A stretch of 64,000 nucleotides of DNA from Pseudooceanicola spongiae. Its GTDB lineage: Bacteria > Pseudomonadota > Alphaproteobacteria > Rhodobacterales > Rhodobacteraceae. Positions 1 through 64,000 of the stretch are shown piece after piece (the first letter of the stretch is position 1; every line of letters starts with the position of its first letter). Under the pieces are notes generated by a model. That model worked only from the letters and a program-made list of their open reading frames with translations, searched no databases and was not told where the DNA came from. The stretch is taken from NCBI RefSeq assembly GCF_014899185.1, contig NZ_CP045201.1, forward strand, positions 3,325,501 to 3,389,500, in the 5' to 3' direction. A program made the translations under genes and the position numbers.

Positions 1-44
1 GAAGCTGAAATGCCGAAACGCCCTATGTCTGAATGCCACTTTGA

Positions 45-3000
45 ATGCCGCGCCCGCGCGGGCGAGCCGTTTGCGTCGCGCCGGTGGCTATCGTGAACGC
101 AGGATTGCATCGGTTTTTCACCGGCTCCGAGGGCACGACACCCTGGTCCGATATTGCCCCTGTCCGCGCCGAGCTGTTCGGCTTTGAGCGTCTTGAGCAG
201 CACGCCATCAGCCTGGCCGCAGCACAAAGCATCACGGCCCGGCCCCTGCGCGTCCCCTCGCTGCACCGCAGGCTGGATCACAACGCCGCCGCACTGCTGG
301 CGGCCTGGCGCGCCAGTGGCCGCGAGGTGGCCGAGGGCCGTCCCGTGGTGCCCGCCGCTGAGTGGTTGCTGGACAATTACCACCTTGTCGAGGCGCAGAT
401 CCGCGAGATCCGCACTGACCTGCCGCCGGGCTATTACCGGCTGCTGCCAAAGCTCGCCGCCGGGCCGTTTGCCGGGTATCCGCGTGTTTTCGGGCTGGTC
501 TGGGCCTTTGTCGCCCATACCGACAGCCACTTTACCGCCGTCGCGCTGCGCCGCTTTCTGCAGGCCTATCAGAGCGTGCAACCCCTGACGATTGGCGAGC
601 TTTGGGCCGTGGCGATCACCTTGCGGATTGTCATGGTGGAAAACCTCTGCCGGTTGTCGAACCAGATCATCGTCGGGCGCACCATGCGTCAGGAGGCCGA
701 CGCCTTGGCAGATCTGGTGTTGATGCCGGGGCGCAGCCACAATGGGTTGTCTGCGGCGCTGGCCTGCTATCCCGATGTGGCGCTGCCCGAGGGCTTTGCC
801 TCGCAGCTGGCGAAACGGTTGCGCGACAGTGATCCGGTGACAACGCCGACGCTCGGCTGGCTGGAGGAGCGGCTGGAGGGGCAGGGCAGTTCGATCGATC
901 TGGTGGTGCAGCACGCGCAGGAACGGCAGGGCGCGTCGAACGTCAGTGTGCGCAATGTCATCACCTCGATGCGCACGATCTCTGAGCTGGACTGGGCCGA
1001 TCTGTTTGAAAGCGTCAGCCCGGTGGATGCGGTGCTGCGTCTGCATCCGGGCTACGGCGCGATGGATTTCGCCAGCCGCAATCAGTACCGCACGGCCGTC
1101 GAGGGGTTTGCCCGTCGCGGCACCCTGTCGGAGACCGAAGTTGCCGCCGATGCGATTGAGGCGGCCCGCGCCGTGCAGGCGGGGATATCTGACGCGGAGC
1201 CGGACCGGCGTGCCTGCGATCCCGGCTGGCATCTGCTGGCCGAGGGACGCCCGGCGCTGGCCGCGCGCGTTGGTCTGCGCCCCGGGCGCTGGCGGCGGTT
1301 TGGCTATCGTCCGGGGCTGCGGCTTTATGCGGGCGCGATCTTTGCGCTGACGCTGGCGCTCGTGGCCGTTTCGGGGCTGGCGCTGTCGGCCAGTGGCGCG
1401 CCTGTTGGTCTGCTGGTGCTCTGGGCGCTGGCGGCGCTGATCCCGGCGAGCACGGTGGCGCAGGCCTTTGTCGACCGCGCTGTCGGCTGGATGGTGCATG
1501 CCGTGCCGCTGCCCGGTCTGGCGCTGGAGGGCGGCGTGCCGAGCGCGCTGCGCACCATGGTCGTCGTGCCGACTCTGCTGAGCGATGCGGCCGACCTCAC
1601 CGCCCAGATCGAGGCGCTGGAGGTGCATCACCTGTCCGGCGCGGGTGGCGACATGAGCTTTGCGCTGCTGACCGATGGCAAGGACGCGCCCGAGCAGGAG
1701 ATGCCGCAGGACGCGGCGCTGCTGGCGCTGGCGCGCGATGGCATTGCCGCGCTGAACCGGACCTATGCGCCGGGGCCGGGGGGCCCGCTGTTCCTGCATC
1801 TGCACCGCCGCCGTCTGTTCAACCCCGCCGAGGGCGTCTGGATGGGCTGGGAGCGCAAGCGCGGCAAGCTGCATGAGCTGAACCGCCTGCTGCGCGGTGC
1901 GGTGGATACCGGGTATATCGACGAAGATGGCCTCAGCCCCTCAGTGCCGGAGGATGTCCGCTATGTGATCACGCTGGATTCCGACACGCGGATGCCGCGC
2001 GACGCGGCGATCCGGCTGATCGGCAAGATCGCCCATCCGCTGAACCGGGCAGTGTTTGATCCCCTCTGCCAGCGCGTCATTGCCGGTCATGCGATCCTGC
2101 AACCGCGCGTCACACCCGAGATCGCGGTGGGGCGCAGGGCCTCGGCCTACCTCGCGGCGACCTCCGGCCCCGGCGGGATGGACCCTTACGCGGCGGCCTC
2201 CTCCGACATCTATCAGGATCTGTTCGGCGAGGGGTCTTTCACCGGCAAGGGCATCTACGAGATCGACACTTTCGAGGCGGCGATGGCGGGCCGTGTGCCC
2301 GAGAACGCCCTGCTGAGCCATGACCTGCTGGAGGGGATCTTTGCCCGCGCCGGTCTTGCCTCGGATATCGAGGTGGTCGAGGCGTTTCCCGATCGTTACG
2401 ACATCGCCGCGCGCCGCACCCATCGCTGGAGCCGGGGTGACTGGCAGTTGTTGCCGTGGCTTGGCGCGCTGCCCGCGCTTGGGCGGATCAAGGTGCTGGA
2501 CACGTTGCGACGCTCGGCTCTGGCGCCGATGGCGCTGGCGACGCTGGTGCTGGGGTGGATGCTGCCCTGGCCTGCAGCGGTGGTGGCGACGCTGATGGTG
2601 ATGGTGGCGCTGGCGCTGCCCGCGTCGGTTCAGGCGGTCATGGGCGTCATGCCGCGCCTGTCGGCGGGGCTGCATCTGCGCAATCACATGCGCCGCTCGG
2701 CCCGCGATATCGCGCTGGCGGCCTTGCAGGTCGCGCTGACCTTTGCCTTTCTTGCCGATACGGCGGACCGCATGGCGGATGCGATTGTGCGCACCCTCTG
2801 GCGGATGGGTGTGTCGCGGCGGCACCTGCTGGAGTGGACGACGGCGGCGCAGGCCTCGGCCTCGGCCCGGCTGGGCTTCGCGGGCTTTGTGCGCTGGATG
2901 ATGCCGGGGATGCTGCTGGGTCTGGTCGCGGCTGCGCTGGCCTTTGCGGTTTCACCGACCTCCTGGGCCTTGATCCTGCCGTTTGCAGTGCTCTGGCTGG

Positions 3001-6000
3001 CCGCGCCTGTGATTGCGCTCAGGGTCAGCCGGGCGCCGAAGCCTGCCGCTGACGCCGCGCTGAGGGGCGAGGACGCCGATGTCCTGCGCCTGATCGCGCG
3101 CCGCACATGGCGCTATTTCGAGACCTACGTGACCGCAGAACAACACCACCTGCCGCCCGACAACGTGCAGGAGGTGCCGCGTCAGGCCGTGGCGCACCGG
3201 ACCTCGCCCACCAATATCGGGCTGTATCTGTTGTCGGCCATTGTTGCGCGGGATTTCGGCTGGGCCGGGACGCGCCAGACCGCCGAGAGGCTGCAGGCGA
3301 CGCTGGACACAATGCGCACCTTGCCGCGCTTCCGGGGGCATTTCTACAACTGGTACGACACCGATGATCTGCGCGTACTGGACCCGCCCTATGTCTCTTC
3401 TGTCGACAGTGGCAACCTCGCCGGGCACCTGATCGCCTTGGCCAATGCGGTGGAGGAGTGGGCCGAGGATACCACGCCGGGGCCGATGGTTGCGGGGCTC
3501 ACCGATGCCATCACTCTGGCGCGCGGCGATCTGACGGCGGCCTCTGATCCGGCGATTGCCGAGCTGCTGGATTCGCTGGCGGCGGGCCTTGCCACGCCGG
3601 TGCTGTCCTGGGCGCAGATGCAGCGACTGGCCGCCAAGGCCGAGGCGCTGGACACAGCGTCGCCATCCTGGCTGACGGCCCTGCGGCAGGGGATCGAGGC
3701 GCATGCCGCCGATGACGCGATGGACAGCGGTGTGCGCGCAGGGCAGAGCGATCAGCTGCGTGCGATAGGCCATACCGCGCGCGCGATGGCGATGGAGATG
3801 GACTTTGCCTTCCTGCTGGATCCTGAGCGCAAGCTGCTGTCGATCGGCTATTCCGGCCATGAAAACGCGCTTGATCCGGGGTGTTTCGATTTGCTGGCGT
3901 CCGAGGCGCGGCTGGCCAGCCTGTTTGCCGTCGCCAAGGGCGATGCGCCGCTGCGCCACTGGTTCCGGCTGGGACGGGCGGCGACGCCATTGCCGGGGGG
4001 CGCGGGGCTGATGTCGTGGTCCGGCTCGATGTTCGAATATCTGATGCCGGCGCTGGTGATGCACGAGGCCGAGGGCAGCCTGCTGGGGCGCACCAACCGC
4101 CTTGTCGTGGCGCGCCAGCAGGCCTACGGAGCGGCGCATAACGTGCCTTGGGGGATTTCGGAATCCGGCTTCAATGCCCGCGATATCGAGCTGACGTATC
4201 AGTATTCCAACTTCGGCGTGCCGGGGCTGGGGCTGAAGCGGGGGCTGGCCAGCAATCTGGTGATCGCGCCCTATGCGACCGGCCTTGCCGCGATGATCGA
4301 CCCCGGCGCGGCGCGGCGCAATTACGATCTGCTGGAGAGTTTCGGCGCTCTGGGGCGTTACGGCTTTCACGAGGCGCTGGATTTCACACCCTCGCGCGTG
4401 TTGCCGGGCGATAACGTCGCCGTGGTGAAAAGCTATATGGCGCACCATCAGGGCATGACCATCGTCGCCATCGCCAATGCGCTGCAGGACGGGCGGATGC
4501 GTGACCGCTTCCACGCCGAGCCGATCATCGCCGCCAGCGAGTTGCTGCTGCAGGAGCGGATCCCGCGCGATGTCACCCGCCTCGTGCCACGCGCTGATGA
4601 GGCCGTGACGCGCGCAGCGCCGATGGCCGATGACGTGCCGAGGGTGCGCCGGATCGAGGGGATGCCGGAAGGCCCGCCGGTCACGCATCTGATGTCGAAC
4701 GGGCGCTATGCGGTGATGCTGACGGCCTCCGGGGCCGGGTACAGCCGTTGGGGCGAGATTGCGGTGACCCGCTGGCAATCCGATGCGACGCGCGACGACC
4801 AGGGCGCGATCCTGCAGATGCGCGACCTTGGCGACGACCGGCACTGGGCCTTTGGCGCTGTGGCCGCCGATCACGCGCCCGACGCCTGCGACGTGCAGTT
4901 TCACGAGGATCATACGACTTTTGCGCGCCGTGACGGTGGCATCGCCTCGATGCTCGACGTCGTTGTCTCGGGCGAGGATGACGCCGAGGTGCGCCGCCTG
5001 TCGCTGACCAACATGACCCGCCGGGATCGCGAGATCGAGGTGACCTCCTATTGCGAGCTGGCGTTGACCACCCCAGCCAGCGACGCCGCGCACCCGGCCT
5101 TCGCGCGTATGTTCGTGCAGACGGATTACCTGCCCGAGTTCGGTGCGCTGATCGCCTGGCGCAGACCCCGCACACCGGACGAGCCCACTGTCTGGGCCGC
5201 GCATTTCGTCGTCGTCGATGGCGAGGCGACCGAGCTGCTGCAATACGACACGGACCGCGCCGCCTGCCTTGGGCGCGATCAGCGGGCCAGTCACGCGTGC
5301 CCGTGTAGCAGTGCGCCGCTGAGCGGTCGCCTCGGCACCGTGCTGGACCCGGTGTTTGCGCTGCGCCAGAGGGTGCGGATCGCGCCGGGCAAGACCGCGC
5401 AGCTGATGTTCTGGACGCTGGTTGCGGCGACCCGGGACGAGCTGATCGACCTGATCGACCGCCACCACGATCGCAACAGCCATGACCGTGCCCGCACCCT
5501 GGCCTGGACACAGGCGCAGGTGCAGCAGCGCCACCTTGGCATCACCTCGGGCGAGGCCGCGGATTTTCAGCGCCTTGCCGCGCCGCTGCTCTACCCCGAT
5601 GCTCGGTTCCGCGCGCCTGCCAACGTGCTGGTGCAGGGGGCGGGGCCGCAGTCCGGCCTCTGGCCGATGGCGATTTCGGGCGACCTGCCGATCGTGCTGC
5701 TAAGGATCGACGATATTGCGGATGTCGCGCAGGTGCGCGCCCTGCTGCAGGCCCATGAATACTGGCGGATGAAGCAGCTGGCTGTCGATCTGGTGATCCT
5801 CAACGAACACCCGGCCTCTTATGCGCAGGAGCTGCAGTCGGCCATCGAGACGCAGTTGCGCAGCAGCCATTCCCGCCCGCGCCCCGATCAGGAGCTGGCG
5901 AAGGGCACCGTCACCATGCTGCGCGCCGATCTGATCCCGTCGGAGGCTCGGGCCCTGTTGCTCTCGGTTGCGCGTGTCGTGCTGATGGCGCGGCGTGGCG

Positions 6001-8513
6001 CGATTGGCGATCAGCTGGCGGTGCTGCTGGCCGCGCCTCAGGCTTTGGCCCCGCGTCTCAACCCTCCGAGCCATCCCAAGCGGCCCGCAGTCGCCCTCGC
6101 CGATCCTGGCGAGGGGCTGGAGTTCTTCAACGGACTGGGCGGCTTTGCCCGCGACGGGCGCGAATATGTCGTGACGCTGGACGAGGGCGACAGCACACCT
6201 GCGCCCTGGATCAATGTCATTGCCAATGCGGGCTTCGGCTTTCAGGTCTCGGCCACGGGCAGCGGATTTGTCTGGGCCGAAAACAGCCGCGACAACCAGC
6301 TGACACCCTGGTCCAACGATGCCGTCGCCGATCCGGCGGGCGAGGCTTTCTACATCCGCGACGAGGACACGGGCGAGGTTTTCTCGCCCACTGCCAGTCC
6401 GTTGCGCGATGCCGGGCGCTATACGGCGCGGCACGGGTTCGGCTACAGCCGGTTTCAGCACACGGTCGCAGGACTCGCCTGTGATCTGGTGCAGTTCGTA
6501 CCGCTGGAAGATCCGGTAAAGATCTCTCGTCTGCGCCTGACCAACCTTGGCGGGCGGGCGCGCACGCTGAGCGTTGCGACCTATGCTGAGCCCGTGATGG
6601 GCACGTCGCGCGCAGCATCTGCGCCGTTCATCGTCACGGCGCGGCTGGGTGCGGCGCTGCTGGCGCGCAATCCGTGGAACACGTCGTTTCCGGGGCGGGT
6701 GCTGTTTTCCGATCTGAACGGCGCGGCCACCGGCTGGACCGGCGACCGGACCGAGTTTCTGGGGCAGGGCTGTTGCCGGGGTGCGCCGCTTGCCATGACC
6801 TCTGGCGCGACCCTGTCGGGGCGCACGGGGGCTGGCCTCGATCCCTGTCTCGCGCTGACGCGACTCGTGACGCTGGCACCGGGCGAAAGCGTCGAAGTCA
6901 CGCATTTCCTTGGCCAATCCGCGACGGAAGAGGCGGCAGCGGCGCTGCTGTTGCGATTGCATGCCGCCGACCTCGATCAGCTTTTTGCTGAAGTCGAGAC
7001 GCATTGGGCAGAGGCGCTCGGCGCGGTGCAAGTGCAGACACCGGACCGGGCCATGGATATCATGGTGAACGGCTGGCTGCTCTATCAGACCATCGCCTGC
7101 CGCATTCTGGCCCGCAGCGCGTTTTATCAGGCCAGCGGGGCCTATGGCTTTCGTGATCAGCTGCAGGACGGCATGGCGCTGACCTTCAGCCAGCCCGAGC
7201 GGACCCGCGCCCACCTGCTGCGCGCCGCTGGACGACAGTTCCGTGAAGGCGATGTGCAGCACTGGTGGTTGCCGCATTCAGGGCAGGGCGTGCGCACCCG
7301 GATTTCGGATGACGTGGTCTGGCTGGGCCATGCCGTTGCGGCCTATGTCGCCACGACCGGCGACGCGGCTGTACTGGACGAACCGGTCGCCTTCCTCGAC
7401 GGTCCGGCGCTGGCTGCGGGAGAGCACGACGCCTTCTTCCTGCCCGATCGCAGTGCCGAAGAGGCGACGCTGTTTGACCACTGCGTTCTGGCCCTCGACC
7501 GCTGTCTGGATATGGCGGGCCCGCTGGGGCTGCCGCTGATCGGCGCCGGCGACTGGAACGACGGGATGAACCGCGTCGGTGCCGAAGGGCGCGGCGAAAG
7601 CGTCTGGCTCGGCTGGTTCCTGCTGCGCACGCTGGCGGATTTCGCGCCTCTGGTCGAAGCGCGTGCGCCCGAGGTGGCCGCGCGCTGGAAGATCGACGCC
7701 GAAGCCCTGCGCATGGCAATCGAGACCGAGGCCTGGGACGGCGCGTGGTATCGCCGCGCCACTTTCGACGATGGCACATGGCTGGGCACGGCAACCGGCA
7801 CGGCCTGCCATATCGATTCGATTGCGCAAAGCTGGGCGGTTCTGTCAGGGGCGGCGGACCCTGAGCGTGCGGCCCGCGCGATGGAGTCCTTTGACAGCTA
7901 TCTGATGCGGCGCGACGAGGGCCTCGCCCTGCTGTTCACGCCGCCCTTTGATGGCGGCACGCCCGACCCCGGTTATATCGCGGCCTATCCACCGGGCCTG
8001 CGCGAGAACGGCGGGCAATACACCCACGCCGCCCTCTGGGCGATTCTGGCCTGGACGGAGCTGGGGCAGGGCGACAAGGCGGCTGAGCTGTTTGCCACGC
8101 TCAACCCGATCAACCACGCGCTGACCCCGGCGCAGACCGGGCGCTATAAGGTCGAACCCTATGTGATCGCGGCGGACGTCTATTCTGTCGCGCCGAACGT
8201 CGGGCGCGGTGGCTGGACCTGGTACACCGGCTCGGGCGCCTGGATGCAGCGCGCGGGTGTGGAGGGGATTCTCGGGCTCAACCGGCGCGGCGATCATCTG
8301 AGCGTGCGTCCCTGCCTGCCAACAGATTGGCCGGGGTACAGCGCGCGGATCACCGTCGCGGGCACGCAGATAGAGATTCGCGTGACCCAGGGCGACTCGG
8401 CGCCCCATACGGTGCTGGATGGCAAGGATCTGCCCTTTGGAGCCGCAGCGCAGGTCCCGCTTGATGGGCAGCCGCACAGCCTGGTGCTGCATTTGCAGCT
8501 GGCCAGCCGGTAG
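45..8513 (+). CDS. ndvB: Cyclic beta-1,2-glucan synthase (NdvB/ChvB type)
   Basis: Giant inner-membrane enzyme, about 2,820 residues, the usual size of NdvB/ChvB, which builds and cyclises periplasmic beta-1,2-glucan from UDP-glucose. Domains in order: a long N-terminal region; membrane segments near residues 425-475; a family-84-like glycosyltransferase core with DSDTRMP at 645-651 and HRWSRGDW at 793-800; further membrane segments near 823-870, 889-910 and 947-995; a glycoamylase-like domain around 1310-1475; and two carbohydrate-binding plus GH94 phosphorylase-like parts, with the acidic motif GAGDWNDG around Asp2503. An in-frame TGA (42-44) directly precedes this ATG, so the gene cannot start earlier. 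The first residues look non-native and a later GTG, for example near 80, is possible. It stands alone, with a tRNA gene on the other strand downstream. Function is firm; the exact start is not. Confidence 0.88.
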   Translation: MPRPRGRAVCVAPVAIVNAGLHRFFTGSEGTTPWSDIAPVRAELFGFERLEQHAISLAAAQSITARPLRVPSLHRRLDHNAAALLAAWRASGREVAEGRPVVPAAEWLLDNYHLVEAQIREIRTDLPPGYYRLLPKLAAGPFAGYPRVFGLVWAFVAHTDSHFTAVALRRFLQAYQSVQPLTIGELWAVAITLRIVMVENLCRLSNQIIVGRTMRQEADALADLVLMPGRSHNGLSAALACYPDVALPEGFASQLAKRLRDSDPVTTPTLGWLEERLEGQGSSIDLVVQHAQERQGASNVSVRNVITSMRTISELDWADLFESVSPVDAVLRLHPGYGAMDFASRNQYRTAVEGFARRGTLSETEVAADAIEAARAVQAGISDAEPDRRACDPGWHLLAEGRPALAARVGLRPGRWRRFGYRPGLRLYAGAIFALTLALVAVSGLALSASGAPVGLLVLWALAALIPASTVAQAFVDRAVGWMVHAVPLPGLALEGGVPSALRTMVVVPTLLSDAADLTAQIEALEVHHLSGAGGDMSFALLTDGKDAPEQEMPQDAALLALARDGIAALNRTYAPGPGGPLFLHLHRRRLFNPAEGVWMGWERKRGKLHELNRLLRGAVDTGYIDEDGLSPSVPEDVRYVITLDSDTRMPRDAAIRLIGKIAHPLNRAVFDPLCQRVIAGHAILQPRVTPEIAVGRRASAYLAATSGPGGMDPYAAASSDIYQDLFGEGSFTGKGIYEIDTFEAAMAGRVPENALLSHDLLEGIFARAGLASDIEVVEAFPDRYDIAARRTHRWSRGDWQLLPWLGALPALGRIKVLDTLRRSALAPMALATLVLGWMLPWPAAVVATLMVMVALALPASVQAVMGVMPRLSAGLHLRNHMRRSARDIALAALQVALTFAFLADTADRMADAIVRTLWRMGVSRRHLLEWTTAAQASASARLGFAGFVRWMMPGMLLGLVAAALAFAVSPTSWALILPFAVLWLAAPVIALRVSRAPKPAADAALRGEDADVLRLIARRTWRYFETYVTAEQHHLPPDNVQEVPRQAVAHRTSPTNIGLYLLSAIVARDFGWAGTRQTAERLQATLDTMRTLPRFRGHFYNWYDTDDLRVLDPPYVSSVDSGNLAGHLIALANAVEEWAEDTTPGPMVAGLTDAITLARGDLTAASDPAIAELLDSLAAGLATPVLSWAQMQRLAAKAEALDTASPSWLTALRQGIEAHAADDAMDSGVRAGQSDQLRAIGHTARAMAMEMDFAFLLDPERKLLSIGYSGHENALDPGCFDLLASEARLASLFAVAKGDAPLRHWFRLGRAATPLPGGAGLMSWSGSMFEYLMPALVMHEAEGSLLGRTNRLVVARQQAYGAAHNVPWGISESGFNARDIELTYQYSNFGVPGLGLKRGLASNLVIAPYATGLAAMIDPGAARRNYDLLESFGALGRYGFHEALDFTPSRVLPGDNVAVVKSYMAHHQGMTIVAIANALQDGRMRDRFHAEPIIAASELLLQERIPRDVTRLVPRADEAVTRAAPMADDVPRVRRIEGMPEGPPVTHLMSNGRYAVMLTASGAGYSRWGEIAVTRWQSDATRDDQGAILQMRDLGDDRHWAFGAVAADHAPDACDVQFHEDHTTFARRDGGIASMLDVVVSGEDDAEVRRLSLTNMTRRDREIEVTSYCELALTTPASDAAHPAFARMFVQTDYLPEFGALIAWRRPRTPDEPTVWAAHFVVVDGEATELLQYDTDRAACLGRDQRASHACPCSSAPLSGRLGTVLDPVFALRQRVRIAPGKTAQLMFWTLVAATRDELIDLIDRHHDRNSHDRARTLAWTQAQVQQRHLGITSGEAADFQRLAAPLLYPDARFRAPANVLVQGAGPQSGLWPMAISGDLPIVLLRIDDIADVAQVRALLQAHEYWRMKQLAVDLVILNEHPASYAQELQSAIETQLRSSHSRPRPDQELAKGTVTMLRADLIPSEARALLLSVARVVLMARRGAIGDQLAVLLAAPQALAPRLNPPSHPKRPAVALADPGEGLEFFNGLGGFARDGREYVVTLDEGDSTPAPWINVIANAGFGFQVSATGSGFVWAENSRDNQLTPWSNDAVADPAGEAFYIRDEDTGEVFSPTASPLRDAGRYTARHGFGYSRFQHTVAGLACDLVQFVPLEDPVKISRLRLTNLGGRARTLSVATYAEPVMGTSRAASAPFIVTARLGAALLARNPWNTSFPGRVLFSDLNGAATGWTGDRTEFLGQGCCRGAPLAMTSGATLSGRTGAGLDPCLALTRLVTLAPGESVEVTHFLGQSATEEAAAALLLRLHAADLDQLFAEVETHWAEALGAVQVQTPDRAMDIMVNGWLLYQTIACRILARSAFYQASGAYGFRDQLQDGMALTFSQPERTRAHLLRAAGRQFREGDVQHWWLPHSGQGVRTRISDDVVWLGHAVAAYVATTGDAAVLDEPVAFLDGPALAAGEHDAFFLPDRSAEEATLFDHCVLALDRCLDMAGPLGLPLIGAGDWNDGMNRVGAEGRGESVWLGWFLLRTLADFAPLVEARAPEVAARWKIDAEALRMAIETEAWDGAWYRRATFDDGTWLGTATGTACHIDSIAQSWAVLSGAADPERAARAMESFDSYLMRRDEGLALLFTPPFDGGTPDPGYIAAYPPGLRENGGQYTHAALWAILAWTELGQGDKAAELFATLNPINHALTPAQTGRYKVEPYVIAADVYSVAPNVGRGGWTWYTGSGAWMQRAGVEGILGLNRRGDHLSVRPCLPTDWPGYSARITVAGTQIEIRVTQGDSAPHTVLDGKDLPFGAAAQVPLDGQPHSLVLHLQLASR

Positions 8514-8654
8514 CGCCACGTCGGGATTGGGAAACGGGGTAGCGCGCTCAGACAAAGGGCGCGCGATCGCAAAGGCGAAAGCTTGCAAACAAGGCCTTCG
8601 GCCGTTGCAAAGCTTCGATTACATTTCAAATTTATAAGTGTTTTCGGTACTTTG

Positions 8655-8678
8655 AGTGTGACGTGGTATCGTCACACT
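8655..8678. other. 9-bp inverted repeat downstream of tRNA-Leu
   Basis: AGTGTGACG (8655-8663) and CGTCACACT (8670-8678) pair perfectly around a 6-nt loop. The structure lies about 26 nt past the tRNA-Leu 3' end on the minus strand. No U-run follows it, but a short ACCCT/AGGGT stem with four T lies between it and the tRNA. It may help end or process the tRNA transcript. The rest of 8514-8703 shows nothing I can name. Confidence 0.4.
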
Positions 8679-8703
8679 TTGGCCAAAACCCTTGAGAGGG
8701 TAG

Positions 8704-8789
8704 TGGTGCCCAGGAGAGGACTCGAACCTCCACGTCCTTGCGAACACTAGCACCTGAAGCTAGCGCGTCTACCATTCCGCCACCTGGGC
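8704..8789 (-). tRNA. tRNA-Leu (anticodon CAG)
   Basis: The minus strand folds as a class II tRNA. The acceptor strand GCCCAGG pairs with CCTGGGC, the T-loop is GGTTCGAGTCC, there is a long variable arm typical of leucine tRNA, and CCA is encoded at the 3' end. The anticodon stem GCTAG/CTAGC encloses the loop TTCAGGT, which gives anticodon CAG at 8754-8756. The length with CCA is 86 nt. Confidence 0.97.
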
Positions 8790-8805
8790 AGGTGTCGTGA
8801 GGGGC

Positions 8806-8834
8806 CGTATAGGGGTCACGCAAAACACTGTCAA
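8806..8834 (-). promoter_or_regulatory. Sigma-70-type promoter of tRNA-Leu
   Basis: Read on the minus strand, a perfect TTGACA (8834-8829) is followed by a 17-nt spacer and TATACG (8811-8806). The predicted start near 8799 is about 10 nt before the mature tRNA. Strength and position fit a housekeeping tRNA promoter. Confidence 0.75.
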
Positions 8835-8949
8835 CGACGTTTTTTAGCATTTTCGTAAACAGCTTCACACAATGCGCCATATCACCTTGCCCGGAGGGGT
8901 TCAGAGGTCTAGGAAAAGGAAAACCATGGCTAGCCGGAGGTTCTTCCCT

Positions 8950-9933
8950 ATGTCCAAGCTCGTCACAATTTTCGGCGGTTCGGGATTTGTTGGTCGTTAT
9001 GTTGCCCTGCGCATGGCGCAGCAGGGCTGGCGTGTGCGTGTCGTCGGGCGCAGGCCGGATGAGGCCGGATTCGTCAGGACATACGGTGTTGTCGGTCAGG
9101 TCGAGCCGGTCTTCGGCAATATCCGCAATGATGACTCTGTGCGCGCCGTGACGCGCGGTGCCGATGTCGTGGTGAATTGCGTCGGCACGTTCGACGCCAA
9201 GGGCCGCAACAACTTCGATGCCGTTCAGGTCGAAGGCGCGGGCCGAATCGCCCGTATCGCCGCCGAAGAAGGTGTGGCGCGCATGGTCCATATCTCGGCC
9301 ATCGGCGCAGATACCGAATCTGAGAGCGCCTATTCCCGCTCCAAGGCCGAAGGCGAAGCGGCTGTGCTGGCGCATATGCCCGGCGCGATGATCCTGCGGC
9401 CTTCGGTGATCTTCGGGTCCGAGGACAAGTTCTACAATCGCTTTGCCGACATGACAAAGTTCACGCCGATCCTCGGGATCTTCGGCGGGGCGACGCAGTT
9501 CCAGCCGGTCTGGGTCGATGACGTTGCCGCCGCCGCTGAAAAAGGCGTGCTCGGCACCGTTCCCGGCGGGATCTATGAGCTTGGCGGGCCGGACAAAGGC
9601 AGCTTTGCAGAGCTGCTGCGCGAAATGCTGGTGGTTATCCAGCGTCGCCGCGCGGTTGTGAACATGCCCTTCTTTGTCGGGCAGCTGATGGCCTTTGTGC
9701 TTGACGGTGTGCAGGCGGTCTCGCTCGGTCTGCTGCACAACAGCATGCTGACGCGTGATCAGGTGCGTTCGCTGCGCGTCGACAATGTTGTCAGCGGCAC
9801 TGAAAAGACCTTTGCCGATCTGGGGATCGAGCCTGTCGCGGTGGAAGCCGTGCTGCCCGACTACCTCTGGCCGTTCCGCCCTTCCGGGCAGTACGCGGCG
9901 ATCAAGGCTTCGGCCAAGAACCTCAAGGCCTGA
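8950..9933 (+). CDS. NDUFA9-like NAD(P)-binding protein (atypical SDR)
   Basis: Rossmann-fold protein of 327 residues in the atypical short-chain dehydrogenase family that includes the NDUFA9 subunit of complex I. The N-terminus carries the nucleotide-binding motif [10 protein letters not shown]. The middle has the conserved stretch HISAIGAD, followed by YSRSKAEGE, which resembles the YxxxK site. The start at 8950 is chosen because GGAGG (8936-8940) lies 9 nt upstream; in-frame ATGs further up lack such a site. In alphaproteobacteria related proteins are linked to complex I assembly or lipid metabolism, but no nuo genes lie nearby here. The role is inferred from family only. It converges on uppP across a strong terminator. 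Confidence 0.85.
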
Positions 9934-9968
9934 GGGCCGGCGGGCCACAGGCTCCGCTGACGGATACA

Positions 9969-10000
9969 GAAAACCCGGCGCTGTGAGGCGCCGGGTTTTC
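9969..10000. terminator. Rho-independent terminator between convergent genes
   Basis: GAAAACCCGGCGC (9969-9981) pairs perfectly with GCGCCGGGTTTTC (9988-10000) around a 6-nt loop. The A-rich and T-rich arms let it serve both the NDUFA9-like gene (+) and uppP (-). Confidence 0.9.
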
Positions 10001-10023
10001 TCGTTTCAGATCATGTGCTTGTG

Positions 10024-10854
10024 TCAGGCTGTTTCGGGGATCGAGGCGCCATAGATGTAGGCGTACCACAGCAGGAACAGCCCCAGAATGACGCGGTAGA
10101 TCACGTAGGGCGTGAAGCTGACCGATTTCAGCAGCCGCATCATCAGCGTCAGGGCGATCAGGGCCGACAGGAAGGCAAAGACTGCGGCAATCGCCCCATC
10201 ACGCGCGGCGGCAGCATCGGCCGTGGCGATCACTTCGCCCGCCAGAAAAATCGCCGAGGCGATGATCGTCGGTATCGACATCAACATAGAGATCTTGGCG
10301 GCAGACTGGCGTTCATAGCCGGCAAACAGGGCCCCGGTGATGGTGATGCCGGACCGCGACGTGCCGGGGATAAGCGCAACCGCCTGCCAAAGACCCAGGA
10401 TCCAGGCGTGCTTCATGCTCCATTCCGCGGTGGTCTTGCCGGTGTCGCCGCGACGGTCCGCGATATAGAGGACGACGCCGAAAATCAGCATGGTCCAGCC
10501 GATCACCGCGACCGAGCGCAGCATGTCGTCAAGCCCGGTCAGCGCCAGGAACAGGCCGAAGATGATCACCGGAATGGTCGACACGATCAGCAGCAGCGCC
10601 AGTCGCGATCCCGGCGTGTCAGCCTTGCCCCGGGCCAGACGCGGCAGGCCGAGCAGGGCTTCTTTCACGTCGCTCCAGAAATAGACGATGACCGCGCAGA
10701 GAGTGCCGACGTGCACCGCGATGTCGATCATCTGCCCCTGGTCCTGCATCCCGGTCAGTCCCGGCAAGAGAATCAGGTGTCCCGACGACGAGATCGGTAA
10801 AAATTCGGTAATGCCCTGGATAATTGCCAGAAGCAGAAGTTGGAACAAAGGCAT
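10024..10854 (-). CDS. uppP: Undecaprenyl-diphosphate phosphatase
   Basis: Integral membrane enzyme of 276 residues (BacA/UppP family, normal length) that dephosphorylates undecaprenyl pyrophosphate so that the lipid carrier of peptidoglycan and other envelope polymers can be reused. The N-terminal motif QGITEFLPISSSGH near residues 14-27 and the PGTSRSG motif in the second half are the two conserved catalytic blocks. Several hydrophobic segments cover the rest. It reads away from gltD, sharing a 217-bp upstream region, and is not in an operon. The identification is firm. Confidence 0.96.
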   Translation of the reverse strand: MPLFQLLLLAIIQGITEFLPISSSGHLILLPGLTGMQDQGQMIDIAVHVGTLCAVIVYFWSDVKEALLGLPRLARGKADTPGSRLALLLIVSTIPVIIFGLFLALTGLDDMLRSVAVIGWTMLIFGVVLYIADRRGDTGKTTAEWSMKHAWILGLWQAVALIPGTSRSGITITGALFAGYERQSAAKISMLMSIPTIIASAIFLAGEVIATADAAAARDGAIAAVFAFLSALIALTLMMRLLKSVSFTPYVIYRVILGLFLLWYAYIYGASIPETA

Positions 10855-10901
10855 GTGGGGCAGTGTCTCCTCTAGGGGCGTCTGTGTAACGTGTTGTTAT
10901 A

Positions 10902-10917
10902 ATTGTATAGATACAAT
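10902..10917. promoter_or_regulatory. Palindromic operator candidate upstream of uppP and gltD
   Basis: ATTGTAT (10902-10908) and ATACAAT (10911-10917) form a perfect 7-bp inverted repeat with a 2-bp centre. It lies about 50 bp from the uppP start and 155 bp from gltD, in an AT-rich stretch. The symmetry suggests a dimeric regulator, which I cannot identify. Other parts of 10855-11071 are AT-rich and probably hold the two promoters. Confidence 0.4.
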
Positions 10918-11071
10918 ATAGGTCCGCTTTGCGACATAAAAATCAACACATCATCAGGGGTGCGTTCGATTTCTTGCATAAAAGTGGCATTATAGGTCAG
11001 TCTTTATGACTTTTATTCTTTTTCGCGATCGCTTAAAACTCCTCGGGACAGACGCGTAAAGGAGCTAGGCC

Positions 11072-12541
11072 GTGGCGAAGCAACCGATGCTGAAATTCGT
11101 GACCGTTGACCGGGATATGCCGGAAAAACGTGACGCGGGTATTCGCGCACACGATTTCAATGAGATCTATTCTGAGTTTGCCGCCGCGAAAGCCGAAGAG
11201 CAAGCCAGCCGGTGCAGTCAGTGCGGTGTTCCGTATTGCCAAAGTCACTGTCCGTTGCACAACAATATCCCCGACTGGCTGCAACTGACCGCGACCAACC
11301 GTCTGGAGGAAGCATACGCGATCTCTCAGGCGACCAACACCTTTCCCGAGATCTGCGGCCGCATCTGCCCGCAAGATCGCCTGTGTGAGGGCAATTGCGT
11401 CATCGAACAGTCCGGCCACGGCACTGTGACCATCGGCGCTGTCGAGAAATACATCACCGATACCGCCTGGGAGAAGGGCTGGGTCAAACCCGTCCGCCCG
11501 GAGATCGAGCGCGAGGAAAGCGTTGGAATCATTGGCGCAGGCCCCGGTGGTCTGGCCGCTGCCGACATGCTGCGTCAGGCCGGGATTCAGGTGACGGTCT
11601 ATGACCGCTATGACCGCGCCGGCGGGCTGATGACCTATGGCATCCCCAGCTTCAAGCTGGAGAAAGACATCGTCATGCGTCGCATCGACCAGCTGGAACA
11701 GGGCGGCGTCGAGTTCGTGCTGAACTGCAATGTCGGCGAAGACCTCAGCTTTGACGCCATTCGTGGCAAGCATGACGCGGTGCTGATCGCGACGGGCGTC
11801 TACAAGACGCGCGAACTGTCGGGCGAGAACGCAGGTGCCGAAGGCATCGTGCGCGCGATTGATTACCTGACCGCCTCGAACAAGGTCAGCTTTGGCGATT
11901 ATGTCGAAGAATTCGCAACCGGAGAGCTGAACGCGGCGGGCAAGAAAGTCGTCGTCATCGGTGGTGGCGATACGGCCATGGACTGCGTGCGCACCGCCAT
12001 CCGTCAGGGTGCCGAGAGCGTCAAATGCCTCTATCGTCGTGACCGGGCCAACATGCCGGGCTCGCAGCGCGAAGTTGCCAATGCCGAAGAAGAAGGCGTT
12101 GAATTCGTTTGGCTTTCCGCCCCCGTCGGATTCACCACCGGGGTCATCGAACCCGAGGGTGCAGGCGCGGCCTCCGGCATCGTCCGGGGCGCCACGGTCC
12201 AGCGGATGCGCCTCGGCGCGCCCGACACCAGCGGCCGCCAGAGCCCCGAAGTGATCGACGGCAGCGACTATACCGAGGACGCGGATCTGGTGATCAAGGC
12301 GCTTGGCTTTGAACCCGAAGATCTTCCGAAACTGTGGAACACCGAAGGTCTGGACGTGACCCGCTGGGGCACCGTGCGGGCCGAGTTCGGCTCGGGTCGG
12401 ACCAGCCTCGACGGGGTTTATGCGGTGGGCGATATCGTGCGCGGCGCAAGCCTTGTCGTCTGGGCCATTCGTGACGGGCGCGACTGCGCTGCGGCGATCC
12501 TGGAAGACCTGCAAACCGCCGATGCGATTGCGGCTGAGTGA
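11072..12541 (+). CDS. gltD: Glutamate synthase (NADPH) small subunit
   Basis: The 489-residue FAD/iron-sulfur subunit that passes electrons from NADPH to the large subunit for conversion of glutamine and 2-oxoglutarate to two glutamates. The N-terminal cysteine clusters of the [4Fe-4S] centres are visible (RCSQCGVPYC, then CGRICPQDRLCEGNC). An FAD-binding GAGPGGLAAAD block follows, then an NADPH-binding VVIGGGDTAMDC block. The start is GTG at 11072 with AAAGGAG at 11058-11064. It is the first gene of a gltD-GFA-gltB set, the reverse of the common gltB-gltD order. The C-terminus ends with the usual VGDIVRGASLVVWAI flavin-binding segment. Confidence 0.96.
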   Translation: MAKQPMLKFVTVDRDMPEKRDAGIRAHDFNEIYSEFAAAKAEEQASRCSQCGVPYCQSHCPLHNNIPDWLQLTATNRLEEAYAISQATNTFPEICGRICPQDRLCEGNCVIEQSGHGTVTIGAVEKYITDTAWEKGWVKPVRPEIEREESVGIIGAGPGGLAAADMLRQAGIQVTVYDRYDRAGGLMTYGIPSFKLEKDIVMRRIDQLEQGGVEFVLNCNVGEDLSFDAIRGKHDAVLIATGVYKTRELSGENAGAEGIVRAIDYLTASNKVSFGDYVEEFATGELNAAGKKVVVIGGGDTAMDCVRTAIRQGAESVKCLYRRDRANMPGSQREVANAEEEGVEFVWLSAPVGFTTGVIEPEGAGAASGIVRGATVQRMRLGAPDTSGRQSPEVIDGSDYTEDADLVIKALGFEPEDLPKLWNTEGLDVTRWGTVRAEFGSGRTSLDGVYAVGDIVRGASLVVWAIRDGRDCAAAILEDLQTADAIAAE

Positions 12542-12592
12542 CACTGCGGCTGAGGGATGGGGCAACCCGTTTCTTAACACACTGAAATGACA

Positions 12593-12643
12593 GATTTCCG
12601 ATGTCGGTATCCTGTCGGTATCCCATCAGTATCGGGGCGGTGC
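12593..12643 (+). repeat. CGGTAT 11-bp-period element, copy A
   Basis: Four units start at 12605 (CGGTAT), 12616 (CGGTAT), 12627 (CAGTAT) and 12638 (CGGTGC), each exactly 11 bp apart, preceded by GATTTCCGATGT. It lies about 50 nt downstream of the gltD stop, in the sense direction. It is the most diverged of the three copies; the others are at 36573-36623 and 60204-60254. I know no name for it. Confidence 0.8.
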
Positions 12644-12713
12644 ACATCACCGGCCCGGTCGACGCGGGAAAAGGTTAAAAGTAAGCATTGCTGACCTGAA
12701 ATTGGGGCGTGAG

Positions 12714-13169
12714 ATGACACAAGCAGAGGCGAACAGGATCGACGGGCAGTGCCTGTGCGGTGCTGTGCATCTGCAGCTGTCCGATCACCGCCCCGAGATC
12801 GGCATCTGCCATTGCATGATGTGCCGGCGCTGGTCCGGTGGCGCTTACGTCTTTTTTACGGCCCCCGCCGATTCGGTTCGGATCAGCGGCGCGGTCACGA
12901 CCTATCGCTCGTCGCCATTTTCGCAGCGGGCGTTTTGCCCGACCTGCGGCAGCGGCATCTACCTGCGCGATGACGAGTCGGATGAATACGAGCTTTGCGC
13001 GGGATTGTTTGACCACGCGCGGAAATTTGCGGCGATCAGCGAAGCCTATGTTGATCAACGTCTGGAGGCCCTGACGCTTCAGGGTGACCACAAGCGGGTG
13101 ACCGCAGCAGAATATGAAGAGAAATTTCCTTTCGTCCCTTCGGCAGACCTGCCGGACGGACGCGCCTGA
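12714..13169 (+). CDS. GFA (CENP-V/glutathione-dependent formaldehyde-activating) family protein
   Basis: Small cytosolic zinc protein of 151 residues. The zinc-binding cysteines of the GFA fold are all visible: QCLCGAV near residue 14, CHCMMCRRW near residue 39 and FCPTCGS near residue 76. Members range from Gfa, which joins glutathione to formaldehyde, to many of unknown substrate, so no specific reaction is claimed. The ATG at 12714 is preferred over a TTG 12 nt upstream that adds only four residues. It sits between gltD and gltB, 15 nt before gltB, so it is probably co-transcribed with gltB. No formaldehyde genes lie nearby. Confidence 0.85.
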   Translation: MTQAEANRIDGQCLCGAVHLQLSDHRPEIGICHCMMCRRWSGGAYVFFTAPADSVRISGAVTTYRSSPFSQRAFCPTCGSGIYLRDDESDEYELCAGLFDHARKFAAISEAYVDQRLEALTLQGDHKRVTAAEYEEKFPFVPSADLPDGRA

Positions 13170-13184
13170 TGCAGGGAGACAGCC

Positions 13185-16100
13185 ATGACGACCTATGATG
13201 ATAACTGGGCCGCAGCCGAGCAAGCCAAACGCACCTTCATGGAGGAGAATTCTCTGTTCCGCGAAGAGCACGAGCATGCCTCCTGTGGTGTCGGCCTTGT
13301 GGTGTCCATCGACGGCAAGCCATCGCGCAAGGTGGTCGAATCGGGGATCATGGCGCTGAAGGCGATCTGGCACCGTGGTGCGGTCGATGCCGATGGCAAG
13401 ACGGGCGACGGCGCGGGCATTCACGTCCAGATCCCGGTGCCCTTCTTCTACGACCAGATCCGCCGCACTGGCCACGAGCCGCGCACGGATGAGCTGATGG
13501 CTGTTGGTCAGGTGTTTCTGCCGCGCACCGATTTCAACGCGCAGGAAACCTGCCGGACCATCGTTGAATCCGAAGTGCTGCGGATGGGTTATTACATCTA
13601 CGGCTGGCGCCATGTGCCGGTGGATATCGAATGCCTTGGCGAAAAGGCCAACTCGACCCGCCCCGAGATCGAACAGATCCTGATCTCCAACACCAAGGGT
13701 GTGGACGAGGAGACGTTCGAGCGTGAGCTCTACGTCATCCGCCGCCGGATCGAGAAAGCCTCGCAGGCGCGCGGCATCAACGGGCTGTATATCGCGTCGC
13801 TGTCCTGCCGGTCGATCATCTACAAGGGCATGATGCTGGCCGAACAGGTCGCAGTCTTCTACCCCGACCTGATGGATTCGCGGTTTGAAAGCGCCTTTGC
13901 GCTTTATCACCAGCGCTATTCCACCAACACTTTCCCGCAGTGGTGGCTGGCGCAGCCGTTCCGCATGTTGGCCCACAACGGCGAGATCAACACGCTCAAG
14001 GGCAACGTCAACTGGATGAAAAGCCACGAGATCCGCATGGCCTCGGGGACGTTTGGCGATCTGGCTGAGGATATCAAGCCGATCATCCCGCAGGGCGCGT
14101 CCGACTCGGCCGCTCTGGATGCGGTGTTCGAGGTGCTGGTGCGCGCGGGTCGTTCGGCCCCGATGGCCAAGACGATGCTGGTGCCCGAGAGCTGGTCCAA
14201 GCAGGCGATCGAGCTGCCGCAGGCCTGGCGCGACATGTATTCCTATTGCAACGGTGTGATGGAGCCCTGGGATGGCCCTGCCGCGCTGGCGATGACCGAT
14301 GGCCGCTGGGCCTGCGTCGGCACCGACCGCAACGGGCTGCGTCCGATGCGCTATGTGGTGACGGGCGATGGTCTGCTGATCGCGGGCTCCGAGGCCGGTA
14401 TGGTGCCGACGGACGAAGCGACGGTGCGCGAAAAAGGCGCGCTTGGGCCGGGGCAGTTGCTGGCCGTCGATACCAAGGAAGGCAAGCTCTACCACGACGT
14501 TGAGATCAAGGACCGTCTGGCCGCCAGCCAGCCCTTCGGTGAATGGGTCGGCAAGATCAACGAGCTGGACGAATCGCTGGAAGCGGTGATCGAAGAGCCG
14601 ATGTTCGAGGGCGCCGAGCTGCGCAAACGCCAGATCGCCGCGGGCTATACCATCGAGGAGCTGGAAAGCGTTCTGGCGCCGATGGCCGAGGATTCGAAAG
14701 AGAACATCGTCTCGATGGGCGATGACACGCCCTCTGCCGTGCTGTCGAACAAGTACCGTCCGCTGAGCCACTTCTTCCGCCAGAACTTCAGCCAGGTGAC
14801 CAACCCGCCGATCGACAGCTTGCGCGAATTCCGCGTGATGAGCCTGAAGACGCGGTTCGGGAACCTCAAGAATGTGCTGGACGAGTCGAGCGCGCAGACC
14901 GAAATCCTCGTGCTCGACAGCCCCTTCGTGGCCAACGCGCAGTTCGAGGAGCTCAAGACCCACTTCAATGCCGAGATGGTCGAGATCGACTGTACCTTCC
15001 CGGTGGGCGGTGATCACGACGCGCTGCTGCACGGGCTGGCGCGGATCCGTGCCGAGGCCGAAGAGGCCGTGCGCTCGGGTGGTGGGCACATCGTGCTGAC
15101 AGACCACATGCAGAACGCGGATCGCGTCGCGATGCCGATGATTCTGGCGACCAGCGCGGTGCACAGCTGGCTGACGCGCAAGGGTCTGCGGACGTTCTGC
15201 AGCCTCGGTGTGCGCTCGGCTGAGTGTATCGATCCGCATTACTTTGCGGTGCTGATCGGCTGCGGCGCGACCATCGTCAACGCCTACCTCGCCGAGGATT
15301 CGCTGGCCGACCGCATCAAGCGCGGGCTGCTGGACGGCACCCTGACCGAGAACATGCGCAACTACCGCGAAGCCATCGACCAGGGTCTGCTGAAGATCAT
15401 GGCGAAGATGGGGATTTCGGTCGTGTCCTCCTATCGCGGCGGTCTGAATTTTGAAGCCGTGGGTCTGAGCCGCGCCATGGTCGCGGAATATTTCCCCGGC
15501 ATGCTGAGCCGTATTTCCGGCATCGGCGTCAGCGGTGTGCAGAAAAAGGTCGAGGAAGTTCATGCGCTTGGCTGGCTGAAAGGCCAGGACGTGCTGCCCA
15601 TCGGCGGTTTTTACAAATCCCGCAAGTCGGGCGAGACGCACGCCTGGGAAGCGCAGACGATGCATATGCTGCAGGCGGCGTGCAACCGGGGCTCCTATGA
15701 GATCTGGAAGCAGTTCAGCGCCCGGATGCAGGCAAACCCGCCGATCCACCTGCGCGACCTGCTGGCGATCAAGCCCATCGGCAACGCGATCCCGATCGAG
15801 GAAGTCGAGAGCATCACCTCGATCCGCAAACGCTTTGTGACGCCTGGCATGTCGCTTGGCGCGCTCGGGCCGGAGGCGCACAAGACGCTGAACGTCGCGA
15901 TGAACCGCATCGGCGCGAAATCGGACAGCGGCGAGGGCGGCGAGGATCCGGCACACTTCGTGCCGGAGGCCAACGGCGACAACCCGTCCGCGAAGATCAA
16001 GCAGGTGGCCTCGGGGCGTTTCGGCGTTACGGCGGAATATCTGAACCAGTGCGAAGAGCTTGAGATCAAGGTTGCGCAGGGTGCCAAACCCGGCGAGGGC

Positions 16101-17723
16101 GGCCAGCTGCCGGGGATGAAAGTCACCGAGCTGATCGCGCGTCTGCGTCACTCGACCAAGGGCGTCACGCTGATTTCGCCGCCGCCGCACCACGATATCT
16201 ATTCGATCGAGGATCTGGCGCAGCTGATCTATGACCTCAAGCAGATCAACCCGACGGTGAAGGTGACGGTCAAGCTCGTCAGCTCCTCCGGTGTCGGCAC
16301 GATTGCGGCGGGTGTGGCCAAGGCCAAGGCGGACATCATCCTGATCTCGGGCCACAACGGCGGCACGGGCGCTTCGCCTGCGACCAGCATCAAGTTCGCT
16401 GGCCTGCCGTGGGAAATGGGTCTGACCGAGGCGCATCAGGTTCTGGCGATGAACAAGCTGCGCGACCGCGTGACGCTGCGCACCGATGGTGGGCTGCGCA
16501 CGGGGCGTGACATCGTCATGGCCGCGATGATGGGCGCCGAGGAATACGGTATCGGCACCGCCGCGCTGATCGCCATGGGCTGCATCATGGTGCGTCAGTG
16601 CCAGTCCAACACCTGCCCCGTGGGCGTGTGTACGCAGGACGAATCCCTGCGTGCCAAGTTCACCGGGACGGCGGACAAGGTCGTGAACCTGATCACCTTC
16701 TATGCGCAGGAAGTGCGGGAAATCCTCGCCTCCATCGGTGCGCGGAGCCTTGATGACGTGATCGGCCGCGCCGATCTGCTGCATCAGGTCAGCCGTGGCG
16801 CCGAGCATCTGGATGACCTCGATCTCAACCCGCTGCTGATCACGGTCGATGGCGCGAAAGACATCGTCTACAACCGCCTGAAGCCGCGCAACCCGGTGCC
16901 CGACACGCTGGACGTGGAAATCGTGCGCGACGCCGCACGCTTCCTGAAGGACGGCGAGAAGATGCAGCTGTCCTACGCGGTGCAGAACACGCACCGCTCG
17001 GTCGGCACCCGCACGTCGAGCCATATCGTGCAGAAGTTCGGGATGCGGAACGCGCTGCAGCCCGACCACCTGACGGTGAAGCTGACAGGTTCTGCCGGTC
17101 AGTCGCTGGGGGCGTTCGGCGCGCCGGGCCTCAAGATCGAGGTCTCGGGCGAGGCGAACGACTATGTTGGCAAGGGGCTGTCCGGGGCAACCATCGTGGT
17201 GCGTCCCGCCATGGCCAGCCCGCTGGTCGCCAGCCAGAACACCATCATCGGCAATACGGTGCTGTATGGTGCGACGGATGGGTTCCTGTTCGCCTCGGGT
17301 CGTGCGGGCGAACGCTTTGCCGTGCGCAACTCCGGCGCCCGCGTGGTGATCGAGGGCTGTGGCTCCAACGGCTGTGAGTACATGACCGGCGGTGTTGCGG
17401 TGATCCTCGGCTCGATCGGGCCGAACTTCGGCGCGGGCATGACCGGCGGGATGGCGTACCTCTATGATCCCGAAGGCCGTGCGGCGGACATGATGAACAT
17501 GGAGACGCTGGTGACCTGCCCGGTCACGGTGCCGCATTGGGTCGGCCAGCTGGAAGACCTGATCAAGCGCCACCTGGCCGAGACCGGCAGCCGCAAGGCG
17601 CAGGAGATCCTGCAGCATTGGGACATGGAGCTGGGCAATTTCGTTCAGGTCTGCCCGAAAGAGATGCTGAAGGTCATCCCCTATCCGCTGGTCGAAGAAG
17701 AACAGGCGATGCCCGCAGAGTGA
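13185..17723 (+). CDS. gltB: Glutamate synthase (NADPH) large subunit
   Basis: The 1,512-residue alpha subunit that hydrolyses glutamine and transfers ammonia to 2-oxoglutarate. Cys34 (ASCGVGLV) is the expected N-terminal nucleophile, exposed after loss of a 33-residue propeptide. The amidotransferase domain runs to about residue 430, followed by the central domain, the FMN-binding synthase domain and the GXGXG beta-helix at the C-terminus (roughly 1270-1480). The [3Fe-4S] cysteines are Cys1133, Cys1139 and Cys1144, with the spacing expected for GltB. It is the last gene of the glt set and is followed by a clear terminator. Length and all key residues look intact. Confidence 0.97.
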   Translation: MTTYDDNWAAAEQAKRTFMEENSLFREEHEHASCGVGLVVSIDGKPSRKVVESGIMALKAIWHRGAVDADGKTGDGAGIHVQIPVPFFYDQIRRTGHEPRTDELMAVGQVFLPRTDFNAQETCRTIVESEVLRMGYYIYGWRHVPVDIECLGEKANSTRPEIEQILISNTKGVDEETFERELYVIRRRIEKASQARGINGLYIASLSCRSIIYKGMMLAEQVAVFYPDLMDSRFESAFALYHQRYSTNTFPQWWLAQPFRMLAHNGEINTLKGNVNWMKSHEIRMASGTFGDLAEDIKPIIPQGASDSAALDAVFEVLVRAGRSAPMAKTMLVPESWSKQAIELPQAWRDMYSYCNGVMEPWDGPAALAMTDGRWACVGTDRNGLRPMRYVVTGDGLLIAGSEAGMVPTDEATVREKGALGPGQLLAVDTKEGKLYHDVEIKDRLAASQPFGEWVGKINELDESLEAVIEEPMFEGAELRKRQIAAGYTIEELESVLAPMAEDSKENIVSMGDDTPSAVLSNKYRPLSHFFRQNFSQVTNPPIDSLREFRVMSLKTRFGNLKNVLDESSAQTEILVLDSPFVANAQFEELKTHFNAEMVEIDCTFPVGGDHDALLHGLARIRAEAEEAVRSGGGHIVLTDHMQNADRVAMPMILATSAVHSWLTRKGLRTFCSLGVRSAECIDPHYFAVLIGCGATIVNAYLAEDSLADRIKRGLLDGTLTENMRNYREAIDQGLLKIMAKMGISVVSSYRGGLNFEAVGLSRAMVAEYFPGMLSRISGIGVSGVQKKVEEVHALGWLKGQDVLPIGGFYKSRKSGETHAWEAQTMHMLQAACNRGSYEIWKQFSARMQANPPIHLRDLLAIKPIGNAIPIEEVESITSIRKRFVTPGMSLGALGPEAHKTLNVAMNRIGAKSDSGEGGEDPAHFVPEANGDNPSAKIKQVASGRFGVTAEYLNQCEELEIKVAQGAKPGEGGQLPGMKVTELIARLRHSTKGVTLISPPPHHDIYSIEDLAQLIYDLKQINPTVKVTVKLVSSSGVGTIAAGVAKAKADIILISGHNGGTGASPATSIKFAGLPWEMGLTEAHQVLAMNKLRDRVTLRTDGGLRTGRDIVMAAMMGAEEYGIGTAALIAMGCIMVRQCQSNTCPVGVCTQDESLRAKFTGTADKVVNLITFYAQEVREILASIGARSLDDVIGRADLLHQVSRGAEHLDDLDLNPLLITVDGAKDIVYNRLKPRNPVPDTLDVEIVRDAARFLKDGEKMQLSYAVQNTHRSVGTRTSSHIVQKFGMRNALQPDHLTVKLTGSAGQSLGAFGAPGLKIEVSGEANDYVGKGLSGATIVVRPAMASPLVASQNTIIGNTVLYGATDGFLFASGRAGERFAVRNSGARVVIEGCGSNGCEYMTGGVAVILGSIGPNFGAGMTGGMAYLYDPEGRAADMMNMETLVTCPVTVPHWVGQLEDLIKRHLAETGSRKAQEILQHWDMELGNFVQVCPKEMLKVIPYPLVEEEQAMPAE

Positions 17724-17746
17724 TCTGACGGCACAGCAAAGCACAG

Positions 17747-17775
17747 AGGGCGGCCCCAATGGGGTCGCCCTTTTC
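17747..17775 (+). terminator. Rho-independent terminator of gltB
   Basis: GGGCGGCCCC (17748-17757), loop AAT, and GGGGTCGCCC (17761-17770) form a 10-bp stem with one G-T pair, followed by TTTT. It lies 25 nt past the gltB stop. Confidence 0.88.
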
Positions 17776-17815
17776 GTTTGCCGGATCCACTAGGTATAGA
17801 TCGCCGTTTGGATAT

Positions 17816-17890
17816 TTATCCACAGTTAGTCGTGACCCCGAGATATGCCGTCAATTACCCCTCGGACGCCGGCATAAACATGTGGATAAA
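17816..17890. promoter_or_regulatory. Two inverted perfect DnaA boxes upstream of mtgA
   Basis: TTTATCCACA at 17816-17825 and its exact reverse complement TGTGGATAAA at 17881-17890 each contain the consensus DnaA box TTATCCACA. They face each other 55 bp apart in the 286-bp region between the gltB terminator and mtgA. The boxes are seen directly; binding of DnaA is inferred. The region also holds an AT-rich stretch near 17941-17950 (CAATATATAG) but no gene I can support. Confidence 0.55.
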
Positions 17891-18061
17891 GGTGAGGGTC
17901 ATTTTGAACCTCATTATGGGGGGCAAAGGCTCTACCTCCCAATATATAGGGGTTTTGCATAGTTTTTGCCCCGTGATGGGCAGCGAAAGGCGCACCTTCA
18001 GCCTGTGAATGTCTTTTCTTTCCTGCTTTGCTGTCGGTCCTCTCTGGCCTATAGGTGTGCC

Positions 18062-18787
18062 GTGGCAAAACAGGCAAAACCCAAGAGAAAATCGCGCGCG
18101 AAAGCGTCTCGGCCTTCGGTCCGCAAGCTGGCGCTGCGGTGGGGGGTGCGGGGCGTGCTTGGCCTTGCGGCGGTGATGGTCGTGGTGATCGCGCTGCATT
18201 CCATCGTGCGGCCCTGGGCGGGCAGCTATATGGCCAGCGAACGCCACCGGCTCGGCAAGATCGACCGGACCTGGGTCCCCATGCGCGAGATTGCCCCTGT
18301 GATGGCGCGCTCGGCCGTCGCGGCGGAGGACAGCAATTTCTGCCTGCACTGGGGGTTCGACATGAATGCGATCCGTCATGCCATCGACGGCGGGGCGCGG
18401 CGCGGCGGCTCGACCATCAGTCAGCAGGTGGTCAAGAACGTCTATCTCTGGCACGGTCGCAACTATGTGCGCAAAGCGCTGGAGACGATGATCACGCCGG
18501 TGGTCGAACTGCTGTGGAGCAAGCGGCGCATCCTTGAGGTCTACCTGAACGTCGCCGAGTTCGACGAGGGCGTCTTTGGCATCGAGGCCGCGGCCTGGCA
18601 TTACTTTGGTGTCGCGCCGAAGGATCTGAGCCCGGATCAGTCGGCCCGCCTCGCGGCGATCCTGCCGGCGCCGCAGGACCGGTCGGCCTCCAGACCCAGC
18701 GATTTTGTGCTGAGGCGGGCGGCGGCAATCCGCGACGGGGCGGCCACGATCCGCAAGGATGGCCGCGCCGCCTGTTTCGAGGATTGA
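18062..18787 (+). CDS. mtgA: Monofunctional biosynthetic peptidoglycan transglycosylase
   Basis: Inner-membrane GT51 enzyme that polymerises lipid II glycan strands. A basic cytoplasmic start is followed by one membrane anchor around residues 25-47. The GT51 motifs are AVAAEDSNFCLHWGFD with the catalytic Glu, then RRGGSTISQQ, KNVYLW and KRRILEVYLNVAEF. The GTG at 18062 gives 241 residues, the usual MtgA length; an in-frame ATG nearly 100 nt upstream would add a stretch that resembles no MtgA. No penicillin-binding domain follows, so it is monofunctional. It is the only gene between the DnaA-box region and the GST gene. Confidence 0.93.
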   Translation: MAKQAKPKRKSRAKASRPSVRKLALRWGVRGVLGLAAVMVVVIALHSIVRPWAGSYMASERHRLGKIDRTWVPMREIAPVMARSAVAAEDSNFCLHWGFDMNAIRHAIDGGARRGGSTISQQVVKNVYLWHGRNYVRKALETMITPVVELLWSKRRILEVYLNVAEFDEGVFGIEAAAWHYFGVAPKDLSPDQSARLAAILPAPQDRSASRPSDFVLRRAAAIRDGAATIRKDGRAACFED

Positions 18788-18791
18788 AGTC

Positions 18792-18808
18792 TGCGCCCCT
18801 TGGGCGCA
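18792..18808 (+). terminator. Short stem-loop after mtgA
   Basis: TGCGCCC, loop CTT, and GGGCGCA form a perfect 7-bp stem four nt after the mtgA stop. There is no U-run, so termination is possible but weakly supported. Confidence 0.4.
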
Positions 18809-18836
18809 TTCATCTGACAGTTTACGGAAGGTGATG

Positions 18837-19508
18837 ATGATTACAGCTGAGCTCTACCATGTCCCCCTCTCGCCCTTCTGCCGCAAGGTGCGGTTGTCGC
18901 TCGCCGAAAAGAAGATCGAGTGCAAACTGATCGAAGAGCGCTATTGGGAGAAGGACACCGACTTTCTGCGCCGCAATCCGGCTGGCAAGGTGCCGGTGCT
19001 GAAGCTGAACGGCAAGGTTCTGGCAGAAAGTGCGGCGATCTGTGAATACCTCGAAGAGATCTATCCCGAGCCGTCGCTGATGCCCTCTGATCCGATGGAG
19101 CGCCACGAGGTGCGCCGTCTGGTGTTCTGGTTCGATGACAAGTTCCAGCACGAGGTGACCTCGAAACTGCTCTATGAGCGGGTCAACAAGAAGGTCACGG
19201 GGCAGGGTTTTCCCGACAGCAAGAACGTGCGCGCGGGGCTGAGTGCGATCAAGTTCCACCTCGATTACATGGCCTGGCTGCTGGAGCATCGCCGCTGGCT
19301 GGCCGGCGATCGCATGACGCTGGCGGATTTCGCCGCTGCCGCGCATCTGAGCTCGCTCGATTATATCAGTGACGTGGACTGGAACCGCTCGGGTGCCGTC
19401 AAGGACTGGTATGCCAAGGTGAAATCGCGCCCGGCCTTCCGCAATATCCTGATGGATCAGGTGCCGGGCTTTCTGCCGCCCGAGCATTATGCCGATCTGG
19501 ATTTCTGA
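18837..19508 (+). CDS. Glutathione S-transferase family protein
   Basis: Cytosolic protein of 223 residues with the two-domain GST layout. The N-terminal thioredoxin-like domain starts with ELYHVPLSPFCRKVR, where Ser or Cys of SPFCR is the likely glutathione-activating residue. The cis-proline loop VPVL and the glutathione-contacting ESAAICEYLEE follow. The helical domain contains GDRMTLADFAAAAHL, the usual hydrophobic-core motif. GGAAGG (18826-18831) favours the ATG at 18837 over the ATG directly before it. The substrate is not known. It is 28 bp upstream of queG with a repeat element between them. Confidence 0.9.
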   Translation: MITAELYHVPLSPFCRKVRLSLAEKKIECKLIEERYWEKDTDFLRRNPAGKVPVLKLNGKVLAESAAICEYLEEIYPEPSLMPSDPMERHEVRRLVFWFDDKFQHEVTSKLLYERVNKKVTGQGFPDSKNVRAGLSAIKFHLDYMAWLLEHRRWLAGDRMTLADFAAAAHLSSLDYISDVDWNRSGAVKDWYAKVKSRPAFRNILMDQVPGFLPPEHYADLDF

Positions 19509-19520
19509 GGCGGCGCGCGT

Positions 19521-19590
19521 GAGGGGGCTGTCTGCCCCCTCTTGAGCCTGCGGCTCAATTCACCCCCGAGAGTATTCAGGCAAGAAGAAG
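19521..19590 (+). repeat. Two-hairpin intergenic element, copy R1 (variant tail)
   Basis: Hairpin 1 is GAGGGGGC-TGTCT-GCCCCCTC (19521-19541). Hairpin 2 is TTGAGCC-TGC-GGCTCAA (19542-19558). The tail at 19559-19590 contains ACCCCCGAGAGTATTC and then AGGCAAGAAGAAG. It has the same order as copies at 26905, 30174 and 35048, but its tail is a third variant. It is sense to the GST gene upstream and supplies the region just before the queG start. Confidence 0.75.
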
Positions 19591-19598
19591 GCGGCGGG

Positions 19599-20639
19599 AT
19601 GGATCTGAAGCAGAAACTGGTGGCGCAGGCCGGGGCCGAGGGGTTTTCCGCGGCGCGGGTCTGTGGGCCTGGCGATGTGCCCGAGGTGGCCGGTCGGCTG
19701 GCGGCGTTTCTGGCGGCTGGGTATCACGGGCAGATGGGTTGGATGGAGGAGCGCAGTCATTGGCGGGGCGATCCGTCGGTGCTCTGGCCTGAGGCGCGGT
19801 CCGTGCTGATGCTGGCGGAGAATTATGGGCCTGAGAATGATCCGCGCGATGTGCTGGCGCTGCGCGACCGGGCCGCGATCTCGGTTTATGCGCAGAACCG
19901 CGATTATCATGATGTGGTGAAAAAGCGGCTGAAGCGGGTGGCGCGCTGGCTGGTGGCCGAGGCGCCGGGGGCCGAGGTGAAGGTTTTTGTCGATACCGCG
20001 CCGGTGCCGGAGAAGGCGCTGGGGCAGGCGGCGGGTCTGGGCTGGCAGGGCAAGCATACCAATCTGGTGTCGCGGGGCCTTGGCAGCTGGTTCTTCCTCG
20101 GGGCGATTTTCACCACGCTGGAGTTGGAGCGGGATGCGCCTGAGGTCGATCATTGTGGGGGGTGTCGGCGGTGTCTGGATGCCTGTCCAACCGCGGCGTT
20201 TCCCGCGCCTTATCAACTGGATGCGCGGCGCTGCATTTCCTACCTGACGATCGAGCACAAGGGCCCGGTGGCGGAGGATCTGCGCGCGCTGATGGGCAAT
20301 CGGATCTATGGCTGCGATGATTGTCTGGCCGTCTGCCCTTGGAACAAGTTCGCGCAGCGCGCATCGGAGGTGAAGTATCACGCCCGGGACGATCTGCGCG
20401 CGCCTGCGCTGGCCGAGCTGGCTGTGCTGGACGATGCCGGGTTTCGGGCGCGCTTCAGCGGCTCGCCGATCAAGCGGATCGGGCGGGATCGCTTTGTGCG
20501 CAACGTCCTCTACGCCATCGGCAACAGTGCGCGGCCGGATTTGCAGGAGGTGGCGCAGGGGCTGGTCGAGGATGCGGATGCCACTGTCGCCGATGCGGCC
20601 CGCTGGGCGGTGATGCGGCTGCGCGCGGCGCCGGTGTAA
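19599..20639 (+). CDS. queG: Epoxyqueuosine reductase
   Basis: Cobalamin and iron-sulfur enzyme of 346 residues that reduces epoxyqueuosine to queuosine in tRNA, the last step of queuosine synthesis. Two [4Fe-4S] motifs are visible: [16 protein letters not shown] and [13 protein letters not shown]. The N-terminal B12-binding half includes [12 protein letters not shown] and [10 protein letters not shown], typical of QueG. The ATG at 19599 is preferred to a TTG at 19542 that would lie inside the hairpin element. No other queuosine gene is near. The C-terminal HEAT-like tail ([13 protein letters not shown]) is present, so the gene is full length. Confidence 0.95.
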
Positions 20640-20701
20640 CGATCAGCGCTGCGGCCCCCCGAACGGATCGGAGGGCTTGTTGGTGATTTGGGGCAGAGGC
20701 C

Positions 20702-21535
20702 TCAGCGGCGGTCGTCGACCAGAAGCCAGTTGTCGCCATTGTTTTCGGAATAGACGCCGACCACGTCATTGGCTCTGTAGCCATCCCGGGCCAGGCGACG
20801 GATCAGCGGATCAACCTCGGCGATCTTGTCCTGAAGGGCGTTGATTTCGGCGCGGGCCTCGATCAGGCGACGATCCAGCGTGCCGGAGCGCAGTTTCCCC
20901 GAGCGTTGAAGCTGGCTGACGGTGATGTAGTCATAGGAGCTGAGCGTCACATAGCGCAGGTCAAAGGGCGTCGCCGCACTGGGGCGCATGTCCCTGCCGG
21001 TTGCGGCATTGGCGGTGCCGCTATTGCCGCTGGAGCTACCACCTGTGCCGCCACCGGAGCTACCACCTGTACTGCCGCCGGAACTGCCACCTGTGCCGCC
21101 GCCGGAACTGCCACCTGTACCGCCGCCGGAACTACCACCTGTACCGCCGCCGGAACTACCACCTGTACTGCCGCCGGAGCCGCCACCTGTACTGCCGCCC
21201 GTGCCGCCGCCGGAGCTGCCACCTGTGCCTCCGGAACTGCCGCCCGCGCTGCCGGAACTGCCGCCGATGCCGACATCTGCACTTGCGGAAATACCGCCTC
21301 CGCCGCCGCTGGAGCCGCCGCCGATCCCGACATCCGCGCCGACATTGGCGCCCGAACTGCCGCCCAGACTGACGTCGGCAGATACGCCGAGGCCTCTGTC
21401 ACCGCCCAAGCCCACGTCGGCGGAAATGCCGAGCTGTGCCTGTGACGCCGATGGCACGAGAATGGCGAGGACAGCCAGCACGCTGAGAGTCTTGCGGGGG
21501 TGAGCTGGAGTCTGAGGTGTGTGAATGTGTTTCAT
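20702..21535 (-). CDS. Secreted Gly/Ser-rich repeat protein with conserved C-terminal domain
   Basis: Protein of 277 residues. A Sec signal peptide (basic start, hydrophobic core LSVLAVLAILVPS, cleavage after ASQA near residue 34) leads into four copies of a [SG]ADV[GS][LI]GG motif. A long Gly/Ser/Thr linker built of 8-residue units such as SSGGGTGG follows. The last 90 residues form a normal-composition domain with a predicted helix of alternating charge (DRRLIEARAEINALQDKIAEV) and the end GVYSENNGDNWLLVDDR. GGAGG lies 10 nt before the ATG at 21535. I do not recognise the family. The layout suggests a surface or periplasmic protein with a flexible spacer. It is divergent from msrB. Confidence 0.8.
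   Translation of the reverse strand: MKHIHTPQTPAHPRKTLSVLAVLAILVPSASQAQLGISADVGLGGDRGLGVSADVSLGGSSGANVGADVGIGGGSSGGGGGISASADVGIGGSSGSAGGSSGGTGGSSGGGTGGSTGGGSGGSTGGSSGGGTGGSSGGGTGGSSGGGTGGSSGGSTGGSSGGGTGGSSSGNSGTANAATGRDMRPSAATPFDLRYVTLSSYDYITVSQLQRSGKLRSGTLDRRLIEARAEINALQDKIAEVDPLIRRLARDGYRANDVVGVYSENNGDNWLLVDDRR
21039..21206 (-). repeat. 24-bp tandem repeats inside the Gly/Ser-rich gene
   Basis: Near-identical 24-bp units start at 21039, 21063, 21087, 21111, 21135, 21159 and 21183 (the last diverging), each beginning CCACCTGT on the plus strand. They code for the 8-residue units of the linker. As 24 is divisible by three, gain or loss of units keeps the frame. Confidence 0.85.
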
Positions 21536-21954
21536 TTTGGTTTCCTCCTCTTTCAATGCCACTCTTCCACGTCGTGCGGGTCGATCGGCCAGGTCCACGG
21601 ACCTGCTGCAACGCCTTGGGCTGGGCACATGGTTTAGACACGTATGGGTTGATGAAAATGATCCATATCTTTTGAAAAAACATTTAATTATTTTGTCGGG
21701 AGACTGCTTAAGTTGGCGCAGTTATTTGTAAATGATATGAATCAAAGGAGAATATCTGCGCGAAACCGCGTGCCACGCCACCGGCAAAATCCGCCATTCT
21801 CGTTTCGACGCATACAATCTTTGCGGTATTAACCCAGCTAAATTCTCAGACGGATGAATCTCTGCTGGCGGTCCGTTGCCTCACCATTGCGCGACAGCTC
21901 TTTGCAAATGCGCGCACAAGGCCCACATTAAGCTCAAAGACACAGGAGGCGTTC
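21536..21954. other. 419-bp divergent intergenic region
   Basis: Lies between the secreted repeat protein (-) and msrB (+). It is unusually AT-rich from about 21650 to 21750. It contains a small palindrome AGGTCC-AC-GGACCT near 21590-21603. I find no RNA gene or ORF with support, and take it to hold the promoters of both flanking genes. Confidence 0.5.
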
Positions 21955-22404
21955 ATGTCCCAATATACCAAGAGTGAAGAGGCCATTGCCCGGCTGACTC
22001 CGGAGCAATTCCGCGTCACCCAGCAGAATGGCACCGAACGGCCCGGCACCGGGCCGCTGAACGGCAACAAGGCCAGCGGCATCTATGTTGATATCGTCTC
22101 GGGCGAGCCGCTGTTTGCCAGTGCCGCCAAATACGAGAGCGGCTGCGGCTGGCCCAGCTTCGTCAAGCCGATCGAGCCGGACAACGTGGTCGAGCTGCGC
22201 GATGACAGCCTCGGGATGACCCGGATCGAGGTCCGCTCCAAGCACGGCGACAGCCACCTTGGCCACGTCTTCCCGGATGGGCCGCGCGACAAGGGGGGCC
22301 TGCGCTATTGCATCAACTCGGCCTCGCTGCGCTTTGTTGCCAAAGAGGATATGGAGGCGGAAGGCTACGCTTCCTACATTGATCAGGTGGAGGAACTGGC
22401 ATGA
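21955..22404 (+). CDS. msrB: Peptide-methionine (R)-S-oxide reductase
   Basis: Repairs the R form of methionine sulfoxide in proteins. It has 149 residues and the hallmark [11 protein letters not shown] with the catalytic Cys near residue 126, [10 protein letters not shown], and SGCGWPSF with the probable resolving Cys. The two CxxC pairs that bind structural zinc in many MsrB proteins are absent (replaced around IVSGEPLF and RSKHGDSH), so this is the zinc-free form. There is no signal peptide, so it is cytosolic. CAGGAGGCG before the ATG is a good ribosome site. The stop overlaps the msrA start by 4 nt. Confidence 0.96.
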
Positions 22405-22925
22405 CCGTTGCACAGGGCAATATCGAGCGCGCCGTCCTTGCGGGCGGCTGTTTCTGGGGCATGCAGGATCTGATCCGGCGCATGCCCGGCGTGCAGAGCA
22501 CCCGCGTCGGCTATTCTGGCGGTGACGTGCCGAACGCGACCTATCGCAACCACGGCACCCATGCCGAGGCGATCGAGATCATGTTCGACCCCGAAACGCT
22601 CAGCTATCGCAAGATCCTGGAGTTCTTCTTTCAGATCCACGATCCCAGCACGCTGAACCGTCAGGGCAATGACCGTGGCATGTCCTACCGCTCGGCGATC
22701 TACTACGTCGACGAGGCGCAAAAGGCCGTGGCGGAGGAGACGATTGCCGATGTGAACGCCAGTGGCATCTGGCCCGGTCCCGTCGTGACCGAGGTCGAGC
22801 CGGTGGGTGATTTCTGGGAAGCCGAGCCTGAGCATCAGGATTATCTGGAGCGGATTCCGAACGGCTACACCTGCCACTTCGCCCGCCCCGACTGGGTTCT
22901 GCCCCGTCGCGCCGCCGCTGAGTGA
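22401..22925 (+). CDS. msrA: Peptide-methionine (S)-S-oxide reductase
   Basis: Repairs the S form of methionine sulfoxide, complementing MsrB. It has 174 residues with the catalytic GGCFWG motif near residues 14-19, GYSGG, and NHGTHAEA, as expected for MsrA. It lacks an N-terminal signal. ATGA overlap with msrB means translational coupling, and the two enzymes are surely made together. Further cysteines are few (one near CHFARPDW), so recycling probably uses a cysteine near the C-terminus. Confidence 0.96.
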
Positions 22926-22956
22926 GCACGGTCGAATGAGCAAGGTCGAGTGACCC

Positions 22957-23556
22957 TCAGACGGGTCGCAGACTGAAGGCGATGACCAGCACAAGGATCG
23001 CGGTGAGCCAGCTTGCCGCGATCCTGACCGAAAGGGGCCGCCACGCCGCGCCGCCCCGCAGCAGCGCTCCGGCCAGCGCCGATGGTGCGACCACGGCCAG
23101 CAGCGCCGCCCCCATCACCCCCGCGACAAACCCGACCGGCAGGCTGTCAAAGCCCTGACCGTGCAGCAGGCTTGATATGGCGAAGGTGATTGTCAGCGCG
23201 GCAACAGGTTGCGCGCTTTGCGTGGGCAATCGGGGCCCGGCCAGCGCCACCCCCGCCGCGACCAGCGTGCCGCACATCAGCGACAGCATGGCCAGCGCTT
23301 CGGGGGCGAAGGGCGCCAGCAGCACACCCGCGCCGAGACCCGCGAGGATGGCCAAAGCGCTGCGCCTGACCCCGCCGCAAAACCCCAGCCAGAGGCCGAG
23401 CGCGAGCAGCGGCAGCAGCGTCTCCGGGTAGACCCCCAGCGCCAAGGCCCCGGAGGTCAGCGCCTGCACCGGCGTCTCCATCGCGCCAAAGCCATGCGCC
23501 TGTGCGGCCATCGGCGCACAGGCCAGCAGCAGCGTCAGGCGCAGCGCGCGGATCAG
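22957..23556 (-). CDS. HupE/UreJ-like membrane protein with possible CTG start
   Basis: Hydrophobic protein with about five to six membrane segments, start of mature protein HGFGAMETP, weakly like the HupE/UreJ family encoded just upstream. The first ATG (23511) would begin at MAAQAHGFG, inside what looks like the end of a signal peptide. Extending 15 codons upstream gives IRALRLTLLLACAPMAAQA, a good signal sequence, starting at a CTG (23556-23554) that overlaps the upstream TGA as CTGA. No ATG, GTG or TTG lies in frame further up before a stop. I therefore place the start at the CTG. The function is probably metal (nickel or cobalt) handling by analogy only. Confidence 0.6.
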   Translation of the reverse strand: MIRALRLTLLLACAPMAAQAHGFGAMETPVQALTSGALALGVYPETLLPLLALGLWLGFCGGVRRSALAILAGLGAGVLLAPFAPEALAMLSLMCGTLVAAGVALAGPRLPTQSAQPVAALTITFAISSLLHGQGFDSLPVGFVAGVMGAALLAVVAPSALAGALLRGGAAWRPLSVRIAASWLTAILVLVIAFSLRPV

Positions 23557-24143
23557 GCGATCCCGGCGAGGTAGGCCCCGCCCATGGCCGCGATCAGCGC
23601 GCCGATGGTGCGCACCGCGATGCGCCCGCCCCGGCTGGAGGTCAGGAAACCGAAGCCGATGCCGATCAGGTGCAGCATCCCCGTCGCCAGCACGAAGCCG
23701 ATGCCATAGGCCAGCGGATTGGCAGCCGAGGGCAGCTCGGTGCCATGGGCATGGCCGTGGAACACCGCGAAGATCCCGACGATCAGCCCCGCCACCCAGA
23801 GCGGCGCGCGCACCGCGAAGGCCACCAACAGGCCCAGCACGACGCCCGACAGCGCGATGCCCGTCTCAACGGCGGGCAGTGGCACCCCGAGGATGCCGAG
23901 CGCGCCGCCAAAGGCCATGACCATCGGAAAGACGATGGGCAGCGCCCAGATCGCAGGTGCACCAAGGAACGCCCCCCAGAGGCCGACCGCCACCATGGCA
24001 ATGACGTGATCCCAGCCAAGGATCGGATGGGTGAAGCCACTGACGAACCCGCCCTCCGCCAGCCCGGTATGGGCCTGAGCTGCAACAGCACTCAGCGCGA
24101 AGGTCAGGGACAAAAGCAGGGTCGGCAGGGTGCGGCGCATCAT
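23553..24143 (-). CDS. HupE/UreJ family protein
   Basis: Membrane protein of 196 residues. A signal peptide ends at AAQA, followed by HTGLAEGG, then FTHPILGWDHVIAMVAVGLW, the conserved His-rich HupE/UreJ block with HP and HD thought to bind nickel or cobalt. The usual six hydrophobic segments are present, and HGHAHG lies in the fourth loop. Family members serve as metal permeases for hydrogenase or urease, but neither enzyme is encoded in this window. It is followed with a 4-nt overlap by a second, more diverged membrane protein, so the two are likely a unit. Confidence 0.85.
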   Translation of the reverse strand: MMRRTLPTLLLSLTFALSAVAAQAHTGLAEGGFVSGFTHPILGWDHVIAMVAVGLWGAFLGAPAIWALPIVFPMVMAFGGALGILGVPLPAVETGIALSGVVLGLLVAFAVRAPLWVAGLIVGIFAVFHGHAHGTELPSAANPLAYGIGFVLATGMLHLIGIGFGFLTSSRGGRIAVRTIGALIAAMGGAYLAGIA

Positions 24144-24237
24144 GGATCCTCAGGTTTGAATTTCGCGCCAAACTGCCGTCCCGCCGCAGCGAGGTCAATG
24201 CGATTATGCGCCTTGAAATCCCATATGTTGTGTGTCG

Positions 24238-25749
24238 TTACGAAAACATCCCATCATGTGTGTCTCTGAGCGCCTTTTTCTGCACCTTCCCCATGGTGTT
24301 TCTGGGCAGTTCCGGCGCGAAGATGATCTCCTTGGGCTGCTTGAACTTGGCGAGGTTTTTCTCCAGCGCCGCGCGGATCGCGGTTTCAGTGGCGACTGGA
24401 TTTGCCGCGCCCTCGGGCACGACAACGGCGACCACGGCCTCACCAAAGTCGGGATGCGGCACGCCGATCACGGCGCTTTCCACGACGCCGGGCAGGTCGT
24501 CGATCAGGCCCTCGATCTCTTTCGGATAGACGTTGAAGCCGCCGGTGATGATCAGATCCTTGGCCCGCCCGACGATGGTGACATAGCCCTCGGCGTCGCG
24601 GGTGGCGAGGTCGCCTGTCAGGAACCAGCCATCGGCGCTCAGCTCCTCCGCGGTCTTCTCGGGCATCTGCCAGTAGCCCTGAAACACGTTGGCGCCGCGC
24701 ACCTGAATGGTGCCGATCTCTCCGTCCGGCACCTCCGCGCCGGCGTCGTCGATGATGCGCAGCTCAACCCCGGGCAGGGGCAAGCCGACGGTGCCGGGGC
24801 GGCGTTCTCGCACGTAAGGGTTCGAGGTCGACATGTTGGTTTCGGTCATGCCGTAGCGTTCCAGCACGGTATGGCCGGTGCGTTCCTGCCACTGGCGGTG
24901 GGTCTCGACCAGCATCGGCGCGGAGCCTGAGATGAACAGGCGCATGTTGGCGGCAAGCTCGCGCGTCAGGTCGGCCTCTTGCAGCAGACGGGTGTAGAAG
25001 GTCGGCACGCCCATCAGCGCCGTGGCGCGTGGCATCGCCCGCAGGATCGCGCGCGGATCAAAGCGCGGCAAAAAGACGGTCGAGGCCCCGGCCAGCAGCG
25101 CCACGTTGGTCGCCACGAACAGCCCGTGGGTGTGAAAGATCGGCAGGGCGTGAATCAGCACATCGTCGCGGGTGAAGCGCCAGTAATCACGCAGCATTTC
25201 CGAGTTCGAGGCGAGGTTACCATGGCTCAGCATCGCCCCTTTCGAGCGGCCCGTGGTGCCAGAGGTATAAAGGATCGCGGCCAGATCATCCTCGCCCCGC
25301 GCCACGGCGTCAAAGCTGGCGGTCCCGGGCAGGGACTGCATCAGGCTGCCGGAGCCATCCTCGGCCAGCGTCAGGGTTTGCGCGGGCGACAGGGGCGCGA
25401 TCTCGGCCTCGCGCGCTGGATCGCAGACCACGATGCGCGGGGTGGCGTCGCTCAGGAAATAGGCGACCTCGGGGGCGGTGTAGGCGGTGTTGAGCGGTAA
25501 AAAGATGCCCCCCGCCATGACGGTGCCGAGGTAGAGGGCAATGGCCTCGGTGCTCTTGTCGACCTGCACCGCGACTCGGTCGCCGGGGGTCAGGCCCGCG
25601 TCGGTCAGGGCCGCGGCGATGCGCTCGGCCAGCTGGAACAGGCCGCCATAGGTGACACCGGCGCGGCCGGGGCGTTCGGCGAACAGGTGGTCGGGGGTCA
25701 GGGCGGCGTGGCGCGCCAATCGGGTCAGCAGGTGGTTCTGGTCGTACAT
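24238..25749 (-). CDS. matB: Malonyl-CoA synthetase (malonate-CoA ligase)
   Basis: Adenylate-forming enzyme of 503 residues that makes malonyl-CoA from malonate, CoA and ATP. The P-loop-like YTSGTTGRSKGA, the A5 motif ERYGMTETNMS with the Asn and Met typical of MatB, TGDLA, and the C-terminal lysine in NTMGKVQKK are present. GGAGG precedes the ATG at 25749; longer upstream reading does not resemble a ligase. No malonyl-CoA decarboxylase or malonate transporter is adjacent, so malonyl-CoA may feed fatty acid synthesis directly. It reads away from an EamA transporter. Other acyl-CoA ligase activity cannot be excluded. Confidence 0.9.
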   Translation of the reverse strand: MYDQNHLLTRLARHAALTPDHLFAERPGRAGVTYGGLFQLAERIAAALTDAGLTPGDRVAVQVDKSTEAIALYLGTVMAGGIFLPLNTAYTAPEVAYFLSDATPRIVVCDPAREAEIAPLSPAQTLTLAEDGSGSLMQSLPGTASFDAVARGEDDLAAILYTSGTTGRSKGAMLSHGNLASNSEMLRDYWRFTRDDVLIHALPIFHTHGLFVATNVALLAGASTVFLPRFDPRAILRAMPRATALMGVPTFYTRLLQEADLTRELAANMRLFISGSAPMLVETHRQWQERTGHTVLERYGMTETNMSTSNPYVRERRPGTVGLPLPGVELRIIDDAGAEVPDGEIGTIQVRGANVFQGYWQMPEKTAEELSADGWFLTGDLATRDAEGYVTIVGRAKDLIITGGFNVYPKEIEGLIDDLPGVVESAVIGVPHPDFGEAVVAVVVPEGAANPVATETAIRAALEKNLAKFKQPKEIIFAPELPRNTMGKVQKKALRDTHDGMFS

Positions 25750-25941
25750 GAATCCTCCGGTCGCAGGGCGTGGCCGCACAAGGCCCCGGCAGGGGCGGGC
25801 TTTCCGGGGTGATGTTTGTGCGCCTGCGCCGCGATTGCAAGCACGCCTGTGCAATTGACCTTCACCTGTGCGCGCGGGACTGTTACCCGAACGCGCGCAG
25901 CGGGCCCGCTGCGCGTTTGCCCGAAAGAAGAAAGACTGCCC

Positions 25942-26865
25942 ATGCAACCCGTCAAAGGTATCGCCATCAAGATGGTCGCTGTGGTCTGTTTCATCCTGAT
26001 GAATGCGCTGATCAAGGCCGTCTCGCCGCATATTCCGCCGGGGCAGGCGGTGTTCTTTCGTGGCTTGTTTGCGCTGCCGATCATCATCGGCTGGCTGGCG
26101 ATGCGCGGAGACCTTGCGACCGGGCTGAAGGTGAAGGCACCGATGGCGCATGTCTGGCGCGGCTTCATCGGGACGACCGCGATGGGCTGCATGTTCGCCG
26201 GGCTGGCATTCCTGCCGCTGCCGGAGGTGACGGTTCTGGGCTATGCACAGCCGCTGCTGGTGGTGGTCTTTGCCGCGATGTTTCTGGACGAGAAGGTCGG
26301 CGTGTTCCGGCTGGCGGCGGTGGCGCTGGGGATGCTGGGCGTGATGATCGTGCTGGCCCCAAGGGTGACGGCGCTGAATGGCGGCACGGTGCAGGTGAGC
26401 GAGGCTGTCGGGGCGATGATCGTGCTGTTCGGAGCGACCTGTGGGGCGCTGGCGCAGGTGCATATCCGCAACATGGTGCGGGTCGAGCAGACCTCGGCCA
26501 TCGTGTTCTGGTTTTCGGTCACCTCGACCGTGCTGGCGCTGGCGACGATCCCCTTCGGCTGGGTGATGCCGAGCGGTCGCGAGGTGGTCTACCTTGTGGC
26601 GGCGGGGCTGCTGGGGGGGACGGGACAGATCTTTCTGACCTCGTGCTACCGGTTTGCCGATGCCAGCGTGGTGGCACCGTTCGATTATGCCTCGATCCTG
26701 TTCGCGCTGGTGATCGGGTATTTCATCTTTGCCGAGGTGCCGAGCGGGCAGATGCTGCTCGGGGCGCTGATCATCGTCACCGCCGGGGTGATCATCATCC
26801 TGCGTGAGCGGCATCTGGGGCTGGAGCGCGCCAAGGCGCGGGCGTCGTGGACGCCTGAGGGGTAG
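25942..26865 (+). CDS. EamA/DMT family membrane transporter
   Basis: Inner-membrane permease of 307 residues with ten hydrophobic segments in two EamA halves. The first half contains FFRGLFALP and PLLVVVFAAMFLDEKVG, and the second half repeats the pattern with FAEVPSG. These are characteristic of drug/metabolite exporters of the RhaT/S-adenosylmethionine group. The ATG at 25942 follows an AGAAGAAAG stretch and starts close to the first membrane segment; earlier in-frame codons give an unrelated leader. The substrate is unknown. It converges with the FAD oxidase gene over a two-hairpin element. Confidence 0.88.
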   Translation: MQPVKGIAIKMVAVVCFILMNALIKAVSPHIPPGQAVFFRGLFALPIIIGWLAMRGDLATGLKVKAPMAHVWRGFIGTTAMGCMFAGLAFLPLPEVTVLGYAQPLLVVVFAAMFLDEKVGVFRLAAVALGMLGVMIVLAPRVTALNGGTVQVSEAVGAMIVLFGATCGALAQVHIRNMVRVEQTSAIVFWFSVTSTVLALATIPFGWVMPSGREVVYLVAAGLLGGTGQIFLTSCYRFADASVVAPFDYASILFALVIGYFIFAEVPSGQMLLGALIIVTAGVIIILRERHLGLERAKARASWTPEG

Positions 26866-26904
26866 GGGGCGCTTATAGGCGGCGCTGCCGCAAAAACAGG
26901 AAGA

Positions 26905-26970
26905 GGGGGCTCTGCCCCCGCCGCTCCTGTGGAGCGTCTCCCCCGAAGTATTTCGGGCAAGATGACAGGG
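26905..26970 (+). repeat. Two-hairpin intergenic element, copy R2 (tail type A)
   Basis: Hairpin 1 is GGGGGC-TCT-GCCCCC (26905-26919). Hairpin 2 is CGCTCC-TGT-GGAGCG (26922-26936). The tail at 26937-26970 contains CCCCCGAAGTATTTC, then GGGCAAGATGACAGGG. It lies 3' of the EamA gene in the sense direction and 12 bp from the stop of the convergent oxidase gene. The tail is identical to that at 30204-30235. Confidence 0.85.
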
Positions 26971-26982
26971 AGGCGGTGGCGC

Positions 26983-28332
26983 TTAACGCTCCAGCAGGCG
27001 GGCCATCGTGTATTCGCTGGCGAGGATGGTGCGGCGGAAACGGCCCAGCGGGAAGCGGGGCGGTGGGGCGGCAAAGGCCTTTGGCAGCTCGTATCTTGGG
27101 GCTTGGTCCTGGGCGAGGTCGGCGAGGATCGTGCCGGTGTAGCTGGCCATGGCGACGCCGTTGCCGTGGTAGCCGAAGCCGGCAAAGGCGCCCTCCAGCC
27201 CCGGGATCGGGCCGCAGTAGGGGGTGAGCGAGGCCGTCAGGCAGACCATTCCGGACCAGTGGAACGGGGTTTCGACGTGTTTCCAGGCGGGGAAGGCGGC
27301 GTCGAAATCAGCGCGGACCTTGGCGGAGACGCGGGCTTCGTTCTGGGGCGAGGAGAGCAGGCCGCCACGCTGGCCGAAGACCATGCGGCCCTCGGGTGTC
27401 AGGTGGAAATAGTGCAGCAGGCGGCGGTCCTCATAGCTCATCTGGCGGGAGGTGAAGCCCTGGGCGGCCAGTTCATCCTCGCTCATCGGTCTGGTGGCGA
27501 GGACGGAGCTTTGGGCGGGCAGCACGCGGCCCTTGAGCCAGGGGATCAGGTTCTCCGCAGTGTAGCCATTGGTGGCGAAGATGACGCGATCCGCCTCGAT
27601 CGTGGCGGTTGGCGTGGTGAGCGTGAAGGTCTGCCCGGACTTTTCGACCGAGAGCACCGGGCTTTGGCCGTGGATGCGTGCGCCTGCCGCTGTGGCGGCG
27701 CGCACGAGGCCAGCGAGGTATTTGCGCGGGTGCAGGGCGAAGCCGAGCGGGGTTTGCAGCGCGCCGTGCCATGTCGGGCCAGAGAGGCCATGGGTGGCGA
27801 GGTCGGCCTTTTCGATCAGGGTCGCGTCGGCGCCATAGTCTCGGGCGAAATCGGGGGCCTTTTTACGCAGGGCCTCCATCGCGCGCCGGGAATGGGCGAG
27901 GATCACCTCGCCTGAAGAGTGGCGGTCGACGTCGATGGCGTGGCGGGTCAGCAGGGCGTCGACATGGGCAATCGCGGCGGCCTCGGCGCGGCGGACCTGC
28001 GCCGGGCTGTCCGCGCCGAAGCGGCGCAGCATCAGATCCGTGGCGCGGTGCGAGCCGAGGCAGCAGAAGCCGCCGTTGCGCCCCGAAGCGCCGAAGCCCG
28101 GGAATTCAGCGTCGAGAAGGGTGACATCGACGCCCGCCTCGGCCAGCGCCAGCGTGGCGTTGAGGCCGGTGTAGCCCGCGCCGATCACCGCGACGCGGGT
28201 GCGCGAGGCACCGGAGGCGGGGGCATGTTCCAGCGCTTCGGCGGGGACGGCATCGGCCCAGTAGCAGGCCGCGATCACGTCGCGGGAATAGGTGTAGTCG
28301 GGGTAGAGGCGGCGGAGCTTGGGGGTATTCAC
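26983..28332 (-). CDS. FAD-dependent oxidase, gamma-glutamylputrescine oxidase-like
   Basis: D-amino-acid-oxidase-type flavoprotein of 449 residues. The start LRRLYPDYTYSRD, the FAD-binding VIGAGYTGL near residue 50, and GASGRNGGFC near residue 82 match the PuuB-like group that oxidises gamma-glutamylputrescine. The C-terminus has GFGYHGNGVA, the second FAD-binding block. The start is GTG at 28332. As last gene of the polyamine uptake operon it probably acts on an imported polyamine or its glutamyl adduct, but no gamma-glutamylputrescine synthetase gene lies in this window. A strong hairpin separates it from the permease gene before it. Confidence 0.87.
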   Translation of the reverse strand: MNTPKLRRLYPDYTYSRDVIAACYWADAVPAEALEHAPASGASRTRVAVIGAGYTGLNATLALAEAGVDVTLLDAEFPGFGASGRNGGFCCLGSHRATDLMLRRFGADSPAQVRRAEAAAIAHVDALLTRHAIDVDRHSSGEVILAHSRRAMEALRKKAPDFARDYGADATLIEKADLATHGLSGPTWHGALQTPLGFALHPRKYLAGLVRAATAAGARIHGQSPVLSVEKSGQTFTLTTPTATIEADRVIFATNGYTAENLIPWLKGRVLPAQSSVLATRPMSEDELAAQGFTSRQMSYEDRRLLHYFHLTPEGRMVFGQRGGLLSSPQNEARVSAKVRADFDAAFPAWKHVETPFHWSGMVCLTASLTPYCGPIPGLEGAFAGFGYHGNGVAMASYTGTILADLAQDQAPRYELPKAFAAPPPRFPLGRFRRTILASEYTMARLLER

Positions 28333-28357
28333 GTCACAGGACTTTCGTCAGAATGCA

Positions 28358-28385
28358 GCGGCGCGCCCGGGATAGGGCGCGCCGC
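28358..28385 (-). other. 11-bp hairpin between permease and oxidase genes
   Basis: GCGGCGCGCCC (28358-28368) and GGGCGCGCCGC (28375-28385) pair perfectly around GGGATA. No U-run follows on the minus strand. Within an operon such a stem usually stabilises the upstream message or partly stops transcription before the last gene. Confidence 0.7.
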
Positions 28386-28407
28386 AGGACCTTAAGGAGG
28401 GCGTCTT

Positions 28408-29229
28408 TCAGGTGCGCCCGTCGACCGCGTCGCGTTCCTCTTGCAGTTTGAGGGCGGTGTTGCGCTTCGACATGATCGAAAAGATCACCACGCCGAAGGC
28501 GACGATGCCGATCATCAGCGTCGAGAGGGCGTTGATCTCAGGGCTGACGCCGAGGCGCACGGCCGAGAAGATCTTCATCGGCAGCGTGGTCGAGGAGGGG
28601 CCAGCGGTGAACGACGCGATCACCAGATCATCCAGCGACAGAGTGAAGGCCAGCAGCCAGCCCGAGATCACCGCAGGGGCGATGATCGGCAGGGTGACGA
28701 GGCGAAACGCGCTCCACGGGGTGCAGCCGAGGTCGAGGGCGGCTTCCTCCAGCGAGGTGTCGAAGCTGGAGAGCCGCGAGGACACGACGACCGAGACGTA
28801 GCACATCGCGAAGGTGGTATGGGCCAGCACGATGGTGGTGATGCCGCGGTCCATGTTGATGCCGATGAACAGCAGCAGCAGCGACAGGCCGGTGATCACG
28901 TCGGGCATCACCAGCGGTGCGTAGATCATGCCCGAAAACAGCGTGCGCCCGGAGAACCGCCCCAGCCGCACCAGCAGAAAGGCGGCCATGGTGCCAAGCA
29001 CCGTCGCCAGCGTCGAGGAGATGGCCCCGACCTTCAGCGTGACAAGGGCGGCATCGAGGAAGGCCTCGTTGTGCAGCAGCTCGCCGTACCATTTGGTCGA
29101 GAAACCCGCCCAGACCGTCACCAGTTTCGACGAGTTGAACGAATAGATCACCAGGATCAGCATCGGCAGGTAGAGGAAGGCCAGACCGAAGGTCAGCGAA
29201 ACGACATTGAAGCCGGACATGCGTCTCAT
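28408..29229 (-). CDS. Polyamine ABC transporter permease (PotC/PotI type)
   Basis: Inner-membrane subunit of 273 residues with six hydrophobic segments. The EAA loop that contacts the ATPase reads EEAALDLGCTPWSAFRLVTLPIIAPA. FTAGPSSTTLPM in the second half is typical of the PotC/PotI branch. The start at 29229 is chosen because it overlaps the stop of the upstream permease as ATGA; a second ATG nine nt later lacks that coupling. It acts with the other permease, the ATPase and the periplasmic binding protein encoded upstream. Confidence 0.93.
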   Translation of the reverse strand: MRRMSGFNVVSLTFGLAFLYLPMLILVIYSFNSSKLVTVWAGFSTKWYGELLHNEAFLDAALVTLKVGAISSTLATVLGTMAAFLLVRLGRFSGRTLFSGMIYAPLVMPDVITGLSLLLLFIGINMDRGITTIVLAHTTFAMCYVSVVVSSRLSSFDTSLEEAALDLGCTPWSAFRLVTLPIIAPAVISGWLLAFTLSLDDLVIASFTAGPSSTTLPMKIFSAVRLGVSPEINALSTLMIGIVAFGVVIFSIMSKRNTALKLQEERDAVDGRT

Positions 29230-30116
29230 TGGCTGGCCTCGCGGTTTTTCTGCTCGTTACGCTGGAACAGGATGATCGGGATAATGAGGATCACCAGCAG
29301 CACCACGGCCACGGCCGAGGCGACGGGCCAGTCGCGGTTGGAGAAGAACTCCTCATAGAGCACCTTGCCGATCATCAGGGTTTGCGAGCCCCCGAGCAGC
29401 GAGGGGATGACGAATTCGCCGATTGCCGGGATGAAGACCAGAAAGCAGCCCGCGATGATGCCGGATTTCGACAGCGGGACCGTGACCAGCCAGAAGGCGG
29501 AGGTGCGCGAGCAGCCGAGGTCTTCGGCGGCTTCGAGCAGCGAGCCGTCAAGCTTTTCGAGGTTGGCGTAGATCGGCAGGATCATGAAGGGCAGGTAGGT
29601 GTAGACGATGCCGATATAGACCGCGATTTCCGTGTTCAGGATCGTCAGCGGTTCGTTGATCACCCCGAGCCAGAGCAGGAAGGTGTTGAGCAGCCCCCCC
29701 TGACTGAGGATGCCGATCCAAGAATAGACCCGGATCAGGAAGGAGGTCCAGAACGGCAGGATCACCAGCATCATCAGCGTGGCGCGCCATTCGGGGCGGG
29801 CCGAGGCCATGCCATAGGCGATGGGGTAGCCGATCAGCAGCGTCAGGATGGTCGAGATGCCGGCGATTTTCAGCGAGGAGAGATAGGCCTTCCAGTAGAG
29901 ATCATCAGTGGTGAGGAAGGTGAAATTCTCGAAGTCGAGCTCAGAGAAGAACGCCTTGATGCCGGTGAAACCTTCGGTGAGGTCGAGCTGGGGAAAATAG
30001 GGCGGGCGCGCCAGAGCGACATCGGACAGCGAGATCTTGATAACGATCACGAAGGGGATGAGGAAGAGGGCGATCAGCCAGAGATAGGGAATGAGGATCA
30101 GGGCGAGGCGACGCAT
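29226..30116 (-). CDS. Polyamine ABC transporter permease (PotB/PotH type)
   Basis: Inner-membrane subunit of 296 residues with six hydrophobic segments and an EAA loop LEAAEDLGCSRTSAFWLVTVPL. The N-terminal periplasmic insert with two long loops is that of PotB/PotH proteins. GEFVIPSLLGGSQTLMIG in the second half is also characteristic. Its stop overlaps the next permease start by 4 nt. The 166 bp between it and the ATPase gene hold a repeat element in the opposite orientation. Confidence 0.93.
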   Translation of the reverse strand: MRRLALILIPYLWLIALFLIPFVIVIKISLSDVALARPPYFPQLDLTEGFTGIKAFFSELDFENFTFLTTDDLYWKAYLSSLKIAGISTILTLLIGYPIAYGMASARPEWRATLMMLVILPFWTSFLIRVYSWIGILSQGGLLNTFLLWLGVINEPLTILNTEIAVYIGIVYTYLPFMILPIYANLEKLDGSLLEAAEDLGCSRTSAFWLVTVPLSKSGIIAGCFLVFIPAIGEFVIPSLLGGSQTLMIGKVLYEEFFSNRDWPVASAVAVVLLVILIIPIILFQRNEQKNREASQ

Positions 30117-30173
30117 TCAGTGGCCCTTCCTGTTGCGGGCGGGGAGCAGTGAAGAGGGAGAGGGGGGCGAAGA

Positions 30174-30235
30174 GGGGGCGCTGCCCCCATCGGCTGCGCC
30201 GATTCCCCCGAAGTATTTCGGGCAAGATGACAGGG
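30174..30235 (+). repeat. Two-hairpin intergenic element, copy R3 (tail type A)
   Basis: Hairpin 1 is GGGGGC-GCT-GCCCCC (30174-30188). Hairpin 2 is ATCGGC-TGC-GCCGAT (30189-30203). The tail CCCCCGAAGTATTTC then GGGCAAGATGACAGGG runs to 30235. It lies inside the polyamine operon between the ATPase and permease genes but is written on the other strand, so the operon transcript carries its complement. Confidence 0.85.
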
Positions 30236-30282
30236 CGCGGGAGGAGGGGATGCGGGGCAGGCGTGTGCGGGGGGACTGCATC

Positions 30283-31404
30283 CTAACGCTCCAGCAGGAT
30301 GGCGGCGGTGTCGGACCAGCTGAGCCAGACCTTGTCCTCCCAAGTGAAGGAGCGGCGGGCGATGCGGCGGGTGTTGGCGCTCTGGGCCTTGATGATATGG
30401 CCGCTGGGGAGTTTGACGTGGTAGGTCGAGATATTGCCCAGATAGCCGATGTCGAGGATTTCGCCTTCGATGACATTGGCGGCCTCGGGGCGCTCGGCGG
30501 AGATGGCGATCTTTTCCGGGCGGATCGCGAGGTAGCAGGTCTGGTCCTTTTGCAGCATGGCGGTGGTGGTGGCGATCAGGGGCGACTGGCCCTCTGCCCA
30601 GTTCACCAGCACCTTGTCGCCGGTCTGGTTCGCCTTGCCTTCGATGATGTTCACTGCACCGATGAAGTCGGCGACATAGACCGAGGTCGGGGCCTCGTAG
30701 ATCTGGTCGGGGGTGGAGACCTGCACCAGCTTGCCCTCGTCCATCACGGCGACACGGGAGGCGACGGTCATCGCCTCTTCCTGGTCGTGGGTGACGATGA
30801 CGAAGGTGGTGCCGGTCTTTTCCTGGATGTCCATCAGCTCGAACTGGGTCTCTTCGCGCAGCTTGCGGTCGAGCGCGCCCAAGGGTTCGTCGAGCAGCAG
30901 CAGTTTCGGCGCCTTGGCGAGGGAGCGGGCGAGGGCGACGCGCTGACGCTGTCCGCCGGAGAGCTGGTGCGGCTTGCGGCGGGCGAATTTCTCCAGCCGG
31001 GTCAGGCGGATCATGTCGGCGACGCGGGTCTCGATCTCGCCCTTGTCGCGCCCTTCGCGGCGCAGGCCGAAGGCGACGTTTTCCCAGACCGAAAGGTGCG
31101 GGAACAGAGCATAGCTCTGGAACATCATGTTGACGGGGCGTTTGTTGGGCGGCACGGCGGCAATGTCTTCGCCGCCCAGCAGGATCTTGCCCGAGGTCGG
31201 CATCTCAAACCCTGCGAGCATCCGCATCAGCGTGGTCTTGCCGCAGCCCGAGGGGCCAAGCAGGGCAAAGAATTCGCGCGCGTAGATGTCGAGGTCGAGA
31301 TTGGCGATCGCGGTGAAGTCGCCGAATTTCTTGGTCACATTCCTGAACTGGATCAGGGGTTTTTCGTCGGGGTCTTGCCACGGCGCGAAAACGGTTTGTT
31401 GCAT
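30283..31404 (-). CDS. Polyamine ABC transporter ATP-binding protein (PotA/PotG type)
   Basis: ATPase of 373 residues that drives spermidine/putrescine uptake at the inner face of the membrane. Walker A GPSGCGKTT near residue 52, Q-loop FQSYALFPH, signature LSGGQRQRVALARS, Walker B LLLLDEPLGALD and the switch VTHDQEEA are intact. The C-terminal 130 residues form the regulatory TOBE-like domain of the Pot/Pst-like importers. It lies 102 bp after the binding-protein gene, with a hairpin between them. Confidence 0.94.
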   Translation of the reverse strand: MQQTVFAPWQDPDEKPLIQFRNVTKKFGDFTAIANLDLDIYAREFFALLGPSGCGKTTLMRMLAGFEMPTSGKILLGGEDIAAVPPNKRPVNMMFQSYALFPHLSVWENVAFGLRREGRDKGEIETRVADMIRLTRLEKFARRKPHQLSGGQRQRVALARSLAKAPKLLLLDEPLGALDRKLREETQFELMDIQEKTGTTFVIVTHDQEEAMTVASRVAVMDEGKLVQVSTPDQIYEAPTSVYVADFIGAVNIIEGKANQTGDKVLVNWAEGQSPLIATTTAMLQKDQTCYLAIRPEKIAISAERPEAANVIEGEILDIGYLGNISTYHVKLPSGHIIKAQSANTRRIARRSFTWEDKVWLSWSDTAAILLER

Positions 31405-31435
31405 CCGGCATTATCCGCAAATTCTGAGGGATATT

Positions 31436-31461
31436 CCCCGCGCCACGGATGAGGCGCGGGG
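31436..31461 (-). other. 9-bp hairpin between binding-protein and ATPase genes
   Basis: CCCCGCGCC (31436-31444) and GGCGCGGGG (31453-31461) pair perfectly around an 8-nt loop. There is no U-run on the minus strand. Such a stem just after the binding-protein gene is common in ABC operons and protects that message segment so more binding protein is made; that role here is inferred. Confidence 0.65.
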
Positions 31462-31506
31462 TGTCTGTCTGGCCGCGCGAGGCGGGTCAGGCGGTCAGGG
31501 GCGGGC

Positions 31507-32592
31507 TCAGGTGCCCGATTTGATCTTGGTCCAGAGGCGCGTCAGGGTGCGCTGGTCCTTCGGGCCCCAGGGCGTGACGGTATAGAGCTTTTCAAGCGTC
31601 TCGGCGCTGGGGTAGATCGCCGGATCGCCGATCACGTCCTCGTTCAGGTATGCCTGCGAGGCCTTGTTGCCGTTGGCGTAATAGACATAGTTCGACGCCG
31701 CCGCCATGTTTTCGGGGTCCATGATGAAGTTCAGGAACTTGTGCGCAGCATCGGGGTTGGGCGCATCCACCGGGATCGCCATCATGTCGAACCACATCAG
31801 CGCGCCTTCCTTGGGCGCATTGTAGGCGATCTCGACGCCGTTGTCGGCCTCGGCGGCACGGTCGCGCGATTGCAGGATGTCACCGGACCAGCCGAAGGCG
31901 ACGCAGATGTCACCATTCGCCAGCGCGTTGATGTATTCCGAGCTGTGGAACTTCTGGATATAGGGGCGCACGGCCAGCAGGACTTCCTCAGCCTTGGCGA
32001 GGGATTCTTCGTCCTTGCTGTCGGGATCAAGGCCGGCATAGGTCAGTGCCGCCGGGATCATCTCGGTCGGAGCGTCGAGGAAATGCACGCCGCAGGACGA
32101 CAGCTTTTCCATGATCGCGGGATCGAACACCATCGACAGGCTGTCGATCGGGGCGTCGTCGCCCAGCACTTCCTTGATCTTGGGCAGGTTCACCCCGATG
32201 CCGGTGGTGCCCCACATGTAGTTGATCGAATACTCGCCGCCCGGATCATAGGCATCGGTGCGCTTTTCGATCACGTCCCACATGTTGGCGAGGTTCGGCA
32301 GCTTGGACTTGTCCAGCTTCTGGAAGGCCCCGGCCTGGATCTGGCGCTGCAGGAAGGTGCCCGTCGGCACCACCACATCATAGCCCGACCCACCGGCCAG
32401 CATCTTGGTTTCCAGCAATTCGTTGGAATCGAACACGTCGTAGACCAGATCGATGCCGGTCTCTTCCTTGAATTTGCTCAGCAGCGATTCATCGATGTAG
32501 TCGGACCAGTTGTAGACGTGGACCTCTTCGGCCTGCACCGCGGCGGCGGTCAGGGCGAGGGTGGCAGTCAGCGTAAGCAGAGGAATCTTCAT
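31507..32592 (-). CDS. Polyamine ABC transporter substrate-binding protein (PotF/PotD type)
   Basis: Periplasmic protein of 361 residues that captures putrescine or spermidine. The signal peptide is about 21 residues and ends at AVQA, with mature start EEVHVYNWSDYID. VHVYNWSDYI, DVFDSNELLETKML and YDVVVPT are PotF/PotD hallmarks. The aromatic and acidic pocket residues lie in SINYMWGTTGIGVN and FGWSGDI. GGGAG lies 7 nt before the ATG. It is the first gene of the five-gene operon, reading away from a GntR regulator that probably controls it. Confidence 0.95.
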   Translation of the reverse strand: MKIPLLTLTATLALTAAAVQAEEVHVYNWSDYIDESLLSKFKEETGIDLVYDVFDSNELLETKMLAGGSGYDVVVPTGTFLQRQIQAGAFQKLDKSKLPNLANMWDVIEKRTDAYDPGGEYSINYMWGTTGIGVNLPKIKEVLGDDAPIDSLSMVFDPAIMEKLSSCGVHFLDAPTEMIPAALTYAGLDPDSKDEESLAKAEEVLLAVRPYIQKFHSSEYINALANGDICVAFGWSGDILQSRDRAAEADNGVEIAYNAPKEGALMWFDMMAIPVDAPNPDAAHKFLNFIMDPENMAAASNYVYYANGNKASQAYLNEDVIGDPAIYPSAETLEKLYTVTPWGPKDQRTLTRLWTKIKSGT

Positions 32593-32630
32593 CGTTATCT
32601 CCCGTTGAATGGCAGGGTCTCACGTGCCCC

Positions 32631-32650
32631 TTGATCCGGAATTTGATCAA
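32631..32650. promoter_or_regulatory. Candidate GntR operator upstream of the polyamine operon
   Basis: TTGATC occurs twice 12 bp apart (32631 and 32643). The second is part of the palindrome TTGATCAA, and the outer halves also form TTGATC-N8-GATCAA. The 10-mer AATTTGATCA at 32640-32649 recurs exactly at 33493-33502. It lies in the 147-bp region shared by the binding-protein gene and the GntR gene. A weak minus-strand promoter (TTGCTT-N17-TCAAAT) would overlap it. Confidence 0.5.
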
Positions 32651-32739
32651 ACGTCGCGCAGAAAAGCAACAAGCAGATGTTTTCATGTGCTGCCCTGCCG
32701 TGCAAGATAAAGGCCAGAGCCGGATATCGGAGGTCGATG

Positions 32740-33453
32740 ATGAATTTGCAGGCAGCCCATGAGGGCACCGGCGGGGCGCGGCCTACCGCCATGCCGGACG
32801 CCGCCACTCCCGCCGGTCTGCCAGCCGGTCTGCCCGCGCATGAGCTGGTCTACCGCGAGCTGCGCGCCCGTGTGCTGCATGGCGTGTTCGAGCCGGGGCA
32901 GGCCGTCACCATTCAGGGCCTGACCCGCGACCTTGCCGTCGGCATGACCCCCGTGCGTGAGGCGCTGCGCCGTCTGATGGCCGAAGGCGCGCTGGAATTT
33001 CGTGGAAACCGGCGTATTTCGGTGCCCGTTCTGGCCGAGTCTGACGTTGAACAGCTGCGTCACGCCCGGATTGCGCTGGAACCGGATCTGGCCCGGCGCG
33101 CCTGCCGCACCGCCACGGCGCACGATATCGCGGAGCTGCAGGCGATCGATTCCAAGCTCGACGAGGCGATCCGGCGGGGCAATGTGCATGGCTATCTGGT
33201 CGAGAACCACCGCTTTCACGCCCGCCTCAACGCCGTTGCCGAGGCGCCTATTCTCACCGGTCTGGTGGAAGGTCTCTGGCTGCGGTTCGGCCCCTCTCTG
33301 CGGGTTGTCTGCGGTCAATTCGGCACGCGTAACCTGCCGGACATGCACAAGGATCTCGTGAGTGCCTTAAAATTAGGCGATTGCGAGGCCGCCGCGGTGG
33401 CCATGGCAGGCGATGTCGAACAGGGCATGGAGATGATCGCGCAGGCGCTGTGA
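32740..33453 (+). CDS. GntR family transcriptional regulator (FCD subfamily)
   Basis: DNA-binding regulator of 237 residues. The winged helix-turn-helix near residues 35-95 includes VYRELRARVLHGVFEPGQ and LAVGMTPVREALRRLMAEGAL, the standard GntR signature. The C-terminal helical FCD domain (about 105-230) carries HRFHARLN with metal-binding histidines and HKDLVSALKLGD. GGAGG (32729-32733) suits the ATG at 32740 better than the one three nt before. It sits between the polyamine uptake operon and an aminotransferase gene and is the obvious candidate to sense a polyamine or breakdown product. Confidence 0.9.
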   Translation: MNLQAAHEGTGGARPTAMPDAATPAGLPAGLPAHELVYRELRARVLHGVFEPGQAVTIQGLTRDLAVGMTPVREALRRLMAEGALEFRGNRRISVPVLAESDVEQLRHARIALEPDLARRACRTATAHDIAELQAIDSKLDEAIRRGNVHGYLVENHRFHARLNAVAEAPILTGLVEGLWLRFGPSLRVVCGQFGTRNLPDMHKDLVSALKLGDCEAAAVAMAGDVEQGMEMIAQAL

Positions 33454-33480
33454 CGCCCCCGGCCGTGGGGCGTGATTCGA

Positions 33481-33508
33481 TTGACAGTGAATAATTTGAT
33501 CATATTCT
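33481..33508 (+). promoter_or_regulatory. Promoter with embedded operator for the aminotransferase gene
   Basis: A perfect -35 TTGACA (33481-33486), a 16-bp spacer and -10 TATTCT (33503-33508) lie 56 bp before the aminotransferase start. The spacer contains AATTTGATCA (33493-33502), the 10-mer also found upstream of the polyamine operon. A repressor bound there would block polymerase directly. Confidence 0.6.
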
Positions 33509-33563
33509 TAGGCTATCCGGTTCATACCGCCCATTCCTGCCGCCCGTCAGAAAGGTCCTCCTC

Positions 33564-34949
33564 ATGTCCACGATCTCCAACCACATGCCCACCGCCGAAC
33601 TTCAGGCGCTCGACGTGGCGCACCACATCCACCCGTTCTCGACTCAGGAAGACCTGCAGAAGAAAGGCGCCCGCGTCATCACCAGCGCCAAGGGCGTCTG
33701 GCTGAAGGACAGCGAAGGCGAAGATGTGCTGGATGCGATGGCAGGCCTCTGGTGCGTCAACATCGGCTATGGCCGCGAGGAACTGGCCGAAGCCGCCTTC
33801 CGTCAGATGAAGGAGCTGCCCTACTACAACACCTTCTTCATGACGACCCACGTGCCGGTCATCGCGCTGGCCGCGAAACTGGCCGAGATGGCGCCCGGTG
33901 ACCTCAACCACGTCTTCTTCGCCTCTTCAGGCTCCGAGGCGAACGACACCAACATCCGCCTCGTGCGCACCTACTGGCAGGAAAAGGGCAAGCCTGAGAA
34001 GAAGGTGATCATCTCGCGCTGGAACGCCTATCACGGCTCCTCCGTCGCCTCCTCCTCGCTCGGCGGCATGAAGGGTATGCACGCCCAGAGCGGCTATATC
34101 CCCGACATGCACCACATAGACCAGCCGAACTGGTGGTCCGAGGGTGGTGAATCCACCCCCGAAGACTTCGGGCTGGAGCGCGCACAGCAGCTCGAACAGG
34201 CGATCCTCGAGATCGGCGAAGACAAGGTCGCGGCCTTCATCGCTGAACCGGTGCAGGGTGCCGGCGGCGTCATCATCCCGCCCAGCACCTACTGGCCGGA
34301 AATCCAGCGCATCTGCGACAAATACGAAATCCTGCTGATCGCGGACGAAGTGATCTGTGGCTTCGGGCGCACCGGCAACTGGTTCGGCTCCCAGACCATG
34401 GGCATCAAGCCCGACATCATGACCATCGCCAAGGGCCTGTCCTCGGGCTACCAGCCCATCGGCGGCTCGATCGTCAGTGACGAGGTGGCGGCGGTGATCG
34501 GCGCGACCGAATTCAACCACGGCTACACCTACTCCGGCCACCCGGTCGCCTGCGCCGTGGCGCTGGAAAATCTGCGCATCCTGGAGGAGGAAAAGATCGT
34601 CGACACCCTGCGCGACGACACTGGCCCCTACCTGCAGGAGAAATTCCGCAGCCTGGCAGAGCACCCGATGGTCGGTGAAGCCCAGATCATCGGCGCCATG
34701 GGCTCGCTCGCCCTGACCCCGAACAAGGCCACCCGCGCGCCCTTCAAGGCCGAAACAGGCACCGTCGGCTACATGGTCCGCGAACGCTGCTTCGCCAACA
34801 ATCTGGTGATGCGCCACGTCGGCGACCGCATGATCATCTCGCCGCCGCTGGTGATCACGAAAGCCGAGATCGACATCCTGATCGAGCGCGCCTGGAAATC
34901 CCTCGATGAGGGCATGGCCAACGTCAAAGCCGCCGGCCTTTTCGAATAA
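33564..34949 (+). CDS. Class III aminotransferase, putrescine/polyamine-pyruvate type
   Basis: PLP-dependent enzyme of 461 residues. The fold-type I class III signature is visible: FASSGSEANDTNIR binds phosphate, DEVICGFGRTGNWFG includes the PLP-pairing Asp, and TIAKGLSSGYQPIGG carries the PLP lysine. The close match of these motifs and the neighbours suggest a SpuC-like putrescine-pyruvate aminotransferase; beta-alanine or other omega-amino substrates are alternatives. It follows the GntR gene on the same strand but has its own promoter with an operator-like site. The start ATG has only a modest AAAGG ribosome site. Confidence 0.88.
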   Translation: MSTISNHMPTAELQALDVAHHIHPFSTQEDLQKKGARVITSAKGVWLKDSEGEDVLDAMAGLWCVNIGYGREELAEAAFRQMKELPYYNTFFMTTHVPVIALAAKLAEMAPGDLNHVFFASSGSEANDTNIRLVRTYWQEKGKPEKKVIISRWNAYHGSSVASSSLGGMKGMHAQSGYIPDMHHIDQPNWWSEGGESTPEDFGLERAQQLEQAILEIGEDKVAAFIAEPVQGAGGVIIPPSTYWPEIQRICDKYEILLIADEVICGFGRTGNWFGSQTMGIKPDIMTIAKGLSSGYQPIGGSIVSDEVAAVIGATEFNHGYTYSGHPVACAVALENLRILEEEKIVDTLRDDTGPYLQEKFRSLAEHPMVGEAQIIGAMGSLALTPNKATRAPFKAETGTVGYMVRERCFANNLVMRHVGDRMIISPPLVITKAEIDILIERAWKSLDEGMANVKAAGLFE

Positions 34950-34988
34950 CGGCCCTTTTCGAATAACCGGCCCGAAAACCCCCGGCAT

Positions 34989-35048
34989 GTTTCCCTGTTG
35001 AAAATATCCCGGGGGAGTCCGCCAGCGGCGGACGGGGGCAGCGCCCCC
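34989..35048 (-). repeat. Two-hairpin intergenic element, copy R4 (tail type B)
   Basis: Read on the minus strand: hairpin 1 GGGGGC-GCT-GCCCCC (35048-35034), hairpin 2 GTCCGCC-GCT-GGCGGAC (35033-35017), then TCCCCCGGGATATTTTC and AACAGGGAAAC (to 34989). It lies 49 nt past the stop of the LytTR gene in its sense direction. The tail differs from type A but matches that at 62361-62394. Confidence 0.82.
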
Positions 35049-35096
35049 TCCTGACCCTTGCCAACCGCCCGGCCTCCCCCGCCGGGCGGCGCCAGT

Positions 35097-35897
35097 TCAC
35101 TCCGCCCGCTCCAGCGGCAACCCGGTCGCGCGCATCTCGCTTTGCTGAGACCGGCTCACCGGCAGGCGCGTGCCATCCTCCAGCTCGACCATCATCGCGC
35201 GTTCCTGCCGCAGCAGCCGCCGGATCGCCCCCGCCGCCACCCAGTGCGAGCGGTGGATGCGATGCCCCGGACAGCCCTCCAGTTCCTCCAGCGCATCGGC
35301 GAAACGCATCAGCAGCAGCGTCGTGCCTGCGCTGGTCTGCACCTCGACATAATGATCCAACGCCGAGACCCGGATCAGCGCGCGCCCCAGATCCACCGGC
35401 AGACGCTTCAGAAACGTGACACCGGGCTGCGGCGCCTCCGTCTCAACCACAGCCACAGCCACAGGACGCCGCGCCACGAACACCCCGATGACCAGCGCAA
35501 TGCCCGTCACCGTCAGAACCACGTTCAGCGCCACCGCCATCAGATCGCCCGATTGCCACAGCACCTCGCTGCTGACCGCCTCGATCCCCAGCACCACCGC
35601 GAACACCGGCACCGAGGCGACGAGCCCCGACAGGCAATGTCGCAGCACCACCGGCACCCGGCTGTCGCGCATCGCCCGCACCCCAAACAGGATCACCAGA
35701 CTCGCCACGGCCGAGGATAACGCCGACGTCGCGACCTGCTTGGCCAGGATCCGCAGCATCACCGGCAGGCCTGCACCCTGCGGCACCAGGTAGAAGGTGC
35801 CCAGCAGACTGACCACCGCGACAATGGTCACGAAAGGCGCCGAGGTCAGCACCCCGTACCATTTGCGAAGCGCCAGCTGTACCTCTGTCCCACTCAC
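35097..35897 (-). CDS. Membrane-anchored LytTR-family transcriptional regulator
   Basis: Protein of 266 residues. Four hydrophobic segments fill residues about 15-135, and a LytTR DNA-binding domain occupies the last 100 (SALDHYVEVQT, LMRFADALEEL, HRSHWVAAGAI, GTRLPVSRSQ). LytTR domains bind direct repeats; here the domain is tied to the membrane rather than to a receiver. The GTG at 35897 is chosen, with GGAAGG about 13 nt upstream; a GTG 24 nt earlier is possible. It reads away from a small membrane protein gene 117 bp off, its likely partner or target. The signal sensed is unknown. Confidence 0.85.
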   Translation of the reverse strand: MSGTEVQLALRKWYGVLTSAPFVTIVAVVSLLGTFYLVPQGAGLPVMLRILAKQVATSALSSAVASLVILFGVRAMRDSRVPVVLRHCLSGLVASVPVFAVVLGIEAVSSEVLWQSGDLMAVALNVVLTVTGIALVIGVFVARRPVAVAVVETEAPQPGVTFLKRLPVDLGRALIRVSALDHYVEVQTSAGTTLLLMRFADALEELEGCPGHRIHRSHWVAAGAIRRLLRQERAMMVELEDGTRLPVSRSQQSEMRATGLPLERAE

Positions 35898-36014
35898 GAT
35901 TGGCCCGGGTCCTTCCACGAAATCAGCATTCTCCTGCCCTTTTGCCTGCGCCAGACAAAGGTCAGCGCCCCACCGGGGTCTGCCCAAGTGTTGCCAAAAA
36001 AGGAGCCCTCCGCA

Positions 36015-36536
36015 ATGCCTACCCCCTCCCTGTTGTCCCTTCCCGTCGCCATTCTTCAACACACCCCGCTCTGGGTCTGGCCCCTGCTGATCTATCTGGT
36101 GGTGATGGGGCTGCGCGCGGCTCAGGATCGCTCCGTCGCCGTGATGCGGCCACTGATCCTGCCCGCCGTCTTCCTGATGATCAGCCTCTCGTCCGGCGCA
36201 ATGCTGACGCACACCGCGACGGCGCTGTTCTGGCTGGTCGGTCTGGTCTGTGGCGGAGGTATCGGCGTGGCCGTCGCCCGTCGCACCGATCTGCAGGTGC
36301 TGCCCGACGGCAGGCTGCACCTGCCCGGCGAATGGCTGACGCTCTGCCTGACGCTGACGATCTTCACCGCCCGCTTTGCCTCTGGCGTGATCGGATCAAT
36401 GGCCCCCGCGGCCATGGCATCGGTGGCTGTCGGCGGCACCCTGTCGCTGATCGTCGGGATCTGCAGCGGCCTGTTCCTCGGGCGCGGCATCGGCCTCGTC
36501 CTGCGCGCCCTGCGCCAGAGCGCCCAACCCGCCTGA
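36015..36536 (+). CDS. Small integral membrane protein of unknown function
   Basis: Hydrophobic protein of 173 residues with about five membrane segments. The motif TPLWVWPLLIYLVVMGLRAAQDR lies at the N-terminus (residues about 15-38) and ARRTDLQVLPDGRLHLPG in a loop. I recall similar proteins grouped under domains of unknown function (DUF6622-like); this is a memory-based guess. AGGAG (36001-36005) lies 9 nt before the ATG. Divergent placement beside the membrane LytTR regulator suggests the two are functionally linked. Confidence 0.78.
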   Translation: MPTPSLLSLPVAILQHTPLWVWPLLIYLVVMGLRAAQDRSVAVMRPLILPAVFLMISLSSGAMLTHTATALFWLVGLVCGGGIGVAVARRTDLQVLPDGRLHLPGEWLTLCLTLTIFTARFASGVIGSMAPAAMASVAVGGTLSLIVGICSGLFLGRGIGLVLRALRQSAQPA

Positions 36537-36572
36537 GGCCCCGCGTTAACCCTCCCCCCGAGGCTGTCACAG

Positions 36573-36623
36573 GCACCGTTCGGATACCGTTCAGATACCG
36601 ACGCAATACCGACATGCCAAATC
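36573..36623 (-). repeat. CGGTAT 11-bp-period element, copy C
   Basis: On the plus strand the units read GCACCG (36573), ATACCG (36584), ATACCG (36595) and ATACCG (36606), each 11 bp apart. On the minus strand this is GATTTGGCATGT followed by three CGGTAT units and CGGTGC. A 33-nt core is identical to the copy at 60204-60254. It lies in the sense direction past the phoD stop and its terminator. Confidence 0.82.
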
Positions 36624-36658
36624 GCCGGTTTTCTCCGTTAACCAATCCCTCAAAACGC

Positions 36659-36692
36659 AAAAGAGGGGGAGCGGCCTTGCAGCCCCTCCCCC
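36659..36692 (-). terminator. Rho-independent terminator of phoD
   Basis: On the minus strand GGGGGAG (36692-36686) and CTCCCCC (36671-36665) pair, with an inner GGC/GCC pair and a 6-nt loop. TCTTTT follows (36664-36659). It begins 24 nt past the phoD stop. Confidence 0.8.
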
Positions 36693-36715
36693 CCGGTTTC
36701 GCACCTTGGCTGACG

Positions 36716-38275
36716 TCAGATCGACGCGCCCTTGGGGTCCAGCGTGATCGACCACAGCTCGGTATTGCCGCGATCCATCAGACGCACTTTCATCTGCTGG
36801 GTCGCGCCGTCGATATCGACCAGACCGAAGAACTGCATCCCATCCGAGGGCGGCAGGTTGACCTGACCCGGTGCCGGCGCCTTGACGAAACGCTCCTCCG
36901 GACCGAACGTCGGGTCGAGGTCGTTGGGCCCGAAAGCACCGGCGTGCAGCGGCCCCGAGACGAACTCCCAGAACGGCTCAAACTCTTGAAACTGCGCCTT
37001 TTCCGGGCTGTAGTGGTGGGCGGCGGTATAGTGCACATCGGCGGTCAGCCAGACGGTGTTCTTGACCTGAGCGTCGCGGATAAAGCGCAGCAGATCCGCG
37101 ATCTCCAGCTCGCGCCCTTTCGGGGCACCGCCATCGGCGTTGGCAACCGCTTCGAACTTTTCGCCGTCCTTGACCACCAGCCCCAGCGGCATATCCGAGG
37201 CGATGACCTTCCACGTCGCCTTGGAGGCAGCCAGCTCAGCCTGCAGCCATTCGATCTGGTCCCGGCCCAGATAGGTCGAGTTGCCGTTGATTTCGCTCTC
37301 TAAATTGTCGCCATTCGGCCCCCGGTAGGAGCGCATGTCGAGGAAAAAGATGTCCAGCATCGGCCCGTAGGCGATCTTGCGATAGACCCGGCCCGGCTCG
37401 GCAGGGGTATAGCTGATCGGGGTCATCTCATGGAATGCCCGCGCCGCCCGCGCCGCCAGCACATGGATCGATTTTTCCGAATAGCGGTCATCCGCGCTCA
37501 GATCTTTCGAGGCCGACCAGTTGTTGATGACCTCGTGGTCGTCCCACTGGAAGAAGGTCGGCACCTGCGCATTCAGCGCCAGCAGGTGTTCGTCCATCAG
37601 GTTGTATTTCCACTGACCGCGATATTCGTCCAGCGTTTCCGCGACCTTGGACTTTTCGGGCGTGACGATCAGGTTCTTCCACTGGGTGCCGTCGCCCGCC
37701 GTGATTTCGTCCTGCAGCGCGCCATCGGCATAGATGGTGTCGCCGGAATGCAGGAAGAAATCGGGCTCGTGCTGGGCCATCGTCGCATAGGTGCGCATAC
37801 CAGCTTCATCAATGCCATAGCCCTGACCGGCGGTATCGCCCGACCAGGCAAACCGCACCGAACGGCGCGAGGCAGGGGCGGTGCGGAAATGCCCTGTGAT
37901 CGGCTCGGACACGGCGTTGATGTCGCTCAGATCGGCGGCAGTGAAGCGGTAGAAGATGTCCTGATCGGCGGGCAGCCCTTCGATCATCCGCTTGACCGTC
38001 AGATCGCTGGCCGGGTTGGTGTCGAGCGGCGCGAGGCGGCGCGCATCGTTAAAGCTATCTGAAGTCGCGATCTCCATCATCACCTTCGCGGGACGGTCGG
38101 TGCGCGTCCAGATCATGCCGGAGGAGGTCGACACATCACCCGACTGCACGCCATGGGTGAACATCGGGCGCGACGCGGCGCGCGAAATCGACGGCATGGC
38201 GAGGGTTGCAGTGGCAGCGGCAGTGCCGATCAACATGCTGCGGCGGGTCAGCCGGGACTGGAAAAGCTTGGCCAT
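36716..38275 (-). CDS. phoD: Alkaline phosphatase D, Tat-exported
   Basis: Phosphodiesterase/phosphomonoesterase of 519 residues in the PhoD family, which releases phosphate from organic esters in the periplasm or outside the cell. The twin-arginine signal LTRRSMLIG near residue 10 with cleavage near SRAAS is clear. PhoD motifs include SGDVSTSSGMIWTR, a metal-binding WSGDTAG, FFLHSGDTIYAD, FFQWDDHEVINNW and WLTADVHYTAAHHY. These supply the metal-binding Asp, Cys or His residues of the active site. It stands alone with its own terminator. A PHO-box-like repeat lies about 100 bp upstream. Confidence 0.94.
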   Translation of the reverse strand: MAKLFQSRLTRRSMLIGTAAATATLAMPSISRAASRPMFTHGVQSGDVSTSSGMIWTRTDRPAKVMMEIATSDSFNDARRLAPLDTNPASDLTVKRMIEGLPADQDIFYRFTAADLSDINAVSEPITGHFRTAPASRRSVRFAWSGDTAGQGYGIDEAGMRTYATMAQHEPDFFLHSGDTIYADGALQDEITAGDGTQWKNLIVTPEKSKVAETLDEYRGQWKYNLMDEHLLALNAQVPTFFQWDDHEVINNWSASKDLSADDRYSEKSIHVLAARAARAFHEMTPISYTPAEPGRVYRKIAYGPMLDIFFLDMRSYRGPNGDNLESEINGNSTYLGRDQIEWLQAELAASKATWKVIASDMPLGLVVKDGEKFEAVANADGGAPKGRELEIADLLRFIRDAQVKNTVWLTADVHYTAAHHYSPEKAQFQEFEPFWEFVSGPLHAGAFGPNDLDPTFGPEERFVKAPAPGQVNLPPSDGMQFFGLVDIDGATQQMKVRLMDRGNTELWSITLDPKGASI

Positions 38276-38372
38276 GAGGCTTCCTTCAATGTCAGGAGTG
38301 AGACGATGCGCCGGACATGAAGGGTGAATGCAACAGAGCGCTGACGCTTGGGCGACAGCACGGCGAAAGATT

Positions 38373-38390
38373 TGTAACCGGGGCGTAACG
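38373..38390. promoter_or_regulatory. PHO-box-like direct repeat upstream of phoD
   Basis: TTGTAAC (38373-38379) and GCGTAAC (38384-38390) form a 7-4-7 direct repeat, the layout of PhoB boxes. The units match the usual CTGTCAT only in part. It lies 98-115 bp upstream of the phoD start, so the idea is plausible but weak. Confidence 0.3.
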
Positions 38391-38406
38391 GGCTGAGATA
38401 AAACGA

Positions 38407-38437
38407 AAAACGGCGCACCGGATAGGCGCGCCGTTTT
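38407..38437 (-). terminator. Rho-independent terminator of ilvE
   Basis: AAAACGGCGC (38407-38416) and GCGCCGTTTT (38428-38437) pair perfectly around an 11-nt loop. On the minus strand the stem ends in a run of T past 38407. It lies 27 nt after the ilvE stop. Confidence 0.85.
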
Positions 38438-38463
38438 GTGTCTGTGCGAAAGAGGTGGGCGGC

Positions 38464-39330
38464 TTACGCGCGCACCATCTTCTCATAGCTCTCCGCGATA
38501 TCCCGGGTCAGGGCGCCAACCTCAAAGGTATAGTCGCCGATCTGGCCAACGGGTGTCACTTCGGCGGCGGTGCCGGTCAGCCAGCATTGCTCAAAGCCTT
38601 CCAGCTCTTCCGGCATGATGTGGCGCTCATGCACGGCGATGCCTTTTTCCTTCAGCATCTCGATCACCGTGCGGCGCGTGATGCCGTTCAGGAACGAATC
38701 CGCGAGCGGCGTATGCACTTCGCCGTCCTTGACGAAGAAGATATTGGCGCCGGTGCATTCGGCCACGTAGCCGCGGTAGTCCATGAACAGCGCGTCCGAG
38801 CACCCCTTGGCTTCGGCCGCATGTTTCGACATCGTGCAGATCATGTAGAGGCCCGCGGCCTTGGCATGTACCGGGATCGTCTCGGGGCTGGGACGCTTCC
38901 ACTTGGAGATGTCCAGCTTGGCGCCCTTGAGCTTGGCGTCGCCGTAGTAGTTGCCCCACTCCCAGCCGGCAATCGCCAGACGGACGGGGTTGCGCGCCGC
39001 CGAGACACCCATGTCTTCGCCAGCACCGCGCCAGGCGATCGCCCGCACATAGGCGTCGGTCCAGCCGTTCGCCTCAAGCATGGCGTATTTCGCCGCTTCG
39101 ATCTCTTCGACCGAATAGGGGATCTCGAAGTCGAGCATATTGGCCGAGGCGCGCAGGCGCTTGGAATGCTCGACACCCTTGAAGATCTTGCCGTTATAGC
39201 AGCGCTCGCCCTCAAATACCGAGGAGGCATAGTGAAGCGCGTGGGTCAGCAGGTGTACGTTGGCATCACGCCATTCCACCAGTTTGCCATCCATCCAGAT
39301 CTTGCCGTCGCGGTCATCGTATGCGCTCAT
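38464..39330 (-). CDS. ilvE: Branched-chain amino acid aminotransferase
   Basis: Fold-type IV PLP enzyme of 288 residues that interconverts Leu, Ile and Val with their 2-keto acids. The PLP lysine is Lys157 in IPVHAKAAGLY. Other class IV marks are LHYASSVFEGERCY near residue 35, and GYVAECTGANIFFV and NGITRRTVIEM later on. Length and order match IlvE. D-amino acid transaminase or lyase relatives share the fold, but SVFEGERCY and the C-terminal GTAAEVTPV favour IlvE. AGGAGG precedes the start. It is divergent from petP. Confidence 0.93.
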   Translation of the reverse strand: MSAYDDRDGKIWMDGKLVEWRDANVHLLTHALHYASSVFEGERCYNGKIFKGVEHSKRLRASANMLDFEIPYSVEEIEAAKYAMLEANGWTDAYVRAIAWRGAGEDMGVSAARNPVRLAIAGWEWGNYYGDAKLKGAKLDISKWKRPSPETIPVHAKAAGLYMICTMSKHAAEAKGCSDALFMDYRGYVAECTGANIFFVKDGEVHTPLADSFLNGITRRTVIEMLKEKGIAVHERHIMPEELEGFEQCWLTGTAAEVTPVGQIGDYTFEVGALTRDIAESYEKMVRA

Positions 39331-39537
39331 CGCGAACCTCCTGAAGTACCGTGATTATTCCATAAGTTGCGCTTTAACCCTGTCCGAGTAACATAAAGTT
39401 TCGTCGCAATGGGGTCTAGCTAGCGTTTGATTCTTGGAAAGTCAACAAGCCTGACGTATTCTTGGCCAAAGCAGAAGGACTTTGCTAAGGTCTCTGCAAC
39501 GCGTATCGTGACAGGCGCAGATCAGCCAGGAGGGCCA

Positions 39538-40035
39538 ATGTCGGACATTCAACTCGGTGATAATCTTCTCTTCCTGACGGACGAACAATTGCGTCAGGGC
39601 ATCGAGGCGATGTTCTTCGCCTATCGCGGCTTTACCGCGGCCCCGGACCAGATTCTGGAAGGCATGGCCTATGGCCGCGCCCATCACCGCGCGCTGCATT
39701 TTATCTCGCGCGGGCAGGGGATGAAGGTGAACCGGCTGCTGACCATTCTCGGTGTTACCAAGCAGAGCCTCAACCGCGTGTTGCGCGCGCTGATCGCCGA
39801 CGGTCTGGTGGAAAGCCGCATCGGGCGCACCGACAAGCGTGAACGCCACCTCTACCTGACGGAAAAGGGCGCAGCGCTTGAGGCACGCCTGTCCGAGGGG
39901 CAGCGCAAATGGGTGCGCGACGCCTATCGCAAGGCCGGCCCTGACGCGGTTGCCGGCTTCCGTCTTGTGCTGGAATCGATGATGGACGGCGAGATGCGCA
40001 AAAGCTACGCCTCTCTCAGGGATGGTGGCCAATGA
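39538..40035 (+). CDS. petP: MarR family regulator (PetP-like)
   Basis: Winged-helix DNA-binding protein of 165 residues. ITKQSLNRVLRALIADGLVES-like recognition (LLTILGVTKQSLNRVL) and the wing IGRTDKRERHLYLTEKG match MarR. AGGAGG lies just before the ATG at 39538. Its stop overlaps the start of the response regulator by 4 nt. In Rhodobacter capsulatus a MarR-like PetP and an OmpR-like PetR form such a pair near the cytochrome bc1 genes; the same arrangement here, without bc1 genes, supports the name. Symbol given by analogy. Confidence 0.8.
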   Translation: MSDIQLGDNLLFLTDEQLRQGIEAMFFAYRGFTAAPDQILEGMAYGRAHHRALHFISRGQGMKVNRLLTILGVTKQSLNRVLRALIADGLVESRIGRTDKRERHLYLTEKGAALEARLSEGQRKWVRDAYRKAGPDAVAGFRLVLESMMDGEMRKSYASLRDGGQ

Positions 40036-40745
40036 GCGATCCTGACCCGCATCTGCTGATCGTCGATGATGATGAGCGTATCCGCGAACTGCTGGCCAAG
40101 TTCCTGAAACGCCACGGTTTCCTGATCTCCATGGCGCGCGACGCCGCCCACGCTCGCCGCCTGCTGACGGGGCTGGAGTTCGACCTGATCGTCCTCGACG
40201 TGATGATGCCCGGCGAAGACGGCATCTCGCTGACGGAAAGCCTGCGCGGCCAGCTGCTGACGCCGATCCTACTGCTGACGGCCCGGGGCGAGATCGAGGA
40301 TCGAATTCGCGGGCTGGAAGCGGGCGCTGACGACTACCTCGTCAAACCCTTCGAGCCGCGCGAATTGTTGTTGCGCATCAACGCCATCCTGCGCCGCGTG
40401 CCCGAAGCTCCGGTGGCCAGCACGATCCCCAAAGTGCTGCACCTTGGCGCCGTGCGCTACGATATCGACCGCGCCGAGCTCTGGCACGGCGACGCTCCGG
40501 TGCGCCTGACAGCCACTGAGGTTCAGCTGATGCGGGTCTTCTCGGCCCATCCCGGCGAACCCCTGTCGCGCCTTCAGCTGGTCGAGGAGCTGGGCCGCGC
40601 CGGATCGCACGAACAACCCGGGGCGCAGGAACGCGCCGTTGACGTGCAGATCACCCGCCTGCGCCGCAAGATCGAAACCGACCCCAAGCAACCCCGCTAT
40701 CTGCAGACGGTGCGGGGCGCGGGCTATATGCTCGCCCCTGACTGA
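40032..40745 (+). CDS. petR: OmpR-family response regulator (PetR-like)
   Basis: Two-component regulator of 237 residues. The receiver domain holds acidic residues in VDDDERIR, the phospho-acceptor Asp in LIVLDVMMPGEDG near residue 56, and the conserved Lys in DDYLVKPFEPREL. A winged-helix output domain (about 135-235) ends TVRGAGYMLAPD. ATGA overlap couples it to the MarR partner. No histidine kinase gene is adjacent, as in the petPR locus of Rhodobacter. The target genes are unknown here. Confidence 0.88.
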   Translation: MSDPDPHLLIVDDDERIRELLAKFLKRHGFLISMARDAAHARRLLTGLEFDLIVLDVMMPGEDGISLTESLRGQLLTPILLLTARGEIEDRIRGLEAGADDYLVKPFEPRELLLRINAILRRVPEAPVASTIPKVLHLGAVRYDIDRAELWHGDAPVRLTATEVQLMRVFSAHPGEPLSRLQLVEELGRAGSHEQPGAQERAVDVQITRLRRKIETDPKQPRYLQTVRGAGYMLAPD

Positions 40746-40760
40746 GCGATGTGCGCGGCG

Positions 40761-40800
40761 TCCCCTGTCATCTTGCCCGAAATACTTCCGCCGGAGGCTC
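40761..40800 (-). repeat. Intergenic repeat element, copy R5 (tail type A, reduced)
   Basis: On the minus strand GAGCCTCCGGCGG is followed by AAGTATTTC and GGGCAAGATGACAGGGGA. The tail is the same as at 26941-26970 and 30209-30235. The GGGGGC hairpin is missing and the second hairpin is reduced to an imperfect CCTCCGGCGG. It lies 15-55 bp past the petR stop, on the opposite strand. The rest of the gap to xseB shows nothing else. Confidence 0.75.
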
Positions 40801-40957
40801 CCACCCGCACAAAGACCACTGCCGCCGCCACATTGGCACCGCCATGGCGGCAGTCCGGCTCAGCTGCCCGGGATACCAAGACGCCCGATTGAACCCTGCC
40901 CCAGCCGGGGATAAGGTGCGCTGAACCTGCCCCCAGACCCACGCCGAGGAAGTCCCG

Positions 40958-41200
40958 ATGAGCGATACCCCCCTTTCCGAGATGTCCTTCGAGGCCGCCA
41001 TGAAAGAGCTGGAGGCCGTCGTGACTCAGCTTGAACGCGGCGATGTCGAACTCGAAGCGTCGATTAAACTCTATGAGCGCGGTGCCGAGCTGAAGAAACA
41101 TTGCGAAAAGAAACTGGCCGAGGCCGAGGAAAAAGTCGCGGCCATCACGCTGGACGGCGATGGCAACCCGACTGGGGTGAAGCCGGTCGAGGGCCTCTGA
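40958..41200 (+). CDS. xseB: Exodeoxyribonuclease VII small subunit
   Basis: Helical protein of 80 residues that assembles with XseA into exonuclease VII, which degrades single-stranded DNA. SFEAAMKELEAVVTQLERGDVELEASIKLYE in two parts is the XseB signature: MKELEAVVTQLERGD, then LYERGAELKKHCEKKLAEAE. The first gene of xseB-ispA-dxs, a well-known bacterial order; the ispA GTG follows 2 nt after its stop. The xseA gene is not in this window. Confidence 0.95.
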   Translation: MSDTPLSEMSFEAAMKELEAVVTQLERGDVELEASIKLYERGAELKKHCEKKLAEAEEKVAAITLDGDGNPTGVKPVEGL

Positions 41201-41202
41201 CA

Positions 41203-42063
41203 GTGTTCGACGCAGTGCTGAGCGATGCGGCCAAGGCCGTGTCGATGCATCTCGCGCAGACACTGGCCCCCTATGAGGGCTCTCTTGGGGATGCGATGCG
41301 CTATGCCTGCCATGGCGGCAAGCGGCTGCGGGCCTTTCTGGTGCTGGAGGGCGCGCGGTTGCACGCGGTTCCGACCGCCCCCGCACTGGATGCAGCTGCG
41401 GCGATCGAGGCGATTCATGCCTACAGCCTGGTACACGATGACCTGCCGAGCATGGATGACGACGACCTGCGCCGTGGCCTGCCGACCGTGCATGTGAAAT
41501 GGGACGAGGCCACCGGCATTCTGGTGGGTGACGCGCTGCAGAGCCACGCCTTCGCCCTTCTGGCGGGCATGGAACTGAGCGAGGCCCGCAGGCTGTCGCT
41601 GATTTCAGGCATGGCACAGGCTGCGGGCGGGGATGGCATGGTGCTGGGCCAGGCGTTGGACATCGCCGCCGAAACCGCCGAGGCGCCTCTGACGCTGGAT
41701 CAGATCAAACGCCTTCAGGCCAAGAAAACCGGTGCTCTGTTTGAGTGGTCTGCCACCGCCGGTGCGGTGATGGCGGGCGCTGATCCTGCGCCTCTGGCCA
41801 GCTACGCCCACGCCCTCGGCCTTGCTTTTCAGATCGCCGACGACATTTTGGATGTCGAGGGTGACGAGGCGCAGACCGGCAAACGCGTGCAGAAGGACGT
41901 TGAGGCGGGCAAGGCGACCTTCGTGTCCCTCATGGGCCTTGAGGCTGCGCGGAGTGCTGCGCAAAGCCTCGTCAAGGAGGCCTGTGACGCTTTGCGCCCC
42001 TACGGCGCGGACGCGGAGAACTTGCGGCAGGCCGCGCGCTTCGTTATCTCGCGGCAAGGCTGA
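41203..42063 (+). CDS. ispA: Polyprenyl (farnesyl/geranyl) diphosphate synthase
   Basis: Prenyltransferase of 286 residues that condenses isopentenyl diphosphate with allylic diphosphates, normally to farnesyl diphosphate. The first Asp-rich motif DDLPSMDDDD near residue 83 and the second DDILD near residue 223 bind the magnesium-diphosphate. GGKRLRAFL binds the homoallylic substrate. The GTG at 41203 lies 2 nt after xseB; upstream codons in this frame lie inside xseB and resemble nothing. Geranylgeranyl product is possible, but the xseB-dxs context favours IspA. Confidence 0.94.
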   Translation: MFDAVLSDAAKAVSMHLAQTLAPYEGSLGDAMRYACHGGKRLRAFLVLEGARLHAVPTAPALDAAAAIEAIHAYSLVHDDLPSMDDDDLRRGLPTVHVKWDEATGILVGDALQSHAFALLAGMELSEARRLSLISGMAQAAGGDGMVLGQALDIAAETAEAPLTLDQIKRLQAKKTGALFEWSATAGAVMAGADPAPLASYAHALGLAFQIADDILDVEGDEAQTGKRVQKDVEAGKATFVSLMGLEAARSAAQSLVKEACDALRPYGADAENLRQAARFVISRQG

Positions 42064-42114
42064 GCCGGGCCCGCCCGTCGGGGTGGCACGGCAGCAGTGG
42101 ATTTGGAGGCGGAT

Positions 42115-44040
42115 ATGACCCAGACAACGCAGACCCCGCTTCTTGATAAAGTGGTGACGCCGGCCGACATGAAGGGCCTGTCGGATCCTGAGCTGCGCCA
42201 GCTGGCCAATGAATTGCGCACCGAAACGATTGCCGCCGTCTCTGAGACCGGTGGCCACCTTGGTGCCGGGCTGGGTGTGGTAGAGCTGACCGTCGCCCTG
42301 CATGCCGTGTTCGAGGCCCCGCGCGACAAGATCATCTGGGACGTCAGCCACCAGAGCTATCCGCACAAGATCCTGACCGGGCGGCGGGACCGCATCCGCA
42401 CCCTGCGCCAGAAAGACGGGTTGTCCGGTTTCACCAAGCGCAGTGAAAGCCCGTTCGATCCTTTTGGCGCGGCGCATAGCTCTACCTCGATCTCCGCCGC
42501 GCTCGGCTTTTCCGTGGCGCGGGATCTGGGCGGTTCGGTGCCCGAAGGCCTCGGTGACGCGATTGCCGTGATCGGTGACGGCGCGATGAGCGCGGGCATG
42601 GCGTTTGAGGCGATGAACAACGCCGGCCACCTTAAAAAGCGCATGATCGTCATCCTGAACGATAACGAGATGTCGATTGCCCCCCCTGTCGGTGCGCTGT
42701 CCACCTATCTGACGCGGCTCTACACCGGTGATCCTTTCCACCAGTTCAAGGCTGCGGCCAAGGGCGCCGCCAGCTTTCTGCCGCCGCCTTTCAAGGAAGG
42801 CGCCAAGCGCGCGAAAGAGATCCTCAAGGGTATGGCCGTCGGTGGCACGCTGTTCGAGGAGCTGGGCTTTTCCTACATCGGGCCGCTGGATGGGCACGAC
42901 ATGGGCCAGCTTTTGCCGGTCCTGCGCACGGTCAAAGCCCGTGCGACGGGCCCCGTACTGATCCATATCGTCACCAAGAAGGGCAAGGGCTATGCCCCTG
43001 CCGAGCGCGCCTCCGACAAAGGCCATGCGACTGCGAAATTCGACGTGCCCTCGGGCAAGCAGGTCAAGGCGCCCTCCAACGCGCCGAGCTACACCAATGT
43101 TTTCGGGCAGGAACTGGTGCGTCTGGCGGCGGAAGACAGCCGCATATGCGCCGTCACGGCCGCGATGCCCGATGGCACCGGGCTGAACCTCATGGCCGAG
43201 CGTTACCCCTCGCGTCTGTTCGACGTCGGGATTGCCGAACAGCATGGTGTGACCTTTGCAGCAGCGCTGGCGGCAGGGGGGATGCGTCCCTTCTGCGCGA
43301 TGTATTCGACCTTTCTGCAGCGCGGTTATGATCAGGTGGTGCATGATGTGGCGATCCAGCGCCTTCCGGTGCGCTTTGCCATCGACCGTGCCGGTCTGGT
43401 CGGCGCCGATGGTGCCACCCACGCCGGCAGCTACGACATCGCCTTCATGGCAAACCTGCCGGGCATGGTCGTCATGGCCGCCGCGGATGAGGCCGAGCTG
43501 AAGCACATGGTCGCCACCGCCGCCGCCCATGACGAGGGCCCCATCGCCTTCCGCTATCCGCGCGGCGAGGGTTCGGGCGTCGAGATGCCCGAGGTCGGAA
43601 AACCGTTGGAAATCGGCAAGGGTCGGATGATCCGCGAGGGTGGCCAGGTCGCTCTGCTCAGCTTCGGGACCCGTCTGTCGGAGGTTCTCAAGGCCTGCGA
43701 GGCGCTCGGCGCGCGTGGCATCCATCCGACCGTGGCCGACGCGCGTTTCGCCAAGCCGCTCGACCGCGAAATGATCCTGAAACTGGCCCGCGACCACGAA
43801 GCGCTGATCACGCTGGAAGAGGGCGCCGTGGGCGGTTTCGGCAGCCATGTCGCGCAATTGCTGGCCGAAGAAGGCGTCTTCGACACCGGCCTCAAGTACC
43901 GCTCGATGGTGCTGCCGGATATCTTCATCGATCAGGCCAGTCCGGCAGACATGTATGCCGTGGCCGGGCTGAGCGCTGCGGATATCGAGGCGAAAGTGCT
44001 GGATGTTCTGGGGGTTGAGCCGTTGGGCCAGCGCGCCTGA
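42115..44040 (+). CDS. dxs: 1-deoxy-D-xylulose-5-phosphate synthase
   Basis: Thiamine-diphosphate enzyme of 641 residues that joins pyruvate and glyceraldehyde 3-phosphate, the first step of the MEP isoprenoid pathway. The TPP motif is [18 protein letters not shown]. The catalytic Glu lies in [11 protein letters not shown], and [12 protein letters not shown] and [13 protein letters not shown] are Dxs hallmarks. GGAGG (42105-42109) sets the start at the ATG 42115, rather than the GTG at 42097. The last gene of the operon; its stop touches the stop of the opposing ExoD-like gene. It needs thiamine, which the cell can import through the thiBPQ system 9 kb away. Confidence 0.96.
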
Positions 44041-44685
44041 TCAGCTGCCGAAGCCCCCGATTCCGGCGGAGATCATCCACCAGATCACAGCACAGCTGGC
44101 TACCGCCTGAATGTAGCCCAACAGGGTGAACAGCCCGTCGCGCGCCAGCAGCCCAATCGCCAGAAAAGAGATCGCCGCCGCGAAGATCGAGGTCACCATC
44201 GGCAGGATCTCCAGTACCGGAATGATCAGGCAGATCCCCATGATCAGCAGCAAGGTGAACATGTTCGCCGGGCGGCTGACCAGCACGGTCAGTCGCTTGT
44301 GGGTGTGGCGATCAACCCATCCTGTCGGTTTGCGCAGCCAGCCAATGGCCTTTTTCAGCCGCTCTTCCTTAACGCGACGGCGCTTGAGGATGGCAGGCAT
44401 CCAGACCTGTGGACGTCCGAACAGCTTCTGAATGGTGATCAGAAAGATGAAGGTCGCGCCGATGGTGGGCAGGCCGATGATCCCCGAAAGCGGCGAAAAC
44501 AGGATCAGAGCCGGAATCAGGATGATCGGAGCAAAACTGCGCACGCCGACCTCGTCCAGCACATCGCCTATGGAAATGCTGCCATCGCGAGTGGTTTTTT
44601 CCAGCACATCGAGGATGTCGCCGAGGCTGCGCAGCGCGTCAGGGTCGTCTTCTTGGGGGCGGGTTGCTGTTTGCATGAAGGCCAA
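44041..44685 (-). CDS. ExoD family membrane protein
   Basis: Protein of 214 residues with an N-terminal cytosolic part (LGDILDVLEKTT, ISIGDVLDEVG) and about four membrane segments, including FAPIILIPALILFSPLSGIIGLP in the first. This matches the ExoD family, named for a rhizobial exopolysaccharide mutant; the molecular role is unknown. Its stop codon (44041-44043) directly abuts the dxs stop (44038-44040), so the convergent genes have no spacer. Confidence 0.88.
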   Translation of the reverse strand: MAFMQTATRPQEDDPDALRSLGDILDVLEKTTRDGSISIGDVLDEVGVRSFAPIILIPALILFSPLSGIIGLPTIGATFIFLITIQKLFGRPQVWMPAILKRRRVKEERLKKAIGWLRKPTGWVDRHTHKRLTVLVSRPANMFTLLLIMGICLIIPVLEILPMVTSIFAAAISFLAIGLLARDGLFTLLGYIQAVASCAVIWWMISAGIGGFGS

Positions 44686-44706
44686 ACGCCTCAGTCGGGG
44701 CTTTGT

Positions 44707-45585
44707 TCACTGGCCGCGTGCGTTTTCCTCGGCCGTCTCAACGGCCAGCAGTGCGGCCAAACCTTCGCGATAGGTTGGGTAGATCAGCCTGATGCCCAGG
44801 TCCTGCTTGATGCGAACATTCCGCACGCGCTTGCTCTCGGCGTAAAAACTGCGGGCCATGGGGGTCATTTCGGCCTCGGCAAAGTCCTCTTCGGGGGGAA
44901 TTGGCAGGCCCAGCAGTTCGGCCGCATGGCAGATGACGTCCTGGGGCGGGGCCGGATCGTCATCGCACAGGTTGTAGATCGCGCCGGGGTTCGGGCGGGC
45001 GATCGAGGCGGCAATGACCTGCGCGATGTCGTCGACGTGAATCCGGCTGAACACCTGACCGGGCTTGATGATACGCCGGGCCGTACCCGCGCGCACCTTG
45101 GCAAAGGGACCGCGACCGGGGCCGTAAATGCCAGCCAGCCGGAAGATATGCAGCGGAAGGTCGGGGATGGCGCGCCATGCCGCCTCAGCCTCGGCACGCC
45201 ATATGCCGCGCCGGGTCGATGGGGTCAGAGGTGTGTCCTCATCCACCCAATTGCCCGCGTGATCCCCGTAAACCCCCGTTGTGGAGAGATATCCGACCCA
45301 TTCCAGACGCGGCGCATGGGCCTTTATGACGTCGCCAAGCGCGCGCAGAACCGGATCGCCCTCTGCGTCGGGGCCAGCTGAAATCAGCAGGTGCGTCGCC
45401 TGAGCCATCAGAGGGGAGAGATCTTCGCCGGGAAACAGATGCGGGGTCACGCCACTGGCGCGGATCTGGTCCAGCCGCCCATCGCTCCGCGTCGTGCCGT
45501 GCATGGCCATCCCCGCAGGGATCAGCAATTTGGCGGCCGCGCGGGCGGAATAACCGTGCCCGAAGGAGATCATAAGTGTGTTCAT
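44707..45585 (-). CDS. NAD(P)-binding epimerase/dehydratase-like protein (YeeZ type)
   Basis: Extended Rossmann-fold protein of 292 residues. The N-terminus MISFGHGYSARA holds the glycine-rich motif in the reduced form of YeeZ-like proteins. YLSTTGVYGDH and DIAQVIAASIARP are shared with that group. The YxxxK catalytic pair is not evident (the region reads RAEAEAAWR), so a classical epimerase reaction is doubtful. The ATG at 45585 is preferred; upstream codons are unsupported. It is 21 bp upstream of the ExoD-like gene on the same strand and is divergent from amn. Confidence 0.82.
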   Translation of the reverse strand: MNTLMISFGHGYSARAAAKLLIPAGMAMHGTTRSDGRLDQIRASGVTPHLFPGEDLSPLMAQATHLLISAGPDAEGDPVLRALGDVIKAHAPRLEWVGYLSTTGVYGDHAGNWVDEDTPLTPSTRRGIWRAEAEAAWRAIPDLPLHIFRLAGIYGPGRGPFAKVRAGTARRIIKPGQVFSRIHVDDIAQVIAASIARPNPGAIYNLCDDDPAPPQDVICHAAELLGLPIPPEEDFAEAEMTPMARSFYAESKRVRNVRIKQDLGIRLIYPTYREGLAALLAVETAEENARGQ

Positions 45586-45738
45586 GTCGCCAGTCTTGGT
45601 CGCAACCGTGCTGGCTTTCAAGAGGTGGAAGGGCCGAAGCGGGCAGAGATGGCCTTGCGTCAGATGCAACCCGGAAAGGCACATGTGCGCTTGCACCGGC
45701 AGCATCATCGCGACAGAAAGGGCAGAAAGGAGTCTTCA

Positions 45739-47208
45739 ATGACTGAAAGCATCCTGAGCCCGGACGTTCCCGCCGCGGAATCCTTCGCCGATGCGACCGC
45801 CGCCGTTGATCGGCTGTGCGCGCTGTATGAACAGGCGACCAGCTTTCTGCGCGATCATTTCATCGCCGCGATGATGCAGGGTCAGCCGGAATGCCGTGTC
45901 CGCGCCTTTTATCCCGAAGTGCGCATCACCACGACCAGTTTCGCCAAGATCGACAGCCGTCTGAGCTTTGGCCACGTCTCTGCGCCGGGTACGCATGCCG
46001 CAACGATCACGCGGCCATCGCTGTTTCGCTACTATCTGGAGCAGCAGATCGGCCAGCTGATCAAGAATTATGGCGTCGAAGTGGTTGTCGGCGCATCCGA
46101 CACCCCGATGCCGGTCCACTTTGCCGTTGCCGCCGATGACAGCGTGACCGTGCCGCACGAAGGCGCGGCCTCCTTCACGCTGCGCGATGTCTTCGATGTG
46201 CCCGACCTGACGACCACCAACGACGATATCGTCAACGGCACCAATGTCGTGGGTCCTGACGGGGTCGAGCCGCTTGCCCCCTTTACCGCACAGCGCGTAG
46301 ACTATTCGCTGGCGCGACTCACCCACTACACCGCGACGGACCCGGCGCATTTCCAGAACCACGTCCTGTTCACCAACTACCAGTTCTACGTCAGTGAGTT
46401 TGAGGCCTATGCCCGGCGGATGCTGGGGGATCCCGAGAGCGGTTACACCAGCTTTGTCAGCACCGGGAACGTGGAAATCACCGATGCCGATGGCATTATC
46501 CCTGACACGACCAAGACTCCGCAGATGCCAGCCTATCACCTCAAGCGTCCGGGTGGGGCAGGGATCACCCTGGTGAATATCGGCGTTGGCCCATCGAACG
46601 CGAAAACCGCGACCGACCACATCGCAGTGCTGCGCCCGCATGCCTGGATCATGGTTGGCCATTGCGCCGGTCTGCGCAACAGCCAGACCCTTGGGGATTT
46701 TGTCCTCGCCCATGCCTATCTGCGCGAAGACAAGGTGCTGGATGACGACCTGCCGGTCTGGGTGCCGATCCCCGCGCTGGCTGAAATTCAGGTCGCTCTG
46801 GAAGAAGCCGTTGAAAACGTTACGGAACTTGAGGGGTATGACCTGAAGCGTATCATGCGCACCGGCACTGTCGCCAGCCTCGATAACCGGAACTGGGAGT
46901 TGCGCGATCAGCGTGGGCCCGTGCAGCGTCTGTCGCAATCGCGCGCGGTCGCGCTCGATATGGAAAGTGCAACGATCGCGGCGAACGGCTTTCGGTTTCG
47001 TGTTCCCTACGGCACCCTGCTCTGCATCTCCGACAAACCCCTGCATGGCGAGCTGAAACTGCCCGGAATGGCGAGCGATTTTTACAAAACGCAGGTTGCA
47101 CGTCACCTGATGATCGGTATCCGTGCCATGGAGAGTCTGCGCGACATGCCGCTTGAACGCTTGCACAGCCGCAAGTTGAGAAGTTTCGACGAAACTGCCT
47201 TTTTATGA
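45739..47208 (+). CDS. amn: AMP nucleosidase
   Basis: Enzyme of 489 residues that cleaves AMP to adenine and ribose 5-phosphate, adjusting adenylate levels. The N-terminal AMN domain (VRAFYPEVRITTTS and SRLSFGHVS) and the C-terminal phosphorylase-like domain (HAWIMVGHCAGLRNSQTLGD, ALDMESATIAANGFR with the catalytic acid region) are both present. AAAGGAG lies 7 nt before the ATG. Length matches the bacterial enzyme. It stands alone before the HU gene. Confidence 0.94.
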   Translation: MTESILSPDVPAAESFADATAAVDRLCALYEQATSFLRDHFIAAMMQGQPECRVRAFYPEVRITTTSFAKIDSRLSFGHVSAPGTHAATITRPSLFRYYLEQQIGQLIKNYGVEVVVGASDTPMPVHFAVAADDSVTVPHEGAASFTLRDVFDVPDLTTTNDDIVNGTNVVGPDGVEPLAPFTAQRVDYSLARLTHYTATDPAHFQNHVLFTNYQFYVSEFEAYARRMLGDPESGYTSFVSTGNVEITDADGIIPDTTKTPQMPAYHLKRPGGAGITLVNIGVGPSNAKTATDHIAVLRPHAWIMVGHCAGLRNSQTLGDFVLAHAYLREDKVLDDDLPVWVPIPALAEIQVALEEAVENVTELEGYDLKRIMRTGTVASLDNRNWELRDQRGPVQRLSQSRAVALDMESATIAANGFRFRVPYGTLLCISDKPLHGELKLPGMASDFYKTQVARHLMIGIRAMESLRDMPLERLHSRKLRSFDETAFL

Positions 47209-47275
47209 CCTGCGGCGGAGCCTTGCCGGAATGACTGGCGAGGCCCAAAAAAGCCAAGAAAACATACGCTATTTG

Positions 47276-47304
47276 TTGTGTCTGTCCTCTACATCCGGTT
47301 ATAT
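47276..47304 (+). promoter_or_regulatory. Candidate promoter of the HU gene
   Basis: TTGTGT (47276-47281), a 17-nt spacer and TTATAT (47299-47304) lie 48 bp before the HU start codon. The ribosome site AAAGGAG (47337-47343) follows. Both boxes match sigma-70 reasonably. Confidence 0.55.
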
Positions 47305-47351
47305 GCCGCCCACGAGGCCCAAGACATCGGGCAGTAAAAGGAGACCATCAA

Positions 47352-47639
47352 ATGGCAAAGCCGATGACCAAAACCCAGCTTGTCGCCGCACTGGCCGACG
47401 AAATGGGTGAAGATAAGAAAACCGCTTCTGCCGCTTTGGATGCCGTAGTCGCAATCATCACCAAAGAAGTGTCCGAAGGCGGCGCAGTGACCCTGCCCGG
47501 CGTTGGCAAAATCTACTGCCGTGAGCGCCCCGAGCGCATGGTCCGCAACCCCGCCACGGGCGAGCAGATCAAGAAAGAGGCCGACAAGGTGGTCAAGATG
47601 ACTATCGCGAAAGCTCTCAAAGACAGCGTGAACGGCTAA
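47352..47639 (+). CDS. HU family DNA-binding protein
   Basis: Nucleoid protein of 95 residues. MTKTQLVAALADEMG starts the helical dimerisation part. GGAVTLPGVGKI and ERMVRNPATGEQIKKEAD form the beta arm, which holds the RNPATG motif with the intercalating Pro. The C-terminus is VVKMTIAKALKDSVNG. It differs from IHF subunits at the arm and end, so HU-like is the better call. It has its own promoter and terminator. A good ribosome site (AAAGGAG) suggests high expression. Confidence 0.94.
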   Translation: MAKPMTKTQLVAALADEMGEDKKTASAALDAVVAIITKEVSEGGAVTLPGVGKIYCRERPERMVRNPATGEQIKKEADKVVKMTIAKALKDSVNG

Positions 47640-47682
47640 GCTCTGCCTGTTCCGCAAATCCAATTTGCTATTTTGACATAAG

Positions 47683-47712
47683 AAAAGGCTGCTCTCGGGC
47701 GGCCTTTTCTAT
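47683..47712 (+). terminator. Rho-independent terminator of the HU gene
   Basis: AAAAGGC-T-GC (47683-47692) pairs with GC-G-GCCTTTT (47699-47708) across a short loop. CTATTTTT follows. It lies 44 nt past the HU stop. Confidence 0.85.
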
Positions 47713-47876
47713 TTTTGATGGCGAGCGATAACTTCCTGATATTTGGGCCCGTGGTTCCTCCGGTGGCGCGCAGTATCGCACAATGCAGCGGGCGACCCTT
47801 CCTTCCATTGCGCAATTCTGGTTACCTCGCGACCGGAAAGCCCGGGCGCCTGCTCCCGGCCCAGACAGGAGTGCGC

Positions 47877-48749
47877 ATGGACATCAAAGCCATCTTCATG
47901 GGCCTCGCCTTTGCTTTCATGTGGTCCAGCGCTTTCAGCTCGGCGCGGATCATTGTCGCCCATGCGCCGCCCATGACCTCGCTGGCGCTGCGGTTTCTGA
48001 TTTCGGGGATGATTGCCATCGCGCTTGCCAGATCGATGGGCCAGAGCCTGACGCTCACTCGGTCACAATGGCGCGCGACGATCCTCTTCGGGGTCTGTCA
48101 GAATGCGCTCTACCTCGGGCTTTTCTTCATCGCGATGCAGTGGATCGAGGCGTCTCTGGCGTCCATTCTCGCATCGACCATGCCGCTGATGGTGGGCCTT
48201 TTTGGCTGGCTTGTGCTGGGAGACAGGCTCAAGCCTCTGGCAATATTGGGACTTTTACTTGGGGTTTTGGGGGCCGGTTTGATCATGGGCACGCGCATAA
48301 GCGCGGGCGCCGATCTGTTCGGTCTGGCGCTCTGCGTGATCGGTACTGCCGCGCTGAGCGTCGCAACGCTGAGTGCTCGTGGTGCTTCGGGCGGTGGCAA
48401 CGTGATGATGGTTGTTGGCCTGCAGATGCTGGTCGGGTCTGTTTGCCTTGGCGTTGCAGCCATTGTCTTCGAAGATTGGCAGGTCAATTGGAGCCCCAGC
48501 CTGATTGCGGCCTTCGCGTATACGGTATTCGTGCCCGGGATTGCGGCCACTTGGGTCTGGTTCACGCTGGTGAACCGGATTGGCGCAGTCAAAGCGGCGA
48601 CCTTCCACTTTCTGAACCCGTTTTTCGGGGTGCTTGTCGCGGCCCTTGTGCTGGGTGAAGCCATTGGTCCGCTGGATCTGGTGGGGGTGGCTATTGTCGC
48701 GGCAGGCATCCTGGCGGTGCAGCTTTCCAAACAACAGCCGATCACCTGA
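47877..48749 (+). CDS. EamA/DMT family transporter
   Basis: Permease of 290 residues with ten hydrophobic segments. FAFMWSSAFSSARI near residue 11 and PLMVGLFGWLVLGDRLKP at the end of the first EamA half, then FFGVLVAALVLGEAIGPLD in the second, are characteristic. CAGGAG lies about 5 nt before the ATG at 47877. It is a different branch from the transporter at 25942. The substrate is unknown. The 164 bp upstream hold no structure I can name. Confidence 0.87.
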   Translation: MDIKAIFMGLAFAFMWSSAFSSARIIVAHAPPMTSLALRFLISGMIAIALARSMGQSLTLTRSQWRATILFGVCQNALYLGLFFIAMQWIEASLASILASTMPLMVGLFGWLVLGDRLKPLAILGLLLGVLGAGLIMGTRISAGADLFGLALCVIGTAALSVATLSARGASGGGNVMMVVGLQMLVGSVCLGVAAIVFEDWQVNWSPSLIAAFAYTVFVPGIAATWVWFTLVNRIGAVKAATFHFLNPFFGVLVAALVLGEAIGPLDLVGVAIVAAGILAVQLSKQQPIT

Positions 48750-48774
48750 GGTCGGGCGCGCTACACGCATTCGT

Positions 48775-48788
48775 AAGATGACAGGGCG
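48775..48788 (+). repeat. Tail fragment of the intergenic repeat, R8
   Basis: AAGATGACAGGGCG matches the end of the type A tail at 30224-30237 base for base. The rest of the element is missing. It lies in the 63-bp gap between the DMT and CcdA genes. Chance similarity cannot be ruled out for 14 bp. Confidence 0.4.
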
Positions 48789-48812
48789 CAGCCGCTCGGG
48801 CACGGTTCCGGC

Positions 48813-49514
48813 ATGGAGCTTGTCTTTGCCTATGTCGCGGGACTTTTGACGCTGATCAATCCCTGCGTTTTGCCGGTGCTGCCGGTCGTGATCGGGTCCG
48901 CCCTTCAGACCAGTCCGCGCGGACCACTCGCCCTCGCTGCGGGGTTGAGCCTGTCTTTCGTCGTCTTGGGTGTTTTCGTCACCAGTTTTGGCTTCCTTCT
49001 TGGTGTGACAGAGGAAAACATCTCGAAAATCGGCGCTGTGGTGATGATCGGGTTTGGTTTTATCATGCTGAGTCCGCAGTTGAGTTCGGCTTTTTCCACG
49101 GCGAGCGCAGGTGTTGCGATGCGGGCCGACGCGCATTTTGGTCGGTTGAAGCCAGAGGGGCTGTCAGGTCTGTTCCTTGGCGGCCTGCTTCTCGGCGCGG
49201 TCTGGAGCCCTTGCATCGGTCCGACACTCGGCGCGGCGATTTCCCTTGCCGCAATGGGGCAGGCGCTTGGGCGGGCCGCGGTCATCATGACGGCGTTTGC
49301 CTTTGGGGTGTCTACGTTGATCCTTGTGCTTGGGTTTGGCGCGCGGCGCGTCCTTCTGCGGTATCGCGGTTTGGCATATCGCGCGCGGCCTGTGCTGGGC
49401 GGGGTGTTCATTCTTGTCGGTCTGGCGATCCTGCTTCGGCTGCATCATAGTGTCGAAGCATGGGCCATTGATGTCCTGCCGCCCTGGCTGCTGGATCTTT
49501 CTGTGCGATTTTAA
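48813..49514 (+). CDS. CcdA-like thiol-disulfide transporter
   Basis: Inner-membrane protein of 233 residues with six membrane segments that moves reducing power across the membrane. The two conserved redox cysteines are in INPCVLPVLPVV (first segment) and WSPCIGPTLGAA (fourth segment), each followed by Pro-rich turns as in CcdA/DsbD. The next gene, 12 nt downstream, encodes an exported thioredoxin, its likely partner. Together they may reduce periplasmic disulfides for cytochrome c maturation or repair. Confidence 0.92.
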   Translation: MELVFAYVAGLLTLINPCVLPVLPVVIGSALQTSPRGPLALAAGLSLSFVVLGVFVTSFGFLLGVTEENISKIGAVVMIGFGFIMLSPQLSSAFSTASAGVAMRADAHFGRLKPEGLSGLFLGGLLLGAVWSPCIGPTLGAAISLAAMGQALGRAAVIMTAFAFGVSTLILVLGFGARRVLLRYRGLAYRARPVLGGVFILVGLAILLRLHHSVEAWAIDVLPPWLLDLSVRF

Positions 49515-49526
49515 GTGGGAGCTAAC

Positions 49527-49958
49527 ATGATGATTCGCCGCACGTTCCTGTCCCTCTGTGCCAGTTTCGGAGCTATTGCCCCCTTCGGCTTGCTGGCCCA
49601 GACCAGCTCCGAGCCCTTGCTCTACAAGCCCGGAATTCTGGGGGATTACCTCGGGCGCGGCGCAACCGTTTTTCTGGATTTCAAGGCGAGCTGGTGCACG
49701 ACCTGCGCGGCCCAGACCCGTGTGATGGACAAGCTGAAAGCAGAACGGCCAGCCTATGCGCAGAATATCATCTTTATCGACGTCGATTGGGACACGTACG
49801 GCCGTTCGCAATTTGCGACCCGCATGCGCATCCCGCGCCGATCAACCCTCGTCGTGCTGAAGGGCGATGATGAATTGGGCCGCATCGTTGCGGACACGCG
49901 TGAGGAAAAGATCCGCGATCTGATGGATGCGGCGCTTACGGCTGCAACTGCGCGCTGA
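49527..49958 (+). CDS. Exported thioredoxin-fold protein (DsbD-gamma-like)
   Basis: Protein of 143 residues with a signal peptide (MMIRRTFLSLC, hydrophobic to about residue 24). A thioredoxin domain follows with the active site ASWCTTCAAQ near residues 52-62. RRSTLVVLKGDDELG is near the cis-proline position, which here reads IPRRST. GGGAG lies 5 nt before the ATG at 49527. The pairing with CcdA suggests it receives electrons from the membrane protein and passes them to periplasmic substrates. Confidence 0.9.
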   Translation: MMIRRTFLSLCASFGAIAPFGLLAQTSSEPLLYKPGILGDYLGRGATVFLDFKASWCTTCAAQTRVMDKLKAERPAYAQNIIFIDVDWDTYGRSQFATRMRIPRRSTLVVLKGDDELGRIVADTREEKIRDLMDAALTAATAR

Positions 49959-49970
49959 CAGCCTGCAAAG

Positions 49971-50222
49971 CTATGGAGAACGTGCGACCCGCTGTACCTC
50001 GGCCACGACATCTTTGCCGATCAGGCCCGCTTTTGATGTGGATATCGGCACGCCGAGGTCGATCTGGCTGCTCAGGCGATGAGGTGGGGCGCCGAACCAT
50101 CCGGATGACAGGCCGAAACCGCCAGAAATGACCGCCACGACAAGCAGACTGATTCCCAGAAGCGCGCCCTGCGTGTCGGAGTGGGTCAGGCTCCGAGGCT
50201 GGATGGGCATGAGGCGGCTCAT
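49971..50222 (-). CDS. Small single-span membrane protein, hypothetical
   Basis: Protein of 83 residues with one hydrophobic segment (GALLGISLLVVAVISGGFGLSSG, residues about 18-40) followed by a polar tail. The reading frame is open further upstream, but the sequence there is not protein-like. An ATG 12 nt later is also possible, and neither has a strong ribosome site. It converges on the thioredoxin gene 12 bp away. I recognise no family. A real gene is likely but not certain. Confidence 0.45.
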   Translation of the reverse strand: MSRLMPIQPRSLTHSDTQGALLGISLLVVAVISGGFGLSSGWFGAPPHRLSSQIDLGVPISTSKAGLIGKDVVAEVQRVARSP

Positions 50223-50424
50223 AGTGGGACGCTGATCATGCCTCGCGCCTGAAGTGAGCCGAAAAGGGTCCGATTTCGCTGGATATGCCAAATGATAACC
50301 TCCTGTGTGGGACCCGTCGGTGAGAAACAACCGGCGCGGCCTGCCGCCACCCAACCCAAGAGTTGGCGCAGGGAAGTTAACAAATGACGAACATGGGCAG
50401 TCTTAGACACGCGGCGCAGCCCGC

Positions 50425-51369
50425 TCAGACAAGAAAGGCCATGAGGAGGGTCAGGGTGAAAAACGCAGCCACGGTAGAGATCATAACGGCCAGAGCCGCC
50501 GCTCCCGAATGTTCGGTGTTCTGTGTCAGCAGGGGGAAAACTCCGAAAATCGGCATCGCTGTTGACAGGATCAGCGCGGTGGCCATGTCTCCGGTCGGCG
50601 CTGGCAGCGCGAATGCGGCCAGAACAGCGACCACGGCGAAGGCGACCATAGGGTGAATCACCAGCTTGAAGCCTGCGATGACGGCGGCGAGCCTGAGATT
50701 GCCCTGCATCGGCAGACCAACAAGCGATCCGCCGATGAAAAACAGTGCAATCGGAGAGGCCGCATAGCCGAGAAGTTCAAGTGGGCGATCAATGACATGG
50801 GGCAGTGGAATGCCCAGCAGAGACACGATCGCGCCAAGGATCAGGCCGGAGATCATCGGGCGCCGCAGAACGGACCAGGCGATGGCTGCGATGGTATGCA
50901 CGGGGTGCCGGCGCTCGCGCGGGTTTGCGGCTTCGATCAGGGTCAACCCGATGGGATTAAGAAAGAAATTCTCGGCCAGCAGGCACATGGCAAGGATGGA
51001 GGGCGCGTATTCTGGATAGACCGTCTGCAGGATTGGAAACGACAGAAAGGCAGAGTTCGGTGTCGCGGTTCCCAGCACGCCGATTGCGCGGCGCACAGGG
51101 CCGAGCCCGCGCAGACGCAGGGTGATCCACATCAGCAGCTGGGTGCCAAGCCCGGCGCAGACCAGCGCCAGAAAGAAGCCGGGGTCGATCAGCTCGCGGA
51201 AGGGCTGGGTCGCCGTGGCGCGAAACAGCAGCGAGGGCAGGGCCAGAAACATCACGAACTTGCCAAGAGCAGCCATGTCGCGCAGGTCAAAGACCCTGAG
51301 CCTGGTCAGAACATATCCAAGGCCGACGATGGCAAAGACCGGAAATGTAATGGCAAGGATCGACAGCAT
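50425..51369 (-). CDS. AEC family transporter
   Basis: Membrane protein of 314 residues with ten hydrophobic segments in two inverted halves, as in the auxin efflux carrier family. FPVFAIVGLGYVLTR starts the first half. The crossed-over region ATPNSAFLSFPI and AMPIFGVFPLLTQ in the second half are typical. Bacterial members carry malonate, malate or other organic acids; the substrate here is not known. The ATG directly abuts the aroC stop on the same strand, so the two are probably co-transcribed. Confidence 0.9.
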   Translation of the reverse strand: MLSILAITFPVFAIVGLGYVLTRLRVFDLRDMAALGKFVMFLALPSLLFRATATQPFRELIDPGFFLALVCAGLGTQLLMWITLRLRGLGPVRRAIGVLGTATPNSAFLSFPILQTVYPEYAPSILAMCLLAENFFLNPIGLTLIEAANPRERRHPVHTIAAIAWSVLRRPMISGLILGAIVSLLGIPLPHVIDRPLELLGYAASPIALFFIGGSLVGLPMQGNLRLAAVIAGFKLVIHPMVAFAVVAVLAAFALPAPTGDMATALILSTAMPIFGVFPLLTQNTEHSGAAALAVMISTVAAFFTLTLLMAFLV

Positions 51370-52473
51370 TTAGCCGATTTTCCCGCCCGCATCCCCGATC
51401 TGGCCGCGATTCAGCAGCAGGTGGTCCAGAATCACGCAGGCCATCATCGCCTCGCCCACCGGCACGGCGCGAATGCCGACGCAGGGGTCGTGGCGGCCCT
51501 TGGTGATGATCTCGGTCGCCTCGCCGGACTTGGTGATGGTCTGGCGGGTCTTCAGGATCGACGACGTCGGCTTGACCGCGAAACGCACGACGATGTCCTG
51601 ACCCGAGGAGATACCGCCCAGGATACCTCCGGCGTGGTTAGACGAAAACATCGGCTTGCCGTCGTTGCCGAGAAAGATCTCGTCCGCGTTGTCTTCGCCG
51701 GTCAGGCAGGCAGCGTTCATGCCCTCGCCGATCTCGACGCCTTTAACGGCGTTGATCGACATCATCGCCGCGGCGAGGTCAGTGTCGAGCTTGCCGTAGA
51801 TCGGCGCGCCGAGGCCCGCAGGCACACCCTTGGCCACGACCTCGATCACCGCGCCGACTGAGTTGCCGGATTTACGCAGGTCGTCGAGGTAGGTCGCCCA
51901 GTTGCCAGCGGCGGTGGCATCGGGGCAGAAGAAGGGGTTTTCGCTGATCTGGGCGTCGTCGAACTGTTCTCGATCGATGCGATGCGGGCCGATCTGGGTC
52001 ATGTAGCCGCGGATCTGCACGTCGGGCGCCAGGGCGGCCAAGGCCGCACGGGCCAGCCCGCCTGCCGCCACACGCGCGGCGGTTTCACGGGCCGAGGAGC
52101 GCCCGCCGCCGCGATAATCGCGGATGCCGTATTTCAGCCAATAGGTGATGTCGGCGTGACCGGGGCGGAATTTCTCGGCGATGTCGCCATAGTCCTTGGA
52201 GCGCTGGTCGGTGTTGCGGATCATCAGCTGAACGGGGGTGCCAGTGGTCTTGCCCTCGAACACGCCCGACAGGATCTCGACCTCGTCGGCCTCGCGTCGC
52301 TGTGTGGTGTATTTCGACTGGCCCGGTTTGCGCTGATCCATCCAGTGCTGCAGTAGCTCGGCATCGACGTCGATGCCGGGGGGGCAGCCGTCGACCGTTG
52401 CGCCAAGGGCAGGCCCGTGGCTCTCGCCCCAGGTCGTGACGCGGAACAGGTGACCGAAACTGTTGATCGACAT
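51370..52473 (-). CDS. aroC: Chorismate synthase
   Basis: FMN-dependent enzyme of 367 residues that makes chorismate from 5-enolpyruvylshikimate 3-phosphate, the last shikimate step. The signature [18 protein letters not shown] lies near residue 16. [15 protein letters not shown], and near the C-terminus [17 protein letters not shown], are also present. GGAGAG lies 4 nt before the ATG at 52473; an extension upstream is not AroC-like. Full length. It reads away from the thiamine locus. Confidence 0.97.
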
Positions 52474-52644
52474 GAGGCTCTCCGGGCGGCTTTGGTGCCC
52501 GGTTACCCCAATGCGCAAAGACACGCAATTCCGCGCGACGCCTGTGGGGGCGTCATTTCACCCGGCCCGCCGCAAAAGCACAGGCTTTGGCCGGGTTTGC
52601 CCCTCTTGCGCCCGATGCACCGTCCCCCTAGTCTCTGCCCCACC

Positions 52645-52722
52645 TCGGGGTGCCTGACAGGGCTGAGATGCAATGATGCGAACCCGTAGAACCTGATCCG
52701 GTTAAAACCGGCGGAGGGAAGG
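52645..52722 (+). promoter_or_regulatory. TPP riboswitch
   Basis: Classic THI-box: CTCGGGGTGCC (52645-52655), the pyrimidine-sensor core GGCTGAGATG (52671-52680), ACCCGTAGAACCTGATC (52683 onward), a short variable stem CCGG/CCGG, and the closing GGAGGGAAGG (52713-52722). Paired P1 strands close it. It lies about 57 nt before the thiB start and should lower thiBPQ expression when thiamine diphosphate is plentiful. Alternative pairings of the expression platform were not worked out. Confidence 0.97.
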
Positions 52723-52778
52723 TCGGGCGGATGCGCTTCGCCAATCTTTCTCCGCCCGCAACTGTAAGGATGGATGCC

Positions 52779-53756
52779 ATGAAGCATCTTGGATTTGTTG
52801 CGGGTTGTCTGATGGCCACACAAGCGGCGGCCCAGACTCCCGTGCTCAACGTCTATACATACGACAGCTTTGTGCCCGAGTGGGGCCCCGGCCCGGCGAT
52901 TGAAAAAGCGTTTGAGATGGAGTGCGGCTGTGACGTTGTCTTCACAGCGGCCGGCGATGGTGCGGCGCTGTTGTCGCGACTGCGGCTGGAGGGCGCGCGC
53001 AGCGAGGCGGATGTGGTCGTCGGTCTCGACACCAGCCTGATGGCGCAGGCCAAGGCCACGGGGCTGTTCGCCGAAACGGACGTAAGTGCGAAATACGATC
53101 TGCCGGTTGACTGGATCGACACCACCTTCGTGCCCTATGACTGGGGCTATTTCGCCTTTGTCGGCAATGTCGGGGCCAAGCATCCGACGTCGTTCAAGGC
53201 GCTGGCCGAGAGCGACACCACCATCGTGATCGAGGATCCGCGCAGTTCGACCCCCGGTCTGGGGCTGCTGCTCTGGGTCAAGGAGGTCTACGGCGAAGAG
53301 GCCAGCGAGATCTGGAAAGGTCTGGCCAACAATATCGTCACCGTGACGCCCGGCTGGTCCGAAGCCTATGGCATGTTCCTGGATGGCGAGGCCGACATGG
53401 TGCTGAGCTATACCACCTCGCCCGCCTATCACATCATCGCCGAGGATGATTCCTCCAAGGAGGCCGTCGCTTTTGACGAGGGCAACTACATGCAGGTCGA
53501 AGTTGCCGCCAAGATGGCCAATACCGATCAGCCTGAGCTTGCGGACCGGTTCCTCGCGTTCCTGGTCAGCGATGCCGCGCAGGCGGTGCTGCCGACGACG
53601 AACTGGATGTACCCGGCTGTCATGCCCGTAGGCGGGCTGGCCGAAGGCTTCAAGCAGATCGTCGAGCCGGAAAAGGCGCTGCTGATGACCCCTGATCAGG
53701 CCGAGGCCGTACGGAGCGAGGCGCTCGAGGAATGGCGCAGCGCCCTGTCGCAATAG
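52779..53756 (+). CDS. thiB: Thiamine ABC transporter substrate-binding protein
   Basis: Periplasmic protein of 325 residues that binds thiamine and its phosphates. The signal peptide is about 19 residues and ends at TQAAAQ. LNVYTYDSFVPEWGPG starts the mature protein and is the ThiB hallmark. VGLDTSLMAQA and DWGYFAFV line the site. AAGGA is 8 nt before the ATG at 52779; another ATG lies nine nt upstream. Its last 25 nt overlap thiP. The riboswitch directly before the gene confirms the substrate class. Confidence 0.95.
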   Translation: MKHLGFVAGCLMATQAAAQTPVLNVYTYDSFVPEWGPGPAIEKAFEMECGCDVVFTAAGDGAALLSRLRLEGARSEADVVVGLDTSLMAQAKATGLFAETDVSAKYDLPVDWIDTTFVPYDWGYFAFVGNVGAKHPTSFKALAESDTTIVIEDPRSSTPGLGLLLWVKEVYGEEASEIWKGLANNIVTVTPGWSEAYGMFLDGEADMVLSYTTSPAYHIIAEDDSSKEAVAFDEGNYMQVEVAAKMANTDQPELADRFLAFLVSDAAQAVLPTTNWMYPAVMPVGGLAEGFKQIVEPEKALLMTPDQAEAVRSEALEEWRSALSQ

Positions 53757-55273
53757 GCCGCAGATCCGGATATGTCGCGGCGGCGCTGATCCTGGCCTTG
53801 CTGGGGGTGCCGCTGCTGGCGATCTTTCTTCGGGCCGGGGGCGGCGTGCTGCCCGGCCCGTCCGATTGGGCTGCGCTACGCTTCACCCTGACGCAGGCGT
53901 CGCTGTCGGCGGTATTCTCCGTGGTTTTGGCGTTGCCGGTGGCACGGGCGTTGGCACGGAGGCGCTTTCCCGGGCGGCGGCTGATGGTGGCGCTGACTGG
54001 CGCGCCGTTCATCCTGCCGGTGGTGGTGGCTGTGATGGGCCTGCTGGCGATCTTCGGGGCACGCGGGCTGCTGAACGGAGTGGCCGCGCACTTTGGGCTC
54101 GGGCCGTGGCGGATCTACGGGCTGCATGGCGTCGTTCTGGCGCATGTCTTTTTCAACATGCCGCTGGCGGTGCGGATGATCCTGCAGGGCTGGCAGGCAA
54201 TCCCGTCCGAGCGTTTTCGCCTTGCCGCGCAGCTGGATTTGCCGCCCCGACAGGTGTTTCGGCTGCTGGAGTGGCCCATGCTGCGGCAGGTGCTGCCGGG
54301 CGCCATGGCGGCGATCTTTGCCATTTGCCTTGCCAGTTTCGCAGTGGCGCTGATCCTTGGTGGTGGGCCGCGCGCGACGACGGTGGAGCTCGCTATTTAT
54401 CAGGCCTTCCTGTTCGACTTCGATCTGGGGCGCGCCGCCGTGCTGGCGCTGATGCAGACCAGCCTTGTTGCCGTCGCCGCCATTCTGGCGCTGCTGGTGA
54501 CGCGGATGGATGGCAGCGGCACCGGGCTGGACCGCGCCCTGCCGCGATGGGACAGCCCCGGCGGCTGGCGGCGGCTGGCGGACGGTGCTGGGCTGGCTCT
54601 GGCCGGGGTGTTCCTGATCGGGCCGCTGCTGGCTGTGGCTGTCGCGGGGCTGTCGGGCCTTGGCGATCTGCCCTCGGGGCTTTGGCCTGCGATCGGCAAT
54701 TCGGTTGTCGTCTCGCTGCTCTCGGCGCTTAGCACGGTTGTGGTCGCGCTGGCGTTGTCCGCCGCGATGAGCCGGGTTGTGCAGGGCATCGGCTTGCTGC
54801 CTCTGGCGCTGTCGCCGCTGGTGCTGGGCACGGGCTATTTCCTGATCCTGAACCCGGTGATCGCGCCGGGCAGGCTGGCGCTGCCGGTGACAGTGCTGGT
54901 CAACACACTGATGGCGCTGCCGTTTTCCCTGCGTGTCCTCGCCCCGGCCTATCTGCGGGTCGAGGCGGACTTTGGGCGTCTTGCCGATACGCTGGCCCTG
55001 CGCGGGCTGTCGCGTCTGCGTTGGCTGCTGCTGCCGCGCCTGCGCGCGCCGCTCGGCTTTGCAGCCGGCTTGGCGGGGGCGTTGTCGATGGGGGATCTGG
55101 GTGTGATCACCCTGTTCGGCAGTGAGGACCGCCAGACCCTGCCGTTGTTGATGTATCGCCTGATGGGCGCCTATCGAAGCGAAGCGGCGGCCAGCTGCGG
55201 GCTGATCCTGATGGGCCTCAGTTTCGGCATTTTCTGGCTGTTTGATCGGGGGGGAGGCAAATCGCATGCTTGA
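53732..55273 (+). CDS. thiP: Thiamine ABC transporter permease
   Basis: Inner-membrane protein of 513 residues with twelve hydrophobic segments in two halves, as expected for ThiP, which fuses the two permease domains. Each half ends in an EAA-type loop; the first reads RLAAQLDLPPRQVFRLLEWPML and the second RLADTLALRGLSRLRWLLLPRL. MGDLGVITLFGSED in the second half is also typical. The start overlaps thiB by 25 nt in another frame, and the end overlaps thiQ by 8 nt. Confidence 0.95.
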   Translation: MAQRPVAIGRRSGYVAAALILALLGVPLLAIFLRAGGGVLPGPSDWAALRFTLTQASLSAVFSVVLALPVARALARRRFPGRRLMVALTGAPFILPVVVAVMGLLAIFGARGLLNGVAAHFGLGPWRIYGLHGVVLAHVFFNMPLAVRMILQGWQAIPSERFRLAAQLDLPPRQVFRLLEWPMLRQVLPGAMAAIFAICLASFAVALILGGGPRATTVELAIYQAFLFDFDLGRAAVLALMQTSLVAVAAILALLVTRMDGSGTGLDRALPRWDSPGGWRRLADGAGLALAGVFLIGPLLAVAVAGLSGLGDLPSGLWPAIGNSVVVSLLSALSTVVVALALSAAMSRVVQGIGLLPLALSPLVLGTGYFLILNPVIAPGRLALPVTVLVNTLMALPFSLRVLAPAYLRVEADFGRLADTLALRGLSRLRWLLLPRLRAPLGFAAGLAGALSMGDLGVITLFGSEDRQTLPLLMYRLMGAYRSEAAASCGLILMGLSFGIFWLFDRGGGKSHA

Positions 55274-55958
55274 ACTGAAAAGGCTTGAGATCCGTCAGCA
55301 GAGCTTTCGCCTCAGTGCGGACTTTGCCGTCTCCGCCGGGCGCAGGGTCGCCGTGATCGGTCCCTCCGGGGCGGGCAAGTCGACGTTGCTGTCGGTGATT
55401 GCGGGGTTCTTTGCGCAGACCTCGGGGGAAGTGCTCTGGGACGGTCAGCTGCTGGATGGGGTCGGCCCCGGCAAGCGGCCGATTGCGATGTTGTTTCAGG
55501 ATGGTAACCTGTTTCCGCACCTCGATATCGCGCGCAATGTGGGGCTCGGGATCTCGCCTGCGCTGCGACTGTCGGCGCAGGACCGGGCTAGGGTCGAGGA
55601 CGCGCTGGCCCGCGTTGGCCTTGGCGGGATGGGGGCACGCCTGCCCTCTGCGCTGTCGGGGGGGCAGCAAAGCCGTGCGGCGCTGGCGCGCATCCTCGTA
55701 CAGAACCGCCCTCTGCTGCTGCTGGACGAGCCCTTCGCCGCGCTCGGGCCTGCTCTGCGGGTGGAGATGCTGGACCTCGTTTCGGCTTTGGTGCGGGAAA
55801 CCGGTGCCACCCTGCTGATGGTCAGTCATGATCCCGAAGATGCCCGGCGCATCGCCGAAGAGATCATTCTGGTTGATGACGGTGTCGCGCATCCGCCTGA
55901 GGATGCGGCCGCGATGCTGGCCAATCCGCCGGAGGCGCTGCGCCGCTACCTCGGCTAG
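55266..55958 (+). CDS. thiQ: Thiamine ABC transporter ATP-binding protein
   Basis: ATPase of 230 residues. Walker A GPSGAGKST near residue 38, the signature LSGGQQSRAALAR, Walker B LLLLDEPFAALG and the switch VSHDPEDARR are intact. Short length without a regulatory domain is normal for ThiQ. The ATG at 55266 is within the thiP end and has GGGAGG about 8 nt before it. Confidence 0.95.
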   Translation: MLELKRLEIRQQSFRLSADFAVSAGRRVAVIGPSGAGKSTLLSVIAGFFAQTSGEVLWDGQLLDGVGPGKRPIAMLFQDGNLFPHLDIARNVGLGISPALRLSAQDRARVEDALARVGLGGMGARLPSALSGGQQSRAALARILVQNRPLLLLDEPFAALGPALRVEMLDLVSALVRETGATLLMVSHDPEDARRIAEEIILVDDGVAHPPEDAAAMLANPPEALRRYLG

Positions 55959-56000
55959 GGATTGATTGACCGCAGCGCCCCGCGCGCCTATCCCGGACAC

Positions 56001-56672
56001 ATGGATTGGCTAGGCATAGACCGCATCGAAAATCGCTTCTGGAGCGCGGAGGGTGAAATCCCGCCGCAAGTCATTGCGACGGATCACAGGCTGATCGTCG
56101 GTGCGCCGGATCTGCCCATGCAGAGCATTCCCGGCAAACTCTGCCCGGAGGAGCTGCCACGGGGCGCTGAGGGGCTGTGTCTGCCCGGCCTTGGGCAGAT
56201 GACCTCCGGCGACCGGCTGCGTCTTTTGGGATTTCAAACGCTTAACCCGCATTGGGATGGGCTGGCGCTGGTGGTTCAACCGGCGCGGACGCTCTGGGTG
56301 ACGCTCAGCGCCGGTGAAGCGATCCACTTGCAGGCCAGTGCCACGGGACAGCTTGCAAGCGCGCTCGGCTGCGTGGGCGCTGTGCCGGAGGGGTTTGACG
56401 AAGCGATGTCGCGTGCCGAACGCCTGCCGTTTCAACTGGCGGAGGCGGAAACGCCGGGACAACAGCTTGCGGCGCTGCTGGGGGCCGAGATGGCAGCGGC
56501 CAAGCGCCTTTGGTTGGGCCAGCAGGCGGTGCTGATCGGGCGCGGGCCGCTGGCCAACGCCTACCTCGCGGCGCTGCGGGGCCTCTATGTGCCGGTGACC
56601 GAGACGAGCGAGGCCGCACTGGTGCGTGAAGGGTTCCGGGCGCTGGCCAAGGCGTTTCTGACAGCGGAGTGA
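56001..56672 (+). CDS. DgoK-like protein lacking the kinase N-terminal half
   Basis: Protein of 223 residues. The C-terminal part resembles 2-keto-3-deoxygalactonokinase: LCLPGLGQMTSGD near residue 55, WVTLSAGEAIHLQASATG, LGAEMAAAKRLWLGQQAVLIG and LANAYLAALRG. Normal DgoK has about 290-300 residues with an N-terminal phosphate-binding DWGTT motif. Here only MDWLGIDRIENRFWS remains at the start and no such motif is seen. The ATG at 56001 is used; a TTG 39 nt earlier is possible. It follows thiQ by 42 bp and may be co-transcribed with the thiamine operon. Catalysis as a kinase is doubtful. Motif matching is from memory. Confidence 0.65.
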   Translation: MDWLGIDRIENRFWSAEGEIPPQVIATDHRLIVGAPDLPMQSIPGKLCPEELPRGAEGLCLPGLGQMTSGDRLRLLGFQTLNPHWDGLALVVQPARTLWVTLSAGEAIHLQASATGQLASALGCVGAVPEGFDEAMSRAERLPFQLAEAETPGQQLAALLGAEMAAAKRLWLGQQAVLIGRGPLANAYLAALRGLYVPVTETSEAALVREGFRALAKAFLTAE

Positions 56673-56795
56673 CGCGGCGCCAGTCGCTGTCCCGCTGACT
56701 TGCGCGATCCTGCGCGTCATGGGAAGGTCAGGTCCGACAGAGCCGCGCAGGGCGCGTGCGCTCAGACACTCAGGCCGAACGACGTGGAGGATTTC

Positions 56796-57794
56796 ATGCA
56801 GACCGAACAGGCAAACCGCACAGCGGTGCCCTCGCAGCTTCCACAGGCGATCGAGCCGCGTAACCCCGGGATGCCGCTGGATATGGATTGGGTGCGTGGC
56901 GCGCAGGCGAACCGCTCGGCAATTGAGCGGCGCACGGCCAGCCTGCCCGGTCGGCGCAGCGTCAAGAAGGAGTTTCAGGCGGCATGGCTGTGCCGGGCGA
57001 TCTCCTGCATCGATCTGACGACGCTGGCCGGCGATGACACCGAGGGCCGCGTGCGCCGTCTCTGCGCCAAGGCGAAACAGCCGGTGCGGCCCGATCTGCT
57101 GGAGGCGCTGGGGATGCAGGGCCTGACGACGGGGGCGATCTGTGTTTATCACGACATGGTGCCTGCGGCTGTAACTGCATTGAAAGGCTCGGGAATTCCG
57201 GTGGCTGCCGTATCGACGGGTTTTCCCGCCGGGCTGTCGCCGTTCCATCTGCGGCTGGCCGAGATTGGCGAGAGCGTGGCGGCGGGCGCGGCTGAGATCG
57301 ACATCGTGATCTCGCGCCGGCATGTGCTGACGGGCAACTGGCAGGCACTTTATGACGAGATGAAGGCCTTTCGTGCCGCCTGTGGCGAAGCCCATGTGAA
57401 GGCGATTCTGGCGACCGGTGAGCTCGGCTCGCTGCGCAATGTCGCGCGGGCCAGTCTGGTGTGCATGATGGCGGGGGCGGATTTCATCAAGACCTCGACC
57501 GGCAAAGAGAGTGTCAATGCGACGCTGCCGGTGTCGCTGGTGATGATCCGTGCAATCCGTGACTACTATGAGCGGACGGGCATTCGGGTGGGCTATAAAC
57601 CTGCCGGTGGGATTTCCAAGGCCAAGGATTCATTGGTGTATCTCAGCCTGATCAAGGAGGAACTGGGGGATCGCTGGTTGCGCCCTGATCTTTTCCGCTT
57701 TGGCGCGTCCTCGCTTCTGGGCGATATCGAGCGGCAGTTGGAGCACTATGTGACCGGCGCCTATTCGGCCAGCTGGCGGCACGCCGCCGGATAG
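56796..57794 (+). CDS. deoC: Deoxyribose-phosphate aldolase
   Basis: Class I aldolase of 332 residues that splits 2-deoxyribose 5-phosphate into acetaldehyde and glyceraldehyde 3-phosphate in deoxynucleoside breakdown. The Schiff-base lysine is Lys237 in IKTSTGKESVNAT, and the proton-relay lysine is Lys268 in VGYKPAGGIS. CIDLTTLAGDD near residue 70 is the first conserved block. It is longer than the 259-residue E. coli enzyme at the N-terminus, as in the longer DeoC branch. GGAGG precedes the ATG at 56796. The aldehyde dehydrogenase directly downstream may oxidise the acetaldehyde. Confidence 0.95.
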   Translation: MQTEQANRTAVPSQLPQAIEPRNPGMPLDMDWVRGAQANRSAIERRTASLPGRRSVKKEFQAAWLCRAISCIDLTTLAGDDTEGRVRRLCAKAKQPVRPDLLEALGMQGLTTGAICVYHDMVPAAVTALKGSGIPVAAVSTGFPAGLSPFHLRLAEIGESVAAGAAEIDIVISRRHVLTGNWQALYDEMKAFRAACGEAHVKAILATGELGSLRNVARASLVCMMAGADFIKTSTGKESVNATLPVSLVMIRAIRDYYERTGIRVGYKPAGGISKAKDSLVYLSLIKEELGDRWLRPDLFRFGASSLLGDIERQLEHYVTGAYSASWRHAAG

Positions 57795-57805
57795 GGCGGG
57801 ATTTG

Positions 57806-57826
57806 GATATTTATAACAGGGAAACC
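57806..57826 (+). repeat. Tail-only repeat fragment, R6 (tail type B)
   Basis: GATATTTATAACAGGGAAACC matches the type B tail (GATATTTTCAACAGGGAAAC) at 62376-62394 and 35008-34989 with two changes. No hairpins accompany it. It lies in the 54-bp gap between deoC and the aldehyde dehydrogenase gene. Confidence 0.5.
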
Positions 57827-57848
57827 TGGGTTGGGCGGAGCTAAGGGC

Positions 57849-60188
57849 ATGGGCGTGAAAGAGATTTTCGAGACGATGGAGTATGGTCCTGCGCTGGAAA
57901 CGGCCAGCGAAGCGATGGCTTGGATCGCGGCGCATGAGGGGCGGTTCGGACATTTCATCGATGGTCGGTTTACCAAGCCGGGGGCTGTTTTCGCGACGCG
58001 CAATCCGGCGACGGGGGAGGCTTTGGCCGAGATCTCGCAAGGGAGCCAGGCGGATGTGGATGCGGCTGTGGCGGCGGCGCGCAGTGCGCAGGGCAAGTGG
58101 GCGGGACTGGGGGGGCATGGCCGGGCTCGGGTGATCTATGCGCTGGCGCGGCTGGTGCAGAAGAACGCGCGTTTGTTTGCCGTGCTGGAAACGCTGGACA
58201 ATGGCAAGCCGATCCGGGAGAGCCGGGACATCGATATCCCCTTGGTACATCGGCATTTTTACTATCACGCCGGGATGGCTCAGCTGATGGCGGCCGAGCT
58301 TCCGGGGCGTGAGGCGGTCGGTGTTTGCGGACAGGTGTTTCCGTGGAATTTCCCGCTGTTGATGCTGGCGTGGAAGGTCGCGCCGGCGCTGGCGATGGGG
58401 AATGCGGTGGTGCTGAAGCCGGCCGAGTATACCTCGCTGACCGCTTTGCTGTTTGCCGAGATCTGCGTGCAGGCCGGGGTGCCGAAGGGGGTCGTGAACA
58501 TCGTCACCGGCGATGGCGCGGTGGGCGAGATGGTGGTGTCCCACGCCGGTGTGGACAAGGTGGCCTTTACCGGCTCGACCGAAGTGGGGCGGAAAATCCG
58601 TGTTGCAACAGCGGGTTCGGGGAAATCTCTGACGCTGGAGCTGGGCGGAAAGAGCCCCTACATCGTGTTTGAGGACGCCGACCTCGACAGCGCCGTCGAG
58701 GGGCTGGTCGATGCCATCTGGTTCAACGGCGGGCAGGTTTGTTGTGCCGGGTCACGCCTGTTGGTGCAGGAGGGGATTGCTGAGGCATTCTATGCCAAGC
58801 TGCGGGCGCGGATGGATAAATTGCGCGTGGGCAATCCGATGGACAAGGGCGTCGACGTCGGTGCGATTGTCGATCCGGTCCAGCTGGAGCGGATTCGCGG
58901 GATGGTCGCCGGCAGTGAGGGCGAGGTATATCAGCCCGAGTGTGATCTGCCGGAGGGATGCTATTACCCGCCGACGCTGATCACCGGGTTGGAGAGCGCC
59001 AACCCATTGATGCAGGAAGAGATTTTCGGGCCTGTTCTGGTCTCGACCACCTTCCGGACGCCGGAGGAGGCCGTCGCTGTCGCCAATGATACGCGCTATG
59101 GGCTGGCCGCGACGCTGTGGAGCGAGAACGTCAATCTGGCTCTGGATGTCGCGCCAAAGCTGGTTGCGGGGGTCGTCTGGATCAACGGCACCAATATGTT
59201 CGACGCCGCTGTCGGCTTTGGCGGTGTGCGTGAGAGCGGCTTTGGCCGTGAGGGCGGATGGGAGGGGCTGAGCGCCTATACCAAGCCCTCTGGCAAGCAG
59301 AAGGCCCTGAAACCGCAGGAGAAATTCAGTGGAGAGGCGGGCGTCGTCGAGGGGCTGGACCGCACTGCAAAGTTCTATGTCGGGGGCAAGCAGGCACGGC
59401 CTGATGGGGGCTATGTACGCCCGGTCTTTGGCAAGGGCGGCAAGGTGTTGGGGCAGGTCGGCATCGCCGGGCGCAAGGATTTGCGCAATGCAGTTGAGGC
59501 CGCGCGTGGGGCCAAGGGCTGGGCCGGGGCGAGCGGGCATCTGCGGGCACAGATCCTCTATTACATCGCTGAGAATCTTGAGGCGCGAAGCGCCGAATTT
59601 GCAAGCCGTATCAATGATTTGAATGGGGGTAAGGCGGGCGCTGACGAGGTCGCGGCGGCGGTGTCGCGGCTGTTCACCTATGCGGCCTGGGCTGACAAGT
59701 TCGGCGGCGATGTACGCTCGGTTCCGATCCGCGGCGTGGCGCTGGCGATGCGCGAACCCGTGGGCGTGATCGGCGCGCTTTGCCCGGACGAGGCGCCTCT
59801 GCTTGGCCTGATCTCGGTCATGGCGCCGGCGATCGCCATGGGCAACCGGGTGGTACTTGTGGCCAGTGAGCATGGCCCGCTGAGCGCGACGGATTTCTAC
59901 CAAGTGCTTGATACATCTGATCTTCCGGGTGGTGTCGTCAATATCCTGACGGGCAGTCACGCTGAGCTGGCGCCGGTCATGGCGTCGCATATGGACATCG
60001 ATGCGGTCTGGTCGTTCTCCTCCTCCGACGTCAGTGGCGTGATCGAGGCGCAGAGTGCGACGGACCTGAAACGGACCTGGGTCAATGATGGGCGGGCGCG
60101 GGACTGGTTTGCCGCCGAGGGCGAGGGGCGCGCCTTTCTGGAGGCCGCCACGGAGGTGAAATCGATCTGGGTGCCCTACGGCGAATAG
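57849..60188 (+). CDS. Aldehyde dehydrogenase, ALDH16-type double-domain
   Basis: Protein of 779 residues made of a full ALDH domain (about 1-485) and a second, catalytically dead ALDH-like domain (about 505-779). The first has the Glu in LTLELGGKSPYIV, and the catalytic Cys298 in NGGQVCCAGSR. FPWNFPLLMLAWK and FTGSTEVG bind NAD. The second half keeps EPVGVIGALCPDEAPLL and ITGSHAEL-like segments but has no cysteine motif and is cut short. This is the ALDH16 layout, known from bacteria and animals. deoC just upstream gives acetaldehyde as a plausible substrate. ATG 57849 is preferred over a TTG 18 nt before it. Confidence 0.92.
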   Translation: MGVKEIFETMEYGPALETASEAMAWIAAHEGRFGHFIDGRFTKPGAVFATRNPATGEALAEISQGSQADVDAAVAAARSAQGKWAGLGGHGRARVIYALARLVQKNARLFAVLETLDNGKPIRESRDIDIPLVHRHFYYHAGMAQLMAAELPGREAVGVCGQVFPWNFPLLMLAWKVAPALAMGNAVVLKPAEYTSLTALLFAEICVQAGVPKGVVNIVTGDGAVGEMVVSHAGVDKVAFTGSTEVGRKIRVATAGSGKSLTLELGGKSPYIVFEDADLDSAVEGLVDAIWFNGGQVCCAGSRLLVQEGIAEAFYAKLRARMDKLRVGNPMDKGVDVGAIVDPVQLERIRGMVAGSEGEVYQPECDLPEGCYYPPTLITGLESANPLMQEEIFGPVLVSTTFRTPEEAVAVANDTRYGLAATLWSENVNLALDVAPKLVAGVVWINGTNMFDAAVGFGGVRESGFGREGGWEGLSAYTKPSGKQKALKPQEKFSGEAGVVEGLDRTAKFYVGGKQARPDGGYVRPVFGKGGKVLGQVGIAGRKDLRNAVEAARGAKGWAGASGHLRAQILYYIAENLEARSAEFASRINDLNGGKAGADEVAAAVSRLFTYAAWADKFGGDVRSVPIRGVALAMREPVGVIGALCPDEAPLLGLISVMAPAIAMGNRVVLVASEHGPLSATDFYQVLDTSDLPGGVVNILTGSHAELAPVMASHMDIDAVWSFSSSDVSGVIEAQSATDLKRTWVNDGRARDWFAAEGEGRAFLEAATEVKSIWVPYGE

Positions 60189-60203
60189 GCCTCTGAAATC
60201 GTC

Positions 60204-60254
60204 GATTTCCGACGTCGGTATTGCGTCGGTATCTGAACGGTATCCGGGCGGTGC
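60204..60254 (+). repeat. CGGTAT 11-bp-period element, copy B
   Basis: Units at 60216 (CGGTAT), 60227 (CGGTAT), 60238 (CGGTAT) and 60249 (CGGTGC), each 11 bp apart, follow GATTTCCGACGT. The palindrome CCGACGTCGG (60209-60218) spans the first unit. The core from 60214 to 60246 is identical over 33 nt to the minus-strand copy at 36573-36623. It lies 16 nt after the aldehyde dehydrogenase stop, before the terminator. Confidence 0.85.
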
Positions 60255-60275
60255 GTTTTCAGCCGCCGCCAAAAG

Positions 60276-60306
60276 AAAAAGCCCCGGCTCGATGCCGGGG
60301 CTTTTT
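60276..60306. terminator. Bidirectional terminator
   Basis: AAAAAGCCCCGGC (60276-60288) pairs perfectly with GCCGGGGCTTTTT (60294-60306) around TCGAT. The A-run and T-run arms let it serve both the aldehyde dehydrogenase (+) and the NAD-dependent epimerase (-). Confidence 0.92.
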
Positions 60307-60331
60307 CTGATCTGGCCGCAGGGAAAGGACC

Positions 60332-61234
60332 TCAGGCGGATTTCGGATCGTCGAGGACATCGCGCCAGGAATGCTTGGGCTGAAAGCCGACGAGGCTCTT
60401 GGCGCGGGCGTTGGAATAGAAGGTCTCGGTCTCGCCAATCTCGCCCTTGATCGGCACGTTGTCGTAGAACCGGGCGATCAGTTCGGACGAGGTGTCGGCG
60501 ACGGAGTGATCGTCATTGGAGACGTTGAAGACCTGATAGCCGAGGCCATCCGTCTTGAGGCAGCAATCGACCATCTGACCCAGATCGCGCGCGTCGATAT
60601 AGGCGAAGATGTTGCGCCGACGCTGCGCCGGGTTTGCGAAATAGGCGGGGAAATTTTTCTTGTACTCGTCCGGCTCGATCACGTTGTTGATGCGCAGCCC
60701 GTAGATGTCGAAGCCGCTGCGCTGCTGAAAGCCGAGCGCCGTCGCCTCGTTCACCACCTTGGACATGGCATAGCTGTCCTCGGGCTCGGTCGGGTGATCT
60801 TCGTCGATGGGCAGGTAGACGGGGCGACGCTCGCCATCAGCAAAGCAGATGCCATAGGTCGTCTCGGAGGAGGCGAAGATCACCTTGCGGATGCCGAACT
60901 TCACCGCCGCGTCGAGGATGTTGTAGGTGCCCAGCGTATTGACGCGGAAACATTCGTTGTCGGAGGTGATCATGACCCGCGGGACGGCGGCGAAATGCAC
61001 CACCGCGTCGAAGGTCGGCATGCCTTCGCCCGACTCAAGCTCGTCCGGGGCGGCGTAGCTCATCATCACGTCATAGACCTGACCCGCGTCGGTGACGTCG
61101 ATGATGCGGTTGTCGACGCCCTCCATGTGCAGAGGCGTCTTGTCGACGTTGAGCACCCGGTGCCCCTGCGCCACAAGATATGCGACGGCGTGGTGGCCCG
61201 CCTTGCCTGCGCCGCCAGTAAACAGGATCCGCAT
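60332..61234 (-). CDS. NAD-dependent epimerase/dehydratase family protein
   Basis: Extended short-chain dehydrogenase of 300 residues. The N-terminal FTGGAGKAGHHA binds NAD. HFAAVPRV, the Ser/Thr at FASSETTYG and the catalytic YAMSK near residue 150 are intact, so it is likely active on a sugar or sugar nucleotide. LRINNVIEPDEY and VFNVSNDD follow. Which sugar cannot be told; uronate or UDP-sugar substrates are possible. A terminator-like hairpin lies about 30 bp upstream of its start. It converges with the aldehyde dehydrogenase gene. Confidence 0.88.
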   Translation of the reverse strand: MRILFTGGAGKAGHHAVAYLVAQGHRVLNVDKTPLHMEGVDNRIIDVTDAGQVYDVMMSYAAPDELESGEGMPTFDAVVHFAAVPRVMITSDNECFRVNTLGTYNILDAAVKFGIRKVIFASSETTYGICFADGERRPVYLPIDEDHPTEPEDSYAMSKVVNEATALGFQQRSGFDIYGLRINNVIEPDEYKKNFPAYFANPAQRRRNIFAYIDARDLGQMVDCCLKTDGLGYQVFNVSNDDHSVADTSSELIARFYDNVPIKGEIGETETFYSNARAKSLVGFQPKHSWRDVLDDPKSA

Positions 61235-61265
61235 TATTCGTCCTCTCCGATCAATCAGTGCTTAA

Positions 61266-61315
61266 AAAGGGACGCGACGCCTCGGGGCTCAGGCCGAGAC
61301 GGGAGGCGTCGCGTC
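61266..61315 (-). terminator. Terminator-like hairpin between the two epimerase genes
   Basis: GACGCGACGCCTC (61271-61283) and GAGGCGTCGCGTC (61303-61315) pair perfectly over 13 bp around a 19-nt loop. On the minus strand CCTTTTT follows, ending near 61266. It may end the aldose epimerase message. It also lies only 32 nt before the start of the downstream epimerase gene, so it could act in that gene's leader. Confidence 0.75.
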
Positions 61316-61378
61316 ATTCTCAACTCATTTAGATCTATAGTCAGAAGGGTCTAGGGCAAGGGCCCTGCGTGAGCGGGC

Positions 61379-62251
61379 TCAGACCACCCGCAGGCTGTAT
61401 CCGAAGGTCGCAGTTGCGTGAGGATTGAGCAGCAGGCTGTCCGGGCGGTCGGCGATTTCGGGGCCTGCGCCGGCGCGGGCGGCCATGCCGTGCCAGGGTT
61501 CGATGCACAGGAAGGGCGCGCCGGGTTTCGTCCAGATCCCGAGGTTGGGGGTGTTGTGGAAGGCGAAGTGCAGCGCGGGGGCGGCGCTGCCAGGGGCCGA
61601 ATAGATCAGCGCCTCCCCGGCGCCATCGGGGAAGATCAGCGCATCCCTGTCAAACAGGCCATGGTGCAGGGGCAGGATGCCGCCCGCGAAGGGCGAGGGC
61701 GCACGCTCGGGCATCAGATAGCCGTCCTGCAGGTGGGCGAGTGCGGGCTCTGCGCCATTGGCGAGGCGGATCTGGTGGCGGGCATCCCCCGCGCCGGGCA
61801 GTGGCCAGGCGAAGGCGGGGTGAAATCCGAGGCCGAAGGGCAGGACGCTGTCGCCGGTGTTCGTCACCTCGGCGCTGACGCTGAGGGTCGGGCCGCTGAG
61901 GCGATAGTGCAGCGTCAGGCGGAAGGCGCAGGGATAGGCGGCGCGGCTGTCGGCGCTGTCGCGGAGCACGTAGCTGCAGCTGTCCGGGGTGACCTCGGCG
62001 CGCTCAAACATGGCGTGCCGGGCAAAGCCATGCTGGCGCATCGGGGCCTCTTGCCCGTTGACGGCGATACGGTCATCGGGGCCGCGCCCGACGATGGGAA
62101 ACAGGATCGGCGCCCGCCCGCCCCAGAAGGCCGTGTCGCCGTGCCAGAGCAGCTCGTCCCCGGTCGCGGTGGTGATGCTCTGCAGTTCGGCCCCGAGATC
62201 GGAGAGGGTGACGGTGAGCTCAGGGCTGGAGATCGTGGTGGCGACGGGCAT
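61379..62251 (-). CDS. Aldose 1-epimerase family protein
   Basis: Galactose-mutarotase-fold protein of 290 residues in the LacX/YeaD-type branch. WGGRAPILFPIVGR near residue 45, QHGFARHAMFE with the catalytic His, GFHPAFAWPLP with a second His, and FLCIEPWHGM near residue 250 are the conserved blocks. It interconverts sugar anomers; the actual sugar is unknown. The ATG start is clear, shortly after a weak GGACC site. It is upstream of the NAD-dependent epimerase on the same strand, separated by a hairpin. Confidence 0.9.
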   Translation of the reverse strand: MPVATTISSPELTVTLSDLGAELQSITTATGDELLWHGDTAFWGGRAPILFPIVGRGPDDRIAVNGQEAPMRQHGFARHAMFERAEVTPDSCSYVLRDSADSRAAYPCAFRLTLHYRLSGPTLSVSAEVTNTGDSVLPFGLGFHPAFAWPLPGAGDARHQIRLANGAEPALAHLQDGYLMPERAPSPFAGGILPLHHGLFDRDALIFPDGAGEALIYSAPGSAAPALHFAFHNTPNLGIWTKPGAPFLCIEPWHGMAARAGAGPEIADRPDSLLLNPHATATFGYSLRVV

Positions 62252-62340
62252 GGCGCGGTCCTTGCTGCGAGGGGGTGTGCGCAGCGTTACGCAGGGCGCC
62301 GGGCAGGTGCAATGTGGCGCGGGCGCGCCTGGGGGGATTT

Positions 62341-62394
62341 CGGGCAGTTGGCGCTGCCCGAAGCCTCCGGCGGGGATATTTTCAACAGGGAAAC
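62341..62394 (+). repeat. Intergenic repeat element, copy R7 (tail type B)
   Basis: A single hairpin CGGGCAG-TTGGCG-CTGCCCG (62341-62360) is followed by AAGCCTCCGGCGG and the type B tail GGGGATATTTTC then AACAGGGAAACG (to 62394). The GCCTCCGGCGG spacer is shared with the copy at 40761-40800. It lies between the aldose epimerase start and the serB stop, on the strand opposite both genes. Confidence 0.75.
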
Positions 62395-62407
62395 GGGTCG
62401 GGCGTGC

Positions 62408-63283
62408 TCAGGCGGCGAAGTCGGCTTTGGCGTAGCCTTGCAGGTAGAGCAGGGCGGTGAGGTCGCCGAAGTTGATGCGCAGCTCGCACTCTGCCGCGAC
62501 GGAGGGTTTGGCGTGCAGGGCGACGCCGGAGCCTGCGCGCGTCAGCATGCCGAGGTCGTTGGCGCCGTCGCCGACGGCGAGCACGTCTGCGTCGCTCAGG
62601 CCCAGTCTGGCGGTGATGTGCTCAAGCGCCTCGACCTTGGCCTGGCGGCCCAGGATCGGGAGAGCGACCTCGCCCGAGAGGGTATCGCCGCTTGTGAGCA
62701 GGGTATTGGCGCGGTTTTCGTCAAAGCCGAGGATCGCGGCGATCCGGGCGGTGAAGGCGGTGAAGCCGCCCGAGACCAGAGCGCAATAGGCACCGTTGGC
62801 CTTCATCGTGGCCAGCAGGGCGGGGCCGCCGGGCATCAGGGTGATCCGCGTGTCGAGAACGTGGTCAATGACAGAGACGGGCAGGCCCTTGAGCAGCCCG
62901 ACGCGTTCGGTCAGGGCGCCGTTGAAGTCGAGCTCTCCGTTCATGGCGCGGGCGGTGATGTCCTTGACGCGGGGGCCGACGCCGGCCTCGTCTGCCAGCT
63001 CATCGATGCATTCCTGCTGGATCATGGTGCTGTCCATGTCCGCGAGGAGCATCTTCTTGCGGCGGCCCTCGGTCGGCTGGATGCAGAGGTCGATCTGCTG
63101 GGCTTGCAGGTCAGCCCAGACGTCGCGGAAGGTGTCCGGGAGGCTGGCGAGGGGGAATTCCGCAGCCTCGCCATCCGCGAGGACCCTGATCTCTCCACCG
63201 CCCCAGGCGTTGCGCAGGGCTGTGACCAGAGCTGTGTCGAGCGTTGGAGCAGTGGGGCTGGTGAACAGGGTGGCAGTGAACAT
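62408..63283 (-). CDS. serB: Phosphoserine phosphatase
   Basis: HAD-family enzyme of 291 residues that releases serine from phosphoserine, the last step of serine synthesis. The nucleophile motif is LLADMDSTMI near residue 92, the second motif is ALVSGGFTAFT, and the third is VGDGANDLGML. ECIDELAD follows the nucleophile as in SerB. AAAGGAGAG lies 6 nt before the ATG at 63283. The N-terminal 80 residues form a short extra domain, not a clear ACT domain. serA and serC are not in view. Confidence 0.95.
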   Translation of the reverse strand: MFTATLFTSPTAPTLDTALVTALRNAWGGGEIRVLADGEAAEFPLASLPDTFRDVWADLQAQQIDLCIQPTEGRRKKMLLADMDSTMIQQECIDELADEAGVGPRVKDITARAMNGELDFNGALTERVGLLKGLPVSVIDHVLDTRITLMPGGPALLATMKANGAYCALVSGGFTAFTARIAAILGFDENRANTLLTSGDTLSGEVALPILGRQAKVEALEHITARLGLSDADVLAVGDGANDLGMLTRAGSGVALHAKPSVAAECELRINFGDLTALLYLQGYAKADFAA

Positions 63284-63449
63284 CTCGATCTCTCCTTTGC
63301 GGGCCTTGGCTGCTTTTCTCATGCGGTGGGGCGAAGGGCCAGAGTCGAAAGTAGCGGGCTACCGGAGGTAGGGCACGGTGATTTCCCGGCTGGTCATGCA
63401 GGGCGCGTGCAGTTTAGGTTCGCGCAAATAATTTGAGCGGGACATCACC

Positions 63450-64000
63450 ATGCTAAGATCTGACATCAACGAATTTATCCGCGAGGGCGATGCCTTCTTC
63501 CGCCAGCACGGCTTTATCCTGCCGCCCTTTGCCTATTGGACGCCGCAGGAGATGCGCGAGCGCAAGGCCGAGGCGGGCCTTATCCTTGAAGGCGGGCTAG
63601 GCTGGGACGTCACGGATTATGGTGATGGCCATTATGACACTCTGGGGCTGTTTCTGTTCACGCTGCGCAACGGCAACGCGGGCGATCTGGGCAAAGCCAG
63701 GGGCGGGCGGGTCTATGCGGAAAAGCTGCTGATTTCAGCGCAGGATCAGATTTCGCCCATGCACCGGCATATCGTGAAGACCGAGGATATCATCAACCGG
63801 GGGGGTGCTGTTCTGGTGCTGGAGCTGTTCAAGGCCGCGCCGGATGGCAGTATCGACCGTGAGGCGGGTTTCGAGGTGATGACCGACGGCATCTGGCGCA
63901 AGATGACAGCGGGCGGTTTGCTGGCGCTGCACCCGGGCGAAAGTGTGACGCTCACTCCGGATATCTGGCACGCCTTCTGGGGTGACGGCGGACGGGTCTG
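63450..64000 (+). CDS. D-lyxose/D-mannose isomerase-like cupin protein (3' end outside window)
   Basis: Partial gene, 183 codons visible and still open at the window end. The reading frame starts at ATG 63450 with MLRSDINEFIREGDAFFRQH. The metal-binding cupin motif reads SPMHRHIVKTEDIINRGG, with two His and a Glu as in D-lyxose isomerases. GESVTLTPDIWHAFWG holds the third His. The visible length nearly fills the family size (about 225). It may supply a sugar isomerase step related to the epimerases nearby. The divergent gap from serB is 166 bp. Confidence 0.85.
   Translation, partial: MLRSDINEFIREGDAFFRQHGFILPPFAYWTPQEMRERKAEAGLILEGGLGWDVTDYGDGHYDTLGLFLFTLRNGNAGDLGKARGGRVYAEKLLISAQDQISPMHRHIVKTEDIINRGGAVLVLELFKAAPDGSIDREAGFEVMTDGIWRKMTAGGLLALHPGESVTLTPDIWHAFWGDGGRV

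Follow-up and report, generated by a model that had tools for sequence, protein, structure and literature searches.

The window, a 64,000-bp stretch (G000:C1:3325501-3389500, G000 being the own genome) of a 4,365,781-bp chromosome, contains in a convergent region an intergenic element that begins with GATTTCCGACGT at 60204-60215 and continues with CGGTAT at 60216, 60227 and 60238 and CGGTGC at 60249-60254 (Table 1). Direct reading confirmed the exact 11-bp step that had been claimed for these four units, as well as the three occurrences of the layout in the window, the two others being located at 12593-12643 on the forward strand and at 36573-36623 on the reverse strand. The title of the original prediction spoke of four CGGTAT units, which is right for three of them, the fourth being CGGTGC as its own text said. 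The window also harbors a TPP riboswitch at 52636-52736 (+, 71.2 bits) and a tRNA gene at 8707-8789 (-).

Table 1. Coordinates of the arrays in the window and of their surroundings
Feature	Position in the window	Strand	Remarks
Core array of the 60204 copy	60216-60254 (G000:C1:3385716-3385754)	+	CGGTAT three times, then CGGTGC; 11-bp steps
5' flank with A/T-rich tracts GAAATCGTCGATTTCCGACGT	60195-60215	+	conserved from about -20 to -1 in 97 copies
Upstream gene, aldehyde-dehydrogenase-like	57849-60188	+	from reading of the translation only; ends 27 bp before the core
Downstream convergent gene, NAD-dependent epimerase-like	60332-61234	-	from reading of the translation only
Core array of the 12593 copy, 3' of gltD	12605-12643	+	third unit CAGTAT
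Core array of the third copy	36573-36611	-	between convergent genes
GTTAAC, CGGTGC side of the third copy	36545-36550		position class +60/+61
GTTAAC, other side of the third copy	36637-36642		position class -32/-31

Copies and anatomy of the array in the own genome

With up to three mismatches allowed, the pattern CGGTATN5CGGTATN5CGGTAT has six matches in the window, whereas 100 dinucleotide shuffles gave 0.01 on average. Across the own genome, the same three-unit pattern gave 259 matches versus 3 for the reversed pattern, and a four-unit pattern with at most one mismatch gave 103 (52 forward and 51 reverse) with none for the reversed control; these are counts of matches, and a single array may yield two or three overlapping ones. 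The genome scan that had been proposed thus led far beyond the three places in the window. A motif-free scan of the intergenic DNA in 20 evenly spaced 20-kb stretches looked for any 5-mer that occurs identically three times at constant spacing. Step 11 gave 21 hits, 19 of them within CGGTAT/ATACCG arrays, whereas steps 7-10 and 12-15 yielded none in the same stretches.

In 97 copies the four units begin at positions 0, 11, 22 and 33. The third one ends in A rather than T in 32 of these copies, and the fourth is CGGTGC in nearly all of them; since the copies were selected by pattern, the fixed letters are partly there by construction. A/T content peaks near -29, -19, -10, 4, 15, 26, 42 and 63. 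The hexamer GTTAAC, which is rare in the own genome (0.035 per kb in a 400-kb sample), is concentrated beside the arrays at -32/-31 and 60/61. GTTAA was observed on the left of 21 and TTAAC on the right of 22 of the 97 copies, and both together in 17 against 4.8 expected if they were independent; a second protein may bind at GTTAAC.

When 100 of the 103 four-unit copies were mapped on the 4.37-Mb chromosome, no 200-kb bin was empty, and the spacing was slightly more even than random (CV 0.80 versus 0.98, a value as low being reached in 0.01 of simulations). A replichore-oriented, KOPS-like motif was considered for the same 100 copies and rejected, the strand changing 48 times along the chromosome against 50.4 expected.

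Distribution, inheritance and decay across species

A sequence-only model of 71 positions was applied to 22 congeners, with at most 150 candidates scored per genome, so that the own count of at least 138 matches is possibly too low. It gave 90 matches in Pseudooceanicola sp. HF7 (G001), 81 in P. atlanticus (G015), 24 in P. antarcticus (G016) and 12 in G018, while six congeners had 1-4 and 11 had none. In a wider sample of the family, the CGGTAT pattern was matched in 14 of 248 genomes. Among the matches listed (80 of 114 stretches), titled records with an exact 30-mer included Roseovarius, Shimia, Boseongicola, Sedimentitalea, Silicimonas and others. One array apiece was also found in the viral contigs L051 and L052.

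Array-rich species are scattered within the genus tree. In a tree of gltD, five separate changes are needed to account for the five genomes richest in arrays, and the array-free G012 is sister to HF7 with a support of 100/97. Another 11-bp array was looked for in G012, and none was detected at step 11 in a 400-kb sample; the 35 hits of this genome at step 14 all come from a single tandem array. This array of 14-bp repeats, CCAGAACGGTACGG at L303:7757-7830, has a step unrelated to that of the 11-bp arrays.

Where arrays are present, many occupy orthologous places. The neighboring gene was common with an own copy for 9 of 20 sampled copies in HF7, 5 of 20 in P. atlanticus and 11 of 20 in P. antarcticus (25 of 60 overall), and orientation was kept in 25 of 26 pairs. 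For instance, the site between yhhQ and arfB (names from reading of the translations) carries full arrays in the own genome, HF7, P. atlanticus and P. antarcticus, a shortened array in G010 and, as judged by eye, degraded units in G003, G006, G007 and G018; the model reports this site in 7 of 22 loci, missing G003 and G007. In the same way, the array 3' of gltD is found at the same place in HF7, P. atlanticus and G018 as in the own genome, the model reporting it in 4 of 22 loci. Spacers and flanks show the style of the species despite the orthology of the sites. These observations are read, on sequence grounds, as an old set of sites that is kept under selection in some lineages and decays in others; the opposite direction, a gain of sites, may also be compatible with the data.

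A further feature of the yhhQ-arfB loci (L332-L353) is a conserved, terminator-ended stretch, AAAGGAGGTGCTCTAGTGTCT ... CCACCTCC, that resembles an unannotated small RNA. It contains Shine-Dalgarno-like and anti-Shine-Dalgarno-like segments, and an 18-base piece of it is present in 22 of 22 loci; no Rfam match at the gathering threshold was obtained for it in L244 or L254.

A solitary BrnA-type protein as candidate reader of the arrays

The genes adjoining 277 arrays, some of them present in two sets, were clustered (530 proteins, 79 clusters), and one family of small proteins was found on the same strand directly behind the array in all four members of its cluster. The own genome has a single gene of this candidate reader, at G000:C1:2582691-2583047, outside the window. 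Its product matches Pfam PF14384 (BrnA_antitoxin) at 4.3e-13 and 49.9 bits against a cut-off of 26.1, and PF14384 is the only Pfam family above cut-off in each of the four proteins scanned. This family we take to be one of ribbon-helix-helix (RHH) proteins. No PDB chain was retrieved at E<=1 with the reader profile. A predicted model built from three sequences (pLDDT 49) has the order strand-helix-helix, which, at this low confidence, fits an RHH fold. The gene lies directly behind an array in the own genome, P. atlanticus, HF7, Sedimentitalea and L161.

In the search of 22 congeners, strong hits to the reader were confined to the own genome (2.1e-76), P. atlanticus (9.2e-27) and HF7 (3.3e-22), which are those with 81-138 arrays. 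Short weak hits (4e-5 to 5e-4) were seen in G010, G009 and G007, and none in P. antarcticus (24 array matches), G018 (12) or G012. At the level of the family, of the 8 genomes that reach five or more array matches, 5 have a homologue above 100 bits, versus 9 of 240 others (p 1.4e-5), whereas G221 (11 pattern matches), G100 (7) and G125 (5) had no homologue at E<=1e-6. The arrays without a homologue, in these three genomes as well as in P. antarcticus and G018, are tentatively read as the outcome of reader losses. Since the gene had been found beside arrays in the own genome, P. atlanticus and G164 (whose protein is the same as that of Sedimentitalea), co-occurrence in these three is not independent, and because the reader profile contains the own and the G164 proteins, both top its hit list. 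Leaving the three out, the family count becomes 3 of 6 versus 9 of 240 (p 1.6e-3); leaving out the own genome and P. atlanticus, the count within the genus is 1 of 1 versus 0 of 19 (p 0.05).

The four own neighbors of the reader gene belong by Pfam to FUSC, cold shock, DUF4168 and ArsR. BrnT was recognized neither among them nor, by eye, among the called neighbors of 12 loci, where small genes may have escaped the gene caller, so the reader looks like a solitary DNA-binding protein derived from an antitoxin, as far as can be predicted from its neighborhood. A gene for a cold-shock protein occurs near the RHH gene in 6 of these 12 loci, across genera (L354, L356, L362, L364, L371 and L372).

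Among the 14 genomes whose homologue exceeds 100 bits, nine reach at most four CGGTAT matches, and seven of those have none. Such homologues without CGGTAT arrays prompted a test of how the array is spelled before each gene. The reader profile had hits in 77 of the 248 genomes, from which 30 loci were fetched and, together with P. atlanticus and HF7, gave 32 homologues. In the 260 bp upstream, the best period between 8 and 15 was 11 for 29 of the 32 (the exceptions being G229, G189 and G024), and a period of 11 with a self-identity of at least 0.6 was found in 27 of 32 upstream regions versus 1 of 512 control windows, taken elsewhere in the same reader loci, and 3 of 640 shuffles. The upstream arrays were picked by best self-similarity and their dialects then named by eye, the units including CGGTAT, TCGGAC, GTATGG, ATGCAC, CGGCAT, TTCATAAC and others. 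Dialects seen so far only before the reader gene include CGGCAT, GTAGGAG, TTCATAAC and GTGCACA. TTAAC was present in the 200 bp upstream of the start codon in 25 of the 32 homologues. In G189 (L383), the homologue is preceded by CGGTATG units that, by eye, follow one another in 12-bp rather than 11-bp steps.

If the upstream array displays the dialect of its reader, the genome is expected to hold dispersed copies in the same dialect. Assignments for 12 genomes were fixed before the dispersed copies were searched, each search covering 22 chosen genomes. TCGGAC arrays were found 52, 82, 101 and 51 times in the predicted G216, G213, G109 and G080, versus 4 times in G111 and 0-1 times in the 17 other genomes. 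GTATGG arrays gave 85, 38, 172, 33 and 14 matches in the predicted G190, G150, G112, G094 and G161 and 0-2 in 17 unpredicted genomes, with a reversed control that was not clean for this dialect (up to 22 matches in G150 and 11 in the own genome). Finally, ATGCAC arrays gave 95 matches in G276, 84 in G077 and a weak 9 in G092, versus 0-3 in the 19 other genomes. Altogether, 11 of the 12 predicted genomes had 14-172 matches and G092 had 9, against 0-4 in non-predicted genomes. The ATGCAC-type matches of G276 are skewed in strand, with 73 forward and 22 reverse.

The dialect also has a correlate in the protein. Residue x of a VTLxLD motif is Tyr in all 8 CGGTAT-type homologues and in 1 of 24 others, and this lone exception, G254, has an array that is a near variant of the CGGTAT type. 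The VTLxLD strand is presumably the part of the RHH fold that enters the major groove of DNA. As the reader proteins are related, the agreement of Tyr with the dialect is a correlation and not an independent test.

Gene context, proposed function and competing explanations

The position of the arrays was assessed with a purpose-written gene caller rather than from annotation. Of the 97 own copies, 29 lie in convergent and 10 in divergent regions, 24 are co-directional and sense and 29 co-directional and antisense, while another 3 fall inside genes and 2 at the edge of a locus; the background regions of at least 100 bp (n=139) comprise 12 convergent, 83 co-directional and 44 divergent ones. Convergent regions are enriched (29 of 92 intergenic copies versus 12 of 139, p 1.5e-5) and divergent ones depleted (10 of 92 versus 44 of 139, p 2.3e-4), while the 53 co-directional copies are neutral as to strand (p 0.58). 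The suggested check of position and strand therefore uncovered a bias in position and no preference in strand, and the claim that all copies sit in sense orientation behind the 3' end of a gene, correct for the three copies in the window, did not extend to the genome. In 114 titled loci from several genera including Pseudooceanicola, 44 copies were antisense, 25 sense, 16 convergent and 10 divergent, 1 was inside a gene and 19 were at edges, against a background of 165 co-directional, 87 divergent and 29 convergent regions; divergent regions were again depleted (p 4e-5), yet antisense copies outnumbered sense ones. Two genomes of other dialects were sampled for 20 copies each. In G190, 9 were antisense, 5 sense, 2 convergent, 2 divergent and 2 inside genes, and in G276, 7 were convergent, 5 sense, 4 antisense and 4 divergent, the background in each being 15 co-directional, 5 divergent and 1 convergent. 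The convergent excess is thus present in the own genome and in G276 and absent in G190.

We consider it likely, judging from sequence, that the array is the docking site of the solitary BrnA-related RHH protein and that this protein is most likely a factor of nucleoid architecture. At the level of sequence, the strict 11-bp step, the strand neutrality, the sites common to several species and the co-occurring RHH gene, preceded by an array in the dialect of the dispersed copies of its genome, lend good support to the original idea of a row of protein-binding sites facing one side of the helix. One RHH dimer would occupy each 11-bp unit, and four of them would thus stand in a row along the same face of about 44 bp. 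The reader probably autoregulates through the array that precedes its gene and would bind the roughly 100 other arrays, mostly past gene ends or at convergent junctions and on either strand. There it would act most likely as an accessory architectural factor, that is an insulator, a road-block or an anchor, rather than as a regulator of promoters, and nucleoid architecture in the manner of MatP/matS would be its most likely function. The arrays and their positions, the shared sites and degraded copies, the co-occurring gene, the array upstream of it and the matching dialects are established at the level of the letters; from these we infer physical binding, autoregulation, decay after reader loss and an architectural role, which is the most likely one from the position of the arrays. 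Counting against this docking and architectural reading are the five genomes with arrays and no homologue, the low confidence of the predicted fold, the three own copies within predicted genes, the lack of a convergent excess in G190 and the excess of antisense copies in the titled loci.

The RHH protein could instead be a conventional repressor or activator, and the arrays the operators of a large regulon made of the adjoining genes. This would agree with the presence of an array before the reader gene, with the excess of antisense over sense copies in the titled loci and with some antisense copies that, by eye, stand shortly upstream of a gene. However, divergent regions, which hold two promoters, are depleted and promoter-free convergent regions enriched, and the adjoining genes, read from their translations, look like mixed core genes with no evident common function, which makes a regulon rather unlikely.

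It has to be considered as well that phased A/T tracts over about 100 bp could draw DNA gyrase downstream of transcription units, as in gyrase-wrapping or BIME-like sites. The A/T peaks of the array and its placement past gene ends are in line with this, and PMC6379681 describes a 130-bp gyrase motif of E. coli in which the GC content is phased, as well as an excess of gyrase cleavage sites behind strongly transcribed operons. Nevertheless, gyrase is essential in nearly all bacteria (PMC12324340), yet close relatives are nearly or wholly devoid of arrays, and conserved unit letters with dialects matched to an RHH protein are unexpected under indirect readout; a gyrase site appears improbable.

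Even less credit is given to a mobile repeat of the REP or MITE type that a transposase would have spread. High copy number and a patchy species distribution do recall REPs with their RAYT transposases (PMC2817692), but the units are direct and not palindromic, sampled congener copies share neighboring genes with own copies and keep their orientation, one site shared among congeners retains degraded units, and the co-occurring gene encodes an RHH protein. Finally, an RNA element of mRNA 3' ends, the alternative first proposed and suggested by the three sense copies past genes in the window, can practically be discarded: sense and antisense copies are balanced in the own genome, the consensus of 73 sequences folds at -1.83 kcal/mol with two-sided changes in 0 of its 5 predicted pairs, and no Rfam match reached the gathering threshold at the copies within the window. 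The indifference to strand and the lack of covariation point to a DNA element rather than an RNA one.

The docking of a solitary RHH protein on dispersed arrays may be compared with several known systems. In sequence, the nearest is BrnA of the BrnT/BrnA pair (PF14384), the own protein and the three others scanned being above the cut-off of this family; unlike BrnA, the reader has no recognized BrnT neighbor and co-occurs with arrays across the genome. In site geometry, the nearest by analogy is the plasmid partition system ParR/parC, whose RHH protein binds direct repeats of 11 bp that stand in tandem next to its gene. The array of 11-bp direct repeats in front of the reader gene, with its predicted binding, would be alike, whereas the other arrays are dispersed over the chromosome and have mostly four units; no gene of a partner motor was noted by eye in 12 reader neighborhoods. 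In manner of working, though not in family, site or distribution, the nearest analogue would be MatP/matS. While matS is a single short site, the arrays consist of four 11-bp direct repeats; they number about 100 and occupy all 200-kb bins, whereas matS is confined to the Ter region, and here the domain is of BrnA type, an array precedes the gene of the reader and the dialect varies with the genus. Homology to MatP was not found, PF14384 being the sole Pfam family above cut-off and no PDB chain being hit at E<=1. The likeness would lie in an RHH protein with specifically recognized sites dispersed on the chromosome, since MatP, the Ter organizer of E. coli, has an RHH domain and the Ter region contains more than 20 copies of matS (PMC12756933). 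REP elements are intergenic, often present in more than 100 copies per genome, patchy and species-specific (PMC2817692); the arrays are likewise intergenic, about 100 in number and patchy, but they are direct repeats with no palindrome, as the weak consensus fold also indicates, they co-occur with an RHH gene, and their sites are shared vertically with orientation kept.

Neither the arrays nor a solitary BrnA-like protein acting across a whole genome was described in the titles and abstracts of the best-ranked open-licence PMC literature, searched partly with broad queries. If the docking reading is true, it would reveal an undescribed genome-wide DNA-binding network in a widespread group of marine bacteria, and it would suggest a function for solitary PF14384 genes that are otherwise named antitoxins. 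It would also offer a natural experiment, made of four array dialects with dispersed copies, of more that are known only before the reader gene and of congeners that have neither the reader nor the set of arrays. It would then be possible to test directly the specificity of RHH proteins, the coevolution of a reader with its sites and what the loss of an accessory nucleoid protein costs. In the broadest form, to which we give an even chance, Rhodobacteraceae would possess a family of chromosome-organizing proteins evolved from an antitoxin, each docking on four-turn arrays of its own dialect at tens to a hundred gene ends, with reader and sites shifting together and the network decaying once the reader is lost.
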